This document shows, piece by piece, positions 1 to 26,654 of a stretch of 26,654 nucleotides of DNA (position 1 is the first letter of the stretch; each line of letters begins with the position of its first letter). The notes below the pieces were generated by a model that saw only the letters and a list, made by a program, of their open reading frames with translations, had not been told where the DNA came from and did no database searches. The DNA comes from a virus. The translations under genes were made by a program, and so were the position numbers. The stretch lies in the IMG/VR virus record IMGVR_UViG_3300040807_002345, positions 1-26,654 of that record; one strand, 5' to 3'.

Positions 1-1620
1 ACTTGTTAATGTAGTACCACTATTGGTACCAGACGCAACAGTAAGAATCCAGTTTTCGTCATCAAATGGTTCAAATAATTCGTTAGCACCAACAGTATTA
101 AACACAGCTTCTCCAGCTGCAACCACTGCCGAGCCAACATCTCTATTTGCAAAATAAACAAAGTTAAAATCATCTGCAACATCGTCAGGTTGACTATCAC
201 ATGTTTTAACTCGGTTGAATGGTAATGGGAATACCATTGAATTTCTATTTGGTTCTTGAATTACAGCTTGGCTATTTGATAAAACAATGTCAGCCAAAAA
301 TTCTGGAGTACCAGCTAATTTAAACGATTGAGCATCTTTAAACTCATTTGAACCAGACATTTGAATATCAAAGAGGTAGATTCTATAAGAAGAACCTCCG
401 GCGTATACAAAGGAACGTGCGCGCGCATAACCAATAATACTACCAGTTCCACCAGTAGCATCTCTAATTTCCATCTGTGCAAAGGTAGCAATATCTGGGA
501 TACCTTCGACATTGTTAACAGTAACAAAGTTACCGACTAACATTGGAACAGAAGCTGCTTCGAAGAGTTCTGAATCTCTTGCTTTGTTTAGATTGACGTA
601 TGTTGTACTATATGTCTCACACTCATAACCGCGCACGTATGCTTTACCAGATTCTAAACCAACTGAAAGTTTGGTTTCATCACCCGGTGTATTAACTGCG
701 GTATGCTCATAAAGAGTTGCGGTAAATGGACGAACAGTATAATTACCAGATTCGTCAAATGTGCGTCGTGCTAAAGTTTCTTCAAGAACAGAATATTCTG
801 TTGCACGAACTTGTTTAATAATTTCGCCATCGGTAACTCTAAGAAGTAATAAGAACTTCTCGATTGTAGTGGCTTCATTTGCTTGTTTAACAAGTTTAGT
901 ACTAATTTTATAACGATGAGCGCCAGGTGCAGCATAGTTTGGAGTACCATTTGCGTTATCGTTAAGTGATACATCTTCTGCAGAAGTTGCGATTGATTCA
1001 ACAACTTCAAGACCAATATCATAAGAAGGGTTAGTGCTATATTTGTCAAGAATTAATTGATCAGCTTTTACAACAACAAAGCTGTTCTCAATAAAATAGA
1101 TACCTTCTTGTAAGAAGGCAACCGAACCAAAACCAGTACCATTTGTATCTACGGTACCAGTATAACTACCTGATGTTATAGTTTCTCCATCATCAAAAAC
1201 TGTTTCTGTATTAGTAGTACCACTATTTTGATAATTAACATAAATTGTATCAGGATCAGTTCCTGCAGCTGGTGCTACTGCAACAACCTTTGCAGTCAAC
1301 CCAGTAGTTCCACCTGTAAAGGTTAAACCAATTAGATCATCTAAATCAGAAGCATTGATGGCGCTTAGTTTAACATAGTCTAAGTCTGTTTCAATTGTGG
1401 TGTGGCCCGGAATAACCATCGATCCTTCTTTGAAAAGATGACGGCCAACTGCCGAAACCTGATGCTGAAGCATCGATTGGATTTGAGTAAGTTCACGAGC
1501 TTGGACAGCGTGACCCGGACGGAATAAGATCCTATTATATTTTTCTTTAGGACTTAAGCCATCAGAACCAGCGACTGTAAAGTCGTCATAGTATGGTTCG
1601 ATATTAAACTTAATTGCCAT
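1..1620 (-). CDS. DUF4815-type virion structural protein (3' end off window)
   Basis: The frame is open from an ATG at 1620 to the left edge (540 codons) with no stop, so the C-terminus is missing. The N-terminus holds the motif ILFRPGHAVQARELTQIQS (about residues 31-49), which I recognise from the DUF4815 family of large structural proteins in marine T4-like phages. A Gly/Thr-rich beta segment follows (about residues 95-155). It is the last visible gene of the baseplate operon, 12 bp after the gp8 stop, where T4 has genes 9 and 10. AAGGG about 10 nt upstream may be the ribosome site. A role as baseplate-peripheral or fibre-attachment protein is inferred from position; the exact T4 counterpart is uncertain. 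Confidence 0.8.
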   Translation of the reverse strand, partial: MAIKFNIEPYYDDFTVAGSDGLSPKEKYNRILFRPGHAVQARELTQIQSMLQHQVSAVGRHLFKEGSMVIPGHTTIETDLDYVKLSAINASDLDDLIGLTFTGGTTGLTAKVVAVAPAAGTDPDTIYVNYQNSGTTNTETVFDDGETITSGSYTGTVDTNGTGFGSVAFLQEGIYFIENSFVVVKADQLILDKYSTNPSYDIGLEVVESIATSAEDVSLNDNANGTPNYAAPGAHRYKISTKLVKQANEATTIEKFLLLLRVTDGEIIKQVRATEYSVLEETLARRTFDESGNYTVRPFTATLYEHTAVNTPGDETKLSVGLESGKAYVRGYECETYSTTYVNLNKARDSELFEAASVPMLVGNFVTVNNVEGIPDIATFAQMEIRDATGGTGSIIGYARARSFVYAGGSSYRIYLFDIQMSGSNEFKDAQSFKLAGTPEFLADIVLSNSQAVIQEPNRNSMVFPLPFNRVKTCDSQPDDVADDFNFVYFANRDVGSAVVAAGEAVFNTVGANELFEPFDDENWILTVASGTNSGTTLTS

Positions 1621-1632
1621 TGTTTATAACCC

Positions 1633-2967
1633 TTAAAATTCAAGTACAAGTTTGATTGTTTCGATCTGATCAGATGCTCTGTTAACTGGCGTTCTATTCT
1701 CAAGGAAGATAATTTCACCAGAGAATGGTTCGACTTCAGGATTATTTACTGCTGTTACACTTTGCCCAGTACCAGAGCCGCCGTTAGGTCTAACATTATC
1801 ATTTGTAGTGAATGCTGTATAGCCTGTTTCTTCTGTTTGGTGGTATCGAATAATTCCATTTACTGAATCATAAGAATCAACAATACCTTTAGCATTTGTT
1901 ACTGTACCTTCAAATACACTGTCAACTACAAAGGTTCCACCCGTTGCAACCACAAGATTTTTTGTAGCTGCTAAAGTCGATGCTGTGGCCACAGTAGTTG
2001 TGCCATAGTTATATGGATTTCTAATGATACCAATTTGTCTAAAATCGTTACCTACAATAAAGTCACCACCACCATCATCATAAACTAATCTTACGTTCAT
2101 TGTGATATAGTGAGCTTTTAAATCTTCTCTTGGATCAGCACCAAATCCACCCTTTGGACCAAGTACAGCTTGAGCCGTAGCATTTGATCCACCGCCACCA
2201 GTAATATTTACTGAACAAACATTGTAGCCCGTTCCAGCATTTGTTACTTCGATTTCAGTTACAACACCAGCAACTACAGTTGCAGTTGCAGCAAGGTTAC
2301 TACCATCGCCAGTAATATCAACTGAAGGAGTTGAGGTATAACCAGATCCGCCATTGGTTACTTTGATTGTATAAACTGCTCCATCAATTGCGTTTTGTTG
2401 AACGTCCCATTGGTTACTTAATGCGGTATCAGCACCAACACCTGGTTGTGTTTCAATATATCTTAAAGGAATAAACGCCGAAGTTAAGAATTTGTTCGAG
2501 TCGTCTGTAGATACAGTAAAGAGATATTTCCAAATGTAACCGTCAGAAGAAGTAAAATCAATAACACCATTTGTTTGAACACCAGTTGTATCTGGGTTCT
2601 GAGTTGAAATCCCGCCAGATTTCAAACACAAATAAACGTTGTTATTATCTGAAATAACGTAATATGCTTTAGTTGCTAAATCGGCGTCTTGGTCATCATA
2701 TTCAAAATAAGTAGTACCTGAGATCCACTGATAACGTGGAACAGCATAGGTAATATCTGTATCAGTAATTTCTTTTAAGGAATGCATTCTCTGCCATGCA
2801 TCAGTATGATAAGAATATGTATTATCATAAGGCACATCTGGCGAAGTGTCTGAAGTCCATTCCTCCGAGCGACCTACAAAGAGGTAATAGCTCGAGCTGT
2901 TGATTGCATCATCTACTAATTGCTTAGCAGCGTTCAATCTAAAGTTATTCGAAACGATGGCGGTCAT
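1633..2967 (-). CDS. gp8: Baseplate wedge protein gp8
   Basis: 444 aa. It starts MTAIVSNNFRLNAAKQLVDD, the usual opening of gp8 in marine T4-like phages, and carries SDGYIWKYLF (141-150), LGPKGGFGADPREDL (269-283) and DFRQIGIIRNP (309-319), all landmarks of that family. gp8 dimers join gp6 and gp7 in the wedge of the baseplate. Two tandem Gly-rich beta modules with the signature GSGYTSTP or GTGYN sit at about 203-269, and another beta insert at about 345-405; these are common decorations in marine phage structural proteins. AGGAG lies about 10 nt before the ATG. It follows the gp7-position gene by 13 bp and precedes the DUF4815 gene by 12 bp. Identification is from remembered family motifs. 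Confidence 0.82.
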   Translation of the reverse strand: MTAIVSNNFRLNAAKQLVDDAINSSSYYLFVGRSEEWTSDTSPDVPYDNTYSYHTDAWQRMHSLKEITDTDITYAVPRYQWISGTTYFEYDDQDADLATKAYYVISDNNNVYLCLKSGGISTQNPDTTGVQTNGVIDFTSSDGYIWKYLFTVSTDDSNKFLTSAFIPLRYIETQPGVGADTALSNQWDVQQNAIDGAVYTIKVTNGGSGYTSTPSVDITGDGSNLAATATVVAGVVTEIEVTNAGTGYNVCSVNITGGGGSNATAQAVLGPKGGFGADPREDLKAHYITMNVRLVYDDGGGDFIVGNDFRQIGIIRNPYNYGTTTVATASTLAATKNLVVATGGTFVVDSVFEGTVTNAKGIVDSYDSVNGIIRYHQTEETGYTAFTTNDNVRPNGGSGTGQSVTAVNNPEVEPFSGEIIFLENRTPVNRASDQIETIKLVLEF

Positions 2968-2980
2968 TGTTTATTTACTC

Positions 2981-4156
2981 CTAAGATATCTCAATAACTG
3001 AATCAATGTTATATTTTACATTCTTATTTATAACATCTTGTACGGTGTATTGACTATATTGATCAATACCATTTGTATATCTGAACTTCAATAGTTCAAA
3101 ATGATCTTGTGGTCCAAGAACAGTATCAGGTGTTCCTGGTCTAAATGATACCACAACCATAGATGCAACTACATTTCCAAGTGTCTTAACAAAAGAAGAC
3201 CTTGCATCTACAGCAGGTATAATAATTGGGAACGGTAATCCACCAGTTTGGAAGCCCGGTTGAATAAATGGGAATGTTTGACCCAAGTTATCCAAGAACA
3301 ATAGAATCTCACCAAAGAAGATAAACCCAGCAGGGTGAACCAATCTTGTGAAAGCATTCTTCCAATCATCGGTGTTAGCACCAGTTCGAAGAACATAAGA
3401 AAACTTTTGATAGAAAAACGAATCTTGAATTTTCTTATAATCATCTAAGAAACCATCATTAGTAGAAAAGCTTCCTGATCTATATATTTTAACAACGTCG
3501 CCTGCTGAGAGATCGCTGTCAAATTGAATACTATAATCCAATGTATTTGTTATTTCATTTACAACAACAGCTGAAGTCCAATCGGTATTTGCTACGTCAT
3601 TTACAAATATAACTGGATTATCATAAATTAATTTACGACCAGAATCATCATTACCAGAAATTGTATCAGTAGTTGATGATACCGTATATTCAAAACTTGG
3701 TGTATATGAATTTGGATTGCTCGTTACGTCAGTCGTAAAATCTGAAAATCTTCCATCTGATGGAATAAGCATATCTTCCTTTGGAAAATATAATTCAACA
3801 TCATCATTAAATAAGATTCTAAAAAATGTTTCAATCGAAGCTGGCGTACCGCGTGAACGATAAAACTCTGTAATTCTTTTATATAATAATCTTGGATCAG
3901 CCGAAAACTGCTGAGGAATTGTAGCACCAACTTCTTTTTGTAATTGGCTTAATAAATCTTCTTCAATTCTATCAATATCTCTTTGGACATCAATAGTATT
4001 AAGATAATGGCCAGAATCATTTGTATGCTCTAAAAAGTCTGCATACGATTTTACAGCCAAAATCAAATTTGGATAATTATGTGCAATGTGTTCTGGTACT
4101 AATTCATCGACAATTGATCGTAGAGTTAGACCATCTTGGTATTTACCATTATCCAT
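2981..4156 (-). CDS. Baseplate wedge protein in the gp7 position
   Basis: 391 aa. The middle segment RITEFYRSRGTPASIETFFR followed by ILFNDDVELYFPKEDML (about residues 94-130) is a block I know from a conserved marine T4-like structural protein encoded between gp6 and gp8. The N-terminus is helical, with a run of acidic residues (IDRIEEDLLSQLQKEVGA). T4 gp7 occupies the same slot but is over 1000 aa, so this would be a much shortened counterpart or an unrelated replacement; I cannot decide from sequence alone. It begins 3 bp after the gp6 stop with no clear ribosome site, so coupled translation is likely. Probable role: wedge assembly between gp6 and gp8. Confidence 0.65.
   Translation of the reverse strand: MDNGKYQDGLTLRSIVDELVPEHIAHNYPNLILAVKSYADFLEHTNDSGHYLNTIDVQRDIDRIEEDLLSQLQKEVGATIPQQFSADPRLLYKRITEFYRSRGTPASIETFFRILFNDDVELYFPKEDMLIPSDGRFSDFTTDVTSNPNSYTPSFEYTVSSTTDTISGNDDSGRKLIYDNPVIFVNDVANTDWTSAVVVNEITNTLDYSIQFDSDLSAGDVVKIYRSGSFSTNDGFLDDYKKIQDSFFYQKFSYVLRTGANTDDWKNAFTRLVHPAGFIFFGEILLFLDNLGQTFPFIQPGFQTGGLPFPIIIPAVDARSSFVKTLGNVVASMVVVSFRPGTPDTVLGPQDHFELLKFRYTNGIDQYSQYTVQDVINKNVKYNIDSVIEIS
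3025..3032 (-). promoter_or_regulatory. Possible T4-type late promoter for gp8
   Basis: TATAAATA on the minus strand inside the 3' end of the preceding gene, about 58 nt upstream of the gp8 ATG. It matches the late -10 element recognised by gp55-RNA polymerase with gp33. One chance match in AT-rich DNA is possible. Confidence 0.35.
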
Positions 4157-4159
4157 TTA

Positions 4160-6022
4160 TTAATGCCTTGATGTTGTTTCGTAATCAATACCAGCAGAAG
4201 TACCACCAGTAATCATAGTATCTACTGATCCACTAATTTGAGTTGCATCAATTAAAATATTTAACAATTCATTTCTCTTTGGTGCTAAATCATTTGATTC
4301 TGGAGAAACAGTAACTTCAATATAAGTTCCAGAGAATGCTGAAACATTAAAACCGTTTAGAGAAATAATACCGTTTTCTTCATCAATTGTACCAGCTTCA
4401 CTATTTAATATTCGTTCATTAGCACCAGAACCAGTTACAATTTGTACTACACGAGATCCGTCATCTTTTTTACGATCTCTAAGAGTTGCTGTTCTACCTA
4501 AATAAGTAAACTCAGAACTTGACATAATTTTCTCATTTGATGTAGTTGTATAAAACTTAGATGAGAATTTTAATTCATATTTACGTTCTGTATTTAAAGT
4601 TGGAACAAATCTTTTCTTCATATATACGCGAACTGTAGAGTTAATAATTGATGGATCAGTATTATCAATTTGAGCTAACAAATTAGAATAACGGAACACA
4701 CCATCAAATCTTTTTAGTTCGTTATTGTTATAACTTGAAATAGAATTTCTAACTAAAACACCGAGATCATCTGCAGACGATTCAGTTAGGTTTGGATTAT
4801 ATTTAAAGAATACTTCTAAATAGATGTAAGTATATGCAGGGTCAATAATTTCTGGTGTAATAGAAACAACGTTCTTTGGTTTTAAATATTGTCCAATGAT
4901 TGTTGCTTTATCTTCGGTAGATAGGTATTCTGAATCTCTTGGTTTAATTGAAATAAACACTTTACCATAATCAGGTGGATCATTATCTTCACCACCCCAG
5001 ACCGCAATCGCATCGATGTTTGGATAGTTATTTAGAATAATTGCTTTATAATCATCAGGTGTAACTGCTCGGTTCTGAGATACAAATCCAAGAGGTGCAT
5101 TAAATTTAATTGAGTCAATATCTTCTTTGACAGATCCACCAGCAGCTTTTGAAATTGTAGTTACTGTTGCATCTGAATTACCTTGAATTGTATCTGCTAA
5201 AGAGAAGATAGAAGCTCCATTTGCTTCAGCAGCATCAGTTGTAACATATTCAATAGTAATTACATTACCATTTTCTGGTGTATTACCTAATACTCCATCA
5301 CCAAAATAAATCTCGTATAAGCCATCAGTTGATTCTTGTAAGAAATATACGTTTGATTCTGAATCAATAGAAGTAATATCTGAAGCAAGCTCATAAGATT
5401 CAAAATCAGTAGATGTTGTTGATTGTTTAACATTAACAACTAAAGTAGAAGTTACAACATTATTTGCTGGAATAATAAATTTTTCATTTGTATCTTTATC
5501 GTAAATATATTCGATAGTTTTATATTTACCTTGAATCAATTTAATATTTTGGAACTTATATTGTCCTGCAGAGTTACGAATAATTGTATTTGTAATATCA
5601 GTAACAAAAGTATAAGTCTTACCAGATATTAGAGTAGAGAATTGTGTACCTTTATTCATTACCATTGGAATAAAGTCACCGTCAGAATTTGTAACGTTTT
5701 GAGGATTATTAATTAGTATATCAATATATGCAATTGGAGCATATGCAGAACGAGGTGTATAACCTAATAATTTTGCATGAGAAACTACTGAACTACGAAG
5801 TTGTGCTGTATCTAAATACGTTTCATTCAATGCCATATTAGCGTTTAAAGCATTAAAGTGAGTAATATAAACCAAAGCATCTAGCAAAGTATTAGCTGCT
5901 GATCCTTCAAAGTTAGTATCTTTTAAAATATCGTCTTCGGATAAGTATGTAATAAGATTTTGCTTAATATTAGCAAAATCCATTTCCGAGACATTAAGTC
6001 TTTTGTTTTTATCGATTGCCAT
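4160..6022 (-). CDS. gp6: Baseplate wedge protein gp6 (baseplate J-like)
   Basis: 620 aa, close to the 660 aa of T4 gp6. Visible family marks: YEIYFGDGVLGNTPENGN (236-253), the baseplate-J block from AAGGS (293-297) through SQNRAVTPDDY (315-325), and VWGGEDNDPPDYGKVFISIK (341-360). gp6 forms the continuous inter-wedge ring of the baseplate and, with gp7 and gp53, the wedge core. The ATG shares its A with the TAA of gp25 (TAATG), so the two are translationally coupled, which fits the gp25-gp6 contact known in T4. The Met at 6022 is the only sensible start. Ends 3 bp before the next gene. Confidence 0.93.
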   Translation of the reverse strand: MAIDKNKRLNVSEMDFANIKQNLITYLSEDDILKDTNFEGSAANTLLDALVYITHFNALNANMALNETYLDTAQLRSSVVSHAKLLGYTPRSAYAPIAYIDILINNPQNVTNSDGDFIPMVMNKGTQFSTLISGKTYTFVTDITNTIIRNSAGQYKFQNIKLIQGKYKTIEYIYDKDTNEKFIIPANNVVTSTLVVNVKQSTTSTDFESYELASDITSIDSESNVYFLQESTDGLYEIYFGDGVLGNTPENGNVITIEYVTTDAAEANGASIFSLADTIQGNSDATVTTISKAAGGSVKEDIDSIKFNAPLGFVSQNRAVTPDDYKAIILNNYPNIDAIAVWGGEDNDPPDYGKVFISIKPRDSEYLSTEDKATIIGQYLKPKNVVSITPEIIDPAYTYIYLEVFFKYNPNLTESSADDLGVLVRNSISSYNNNELKRFDGVFRYSNLLAQIDNTDPSIINSTVRVYMKKRFVPTLNTERKYELKFSSKFYTTTSNEKIMSSSEFTYLGRTATLRDRKKDDGSRVVQIVTGSGANERILNSEAGTIDEENGIISLNGFNVSAFSGTYIEVTVSPESNDLAPKRNELLNILIDATQISGSVDTMITGGTSAGIDYETTSRH

Positions 6023-6435
6023 TATCTTAGTCTCTCTACTACAAACTCTACAGAAGTTGTAGAAACTTCCGGAGATATAATTTGAATTTCTAAAGTTATC
6101 CTTAAAGCGTTTCTATAATCTAGATCTACAACATCTACACTTAATACTCTAACACGAGGTTCATGGTTTCGAAGAGTATTTACAATTGTTGTTTCAACAG
6201 CTGCTTTTGTAATATCATCGAAATTTTCAAATAGATACGCGTATAAGTTACCACCCAACTCTGGATTAAATGGCCTCTCGCCTCTTTGTGTTAATAAGAT
6301 ATTGATAACAGATTGTTTGACTGCCTCTACGTCTTTCTTCAGAACAAAGTCCTTTGTATTCGGATTCAATCTAAACTTTAAGTCTAGATCCGAATAGTCG
6401 TTTATTCTTGAATTGATTCCGGTTGCTGTAGCCAT
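6022..6435 (-). CDS. gp25: Baseplate wedge protein gp25
   Basis: 137 aa (T4 gp25 is 132). The family signature LLTQRGERPFNPELGG (47-62) is intact, followed by the helix-strand core ending in EFVVERLR. gp25 nucleates the tail sheath and joins gp6 and gp53 in the baseplate core; the same fold occurs in type VI secretion (TssE). A TATAAATA late promoter element ends only 5 nt upstream of the ATG and no good Shine-Dalgarno lies between, so a transcript from that promoter would start at or very near the ATG. Read-through from the upstream operon would provide a longer leader. Confidence 0.95.
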   Translation of the reverse strand: MATATGINSRINDYSDLDLKFRLNPNTKDFVLKKDVEAVKQSVINILLTQRGERPFNPELGGNLYAYLFENFDDITKAAVETTIVNTLRNHEPRVRVLSVDVVDLDYRNALRITLEIQIISPEVSTTSVEFVVERLR

Positions 6436-6440
6436 GTAGT

Positions 6441-6448
6441 TATTTATA
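6441..6448 (-). promoter_or_regulatory. T4-type late promoter at the gp25 start
   Basis: TATAAATA on the minus strand, in the 19-bp gap between the stop of the PAAR-peptidase gene and the gp25 ATG. The string TATAAATAACTACATGGC is repeated at the gene starting at 13573. The distance from the -10 element to the ATG implies a leader of almost zero length. Confidence 0.6.
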
Positions 6449-6454
6449 CCTGTT

Positions 6455-7468
6455 CTATGAAGTTGCGTATCCTAATGGACCTAAAACTGCTTGTGCCCAA
6501 GGATACCTTGGAAGACTAGTTCTCGAACCAGAATTTCCCCAAGCTCGTTTACCACCAATATCAACATGAGTAAATGAGTTATAAACACCAAATCCACGAA
6601 TTCCAGCAGTATAACATACATTAATAAAGTTAGCTCTATCAGATGTAGACCAACCTTGTTGTACAATATCACAAGCATTTCCCAACATATGCTGACTGCT
6701 TGTAGCACCACCAACTGATTGATTATATGCTGGAGATCTATATGCTGATGTGATAGTTAATGTTACACCAAGAGTAGATGCAACGTTTTCTAATATATCT
6801 CTTAGTTCTTCTTTAATTCTTGGATCTGTATGTGGTAAAAAGTTTAAACCAGGTGTTCCACTAGCGTCGGGATTCGGACTATCTGATTCACCGGTTTCTG
6901 CAGCTGGAGTATTTTGAACTCCTTCAACATTATTAATTGGACTAGTGTTACTATATCGATCTTCGGTAAATCCGTTTGTTGCTCCAATACCACCATCGCC
7001 GTATTCAACTGCTTCAAAAGTTTCAGGATCATTACCAGCTGCTTCTTCAACTTCAGCGCCTTCAACAACTTCTGTTGCAAATGCTTCTACACTTGGAAAT
7101 TCCTGTACATCAAGAATAGGTTCGAATATTTCAATATTAAAAGTTTGAGCAATTGCTTCTGCATTTGTTGCTACATAAACTGTACCATTCGCACTTGTCA
7201 TAACACCAGCATCTGCCGGTCCAGTAATATAACCTACCTTACTACCATGTACATATACTGTAGGAGATCCATGTCCCACAGTAGCTACGTGAGGTGCACA
7301 AGGAGGAGATGGAGGGAATGGGTGAGCAACTGTAGGATCTCCTTTACGAGAAACTAATAATCCTTCAATATAAACATCACCTTGGCCAGGTGTATCTAAG
7401 GTTGTTGTCGCCGCGCAAATATGTCCAGTTGATAAGCTATCAGTATTTCTAATTGCTAATTTACCCAT
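6455..7468 (-). CDS. PAAR spike-tip protein fused to M15-type peptidase
   Basis: 337 aa from the ATG at 7468, which overlaps the upstream TAA (TAATG) and has GGAGAGAG five nt upstream; an in-frame ATG at 7483 lies inside the previous gene and lacks this site. Residues 1-100 form a PAAR-like domain (SLSTGHICAATTT, then Pro- and His-rich loops around 43-66). Residues about 105-205 are an acidic, low-complexity linker. Residues about 208-337 match peptidase M15: SAYRSP (241-246), SSQHMLGNACDI (257-268) and THVDIGG (300-306), giving zinc ligands H260, D267 and H301. By family, M15 enzymes cut peptidoglycan peptides. Inference: the spike tip delivers a cell-wall peptidase during entry, replacing the lysozyme domain absent from the gp5-like spike two genes upstream. 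Confidence 0.85.
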   Translation of the reverse strand: MGKLAIRNTDSLSTGHICAATTTLDTPGQGDVYIEGLLVSRKGDPTVAHPFPPSPPCAPHVATVGHGSPTVYVHGSKVGYITGPADAGVMTSANGTVYVATNAEAIAQTFNIEIFEPILDVQEFPSVEAFATEVVEGAEVEEAAGNDPETFEAVEYGDGGIGATNGFTEDRYSNTSPINNVEGVQNTPAAETGESDSPNPDASGTPGLNFLPHTDPRIKEELRDILENVASTLGVTLTITSAYRSPAYNQSVGGATSSQHMLGNACDIVQQGWSTSDRANFINVCYTAGIRGFGVYNSFTHVDIGGKRAWGNSGSRTSLPRYPWAQAVLGPLGYATS

Positions 7469-8823
7469 TAAGCTCTCTCCCATCCACGACTATTATCGGA
7501 TCTTTCAAACGCTGCAAGAGCTGCAGGTTCTCCGTATAGTGTATAGGTTCTACCTTGGTACTTCCATGTTGTTGGTGGTAATTCACGATTAACATTAAAT
7601 GTAGCTAATGAACCATCTGATCTTACAGCTCTGACAAAATTAGTTTCAACTTCGTTATCTCTAAATCTTGTATTAAATAAGTTAATATAAAATTCGCCAA
7701 ATAATACACCATCAGGTAATGCATTAGCATAAAAGTAATCCATAATTTGTTGATGTAATCTATATTCGTCAACACCTTGTTCTGTAAACCAATCAGCAAC
7801 TTGATCAAGCTTTGCACCTGAAATAACTTGTGACATCCTTGTTTTATCTAAAAACCAGTAATATAATTCATTACCATCAGTAGTAATATTATTAAGCTCT
7901 GGATAATTAGAGCCTCTGAAAGTTTTTACAGTGTCTGCGAGTTTAACTCTATAGTAAGCCGTAAATCCAGCTTCAATTTCCATTTTAAAGAAATCAACGT
8001 CATCTTCATCTGACTCAGAAGAATATCCTGGATAGTTAACAACAATAGTATCCATATATTGGTCTAGATCTTCGTATGCTAATCTTTCGCCTTCTCTAAA
8101 TACTTTTACTTGCTCCATATATTCATTCATCATTGAAGATAAAGAACCACCACTAAAATCTGGAATAGAAGTAGAAATCTGAGAAGGTGTAGGAAACTCA
8201 ATTGCTCTAGTTTCAGTTCTAACTTCACCAGTTTCTGGATCTGTAACTTCTATTGTAGTCTCTTCTAACTTAGGAATCTGATCACAAATCTGATCTGCAA
8301 TTGTTGGAATATCATCTGCTGAACTAAGTCCTTCAATACCAAGAGAAGAAAAATCACCAGCTAAAATTTGAGATATATTTGGAGGGGTTTCACCCGCTTC
8401 AGTAGCTTCATCAATTTTAGCTTGTACTGTAGAAAAATCTCCACGAAGTACAGCTGCCATATCAATACCAGTTTCATTTTTAATATAGTTTTGTGTAGCA
8501 TCTAAAGTTGGAGGGAATGAACCTAAGCCCATTTCCTCTAGCTTTTCGTTCATGTCATCCCATGCTTCACCAAACTTCTCATTTATTTTACGATAGTTTT
8601 CAGCAAATTCTTCGGCAGTTGTAGAATTTCTAAGAGCATCGACTAAATCTTGTAGCTTAGGATTATCAGGTAATTCGGGTACGAACTCACCTATTTTAGA
8701 TTCAAGCTCACCTAATTTACTTTGTAAATCCGCAAGGGCTCCTTCACCGGCCTCCATAAGACCTTTCATAGAATCTTTTAGCCCTTTGGCCGCATCTAAT
8801 AATGGATTATTTCCGCAACTCAT
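7468..8823 (-). CDS. Conserved baseplate-operon protein of unknown function
   Basis: 451 aa, not recognised. The N-terminal 110 residues are helical and charged with coiled-coil character (LADLQSKLGELESKIGEF and similar). Residues about 110-230 are acidic and contain two related segments, VLRGDFSTVQ and ILAGDFSSLG. The C-terminal half is aromatic and looks folded (YYWFLDKTRM, MDYFYANALPDGVLFGEF). It sits between the gp5-like spike (10 bp upstream) and the PAAR-peptidase (1-bp overlap), so a hub or spike-associated role is likely, for example as adaptor, chaperone or cargo. Ribosome site AAGGG lies about 8 nt before the ATG. No signal peptide or membrane segment is seen. Confidence 0.75.
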   Translation of the reverse strand: MSCGNNPLLDAAKGLKDSMKGLMEAGEGALADLQSKLGELESKIGEFVPELPDNPKLQDLVDALRNSTTAEEFAENYRKINEKFGEAWDDMNEKLEEMGLGSFPPTLDATQNYIKNETGIDMAAVLRGDFSTVQAKIDEATEAGETPPNISQILAGDFSSLGIEGLSSADDIPTIADQICDQIPKLEETTIEVTDPETGEVRTETRAIEFPTPSQISTSIPDFSGGSLSSMMNEYMEQVKVFREGERLAYEDLDQYMDTIVVNYPGYSSESDEDDVDFFKMEIEAGFTAYYRVKLADTVKTFRGSNYPELNNITTDGNELYYWFLDKTRMSQVISGAKLDQVADWFTEQGVDEYRLHQQIMDYFYANALPDGVLFGEFYINLFNTRFRDNEVETNFVRAVRSDGSLATFNVNRELPPTTWKYQGRTYTLYGEPAALAAFERSDNSRGWERA

Positions 8824-8833
8824 TTGTTAGCCC

Positions 8834-10063
8834 TTAGTTTAGATCAATACGTGTAGCATTAATATCAATATTACCCGTAACAGTCGTTGTTTGATTGCCA
8901 CCAATACTTTCATTAACATCTGTTTTAATTGTTAAGTTTAAGCTTGATGGTGATTCAATCTTAATATTATTTTGTGATGTTACATTATAACCACCTAATG
9001 TAGTTGCACTTGTACCACTCTTTGAGAATTGAGTAATGTTTGCAAATGAAGTAACATCGTAATTCTGTGTGATTGTATTTTCCCAATCTTTTTGTACACT
9101 CACAGTTTTATTACCAACAATAGTTTCTACCTGATCAATATGAACAGTAAGGTTATCATTATTTGCAATTGTAAATGATCTGTCTTTAATAATCTCGCCT
9201 TCCCAGTTTCCACCAACTTTTTGTTGCATTGAACCTTGAACAGCAAGTGTAAAATCTTTTTGAACTTCTAAGTGATAATTACCTTCAACCAAATGTCTCA
9301 TATTACCAGTACATGTAACATTAAGATCTCCATTTACGTACATGTTCTTACCATTCAAAATCATTTCATAATCTTTACCAACGATTTTAATTGAACGTGT
9401 ACCATCATCGTATATTTCTTCATATGTACCAGATGGATGATATGTATGTCTACGTCGTGCACCGGGAGTATCATCTACTTCCATTACATGACCTGATTCT
9501 GATTCATAGACATGATTCATTGGATAAGTAGGAATATGATTATTCGATGCTTCTACTTCAGACCAAGGTGAAGGATTATAGTAATCAGCTGATCTATCAG
9601 CAGCCACTGTTGATACTCTTGGCGGAGCAGCGACAGAAATGTCTTCTAAACGCTCATCATTCTTTTGAGTGTAATGAGCACTTGATCTAAATTTATTTTG
9701 ACGTGCACTATAAGATAAGTCACTATCGTTAGTCCATCTTGGAAATTGACCAGACGGATCAGAAAAACCAACGTTATTCGAACGACGCTCTTCTGGATAA
9801 CCAGGAATAGATCCTATTACAATTGGATCTTGTAAATTCCTGTCATTAAATATAACAACAACCCATGAACCACTCACCAAATAAGGAGTATGTCCTACAC
9901 CCGAAGTTGAAGGAGAAGTTGTAGGTGTCATAACTGTAGCCCAAGGTAGACTATCAGTAGGAACTTCTTGTAAATTTGGAGAGTGAACGCCCATAATTCG
10001 GACTTTAACTCTTCCCATCTTTTTTGGATCTAATCTGTCTTCTACAATACCAAAATAAATCAT
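8834..10063 (-). CDS. gp5: gp5-like central spike protein lacking a lysozyme domain
   Basis: 409 aa. Residues 1-110 form the OB-fold typical of gp5/VgrG spikes (GIVEDRLDPKKMGRVKVRIMG, then SLPWATVMTP and GSWVVVIFNDRNLQDPIVIG). A linker of about 100 residues follows, and from about 210 to the end come short beta-helix repeats rich in N, T, V and G (for example YVNGDLNVTCTGNMRHLVEG). T4 gp5 is 575 aa because it carries a lysozyme between these parts; here none is visible. The trimeric beta-helix would form the membrane-piercing needle, tipped by the PAAR protein encoded downstream. The ATG overlaps the hub stop (ATGA), with GAGGTG 6 nt upstream. Confidence 0.85.
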   Translation of the reverse strand: MIYFGIVEDRLDPKKMGRVKVRIMGVHSPNLQEVPTDSLPWATVMTPTTSPSTSGVGHTPYLVSGSWVVVIFNDRNLQDPIVIGSIPGYPEERRSNNVGFSDPSGQFPRWTNDSDLSYSARQNKFRSSAHYTQKNDERLEDISVAAPPRVSTVAADRSADYYNPSPWSEVEASNNHIPTYPMNHVYESESGHVMEVDDTPGARRRHTYHPSGTYEEIYDDGTRSIKIVGKDYEMILNGKNMYVNGDLNVTCTGNMRHLVEGNYHLEVQKDFTLAVQGSMQQKVGGNWEGEIIKDRSFTIANNDNLTVHIDQVETIVGNKTVSVQKDWENTITQNYDVTSFANITQFSKSGTSATTLGGYNVTSQNNIKIESPSSLNLTIKTDVNESIGGNQTTTVTGNIDINATRIDLN

Positions 10064-11334
10064 ACACTCACCTCATTATTAATTCCTGAACGTACTGCTT
10101 CAACGTTCAAAGTATATTTTGTTCCTTCAATCACATGCTTAATTGCTGAACATAAGTAACTTCCAGAATTAACTGGATCAGCATCTAAATTTTCGTCCAT
10201 GTTTGGTTTCATTCTTTTAATATGTAAATTAAGCATTTTTCCAACTTCAATATCTGTTCTAGGATTTGTTCTTAAAAGCACTGCTTGGTTTTTAAGCATT
10301 TTGTGATAAGCTCTATGAGAAGCTCTTTGAACAGAATCTAAATTAGATACATTACCTACAGATAAAGATGGAAAAGCTCTAGCATTTGTATAATATAATA
10401 ATTTATAAGCCTCTGGAATATTATACAAAGTTCTTTCGTCTACTCTATAATTATCTGAAATATATTTGTTATGATACTCGTGTTCTTCTTCGTAGTTTAC
10501 ATTGTAATTATAAACGTCATCTGTATAAGTTTTATTTGCAATATCAACAGTAGTAATATTTGAGGCAAAATATCCTTCATTAATATTTCTATATGTAGGA
10601 TATGCTCTTCGAATAATTTGAGTAGATGCAGTAGTGTTTTGGTCAGGCATTTGTCTTTGAGCTTGACCATCTTCATCGACGTTTACATTATTAACATTAT
10701 CAATAATAAGTGGATTTTCTTCATACATATCACTTAAAGATTTTAAATAAACTGCTCCACCATTTAATGAATCGTACAAATATAATGGACTACCATCAGC
10801 AGCAAAAGTATTTTTTAGCATCATTGTAATCGCTTGATATGGCTTACCATATGGGAATACTACATTATGAGAAGATGCACCTTGAGAAACAACTTCAATT
10901 TCAGAGCTTAAAAAGTCAGCATGAATATTAGCAATAATATCAGTGTTACGACCAGAATAAGATCTAGAAAAAGTATTGATAGCATTCAACATTTGTTTAT
11001 GGTCTACAATTTTTAAAACATAGCTACCATAACTATCTTGATTATTTTTTATATTTTCAATTTCAGCTACATGAAAGTCTCTAGCAATTTCTTTATCTTT
11101 ATACTGGAAATATAATTGAAATACTTCTTGGCCGATTAAAGGGATTTCATTAACTAAATTTGAATCGTCAGCAATATAAACTTCTCCACTAATAAATGGA
11201 GAAAATATGTTTTCGTATAATACTATTTTTGGAATGTTTGCAGATACATCCCAAGCTTGTTGTGTAATGCCTGAGATAATATATGCTCTAACACTTTGTA
11301 CTCTATTTGGTACAATAGATTCAAATGTACTCAT
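10060..11334 (-). CDS. gp27-like baseplate hub protein
   Basis: 424 aa (T4 gp27 is 391). The stretch KIVLYENIFSPFISGEVYIA followed by DDSNLVNEIPLIGQEVFQLYF (about residues 36-77) resembles the start of hub proteins of the gp27/VgrG-N type, in which a trimer carries the gp5 spike. The position directly before the gp5-like gene, with a 4-bp ATGA overlap, supports this. It also overlaps gp53 by ATGA. No transmembrane or signal segment. T4 places gene 27 in another cluster, so the identification rests on fold-like sequence and context rather than on T4 gene order. Confidence 0.7.
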   Translation of the reverse strand: MSTFESIVPNRVQSVRAYIISGITQQAWDVSANIPKIVLYENIFSPFISGEVYIADDSNLVNEIPLIGQEVFQLYFQYKDKEIARDFHVAEIENIKNNQDSYGSYVLKIVDHKQMLNAINTFSRSYSGRNTDIIANIHADFLSSEIEVVSQGASSHNVVFPYGKPYQAITMMLKNTFAADGSPLYLYDSLNGGAVYLKSLSDMYEENPLIIDNVNNVNVDEDGQAQRQMPDQNTTASTQIIRRAYPTYRNINEGYFASNITTVDIANKTYTDDVYNYNVNYEEEHEYHNKYISDNYRVDERTLYNIPEAYKLLYYTNARAFPSLSVGNVSNLDSVQRASHRAYHKMLKNQAVLLRTNPRTDIEVGKMLNLHIKRMKPNMDENLDADPVNSGSYLCSAIKHVIEGTKYTLNVEAVRSGINNEVSV

Positions 11335-12071
11335 TGCGCTTTATTCTTCATTTCTCTAGAGAAGACACGTGCAACTTCAGCAACGTATTTCTTTTTTAAT
11401 ACTTTTATTTGCGATTTACGAATATTTTCATCGTACTCATAATTGTAAAAAGTATATGGACTTGTACCAGCTGTACGTCGGTTTGTTCTTTCACCTGATG
11501 CGTCATCAATCCAATATTTTGGAGCATACGCAGATCGTACAATTGATTGAGTGTTTAAGAAGTCATTAGATGTTTGACCATATAAACCTTCACCACTTTC
11601 TATGAAAGTCCCTGTTAAAACTTTAAATGTAATATATCCATCTGTTGGATACTTACCAGTAATCGTTGCAGTTGCTCCACTAACACCACCAGTAATTGTT
11701 TCACCAATTTTAAATTTACCTGCGATAGGATCAAACGAATTACTTACAACAGAAGAAATTCCAGCAAAATTTGGATATTTTTCTTCAGCAAATTCTTTTA
11801 AGCTTGAAGAATTTTTTGGCCAATCATTATAAGCATTAACTAAATTTTGATTAATTAAAAAGAATGTCCAATAGTAATCTGTTGTTCCATATAGCTTATA
11901 AGAAACTGAATCAGGTCTTTCGCTATCACCAATTGTATAATAGGTATATAAACTAATATCATCTAAAAGTTTAGAACCGAGTTTAGCAAATTGAGTAATG
12001 TTAGTTAATTTTTGTGTAAAACCGTTACCTCTAACATCGTAATCAATTTTTTGAAAATTTTTAAAATACAT
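11331..12071 (-). CDS. gp53: Baseplate wedge protein gp53
   Basis: 246 aa (T4 gp53 is 196). The core features of the family are visible: ISLYTYYTIGDSERPDSVSY, then LYGTTDYYWTFFLINQNLVNAYNDWP (about residues 39-85), matching T4's YGNPQLYWVLLMCND region. The extra length is a beta-rich insert at about 105-175 (KIGETITGGVSGATATITG), a module seen in several marine phage structural proteins. The Lys-rich C-terminus (KSQIKVLKKKYVAEV) matches the end of T4 gp53. gp53 clamps gp25 and gp6 in the wedge core. It starts immediately after the gp48 stop (TAA then ATG, no gap). Confidence 0.88.
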   Translation of the reverse strand: MYFKNFQKIDYDVRGNGFTQKLTNITQFAKLGSKLLDDISLYTYYTIGDSERPDSVSYKLYGTTDYYWTFFLINQNLVNAYNDWPKNSSSLKEFAEEKYPNFAGISSVVSNSFDPIAGKFKIGETITGGVSGATATITGKYPTDGYITFKVLTGTFIESGEGLYGQTSNDFLNTQSIVRSAYAPKYWIDDASGERTNRRTAGTSPYTFYNYEYDENIRKSQIKVLKKKYVAEVARVFSREMKNKAQ

Positions 12072-13067
12072 TTAGAAGCCTCCTCTTTGTATAAGCTGAC
12101 GATTAAGAGGTTGTAATTCTTTAAAGGTTAGTGCTAAAGAGACTTCAACTGGCCTGCCACCATCTGCGGATTTATAATACGACATCGAATTTGGGTTATA
12201 TGTTATTGAAGCATTTTCTAAAAACATTTCTGGAAGTTTAGGAATACCATTAACTTTTTTAAATTGTATTTGGAAAGCATCTGGAAATTTATATCCAAAT
12301 CCGTATTGAGTAATTTCTGGATACATACCTTCTCTAAAAAATTTAATAATGTTATCTACAGTATCAGCTTCACCTGCTGACTCTGGTATAAATCTAAATT
12401 GCATTGAAAAAGAACGCAAAGTTGGAGCTTTAAAAAGCAAAAACTCTCTTGGGTTTAAACTTTTCTGTATAGCTTTATTTGCTTCTTGTAATGCCGTTCC
12501 AACACCAACACCAAGAGCAGCAGAACCTAAGCCGAGTGCCGCCAATGCTTTTAGTGAACTAGCTTGAGAAGCTGAAATAGCACCTGCAATAGAACCTGCA
12601 GCTAATCCTCCGTATTGTGTACCAATTGATGCTGCATCATCAGCTACTTCACCTGCAAACTCTGTAGCAGCATCAAGTAATGTACTTGGATCATTAATAT
12701 ATCCTTGAATCTTTTCTTCTGTAAGAGAAGCTCCACCTACACCAGTCCCATCCATGTAACCTCCAATAAGGTTACCAATTATACCAGTTGAGGCGGTATC
12801 ATACATCATTGAATCACCAATAGAAATACCCATTGGCATATACATTGCAACCATGCCAGCTTCAGTAAGCACGACTCCTTGTGAGGTACCTTGTAAGCCC
12901 TGAATTCTATCTGAAGTAAGTGCTACTTCACCACCAGCAGCTGCGTTAGAATATTGCGCTCTGTGTCGTGTAAATAGTACAAATGGAGCATTACCTTGTT
13001 TTGCTGGATATCTCATCACAGCTTCACTTCGGCCGCCACGGTTTAATTCGAATTGATTAACTGCCAT
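12072..13067 (-). CDS. gp48: Baseplate tail-tube cap gp48
   Basis: 331 aa. The C-terminal third carries tube-fold landmarks of the gp48 family: LRSFSMQFRFIPESAGE, IIKFFREGMYPE, then FPDAFQIQF and SYYKSADGGRPVEVSLALTF. The middle (about 110-200) is a Gly/Ala/Ser-rich helical insert. gp48 sits on the hub and, with gp54, starts tail-tube polymerisation. It is the first gene of the leftward baseplate operon, 38 bp downstream of a canonical late promoter (TATAAATACTC). No strong Shine-Dalgarno is seen before the ATG. Confidence 0.85.
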   Translation of the reverse strand: MAVNQFELNRGGRSEAVMRYPAKQGNAPFVLFTRHRAQYSNAAAGGEVALTSDRIQGLQGTSQGVVLTEAGMVAMYMPMGISIGDSMMYDTASTGIIGNLIGGYMDGTGVGGASLTEEKIQGYINDPSTLLDAATEFAGEVADDAASIGTQYGGLAAGSIAGAISASQASSLKALAALGLGSAALGVGVGTALQEANKAIQKSLNPREFLLFKAPTLRSFSMQFRFIPESAGEADTVDNIIKFFREGMYPEITQYGFGYKFPDAFQIQFKKVNGIPKLPEMFLENASITYNPNSMSYYKSADGGRPVEVSLALTFKELQPLNRQLIQRGGF

Positions 13068-13078
13068 ATTTGAAACGC

Positions 13079-13086
13079 CATAAATA
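13079..13086 (+). promoter_or_regulatory. Possible late promoter for gp4
   Basis: CATAAATA on the plus strand, one base off TATAAATA, 26 bp before the gp4 ATG. It lies in the 45-bp divergent spacer opposite the gp48 promoter. Confidence 0.4.
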
Positions 13087-13104
13087 GTTTATATCTGTTA
13101 AGAG

Positions 13105-13112
13105 TATTTATA
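13105..13112 (-). promoter_or_regulatory. T4-type late promoter of the baseplate operon
   Basis: On the minus strand the sequence reads TATAAATACTC, the T4 late consensus including the bases after the -10 element. The start would be near 13098, giving a leader of about 30 nt to the gp48 ATG. It abuts the gp4 start codon on the other strand. Confidence 0.75.
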
Positions 13113-13559
13113 ATGGCTTACAAGGGAAAATACACAGTAAAAAATAAGAAGAAATACGCGGGTGATCCAACCAAAGTCGTATTTAGATCGTTGTGGGAGC
13201 GTAACACTTTTCGCTGGCTAGAAGCTCAAGACAATATTGTCGAGTGGTGCAGCGAAGAAGTTGCTATTCCATACGTGTGTGAAACCGATCGCAAAGTCCA
13301 TCGTTACTTCATTGATATTTATTTCAAAACTAAAGATGGTAAGAAATATTTGATTGAGATTAAACCTGCAAAAGACACACGTCCTCCAAAGAAAGGTAAA
13401 CGTCAAACTAAACGATATTTATCTGAAGCTTTGACATATGTAAAAAATCAAAGTAAATGGAAAGCAGCTCATAAGTTTGCTCAAGAGAATGATGCTACAT
13501 TCCAAGTTTGGACTGAAGACACTCTAAAGCAACTTGGAATTAAAACTCTAGCAAAGTGA
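13113..13559 (+). CDS. gp4: Head completion nuclease gp4
   Basis: 148 aa (T4 gp4 is 150). The order of motifs fits a TnsA/PD-(D/E)XK nuclease fold: FRSLWERNTFRWLE (E29), HRYFIDIYF (D68) and YLIEIKPAKDTRPP (E82, K84). The basic N- and C-termini suit DNA binding. In T4 gp4 acts after packaging, with gp2 and gp50, to complete heads before tail joining. It opens the rightward late arm from the divergent spacer. There is only a weak AAGAG upstream of the ATG. The next gene starts 13 bp after the stop. Confidence 0.92.
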   Translation: MAYKGKYTVKNKKKYAGDPTKVVFRSLWERNTFRWLEAQDNIVEWCSEEVAIPYVCETDRKVHRYFIDIYFKTKDGKKYLIEIKPAKDTRPPKKGKRQTKRYLSEALTYVKNQSKWKAAHKFAQENDATFQVWTEDTLKQLGIKTLAK

Positions 13560-13567
13560 TATAAATA
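13560..13567 (+). promoter_or_regulatory. T4-type late promoter just before the ATG at 13573
   Basis: TATAAATA overlaps the end of the gp4 stop codon and ends 5 nt before the next ATG. The following bases ACTACATGGC are identical to those at gp25. No Shine-Dalgarno is present, so a leaderless transcript is expected from this element. Confidence 0.6.
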
Positions 13568-13572
13568 ACTAC

Positions 13573-14160
13573 ATGGCAGAATCATTATTTCAAACTCTAG
13601 AATACGAAGCATTTCGAGCAGGCGTAACAGCCCGCACGGCAGAGTCGCGTCGTTGGTTTCAAGGCAAGATTAAAGAGATGGGTGACATCAATAGACGTCA
13701 GCTATTAAGAGATCCTGCTTTAATTAAGCGCAATAGACCAGGCGTCGGTAGAATGTATATGTTCTTCTATGATCCAAAGCATAGACAGACATTGCCATAT
13801 TATGATGCGTTCCCTCTTACAATTATGGTGGGTCCAGCACCGGGTGGTTTCTATGGTTTGAATTTACATTACTTGCACCCGACATTACGTGCTAAGTTAA
13901 TGGATGGACTATTAGATACTGTAAATAATCAAAAGTTTAATGAAGATACTAAGTTTAAAATTAATTATCAAATACTGAATTCTGTCAAAAATCTTAAATA
14001 CTACAAGCCGTGCTTTAAGCATTATTTAACTAGACACGTTGAATCAAGTGTAACGATGGTAGAAGCTCCTGAATGGGAAATTGCTATGTTCTTACCAAGT
14101 GAACAGTTTAGAAAAATGAATGCGCGTAAAGTTTGGGCACAATCGAGGAAAATGATCTAA
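13573..14160 (+). CDS. Conserved T4-like structural or completion protein
   Basis: 195 aa. It contains YMFFYDPKHRQTLPYYDAF followed by PLTIMVGPAPGGFYGLNLHY (about residues 57-95), a block I recognise from an uncharacterised protein conserved in marine T4-like phages next to gp4 and tail genes. It is basic, with no membrane segment. T4 encodes the DNA-end protector gp2 beside gp4, but I see no sequence basis to equate them. The late promoter immediately upstream and the position in the head/tail arm indicate a virion or assembly role. Its TAA overlaps the ATG of the next gene. Confidence 0.8.
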   Translation: MAESLFQTLEYEAFRAGVTARTAESRRWFQGKIKEMGDINRRQLLRDPALIKRNRPGVGRMYMFFYDPKHRQTLPYYDAFPLTIMVGPAPGGFYGLNLHYLHPTLRAKLMDGLLDTVNNQKFNEDTKFKINYQILNSVKNLKYYKPCFKHYLTRHVESSVTMVEAPEWEIAMFLPSEQFRKMNARKVWAQSRKMI

Positions 14161-14867
14161 TGCCAATTCCAGCAAGTATCGATACTCTTAAAGCATCTAT
14201 TAGCAGACGAGGCGGACCTGCTCGAGCAAATAGATATGCGATTTATATTTCTCATCCTGGTAAAAAAGGTGGACTACTTGGTGGTCTAATTAATACTGAT
14301 TTAAGTGGTATTATTTCTAACGTAGCACGATCAGCACTATCAGGTGGTAGTATTGGTTTTGGTGGATTTATTAATGATCCACGTGATATGTTTTTATTCT
14401 GTGAATCTGCTTCATTACCAGGAAGGCAGATCGCAACACAAGATTTCTTTACAAGCCAAAAGGCGTTTAAAAGACCTTATGCATATATTAATGATCAAGT
14501 TAGTATGACATTTAATTTAACAAACGATTATTATGCATATAATTATTTAAAATCATGGATGGATATGATTGTTCGAAAGAATGGTGAGAACGATTATACC
14601 GTGAGTTATAAAAGCGAGTTTACAGGTGATATTACAATTCAACAACTAGGTAATACTGATTACATTCCAGTAAAAGGTATTAAGTTAGAGAATGCGTTTC
14701 CTGTTAATTTGTCATCGATTAATTTGTCAAATTCAAGCGATAATAGTATTTCGCAAGTTACGGTGACTTTTGAATTCGACGACTGGAATGAAGAATCAGT
14801 CGTGGATGGTGTACTTGGCCAGCTTGGTGGAACATTACAAGCATTGGCTATTGATGCATTTGGTTAA
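14160..14867 (+). CDS. gp19-family tail tube protein, possibly gp54-like
   Basis: 235 aa from the ATG at 14160, which shares its A with the upstream TAA and is preceded by GAGGAAA; an upstream in-frame TTG is unlikely. Tube-fold features: RYAIYISHP near the start, LFCESASLPGRQIATQDF at about 85-102, AYNYLKSWMDMIV near 130-143, and a closing strand QVTVTFEFDDWNEE. This is the T4 gp19 tail-tube family pattern. Being next to gp26 and a tape-measure-like gene rather than next to a sheath gene, it may be the baseplate-tube initiator gp54 rather than the major tube protein; sequence alone does not separate them. Confidence 0.78.
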   Translation: MPIPASIDTLKASISRRGGPARANRYAIYISHPGKKGGLLGGLINTDLSGIISNVARSALSGGSIGFGGFINDPRDMFLFCESASLPGRQIATQDFFTSQKAFKRPYAYINDQVSMTFNLTNDYYAYNYLKSWMDMIVRKNGENDYTVSYKSEFTGDITIQQLGNTDYIPVKGIKLENAFPVNLSSINLSNSSDNSISQVTVTFEFDDWNEESVVDGVLGQLGGTLQALAIDAFG

Positions 14868-14892
14868 TATTAAAATACTGGAGTGAAATGAA

Positions 14893-15603
14893 ATGGGTTT
14901 ACCTAAAATTAATGCGCCAAAATATAGAATGACGATTCCGTCTTCTGGTAAAGAGGTAGAGTTTAGACCTTACCTCGTACGAGAAGAAAAAATTCTTATG
15001 ATGGCTATGGAAGCTGAAGACGAAAAACAAATGAGTACTGCAATTACTGATATTGTAGAAGCTTGTACCTTTGGCGAATTAAATATTAATAAGTTAGCAT
15101 TATTCGATATTGAATATATGTTTTCGCAATTAAGAGCAAAATCGGTTGGAGAAAAAACAAAAGTGTTGATTCCCTGTTCGGCTGATGGATGCGAAGAAAA
15201 GAACGAAGTAGAAATTAATTTGGAAAGTGATATTAAAGTAACAGAACTTCCAAATAACAAAATTGAATTAACAGACAACACTGGACTTATTATGAAGTTT
15301 CCTTCTGTTGCTGATTATATGGATATTGTCAATTCAGATAAGACTACAATTGATAAAATCTTTTTAACAGTAGCTGCGTCTATTGATTCAATCTATTCTG
15401 GTGATGAGATGTTTGACTCTGTAGATCACAGTAAAGATGAACTAATAGCTTTTATTGAGAATCTAAACAGTGATCAATTTAATAAAGTAAAAGCATATCT
15501 TGATAAATCACCATATGCTTATATAAATGTTAAATTTAAATGCAATAAATGTGGACATGATAATGACATTGAGCTGAAAGGGTTGGGAAATTTTTTCAAC
15601 TAG
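14893..15603 (+). CDS. gp26: Baseplate hub assembly protein gp26
   Basis: 236 aa (T4 gp26 is 208). It belongs to the T4 baseplate hub family: MGLPKINAPKYRMTIPSSGK, then EVEFRPYLVREEKILMMAME, followed by a helical body. Two Cys pairs frame an insert, CSADGC at about 97-102 and CNKCGH near 220-225, forming a likely zinc ribbon. GGAG lies 9 nt before the ATG. The last codons, Asn-Phe-Phe-Asn, lie on the slippery run of a probable -1 frameshift that would extend a fraction of the product by 61 residues. By analogy with the G/GT tail chaperones of lambda-like phages, the protein may be an assembly chaperone rather than a virion part. Confidence 0.88.
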   Translation: MGLPKINAPKYRMTIPSSGKEVEFRPYLVREEKILMMAMEAEDEKQMSTAITDIVEACTFGELNINKLALFDIEYMFSQLRAKSVGEKTKVLIPCSADGCEEKNEVEINLESDIKVTELPNNKIELTDNTGLIMKFPSVADYMDIVNSDKTTIDKIFLTVAASIDSIYSGDEMFDSVDHSKDELIAFIENLNSDQFNKVKAYLDKSPYAYINVKFKCNKCGHDNDIELKGLGNFFN

Positions 15604-15711
15604 CCCTTTCCCACAATAATTTAGTTAATTACTATAAAACAAACTTTAATTTGATGCAACATCATAAATATAGTTTAACTGAATTAGATGAAATGATACC
15701 GTGGGAAAGGG
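15588..15711 (+). promoter_or_regulatory. Programmed -1 frameshift signal
   Basis: Two overlapping X XXY YYZ heptamers in the gp26 reading frame: A AAT TTT at 15588-15594 and T TTT TTC at 15591-15597. The zero-frame stop TAG is at 15601-15603. Starting at 15604, a 6-nt spacer after the second heptamer, CCCTTTCCCAC (15604-15614) is perfectly complementary to GTGGGAAAGGG (15701-15711). Inside the loop, 15621-15628 can pair with 15675-15682 (one G-U). Both stem arms are also coding in the -1 frame. The spacing is that of textbook -1 frameshift sites. Efficiency is unknown. Confidence 0.8.
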
Positions 15712-15782
15712 AGATTTACGTTGCTATGTTAGTGAATTACATTAAGGAAGAAAATGAAAGACTAAAACAAAAACGTAAATAG
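15598..15782 (+). CDS. gp26 frameshift extension (gp51-like / GT-like C-terminal domain)
   Basis: In the -1 frame after the slippery site the reading is open for 61 codons to TAG at 15780-15782. The product would be gp26 to residue 235 plus this tail, 296 aa. The tail is clearly protein-like: LMQHHKYSLTELDEMIPWER followed by EIYVAMLVNYIKEENERLK, a pattern resembling the T part of frameshifted tail assembly chaperones. No Shine-Dalgarno precedes the only candidate Met codons (15654, 15693), so independent initiation is unlikely. It fills the 187 bp that would otherwise be a gap, and its stop overlaps the ribosome site of the next gene (TAGGAGA). Equivalence with T4 gp51 is only suggested. Confidence 0.78.
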
Positions 15783-15790
15783 GAGACGTC

Positions 15791-16138
15791 ATGTCTGAAG
15801 AAAATAAAACTCTTACGGTAGATGCTATTGGTGAAATGGCGAAAGCTGACACTAACGGCGATGGACACATTTCTCAAGAAGAAATGGAAATGCATTTAGA
15901 GTTTAAACGTAAAGAACTCGAAGATGCTGATGCAAGAAGAGATGCAATGAGATATATGACTTGGTTTGCGTTGTTTGGTATGTTACTATATCCAACAACA
16001 ATTTTTATTACATCATTATTTGGATTAGATAAAGCTGCAGCAATTATTGGTGATATTGCACCAACTTATTTTGTTGCTATTTCGGCTTTAGTTGCAGCTT
16101 ACTTTGGTGCAAATGCTTATACAGATAAGAAAAAATAA
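15791..16138 (+). CDS. EF-hand membrane protein of unknown function
   Basis: 115 aa. Residues 20-31 are a canonical EF-hand loop, DTNGDGHISQEE, with Ca ligands D20, N22, D24 and E31. A charged helix follows (EMHLEFKRKELEDADARRD), then two hydrophobic segments, about 57-79 (YMTWFALFGMLLYPTT and onward) and about 90-109 (AAAIIGDIAPTYFVAISALV region), with a Lys-rich tail. AGGAGA is 5 nt before the ATG. It stands between gp26 and the tape measure in the late tail arm. Two membrane spans and a charged tail would fit a holin, but one soluble EF-hand facing the cytoplasm would be unusual; a tail-associated or membrane-docking protein is equally possible. Confidence 0.8.
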   Translation: MSEENKTLTVDAIGEMAKADTNGDGHISQEEMEMHLEFKRKELEDADARRDAMRYMTWFALFGMLLYPTTIFITSLFGLDKAAAIIGDIAPTYFVAISALVAAYFGANAYTDKKK

Positions 16139-16149
16139 GGTAAAAAACT

Positions 16150-18396
16150 ATGGCTGATAAATCGCTTGATGATGTAATTGACCGCCTCAAACAAGAAGGC
16201 CAATTAACTAGAAACTCTGGAACAAATTCGCTTAAATCTATTAAGCAAATTATGATAGAGTCTCAGGCTAGTGGTGCTGAGCAAAAAGAATTAGACCGTG
16301 AAAAGGCGATTCAAGATCAACAGCAACAAGCGATCTTTATGAATATGGATGACAATCTTGAAAAGATTGCAGACGTATTAGGTTCATCAAGCGGATCAGG
16401 ATCTGGTGGTGGACTATTAGGCAGTTTAGGCGGGAGCGGCCTCGGTGCTTTATTAGCAGGTGGTGGTATAGGTTTAGGTGCTGCAGGTGCTGGCTTAGGC
16501 GCATTCTTTATGGGTCTAGCCGGTGCCGAAGCTATCATGCAAAAATTTGGTAGTGGTGATAACCTTAAAAATCTTCTCGTAAATTTAGCCGACGGTTTAG
16601 CTGCATTTGAAACCAGAGATCTTATGGCAGTTGGTGCTGTACTTGGTATGGGTGCAGCTGCTGGAGCAGTACCTGGATTTAGTGGTACTGGTGCTGGTAT
16701 GGGTATGGCCGCAGTTGGTGTTGGTATTGGTGGATTCTTTGTCGGCCTTGGAGTAGCTGATGCAACTCTTGGCTGGTTAAACACTGACTTTAGTAAATTA
16801 AAAGTTGCAACAAAAGGTTTATCTGACGCTTTAGGTGCAATGGATACAAATGCATTAACAGCAGCTGGTGGTTTATTAGCTACTGGCGCAGCTGCAGGTG
16901 CTCTCTTTAGTGCTCGTAGAGTTGGTAAAGCAACTATTGGTATGGGTGCAATTGGTCTTGGTATTGGAGCTTTCTTCGCTGGTTTAGCAGCTGGTGATGC
17001 GGCTGCTTCATGGATGAATACTGATGGTACCGCGCTTAAAAATATGATGACCAATGTGGGAGAGGGTTTAGCTAACTTAGCAAAAGATCCTGCAGCATTA
17101 GCTAGTGTTGGTGCATTACTAGGAGCGGGTGCTGCTGGTGGAGCTTTATTTGGTCCTTCTAGAATTGGTAAAGCTGGTATTGGTATGGGAGCGATTGGCT
17201 TAGGTGTCGGTGCTTTCTTTGCTGGCCTTGCGGCTGGAGATGCTGCAGCAACTTGGTTGAGCGCAGACGGAACAGCTCTTAAGAATATAATGAAAAACTT
17301 GGCCGAAGGTTTAGGAGCATTTAGTGATGGACAATTAACTGGCCTTAGTGCTTTATTGGGAGTAGGTGGAATCTTTGGTGCAGTTCCTGGAGGACTTGCG
17401 CTAGCAGGTGGTGCCGCAATTGGTATGGGCGTTATTGGTGCTGGTCTTGGCGCATTTATGGTTGGTATTGCTTCAGTAGGATCCGTTGGCGAATTCGTAG
17501 GTATTGACGGTACTGCTCTTAAAAATGTAATGACCAATACTGCCGAAGGTCTTAAAGCATTCAATGATTTAGATGGAAGTAATCTATTAGCAGTTGCTGG
17601 TGGATTAGCCGCAATTGGTCCAGCATTAGCGGTATATCTTGGATCTGAGGGAATTGGCTCTATTGTAGGTGGAGCATTAGATGCAGCTGGTGATTTTTAC
17701 AATTGGGTATTCGGTGGAAGTGAAGCTACTGATGATCCAAGTAAAAATAAAATTGCCGCTATTGTAGAATCATTAAAACCATTCAACGATTTAAATGCTG
17801 ATAATATGGATGGTTTTATAGAAATAACTGACAAATTAAAAGAATTTTCTGATGCCATTGAAGGGATTACAGATGTTAGTGGTAGCCAATTAAGAAATGC
17901 CTTTTCAGAAATAGGTAGCGCAATTGCTTATGGATTACCTATTATGAATGCTATGGCAAATGGTGGAAGAATAGGAGCTGCATTTGGAGATGGTTATTCA
18001 GATACTGATTTCGGTAGAGGACTATTAGATCCATCATTAAGATTAGATGAACTTGCTCTTAAAATGATGCAAGTTAGATCTATTTTAACTGGCGCTGGTA
18101 TGGCACAAGCTTTAACAGTTCAACCTCCGTCTGTTGAGCAAATTCCATCTGCTGTTGGAGTCGGTGGAGCTGAATTAGAAAATGCTCAAAACATATCAAG
18201 GGTAATTACACCTACAGTTGGTGGTGGAGGAACTTCTGTTGTAGATGGATCTGTAAATGTAGGTCCAACAACTAATGTGACAAATCAAAGTGCTGGACTG
18301 ATTCAACCTGAATCAATGAATCCATATAATCCTAATACTAATGGTTGGGAAACAATGTCTCAGCAAGATTATCTGAACATGGCTAACAGGTATTAA
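16150..18396 (+). CDS. Putative tail tape measure protein (gp29 position)
   Basis: 748 aa. The N-terminal 80 residues are charged and helical (DVIDRLKQEGQLTRNSG; KELDREKAIQDQQQQAIF). Residues about 108-504 are five tandem Gly/Ala-rich repeats of 77-81 aa, each with a hydrophobic glycine-zipper segment (GMGAIGLGIGAFFAGLAAGD) and a helix (DGTALKNMMTNVGEGL). The C-terminal 240 residues are less repetitive. Length, repeats, hydrophobic segments and its place after gp26/gp51-like and tube genes fit a tape measure, which sets tail length and may enter the host membrane during DNA delivery. T4 gp29 is 590 aa; I see no direct motif match, so this is assigned by architecture. A terminator follows immediately. 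Confidence 0.72.
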   Translation: MADKSLDDVIDRLKQEGQLTRNSGTNSLKSIKQIMIESQASGAEQKELDREKAIQDQQQQAIFMNMDDNLEKIADVLGSSSGSGSGGGLLGSLGGSGLGALLAGGGIGLGAAGAGLGAFFMGLAGAEAIMQKFGSGDNLKNLLVNLADGLAAFETRDLMAVGAVLGMGAAAGAVPGFSGTGAGMGMAAVGVGIGGFFVGLGVADATLGWLNTDFSKLKVATKGLSDALGAMDTNALTAAGGLLATGAAAGALFSARRVGKATIGMGAIGLGIGAFFAGLAAGDAAASWMNTDGTALKNMMTNVGEGLANLAKDPAALASVGALLGAGAAGGALFGPSRIGKAGIGMGAIGLGVGAFFAGLAAGDAAATWLSADGTALKNIMKNLAEGLGAFSDGQLTGLSALLGVGGIFGAVPGGLALAGGAAIGMGVIGAGLGAFMVGIASVGSVGEFVGIDGTALKNVMTNTAEGLKAFNDLDGSNLLAVAGGLAAIGPALAVYLGSEGIGSIVGGALDAAGDFYNWVFGGSEATDDPSKNKIAAIVESLKPFNDLNADNMDGFIEITDKLKEFSDAIEGITDVSGSQLRNAFSEIGSAIAYGLPIMNAMANGGRIGAAFGDGYSDTDFGRGLLDPSLRLDELALKMMQVRSILTGAGMAQALTVQPPSVEQIPSAVGVGGAELENAQNISRVITPTVGGGGTSVVDGSVNVGPTTNVTNQSAGLIQPESMNPYNPNTNGWETMSQQDYLNMANRY
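16471..17661 (+). repeat. Five tandem coding repeats in the tape measure gene
   Basis: Repeat starts at 16471, 16702, 16939, 17182 and 17422, giving periods of 231, 237, 243 and 240 bp. Units 3 and 4 are most alike (FFAGLAAGDAAA in both). Nucleotide divergence between units is high, so the duplications are old. Confidence 0.85.
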
Positions 18397-18397
18397 A

Positions 18398-18419
18398 AAA
18401 GGGAGCCGAAGCTCCCTTT
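18398..18419. terminator. Bidirectional intrinsic terminator
   Basis: AAAGGGAGC, loop CGAA, GCTCCCTTT: a 9-bp hairpin between the convergent tape-measure (stop 18396) and gp32 (stop 18426) genes. A run of A on its left and T on its right allow it to serve both strands. Confidence 0.85.
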
Positions 18420-18425
18420 CCAAAA

Positions 18426-19331
18426 TTAGCTATTCGCTAGATTTTTAAAGTAACTCAGAGTATCATCATCGTCATTCTCCGTTTCAGGAGTATAAGATGG
18501 TTGAGCCTCAGGTTCATTTGCTTCTGGAGCACTCGCTGCAGATCGTACTTCATCCAAAGATACCGCTTCGGCAGTAGTCATTGGAGTACCTGCTTCACCA
18601 AGAACGCGAACCAACTTAGCTTTAAGCTCATCGTATGATTTATAGTTCTTAGGATCTACAAAATCTTGTAGTGAGTAAAGGGTATTGTATACACCTTCCA
18701 ACTTCTCATCATTACCATCATGCAATGGTGTTGCAGATGCGAACTCAGATTTATCGTAGTTACGATAACCTTCAACGTTACGAATCTTCAATTTGAAGTT
18801 AGCACCTTCCCAGAAATCAAAAGGATTTACTGGTTCTTCGTCGGCAAACTGCGGTTGCATCACATCCATAATCTTATCGAAGATCTTCTTACCAAACTTA
18901 TAAAGGAATACCTTACCATTATTAGCTGGGTTAGCGGGATCTTCCACTACCATAATATTAGAAACGTAATGTAGTCTACGTTTACGCTGACGCACAATGT
19001 CCTTATTGGCTTCAATACCAGAGTTCCAAAGTTCTGAGTTCATCTCAGATACAGGATCAGGTTGACCAATAGAAGTCAATGAGTTTTCAATATACCATTG
19101 ACCAGTTGGACCCTTAAACCCGTGATCCCAATACTTAACCCAAGGGAGATCTTCACCTTCAGCAGCAGGAAGGAATCGAATAACGGCATAACCGTTACCA
19201 GATTTATCTACCTCTGGTTTCCAGAAACGATCATCTTGATAAGATTTTTGGGTGGAACCGCCAGCAGTTTCAGCTGCTTGGACTAGTTTAGAAATGTCGG
19301 CAGAGCGCGACTTAAGATTTGCAAAAGACAT
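18426..19331 (-). CDS. gp32: Single-stranded DNA-binding protein gp32
   Basis: 301 aa, the length of T4 gp32. The N-terminus has the basic/Ser cooperativity motif (LKSRSADISKL); the core has YAVIRFLPA, GPTGQWYIEN, HYVSNIMVVEDPANPANNGK and FLYKFGKKIFDKI; the C-terminus is acidic (ETENDDDDTLSYF), as needed to recruit gp59 and other replication proteins. Unlike T4 gp32 there is no cysteine in the whole protein, so the zinc site is gone: T4 has Cys ligands after YIEN, here the sequence is YIENSLTSIGQPDPVSE. His70 remains. It has its own sigma70-like promoter inside the end of gp59 and lies last in the replication block. Confidence 0.95.
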   Translation of the reverse strand: MSFANLKSRSADISKLVQAAETAGGSTQKSYQDDRFWKPEVDKSGNGYAVIRFLPAAEGEDLPWVKYWDHGFKGPTGQWYIENSLTSIGQPDPVSEMNSELWNSGIEANKDIVRQRKRRLHYVSNIMVVEDPANPANNGKVFLYKFGKKIFDKIMDVMQPQFADEEPVNPFDFWEGANFKLKIRNVEGYRNYDKSEFASATPLHDGNDEKLEGVYNTLYSLQDFVDPKNYKSYDELKAKLVRVLGEAGTPMTTAEAVSLDEVRSAASAPEANEPEAQPSYTPETENDDDDTLSYFKNLANS

Positions 19332-19393
19332 ATTTTTCTCCGTATTTGCGTTGTATTGCTGAATTATCCACTTTATTCATAATATAGATTTAT

Positions 19394-19422
19394 ATTATAC
19401 ACCATTTTGTTCATGATGTAAA
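19394..19422 (-). promoter_or_regulatory. Sigma70-like promoter of gp32
   Basis: Minus strand: -35 TTTACA (19422-19417), 17-bp spacer, -10 TATAAT (19399-19394). The -35 lies in the last codons of gp59. The leader to the gp32 ATG is about 55 nt. Confidence 0.7.
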
Positions 19423-19998
19423 TACCTTAAGCACAATTTTTTTCATTCTTTCAATATCAACTTGAACGAATGGATCGTACTTTCGGACTTTCAATGAGAT
19501 ATCCGGCCACATAATAGTTTCCGTAATCTCCTTATCAGCTTTATTCATAAAGCCGGTAAGTTTATTTATAATCACTACAGTCTCAAGAGAAATCTCCTCT
19601 TCAAGATATGCAGTGATTATATCAGGATGAGAATTACTTTTGCATTTAAGCATGTCGTCAAAACTTTCATACTGTAAAGACAAATGATTCAAATCCTGTT
19701 CAAAGATATACCCGATTGATTGCATCCTCTTCAGCCAAGATTGATATACATCCTCGGCATTCAACATTTCACCAATCCATTTTGTACCATTAATAAAATG
19801 AGAGGCATACCAACCAATCATCTCAGGTACATCTTTAAACCTTTTAGCCACTTTTGCAAAGTGGTATTTGTCATTGCGCTTCCAAAAGCTTTTTGGATTT
19901 GCGCTTGTTTTAAAATTATATTTAGCGGCATCATAAGTCTTAGACTCAAAGTGAAGTTTTAAAGATTGATAATACCGGTAAGCGTCAAAGGGTTCCAT
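19411..19998 (-). CDS. gp59: Helicase loader gp59
   Basis: 195 aa (T4 gp59 is 217). It begins MEPFDAYRYYQSLKLHF, the hallmark of the family, followed by SFWKRNDKYHFAKVAKRF (about 37-54) and the region ending MIGWYASHFI. gp59 loads the gp41 helicase onto gp32-covered forks. Its place just before gp32 and one base after the gp33 stop (TAG, A, ATG) puts three interacting T4 factors in a row. No separate Shine-Dalgarno is evident, so coupling with gp33 is likely. Confidence 0.92.
   Translation of the reverse strand: MEPFDAYRYYQSLKLHFESKTYDAAKYNFKTSANPKSFWKRNDKYHFAKVAKRFKDVPEMIGWYASHFINGTKWIGEMLNAEDVYQSWLKRMQSIGYIFEQDLNHLSLQYESFDDMLKCKSNSHPDIITAYLEEEISLETVVIINKLTGFMNKADKEITETIMWPDISLKVRKYDPFVQVDIERMKKIVLKVFTS
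19563..19570 (-). promoter_or_regulatory. Possible late promoter for gp32 inside gp59
   Basis: TATAAATA on the minus strand within the gp59 coding region, about 230 nt upstream of gp32. T4 gene 32 also receives late transcription from upstream, but a chance match is possible. Confidence 0.25.
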
Positions 19999-19999
19999 T

Positions 20000-20230
20000 C
20001 TATACTGGCAGCTGATTTGATGTGCCCTCCACTAATTTTAGTTTAACGCATTCTGCTTCTAATTTATCTTTAATTACAGGTGAAATCAATTTGTTAATTT
20101 CACCTGGATCTAATTCTCGGTCTTCGCAGATTTTTAGTATCGCATCCATATATGATAAACTAAAATTTAAAACGTTCTCTTCCACTAAGACTGAAAATTT
20201 CTTTTTTGTTAATATAGTATTTTCAATCAT
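20000..20230 (-). CDS. gp33: Late transcription coactivator gp33
   Basis: 76 aa from the ATG at 20230, one base after the stop of the hydrolase gene; an in-frame ATG at 20263 would overlap that gene by 32 nt without a better ribosome site. The sequence MIENTILTKKKFSVLVEENV, then ICEDRELDPGEINKLISPVIK, matches gp33 of marine T4-like phages, which is shorter than the 112 aa of T4. gp33 bridges RNA polymerase and the gp45 clamp at TATAAATA promoters, several of which are present in this window. It is flanked by gp59, as in other T4 relatives. Confidence 0.82.
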   Translation of the reverse strand: MIENTILTKKKFSVLVEENVLNFSLSYMDAILKICEDRELDPGEINKLISPVIKDKLEAECVKLKLVEGTSNQLPV

Positions 20231-20231
20231 G

Positions 20232-20684
20232 TTATTCCCATCTATAGAAAATGTGGTCATCAATCTGCATAGTCTTAGTTAGGCTATGGCGCCAATTAGG
20301 ATATACTCTATACGTATGATAATGAGTAGATCCTTCTGTCACATCATAACCAGACTCATACATTGATATAGCCTGAATAGCTATGTCAACAGACTGTAGC
20401 CACATTTCTCGGTTAATTGGTACATCGGATAGACCATCACAATACCAGCTAAATTGACACTTATGTCTTTTAGGAAATCCACTTGGATGAGTTGGTCCTT
20501 GGTATACTACTTCACATGGTGTATTTGGGTAGCGATCATCAACTACTCTATTGAGTACCACATGGGCCACTGCCATTTGCCCTAGATGAGATTGATTACG
20601 GGATTCAAAGTAAACATTCTTTGCCACGCATTCAATGTCAACAGGAGATAACGAAGTGATTGCCGCGAATAGTAATTCCTTCAT
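20232..20684 (-). CDS. SleB/CwlJ-like cell wall hydrolase (putative endolysin)
   Basis: 150 aa. This is a Hydrolase_2 (SleB/CwlJ) domain over nearly its full length: VAKNVYFESRNQSHLGQMAV with the likely catalytic E27, HKCQFSWYCDG, then EGSTHYHTYRVYPNW and DDHIFYRW at the C-terminus. The family cleaves peptidoglycan glycan strands. A short hydrophobic start (MKELLFAAITSLS) is too weak to call as a signal peptide. The start codon directly follows the stop of the 372-aa gene, and gp33 follows one base after its own stop. It thus sits in the block driven by a sigma70-like promoter, not in the late arm where lysis genes are expected. Confidence 0.85.
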   Translation of the reverse strand: MKELLFAAITSLSPVDIECVAKNVYFESRNQSHLGQMAVAHVVLNRVVDDRYPNTPCEVVYQGPTHPSGFPKRHKCQFSWYCDGLSDVPINREMWLQSVDIAIQAISMYESGYDVTEGSTHYHTYRVYPNWRHSLTKTMQIDDHIFYRWE

Positions 20685-21803
20685 TTATTTATCCAATGCT
20701 CTTAGTATGATAGTATCTCCATTGATTCGTCCATTTGGTACATTAATCTTAGTGGACAAACCTTTAAAGATATTATCAATTTGTTTTGGTGTTTTACTCA
20801 TGATACTCGGTAGAATATCATCAGGCTTACGAAGTCGAGTACAACGACTTGTTTCTTCATCAATATGTTGAATGGTAGTACCTTTCACCTCGAATCCTTT
20901 TACAGCATTAGAGACGTATTCGGTAAGCATTCTTGTTTTGACATTAAAGGTAAACAATCGCATCGCTCCAACAATGAGAACTGGATTGATTGAAGCCAAC
21001 TTATAATCTTTGACTTCTTCTTTAAGGTACTTAACGTTTTTAACTTGGGCATCAGCTGCCTTTGGCTTTTTGACTCGAGTACGAACTGCTTTGTTTGAAG
21101 CTTTGAGCTTTTCAACATCTTCAATCATTTTAGTTACTACATTCAATCGACGCTTGATTTCTTTGCGTGATAGATGGGAATAACCCTCAACAGCTTGATC
21201 GCATTTCTTGTGGTATGCATCATAGTAATCAGAGTACCAACCATCAAGGCGAAGTGATTTGACCATTTCAAGAGCTGGACCTTTGATGTCATGGAAACGC
21301 ATTCGGTTATATAGATCAATTTCAGTTGTTTGACCATCCATCCATTCGTCTTCCATAGTGTCTAGTTCTTCAATAATGGTGTCATTAACTTTATTCCACA
21401 TACGTTGTTGTGGAGTTAGAACTCGAACATTACTTTTTGCTTGAGCTTCTTTTTCTTTTTCGACAAGAATTTTCTTGCCTTTTTCGATATATTCAGAATA
21501 GAACTCTTTGATGCGAGTAGTAAGTTGCTTCCAATTGTCTGGAAATTCTAGACCATTGTTGAGCCACACAATACCAGTTGCGTAATGTGAGTACATATGG
21601 AATAGATAATCTGGGTTAGCTAAAATAGCTCTAGAATCAGATTTTGAGAAGTTCTCTTTGATCCAAGATTTTACGATTTCCATTGTTGGCTTTTTATCAA
21701 GTTCATAATGAACATAGTACTTAGCTTTTTCCCAGTTGTCAAGTGGAATACCAGCTACACCATTCTTAACGCGTGGTGTTAATTTTTTCTTACGTACTGC
21801 CAT
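20685..21803 (-). CDS. Conserved phage protein of unknown function, 372 aa
   Basis: Not recognised by function. The N-terminus is very basic (MAVRKKKLTPRVKNG). Residues about 30-120 are helical with WIKENFSKSDSRAILANPDY; residues about 128-165 include LTPQQRMWNKVNDTIIEELD and a cluster of acidic residues; a Lys-rich linker (RTRVKKPKAAD) precedes a C-terminal domain (YKLASINPVLIVGAMRLFTF). The composition suggests a cytoplasmic nucleic-acid or protein-scaffold role. It is first in the operon leading to the hydrolase, gp33 and gp59, with GGAGG before the ATG and a clear promoter about 35 nt upstream. Confidence 0.75.
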   Translation of the reverse strand: MAVRKKKLTPRVKNGVAGIPLDNWEKAKYYVHYELDKKPTMEIVKSWIKENFSKSDSRAILANPDYLFHMYSHYATGIVWLNNGLEFPDNWKQLTTRIKEFYSEYIEKGKKILVEKEKEAQAKSNVRVLTPQQRMWNKVNDTIIEELDTMEDEWMDGQTTEIDLYNRMRFHDIKGPALEMVKSLRLDGWYSDYYDAYHKKCDQAVEGYSHLSRKEIKRRLNVVTKMIEDVEKLKASNKAVRTRVKKPKAADAQVKNVKYLKEEVKDYKLASINPVLIVGAMRLFTFNVKTRMLTEYVSNAVKGFEVKGTTIQHIDEETSRCTRLRKPDDILPSIMSKTPKQIDNIFKGLSTKINVPNGRINGDTIILRALDK

Positions 21804-21834
21804 AATTAGTCCTCCATCATCAATTTACAAGTAT

Positions 21835-21863
21835 ATTCTATCATAGTTTTTTGTGTTTGTAAA
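21835..21863 (-). promoter_or_regulatory. Sigma70-like promoter of the hydrolase-gp33-gp59 operon
   Basis: Minus strand: TTTACA (21863-21858), 17-bp spacer ending in TGA, TAGAAT (21840-21835), so an extended -10 is present. It is followed by a leader ATACTTGTAAATTGATGATG and the GGAGG ribosome site, shared with two other promoters in the window. Confidence 0.75.
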
Positions 21864-21891
21864 CAGTTATTTTCACTTTTTTGAAAAAAAG

Positions 21892-22167
21892 TTACGGTAT
21901 TTGAATATTAATAATAGTATTGACTTCAATAGAGATCCACTGATTGGTGTCTACATTGAGTGCTGTGATACAATGAGGCTCAAACATAGCAGTTTCGTAT
22001 ATGGTTTCAAATCCAATAGGGAAATTGTCTAGCTCCTTAATATGCTCATGTAGTAAAGTAAATCTTCCAGTAACTGCCATAGATCCCTTTGGTGTATATT
22101 TAATTACACACACCTTAGAGATCAAATGGTCGTATAGTTCATGCCTAGTTAATGGGTCTTTGCGCAT
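21892..22167 (-). CDS. Small WYL_2/DUF2693-like protein, second copy
   Basis: 91 aa. Its layout parallels the gene just upstream: an N-terminal helix (LTRHELYDHLISK), a VCVIKYTPKG strand pair, a central loop, and a closing VDTNQWISIEVNTI segment that matches VKAEGWRSFRVDSV in the neighbour. This suggests an SH3-like small beta-barrel and a tandem duplication that has diverged strongly. The ATG at 22167 lies 19 nt inside the previous gene with no clear Shine-Dalgarno, so coupled translation is likely. Function unknown. Confidence 0.6.
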   Translation of the reverse strand: MRKDPLTRHELYDHLISKVCVIKYTPKGSMAVTGRFTLLHEHIKELDNFPIGFETIYETAMFEPHCITALNVDTNQWISIEVNTIINIQIP

Positions 22168-22415
22168 CGAAATTGAGTCACACTATCTACTCTAAATGAT
22201 CTCCATCCTTCGGCCTTCACGTCATAAACTTTAATGACGTTAATAGTAACATTCACACCTTCATCTAGATTACCATCAGACTTTGGTTGATGCTCTTTAG
22301 GAATGGTTTTCATATTCAACGTACAATCCATTACACGTTTTTCACCATTAACCTTTGTAAAGGTTACAGTGCAAACTTCTTCACGAAGTTTGTCAAGCAT
22401 ATCTGATCTATTCAT
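22149..22415 (-). CDS. Small WYL_2/DUF2693-like protein
   Basis: 88 aa from the ATG at 22415, preceded by AAGGAG at 5 nt; a GTG two codons upstream overlaps that site. The sequence MNRSDMLDKLREEVCTVTFT, KVNGEKRVMDCTLN and EGWRSFRVDSVTQF matches a small protein common in T4-like marine phages, assigned to the WYL_2/DUF2693 SH3-like fold. Its role is not known; such folds often bind nucleic acid or ligands. Overlaps the previous gene by 8 nt. Confidence 0.72.
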   Translation of the reverse strand: MNRSDMLDKLREEVCTVTFTKVNGEKRVMDCTLNMKTIPKEHQPKSDGNLDEGVNVTINVIKVYDVKAEGWRSFRVDSVTQFRCAKTH

Positions 22416-22812
22416 TTTCACTCCTTTGGTTTTGCATTAAATGATCTAAATATTCTGAATAAGATACTTGATACTTATTAGTAGATGCTCCGAAATTATT
22501 TGGTCCATTGTCAGCGACCCACTTATCACGAAGCAAAATTTTGCCACTACGTACTCGTTCTTCGAGATCATCAGCGGCATTACGCATTTGATCTACAACG
22601 CTTAGAATTTCTTGAACTCCATCATGATCAGTGTCGCACACAATAGGACCAGAAGGAACACAATACATTTCATATACGCTACTAATAAGATCCGTCCATT
22701 CAAAATTCATTTCACATGCGGGATCACCTGATTCACCAATAAACACACATGTGTTAACGCCCTCAGGTTCTAAAGAGCTATATACATCTAAATCAATCGT
22801 TGCTTGTACCAT
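22408..22812 (-). CDS. Hypothetical protein, 134 aa
   Basis: Start chosen at the ATG at 22812 because AAAGGAAA precedes it; the frame runs back to a GTG at 22851 without a ribosome site. The sequence starts MVQATIDLDVYSSLEPEGVN, is acidic, has four cysteines (CVFIG, PACEM, MYCVP, IVCDT), and ends in a Gln/Asn-rich helix (YSEYLDHLMQNQRSENE). Not recognised. It overlaps the 55-aa gene upstream by 20 nt and the WYL_2-like gene downstream by 8 nt, consistent with one early transcript. Confidence 0.6.
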   Translation of the reverse strand: MVQATIDLDVYSSLEPEGVNTCVFIGESGDPACEMNFEWTDLISSVYEMYCVPSGPIVCDTDHDGVQEILSVVDQMRNAADDLEERVRSGKILLRDKWVADNGPNNFGASTNKYQVSYSEYLDHLMQNQRSENE

Positions 22813-22960
22813 TTTCGATTTCCTTTGTTTCCATGTTTTCAATTGCTTCACTTAGAAACGAGTTAAAGCCTCGTTCTAATAGATACCTTTGTGCTTCTTT
22901 ATCTAAATCAAGTGTACACACGCCAGTGTCTTCATCATATTCAATTAGATCTACTTTCAT
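22793..22960 (-). CDS. Small acidic protein, 55 aa
   Basis: An open frame starts at ATG 22960 (MKVDLIEYDEDTGVCTLDLD) and ends in TGA at 22793. Its ATG shares an A with the upstream TAA (TAATG) and GAGG lies 7-8 nt before it. It fills the only gap in an otherwise gapless gene string. Acidic, with a predicted strand-helix layout (EAQRYLLERGFNSFLSEAIE). Function unknown. Confidence 0.65.
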   Translation of the reverse strand: MKVDLIEYDEDTGVCTLDLDKEAQRYLLERGFNSFLSEAIENMETKEIENGTSND

Positions 22961-23289
22961 TAGTTGCGCCTCATGTTGGCTATTTCTTCAGCTTGCTTTT
23001 TGTTGATAATTGGAACTGCGTTTGATTTGTGCATTGTTGCAATTCCGACGATAAGATTTCCTGTATATTTTGGTGATTCTTTTTTTGGGCAATAAGTTGG
23101 TATTGCGTCCGACGTCGTGAGGCTTGGATATTTTGGGACATCACGCGTAACTGGTTTCGTCGGGACATATGGTTTGAACTCCCTTTTAAAAGTTTTTACT
23201 GAAGCGAAAAGCTTTTCATATTCACGTTTTTCTTTTTGCTTTGCATGCATAATTTGACGTGCACGCTTTTTATATGCTGGAGTGCTCAT
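22960..23289 (-). CDS. Conserved small basic phage protein, 109 aa
   Basis: Start chosen at the ATG at 23289, which overlaps the upstream TGA (ATGA). The N-terminus is strongly basic (KKRARQIMHAKQKEKREY). The C-terminal KYTGNLIVGIATMHKSNAVP followed by KQAEEIANMRR is a block I recognise from uncharacterised proteins in many T4-like marine phages. No catalytic motif is visible. It lies among small early genes; binding to nucleic acid or a host protein would fit the charge, without further evidence. Confidence 0.7.
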   Translation of the reverse strand: MSTPAYKKRARQIMHAKQKEKREYEKLFASVKTFKREFKPYVPTKPVTRDVPKYPSLTTSDAIPTYCPKKESPKYTGNLIVGIATMHKSNAVPIINKKQAEEIANMRRN

Positions 23290-23513
23290 GCTATAAACCA
23301 CCTATAAATTCCCCATGCATCGACAAATAAGAAAAAGAAATTTTGTACGAACATAGGTTTATCTTTTAGCCGCCAAAATAGAACTGATAGAACTATATGG
23401 CCAAATAAGAATATCAAAAATCCATAACGCGATATTTCAATATTCGACGAAAGTAATAAAGCCGCAGCTAGGAAACTAACTGTCCCTAGCCACTTACATA
23501 TCTCGACTTGCAT
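23286..23513 (-). CDS. Small integral membrane protein, 75 aa
   Basis: Start chosen at the ATG at 23513 (MQVEICKWLGTVSF); a further in-frame ATG at 23549 would extend it 12 residues into the previous gene. About three hydrophobic segments: around 8-22, 28-46 (YGFLIFLFGHIVLSVLFW) and 54-72 (FVQNFFFLFVDAWGIYRW). The pattern resembles small phage membrane proteins of unknown role. Expression from an early promoter argues against a holin; host-membrane modification or superinfection exclusion is possible but unproven. Confidence 0.65.
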   Translation of the reverse strand: MQVEICKWLGTVSFLAAALLLSSNIEISRYGFLIFLFGHIVLSVLFWRLKDKPMFVQNFFFLFVDAWGIYRWFIA

Positions 23514-23688
23514 CCCATACCCAAGGTGAAGGTTTAGACTTAGGACCATAGATCACAACATCACAGTCAGCGACCTCGGTCATAACACGAGGATCGTTGT
23601 CCTTGTGGATCATGACGGGTCCACCCCAGATACGATATGCACGTACATATTCGTCTCCGCGGAAGCCGACGTAGTGAATTGTTCTCAT
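23494..23688 (-). CDS. Hypothetical small protein, 64 aa
   Basis: Start chosen at the ATG at 23688, one base after the upstream stop (TAA, T, ATG); the frame could also open at 23709 inside the previous gene. Sequence begins MRTIHYVGFRGDEYVRAYRI and contains a GGPVMIHKDNDPRV loop and a DCDVVIYGPK strand. It looks like a compact alpha/beta protein. Function unknown. Confidence 0.6.
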   Translation of the reverse strand: MRTIHYVGFRGDEYVRAYRIWGGPVMIHKDNDPRVMTEVADCDVVIYGPKSKPSPWVWDASRDM

Positions 23689-23689
23689 A

Positions 23690-23986
23690 TTAGTTCCAAT
23701 CGTCGTCATATCGAGTTGTTTGGTAAGCTACATCACCATAATATTGTTTGGCGTAAGCGCGCTCATCTGTCCAGTGATTATGATTTTCGTCGAGTTTATC
23801 AAGCATACGATCAAATTCATCTTCACGAGATTTGCGTTTTGGCTTCTCAACTACATCAGTATATCTGCGAATAGTAGCAGCGTTTGCAGCTTGTTTAGCT
23901 TTGAAAGCTTTACGTGCTTCCATACGTTTTGCAGCGGCTTTAATCATTTCAAGACGCTTGTCCATTTGTGCTTTAGTCATTGTCAT
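23690..23986 (-). CDS. Hypothetical basic helical protein, 98 aa
   Basis: The N-terminal half is Lys/Ala-rich helix (MTKAQMDKRLEMIKAAAKRM and onward), the middle is charged (KPKRKSREDEFDRMLDKLDE), and the end is acidic and aromatic (YQTTRYDDDWN). GGAGA lies about 7 nt before the ATG, after a strong promoter. It is first of a run of seven tightly packed small genes. Function unknown. Confidence 0.65.
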   Translation of the reverse strand: MTMTKAQMDKRLEMIKAAAKRMEARKAFKAKQAANAATIRRYTDVVEKPKRKSREDEFDRMLDKLDENHNHWTDERAYAKQYYGDVAYQTTRYDDDWN

Positions 23987-24014
23987 TACGATTCTCCATC
24001 ATTAATATAAGTAT

Positions 24015-24043
24015 ATTATACCACAAAAAAACGTGGTTGTAAA
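24015..24043 (-). promoter_or_regulatory. Sigma70-like promoter of the small-gene operon
   Basis: Minus strand: TTTACA (24043-24038), 17-bp spacer ending TGG, TATAAT (24020-24015), a near-consensus extended -10 promoter. CTTTAGGGG precedes the -35, as at the promoter near 24404. Confidence 0.82.
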
Positions 24044-24086
24044 CCCCTAAAGTGCATTTTTTTCACTTTTTTTATGTGACAAAGTG

Positions 24087-24353
24087 TCACACCAAGGTGA
24101 CACGTTCATCGTATTCCATGAAGTCTGTTTCAAATGGAACATATCCAATATCCCCAACACGACCACCAGAAGTGCTTCCTGAATCTTCCGCGATGAGGAT
24201 AGAGTACCCACGGTACATGACAGAACCATAAGTTGGGTGTTTAATATCACCCTTGTCGATGATTTTGCCTTGGATATAACGGTCTTGCATACCTTTAAAG
24301 TCATATGCTTTAATAGTATCTCCAACGTTTGCAAGTAATTCGAATTTCAACAT
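24087..24353 (-). CDS. Hypothetical protein, 88 aa (beta-barrel-like)
   Basis: MLKFELLANVGDTIKAYDFK, then YIQGKIIDKGDIKHPTYGS and GRVGDIGYVPFETDF. The pattern of short strands and the opening 'GDTIKAYDF' resemble small proteins of T4-like marine phages that look like SH3-type barrels; the function is unknown. GGAGAG precedes the ATG by about 6 nt, after its own promoter. Its last codons overlap a set of inverted repeats (24075-24103). Confidence 0.68.
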   Translation of the reverse strand: MLKFELLANVGDTIKAYDFKGMQDRYIQGKIIDKGDIKHPTYGSVMYRGYSILIAEDSGSTSGGRVGDIGYVPFETDFMEYDERVTLV

Positions 24354-24381
24354 TTCATTCTCTCCATCAATTTATAAGTAT

Positions 24382-24409
24382 ATTATACCACAACTAGAGA
24401 GAATGTAAA
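24382..24409 (-). promoter_or_regulatory. Sigma70-like promoter of the 88-aa gene
   Basis: Minus strand: TTTACA (24409-24404), 16-bp spacer ending TGG, TATAAT (24387-24382). It is followed by the leader ATACTTATAAATTGATGG and GGAGAG. The 77 bp between this promoter and the tmRNA (24410-24486) are AT-rich with no gene seen. Confidence 0.8.
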
Positions 24410-24486
24410 CCCCTAAAATGAAAAAAAGTGCATTTTTTTGATAATATTTTTTTATTAAAGATGGGATATTGATAAAAATTTTTTAT

Positions 24487-24853
24487 GGAAAGCGGGCCCG
24501 TTCTGTTCCAAGGTGGAGCCCATACCCGTCAGATTATGCCGCTAAAGCGTAACCTGAAGGTGCAAAGTTATCGTTTGCGTTTACTTTGGTTCTTGCGTTT
24601 AAGGTAGCTTGCGCACCTATTCTCCACAGTCTCTAATTAGTACCTGTCGATCCTAATTCGCCCCCATCATAAGCACACTAAAGTCCAAGATATTTAATTC
24701 TTTTCTTTTCTTGTTTTTCAACAAAATTCCGATACCACTTAAATCTTAAAAAGAACTTTTCTATCATAGAACTCTCAGTGTGTTTATGGTGGAGGCGGCG
24801 GGTACCGCCCCCGCGTCCAGTTTACCTTTCGATCTGCTTCATCGAATTATATA
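24487..24853 (-). ncRNA. ssrA: Permuted two-piece tmRNA (ssrA)
   Basis: tmRNA rescues stalled ribosomes and tags the nascent peptide for proteolysis. Here the acceptor half comes first on the minus strand (about 24853-24787), then a 121-nt intervening segment (24786-24666), then the coding half (24665 to about 24487). The coding half begins GGGGGCGAATTAGG and continues ATCGACAGG, the standard tmRNA 5' end. Its first 7 nt pair with CGCCTCC (24797-24791) to form the acceptor stem, including the G3-U70 alanine identity pair; discriminator A and CCA (24789-24787) follow. The T-stem GCGGG/CCCGC is at 24814-24810 and 24802-24798. Segments 24786-24777 and 24679-24670 pair in 9 of 10 positions, closing the intervening loop. 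Outer ends are approximate. Permutation is typical of Alphaproteobacteria; a few other groups also have it. Confidence 0.92.
24534..24578 (-). other. tmRNA tag-peptide reading frame
   Basis: Reading from GCA at 24578 to TAA at 24534-24536 gives ANDNFAPSGYALAA. With the alanine carried by tmRNA the tag would be AANDNFAPSGYALAA. The ANDNFA start is like alphaproteobacterial tags and the ALAA end is the ClpXP degron. The exact resume codon is inferred from the family. Confidence 0.85.
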
Positions 24854-24859
24854 CTATAT

Positions 24860-24888
24860 ATTATATCACAACTATCGGGCCATGTAAA
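24860..24888 (-). promoter_or_regulatory. Sigma70-like promoter of the tmRNA
   Basis: Minus strand: TTTACA (24888-24883), 17-bp spacer, TATAAT (24865-24860). Transcription would start near 24853, just upstream of the acceptor half. Confidence 0.78.
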
Positions 24889-24898
24889 CAGTTTTTTT

Positions 24899-24906
24899 TA
24901 TAAATA
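24899..24906 (+). promoter_or_regulatory. T4-type late promoter of the exported-protein cassette
   Basis: TATAAATA, 32 nt before the ATG at 24939; GGAGA precedes that ATG, so this late transcript would have a normal leader. It lies back to back with the tmRNA promoter. Confidence 0.7.
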
Positions 24907-24938
24907 GATCTGTATGATGATTTTATTAGGAGACTGAA

Positions 24939-25478
24939 ATGCTAAAAAAATTAGTAGCTATTGGTACTATTATGTTTGCAACACATGCATTCGCTGAACC
25001 AATTGTTACAGAGTCTACCAATAATAGTACTATCACGACAGACGGTCGAATGGATACTACTATTAAGCAGCCGCCACCTTCTGCAATTTCTCCTCAGTTT
25101 AGTGGAGGAAATAATAGTGACTTGTGTACTATTGGTGTGGCAGGCGCTGTACAAACACAAATTCTTGGTATCTCAGCAGGTACCACATTTACTGAACAAA
25201 ATTGTATTAGATTAAAAAACGCGAAAACTCTTTATGATATGGGTATGAAAGTTGCAGCTGTTTCTGTAATGTGTCAAGACGAAAAAGTTTTTGATGCGAT
25301 GATGCATGCTGGAACACCTTGTCCTTATAATGGTCAAATTGGCGAAGCTGCAAGATTAGGATGGGAAACCCATGTAGAAGTAACTCGCAAAGAATTAGAA
25401 GAATCGGATAAACTTAGTGTTGAAGAAAAAGCTACTTATGGTCTTGGCGGCCTTGCTGCCTTCCTACTCATATTCTGA
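24939..25478 (+). CDS. Exported protein of unknown function, 179 aa
   Basis: A clear signal peptide, MLKKLVAIGTIMFATHAFA with cleavage before EPIV. The mature part has a low-complexity Thr/Ser stretch, then a core with four cysteines: DLCTIGVAGAV, QNCIRLKNAKTLYDMGMKVA, VMCQDEKVF and AGTPCPYNGQIG. Two disulfides are plausible in the periplasm. The core is familiar from exported proteins of marine T4-like phages, with no known function. The C-terminus is hydrophobic (YGLGGLAAFLLIF) and may anchor it. Late promoter and GGAGA site upstream. The last 62 nt overlap the next gene in another frame. Confidence 0.78.
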   Translation: MLKKLVAIGTIMFATHAFAEPIVTESTNNSTITTDGRMDTTIKQPPPSAISPQFSGGNNSDLCTIGVAGAVQTQILGISAGTTFTEQNCIRLKNAKTLYDMGMKVAAVSVMCQDEKVFDAMMHAGTPCPYNGQIGEAARLGWETHVEVTRKELEESDKLSVEEKATYGLGGLAAFLLIF

Positions 25479-26334
25479 TAGTATATTACCTTACTATGGA
25501 CAGACTGGAAACGCTGCTGGTAATGGGTATACTTGGGGTATGGATAGCGTATTGCCTAATGGTGTTCCTGGATTAGATATTAATGGTGTTATATACAACT
25601 ACACTATTAATAAAGATGTTGACGATTCTGTAAACGTGCATATACAAAACGAAAATGCACTTGGCACTGGTTATATTTTTAGAGAGACTGATGAATGGAA
25701 ACCAGGCTCTCTTAGTGGTACTGAAATTAATAAGGTAGTACCAGTTGTTCCAGGAATCCCTCGTGAAGCATGGGGAGATGGATCAATTGAAGTTGAAGGA
25801 AAGGGTTCTGTTGAAGATGCAAATGTGGTTTACCAATATAAAGTAAATCCATGTTACGATCCTCAATATGATCCAAACTGTCCTGGATATAAAACGCCAA
25901 CTCCACCTGTGGTGGAACAAATAGATTTAACGTCTTTATACGACGTTACCGAGGATGAGAATGTAGACCTTGATCGGTCACTAGATGAGGACCTCATCTC
26001 AAAAGAAGATGATGATGTAAAAAGCGAAAAAGAACTTGCGGAAGAAGAAGCAGAAGAAGAAAAAGACAGAAAAGATAGATTAGAAAAAGCTTTAGCAGCT
26101 GTTGATAACTCAGCTTTATTTGCAAATGCAATTGCAATGTCTCAAATTCTTGATACTTTAAACAATGCAACTAATATGAATTCTTATTACGCAACCACTA
26201 TTCCTGGTGGGACATATAAAGATAATGTTGTGCTTGTGGATAAAGAACTACCTGACAATAAAGGTGGATTACGTAATGGTTTAGCTCAACAAATATTGCA
26301 TGAACAAATGATTGACATGCAATATAATAAATGA
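25417..26334 (+). CDS. Exported acidic protein of unknown function, 305 aa
   Basis: From GTG at 25417 the product starts with a textbook signal peptide, MLKKKLLMVLAALLPSYSYS then DSIL. An ATG at 25438 would remove the Lys-rich n-region, so the GTG (or TTG at 25420) is preferred. The mature N-terminal domain (YYGQTGNAAGNGYTWGMDSV, then DINGVIYNYTINKDV) and GTGYIFRETDEWKPGSLSGT are conserved in marine T4-like phages as I recall them. CYDPQYDPNCPGYKTPTPP is a linker, followed by a Glu/Asp/Lys-rich coiled coil (about 195-235) and a helical C-terminus. Function unknown; envelope or surface action is inferred from export. Confidence 0.78.
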   Translation: MLKKKLLMVLAALLPSYSYSDSILPYYGQTGNAAGNGYTWGMDSVLPNGVPGLDINGVIYNYTINKDVDDSVNVHIQNENALGTGYIFRETDEWKPGSLSGTEINKVVPVVPGIPREAWGDGSIEVEGKGSVEDANVVYQYKVNPCYDPQYDPNCPGYKTPTPPVVEQIDLTSLYDVTEDENVDLDRSLDEDLISKEDDDVKSEKELAEEEAEEEKDRKDRLEKALAAVDNSALFANAIAMSQILDTLNNATNMNSYYATTIPGGTYKDNVVLVDKELPDNKGGLRNGLAQQILHEQMIDMQYNK

Positions 26335-26373
26335 TTATAATATTACAATTATTTTTTAAAACGGGAGATAACA

Positions 26374-26654
26374 ATGCTTAGAAATTTATTTCTAACAACA
26401 GTATTAGGTTTATCCATAACACACTTGAGTTATGCTCAAGCAGAAAACATACCGATCAATGGCGTTGTGCAATCTAGGTGTATAATCCAAACGGACAATC
26501 CAGGTACATTTGGTAACCCTAATGCTTATACACTAACTACTAACGCAGCAGATGGAGGTGAAGAAGCGATTATTCGTTTTGATGTATCTTTAGCAGATGC
26601 GTACTATGCTGAAATCACAGCACCTACATCATTTTCAACTAGCCCATCTTTACC
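26374..26654 (+). CDS. Exported protein, N-terminal part (runs off window)
   Basis: GGGAGA is about 5 nt before the ATG at 26374. A signal peptide is evident (MLRNLFLTTVLGLSITHLSYA, cleavage before QAEN), followed by NIPINGVVQSRCIIQTDNPG and a beta-rich region; the frame is open to the window end (93 codons). The opening 'INGVVQSRCII' is somewhat like fimbrial or spore-coat-type subunits, but this is weak. Third gene of the exported cassette, 39 bp after the previous stop. Confidence 0.75.
   Translation, partial: MLRNLFLTTVLGLSITHLSYAQAENIPINGVVQSRCIIQTDNPGTFGNPNAYTLTTNAADGGEEAIIRFDVSLADAYYAEITAPTSFSTSPSL

Follow-up and report, generated by a model that had tools for sequence, protein, structure and literature searches.

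A permuted alpha-type tmRNA gene upstream of gp33, gp59 and gp32 in a marine T4-like phage

The virus record analyzed here, IMGVR_UViG_3300040807_002345 of IMG/VR, is a linear record of 26,654 bases that was taken whole (hereafter, the window), is probably a fragment, and derives from a marine T4-like phage that is presumably lytic. Its minus strand carries a tmRNA gene that, as confirmed by covariance models, is of the permuted (two-piece), alphaproteobacterial type and is apparently intact. We consider it probable that this RNA is expressed early and, acting through the SmpB protein of the host, supplements or replaces the host tmRNA.

Results

The window encodes an apparently intact permuted tmRNA

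The RF01849 (alpha_tmRNA) model, with which the sequence-only reading of this DNA had proposed to check its assignment, matched 24892-24491(-) with 101.3 bits (cut-off 50, E 7e-27), and the RF04321 (tmRNA_permuted) model matched 24847-24534(-) with 111.3 bits (cut-off 47, E 3e-21). Among the lineage models, the alpha model scored 101 bits and the beta model 35 bits, which is under its cut-off, while the cyano model gave no match. These results bear out the phage-encoded permuted alpha-type tmRNA of that reading and add the strand, which it had not given. ARAGORN reported no tmRNA in the window in its standard mode and only odd tRNAs in another mode, so that a check with this program alone would have led to the gene being wrongly dismissed. 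The program recovered 114 of 213 permuted phage tmRNA genes, indicating that surveys based on it undercount two-piece phage tmRNAs. Two independent IMG/VR contigs back the window sequence, L073 with 98.6% identity over 433 nt and L123 with 99% identity over 224 nt, so that both tmRNA halves are spanned, one by each contig.

From 5' to 3', the gene consists of a predicted promoter, an acceptor half with an encoded CCA (24847-24787(-)), a 121-nt intervening segment (24786-24666(-)), and a coding half with the tag (24665-24534(-)), both halves being supported by RF01849 and RF04321. The acceptor half contains one P2 strand, the T arm with the loop GGCGGUA (24814-24798(-)), the acceptor 3' strand CGCCUCC (24797-24791(-)), A73 (24790(-)), and the CCA (24789-24787(-)). 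The coding half contains the acceptor 5' strand GGGGGCG (24665-24659(-)), the D-like/P2 region, the PK1 region, the resume codon, and the tag. The two acceptor strands form all seven pairs across the halves, G3-U70 included, and the order is permuted, with the CCA ending at 24787 and G1 standing at 24665. The tag reading frame runs from a resume Ala codon at 24578 to the stop codon TAA at 24534 (24578-24534(-)) and encodes ANDNFAPSGYALAA, which has a hydrophobic AA end. The 3' part beyond the tag (24533-24491(-)), still within the RF01849 match, carries the conserved AACAGAA at 24507-24501.

The whole precursor folds better than its shuffled counterparts (z -5.5; 0 of 100 shuffles as good), and the intervening segment alone folds better than all of its shuffles (z -3.6). 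This segment, which is closed by the helix UAAACACACU/AGUGUGCUUA, is presumably excised on processing. Thus, the acceptor half ahead of the coding half, the 7-bp stem with G3-U70, the CCA, the tag frame ending in ALAA, and the paired intervening loop were all found as the sequence-only reading had described them.

A sigma-70-type promoter precedes the tmRNA gene

The predicted promoter, TTTACA-17-TGATATAAT with an extended -10 element, lies at 24888-24860(-) and agrees with the extended sigma-70 consensus at 11 of 12 positions, the match being one to consensus only; the gene thus has the promoter-like sequence of its own that had been claimed for it. This promoter is a zero-mismatch match to a motif that occurs five times in the window when up to three mismatches are allowed, compared with 1.2 occurrences expected, and each of the two genes that come next also has a similar TTTACA...GTG-TATAAT promoter ahead of it. 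The other flank of the tmRNA is occupied by a divergent gene (24939-25478), which is preceded by TATAAATA, a T4-type late-promoter-like site (24899-24906(+)) that is a weak pattern by itself, with six such sites in the window compared with 4.0 expected. Taken together, these elements suggest early expression for the tmRNA and late expression for its neighbor. No significant candidate for an intrinsic terminator was seen after the tmRNA gene, and no glutamine riboswitch of the kind present in phage Melnitz was detected near it at E values up to 1.

The pairing of the two halves is conserved among phage relatives

A search of IMG/VR with an acceptor-half pattern yielded at least 119 stretches, and more than 100 two-piece tmRNAs were found in that collection. 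When the candidates were gathered by a finder that does not require acceptor pairing, all seven acceptor pairs were formed in 100 of the 102 distinct candidates. In these 100 phage tmRNAs, the inner three acceptor pairs were formed in 100% of cases, as compared with 31% when the partners were shuffled, and pairs 5 (GC, CG, TA, AT, or TG) and 6 (CG, TA, or AT) covaried. G3-U70 was present in 100 of 100; for most loci U70 had been preset by the collection pattern, whereas G3 was free to vary. The conserved AACAGAA was found in 73 of the 100, as compared with 4.7 in shuffles. For the helix that closes the intervening segment, the mean longest stem in 71 phage tmRNAs was 10.5 bp, as compared with 6.3 +/- 0.2 bp for segments re-paired at random.

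Permuted tmRNAs well over the Rfam cut-off were also seen in the isolates RcXuper, RcRudolph, DSS3P8, vB_EliS-L02, Phosso, and Cp1R7A-A1 (L134-L139), whose GenBank records annotate no tmRNA at that place. In Roseobacter phage DSS3P8 (L136), a match to GOLLD RNA (345-778; 150.7 bits, cut-off 150) lies close upstream of the tmRNA.

The peptide tag is under selection and belongs to a phage class

The window tag, ANDNFAPSGYALAA, belongs to a 14-residue class, ANDNFAP[ST]G[YF]ALAA, which was found in at least 119 viral contigs, in 42 DNA spellings and with 84 distinct tRNA-like domains, and in no true host genome among the 84,980 species genomes searched. The broader pattern ANDNFAPxx[YF]ALAA gave one match in those genomes. 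This lone match, L121, is a T4-like phage contig, as read from its ORFs (clamp loader, sliding clamp, and other T4-like genes), within a metagenome bin labelled Muricauda sp. TMED12, where it apparently sits through a binning error. No known alphaproteobacterial tag for comparison was found in a literature look-up. As far as sequenced species genomes go, the tag is therefore a property of the phages, and it is unlike all genome tags available for matching in this analysis. The proposal that the tag links phage and host does not hold, since a tag not copied from any known host cannot identify the host.

Third codon positions of the tag showed an entropy of 1.3 bits, compared with 0.5-0.7 bits at first and second positions, indicating that the peptide is under purifying selection. 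Tags of 13 and 14 residues all have the same A1, N2, N4, and final AA, an invariance that is partly built in by a tag picker preferring a GCN-AAY start and an AA end, whereas no such bias enters the difference among codon positions in the interior of the tag. Among the unique confident phage tags, 67 of 68 end in AA and 53 of 68 in LAA. On a tree labelled by tag class, 14 changes were counted, compared with 56 in shuffles; the class is thus clustered on the tree, a result from which a single clade does not follow. Unusually long tags of 24-29 residues, such as ANDNVSNVFSFVDFGSLKNYVNEDYALAA and ANANFKPEAFTSIDMSMDSELLAA, were seen in L013, L045, L031, L061, and L062, and several related long tags end in NEDFALAA or NEDYALAA.

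The wide occurrence of this class in viral contigs, with none in a true host genome, is what would be expected of a phage-specific retagging device, in which a tag unlike that of the host leads to another adaptor, another degradation rate, or a protease of the phage's choosing. However, the tags retain an AND-N start and an ALAA ending, as also found at the end of the Escherichia coli tag, so that host ClpXP should still read them. The retained ALAA favors ordinary degradation over retagging, which we regard as unlikely. The redirection of tag degradation suggested by the sequence-only reading likewise found no support: the tags retain their degradable ALAA, and their variation is chiefly synonymous. 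A related idea, that marine alphaproteobacterial phages have in common a tag of their own, ANDNFAP[ST]G[YF]ALAA, which selection maintains across many phages and which would mark proteins made during infection apart from host-tagged ones and give them a different fate, may be entertained tentatively, though we doubt it.

The phage records examined lack SmpB

No SmpB was found in 49 phage records, of which eight are complete isolate genomes; the sole match in that search was to a bacterial MAG. As the window record is a fragment, the genome from which it comes may still have an SmpB gene outside it. The absence of SmpB from these phage records could also be read as that of a partner to be sequestered, the tmRNA being an inhibitor or decoy that draws SmpB from the host tmRNA, a role suggested for mycobacteriophage DS6A, whose RNA is tRNA-like only (PMC4131195, PMC11915505). 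A decoy, however, needs neither the complete tag frame under purifying selection nor the conserved coding half seen here, which makes this role very improbable.

The tmRNA has a conserved place in T4-like phages

The gene content of the window is T4-like, with baseplate wedge proteins and, downstream of the tmRNA on the same strand, genes for a gp33-like late-transcription coactivator (20000-20263(-); PF16805, E 9e-20), a gp59-like helicase loader (19411-19998(-); phrog_269, E 9e-53), and a gp32-like single-strand DNA-binding protein (18426-19331(-); phrog_224, E 3e-119). In T4-like relatives, the tmRNA always lies upstream of gp33-gp59-gp32 on the same strand, and gp32 was downstream and on the same strand, with no exception, in every tmRNA locus showing both. 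Such a conserved place suggests that the gene has long resided in these phages and was not captured recently. Hence, of the alphaproteobacterial origin put forward by the sequence-only reading, capture from an alphaproteobacterium is still likely, but a recent one is not indicated. That the gene is a passive remnant of a host gene left by imprecise prophage excision, tmRNA genes being common integration sites (PMC9004378), is scarcely credible in view of its intact structure, covariation, tag selection, and conserved place, with no sign of an integrase among those window proteins that were scanned and no broken tmRNA copies in L072, L073, and L123 over the parts covered.

The covariance model detected a permuted tmRNA in 6 of 30 gp32-bearing marine phage records, most of them fragments; we used this count over whole records instead of that of a strict finder, which gave one tmRNA among 17 gp32 loci with at least 9 kb upstream. 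The 24 records without a permuted tmRNA suggest that the gene is probably useful but dispensable. In L124, whose gp32 is 84% identical to that of the window, a tmRNA with the 10-residue tag ANDSTYALAA occupies the same place (107-456); replacement by another tmRNA lineage was considered for this locus, where the alpha (98 bits) and beta (92 bits) scores are too near to decide. The tag class was also seen in a second context (L221-L334). There, a cell-wall hydrolase lies upstream in 65 of 67 cases, and in 38 of 43 a relative of the 24939-25478 gene lies downstream in the same orientation; this arrangement suggests that different phage groups have a module in common.

The protein encoded at 24939-25478 has its relatives chiefly in Pelagibacter and Roseobacter phages. 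Judged from this affinity, SAR11 or some other marine alphaproteobacterium is the probable host.

Discussion

Nearly all bacteria rescue stalled ribosomes, and the reason for a lytic phage to have a tmRNA of its own is a matter not yet settled. The reading that we favor, rescue by a phage tmRNA with host SmpB, would proceed as follows. Transcription from the tmRNA's own sigma-70-type promoter would probably begin early; the intervening segment would be excised by enzymes of the host; the two pieces would join by pairing through the acceptor stem and P2; and the host alanyl-tRNA synthetase would charge the RNA through G3-U70. Together with host SmpB, the phage tmRNA would then rescue ribosomes stalled on broken messages. 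In T4 infection, host DNA is degraded and messages are cut. T4-like infections should therefore yield many ribosomes stalled on broken mRNA, increasingly as the host gene is lost, and a phage copy would keep ribosomes free. The tag ANDNFAPSGYALAA would be added to the stalled products and would remain readable by host proteases, and the phage tmRNA would supplement or replace that of the host as destruction of the host DNA and RNA proceeds. The distinct phage tag would allow mass spectrometry to separate phage-tagged from host-tagged peptides in infected cultures, for example with Melnitz, Mosig, or the roseo- and rhodobacter phages.

Comparison with known systems

Two-piece tmRNAs in marine phages, including Melnitz and Mosig, were published in 2022, when ARAGORN gave 53 in phages, all but three of which were marine or aquatic (50 of 53; PMC9004378), and a tmRNA database of 2025 lists 79 sequences from phages, counting every form (PMC11915505). 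Permuted tmRNAs also exist in beta and cyano lineages, and with phage cases already published (PMC9004378, PMC11915505), permutation is not exclusive to the alphaproteobacteria, to which the sequence-only reading had ascribed it.

The Methylophilales phage Melnitz (MZ577097; PMC9004378) shares with the window a permuted alpha-type tmRNA (107 bits with the alpha model; tag ANDNYVPVDYALAA) in an early-promoter context upstream of gp33/gp59/gp32. The two tmRNAs are about 73% identical where alignable, but Melnitz ssrA is followed by a glutamine riboswitch, which the window lacks, and Melnitz infects OM43, which is not an alphaproteobacterium. Its authors proposed that the viral tmRNA serves to maintain the machinery that the phage has hijacked or to recycle protein of the host (PMC9004378). 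The ssrA of Pelagibacter phage Mosig (MT647606), which has a SAR11 host, is likewise permuted and directly upstream of gp33 and gp59, whereas its alpha score is weaker (68 bits) and its predicted tag longer (ANSYAFLNGEDNFALAA). In Mosig (L133), thyX lies two genes after the tmRNA, and in Pelagibacter ubique thyX adjoins the tmRNA (PMC2704228); this proximity in host and phage is possibly a trace of the origin of the gene, or chance. The alphaproteobacterial two-piece tmRNA itself (RF01849; Caulobacter, Pelagibacter) shares the order of the halves, the T-loop region, the acceptor stem, and the 3' AACAGAA region, whereas it is not phage-borne and the 14-residue tag class of the window was not found in host genomes.

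The phage two-piece tmRNA is a kind already known, to which the window gene adds a member. Within the literature searched, three points appear to be new: ARAGORN detects these genes with low sensitivity; the order tmRNA...gp33-gp59-gp32 is fixed in many phages; and a phage-wide tag class is absent from host genomes.
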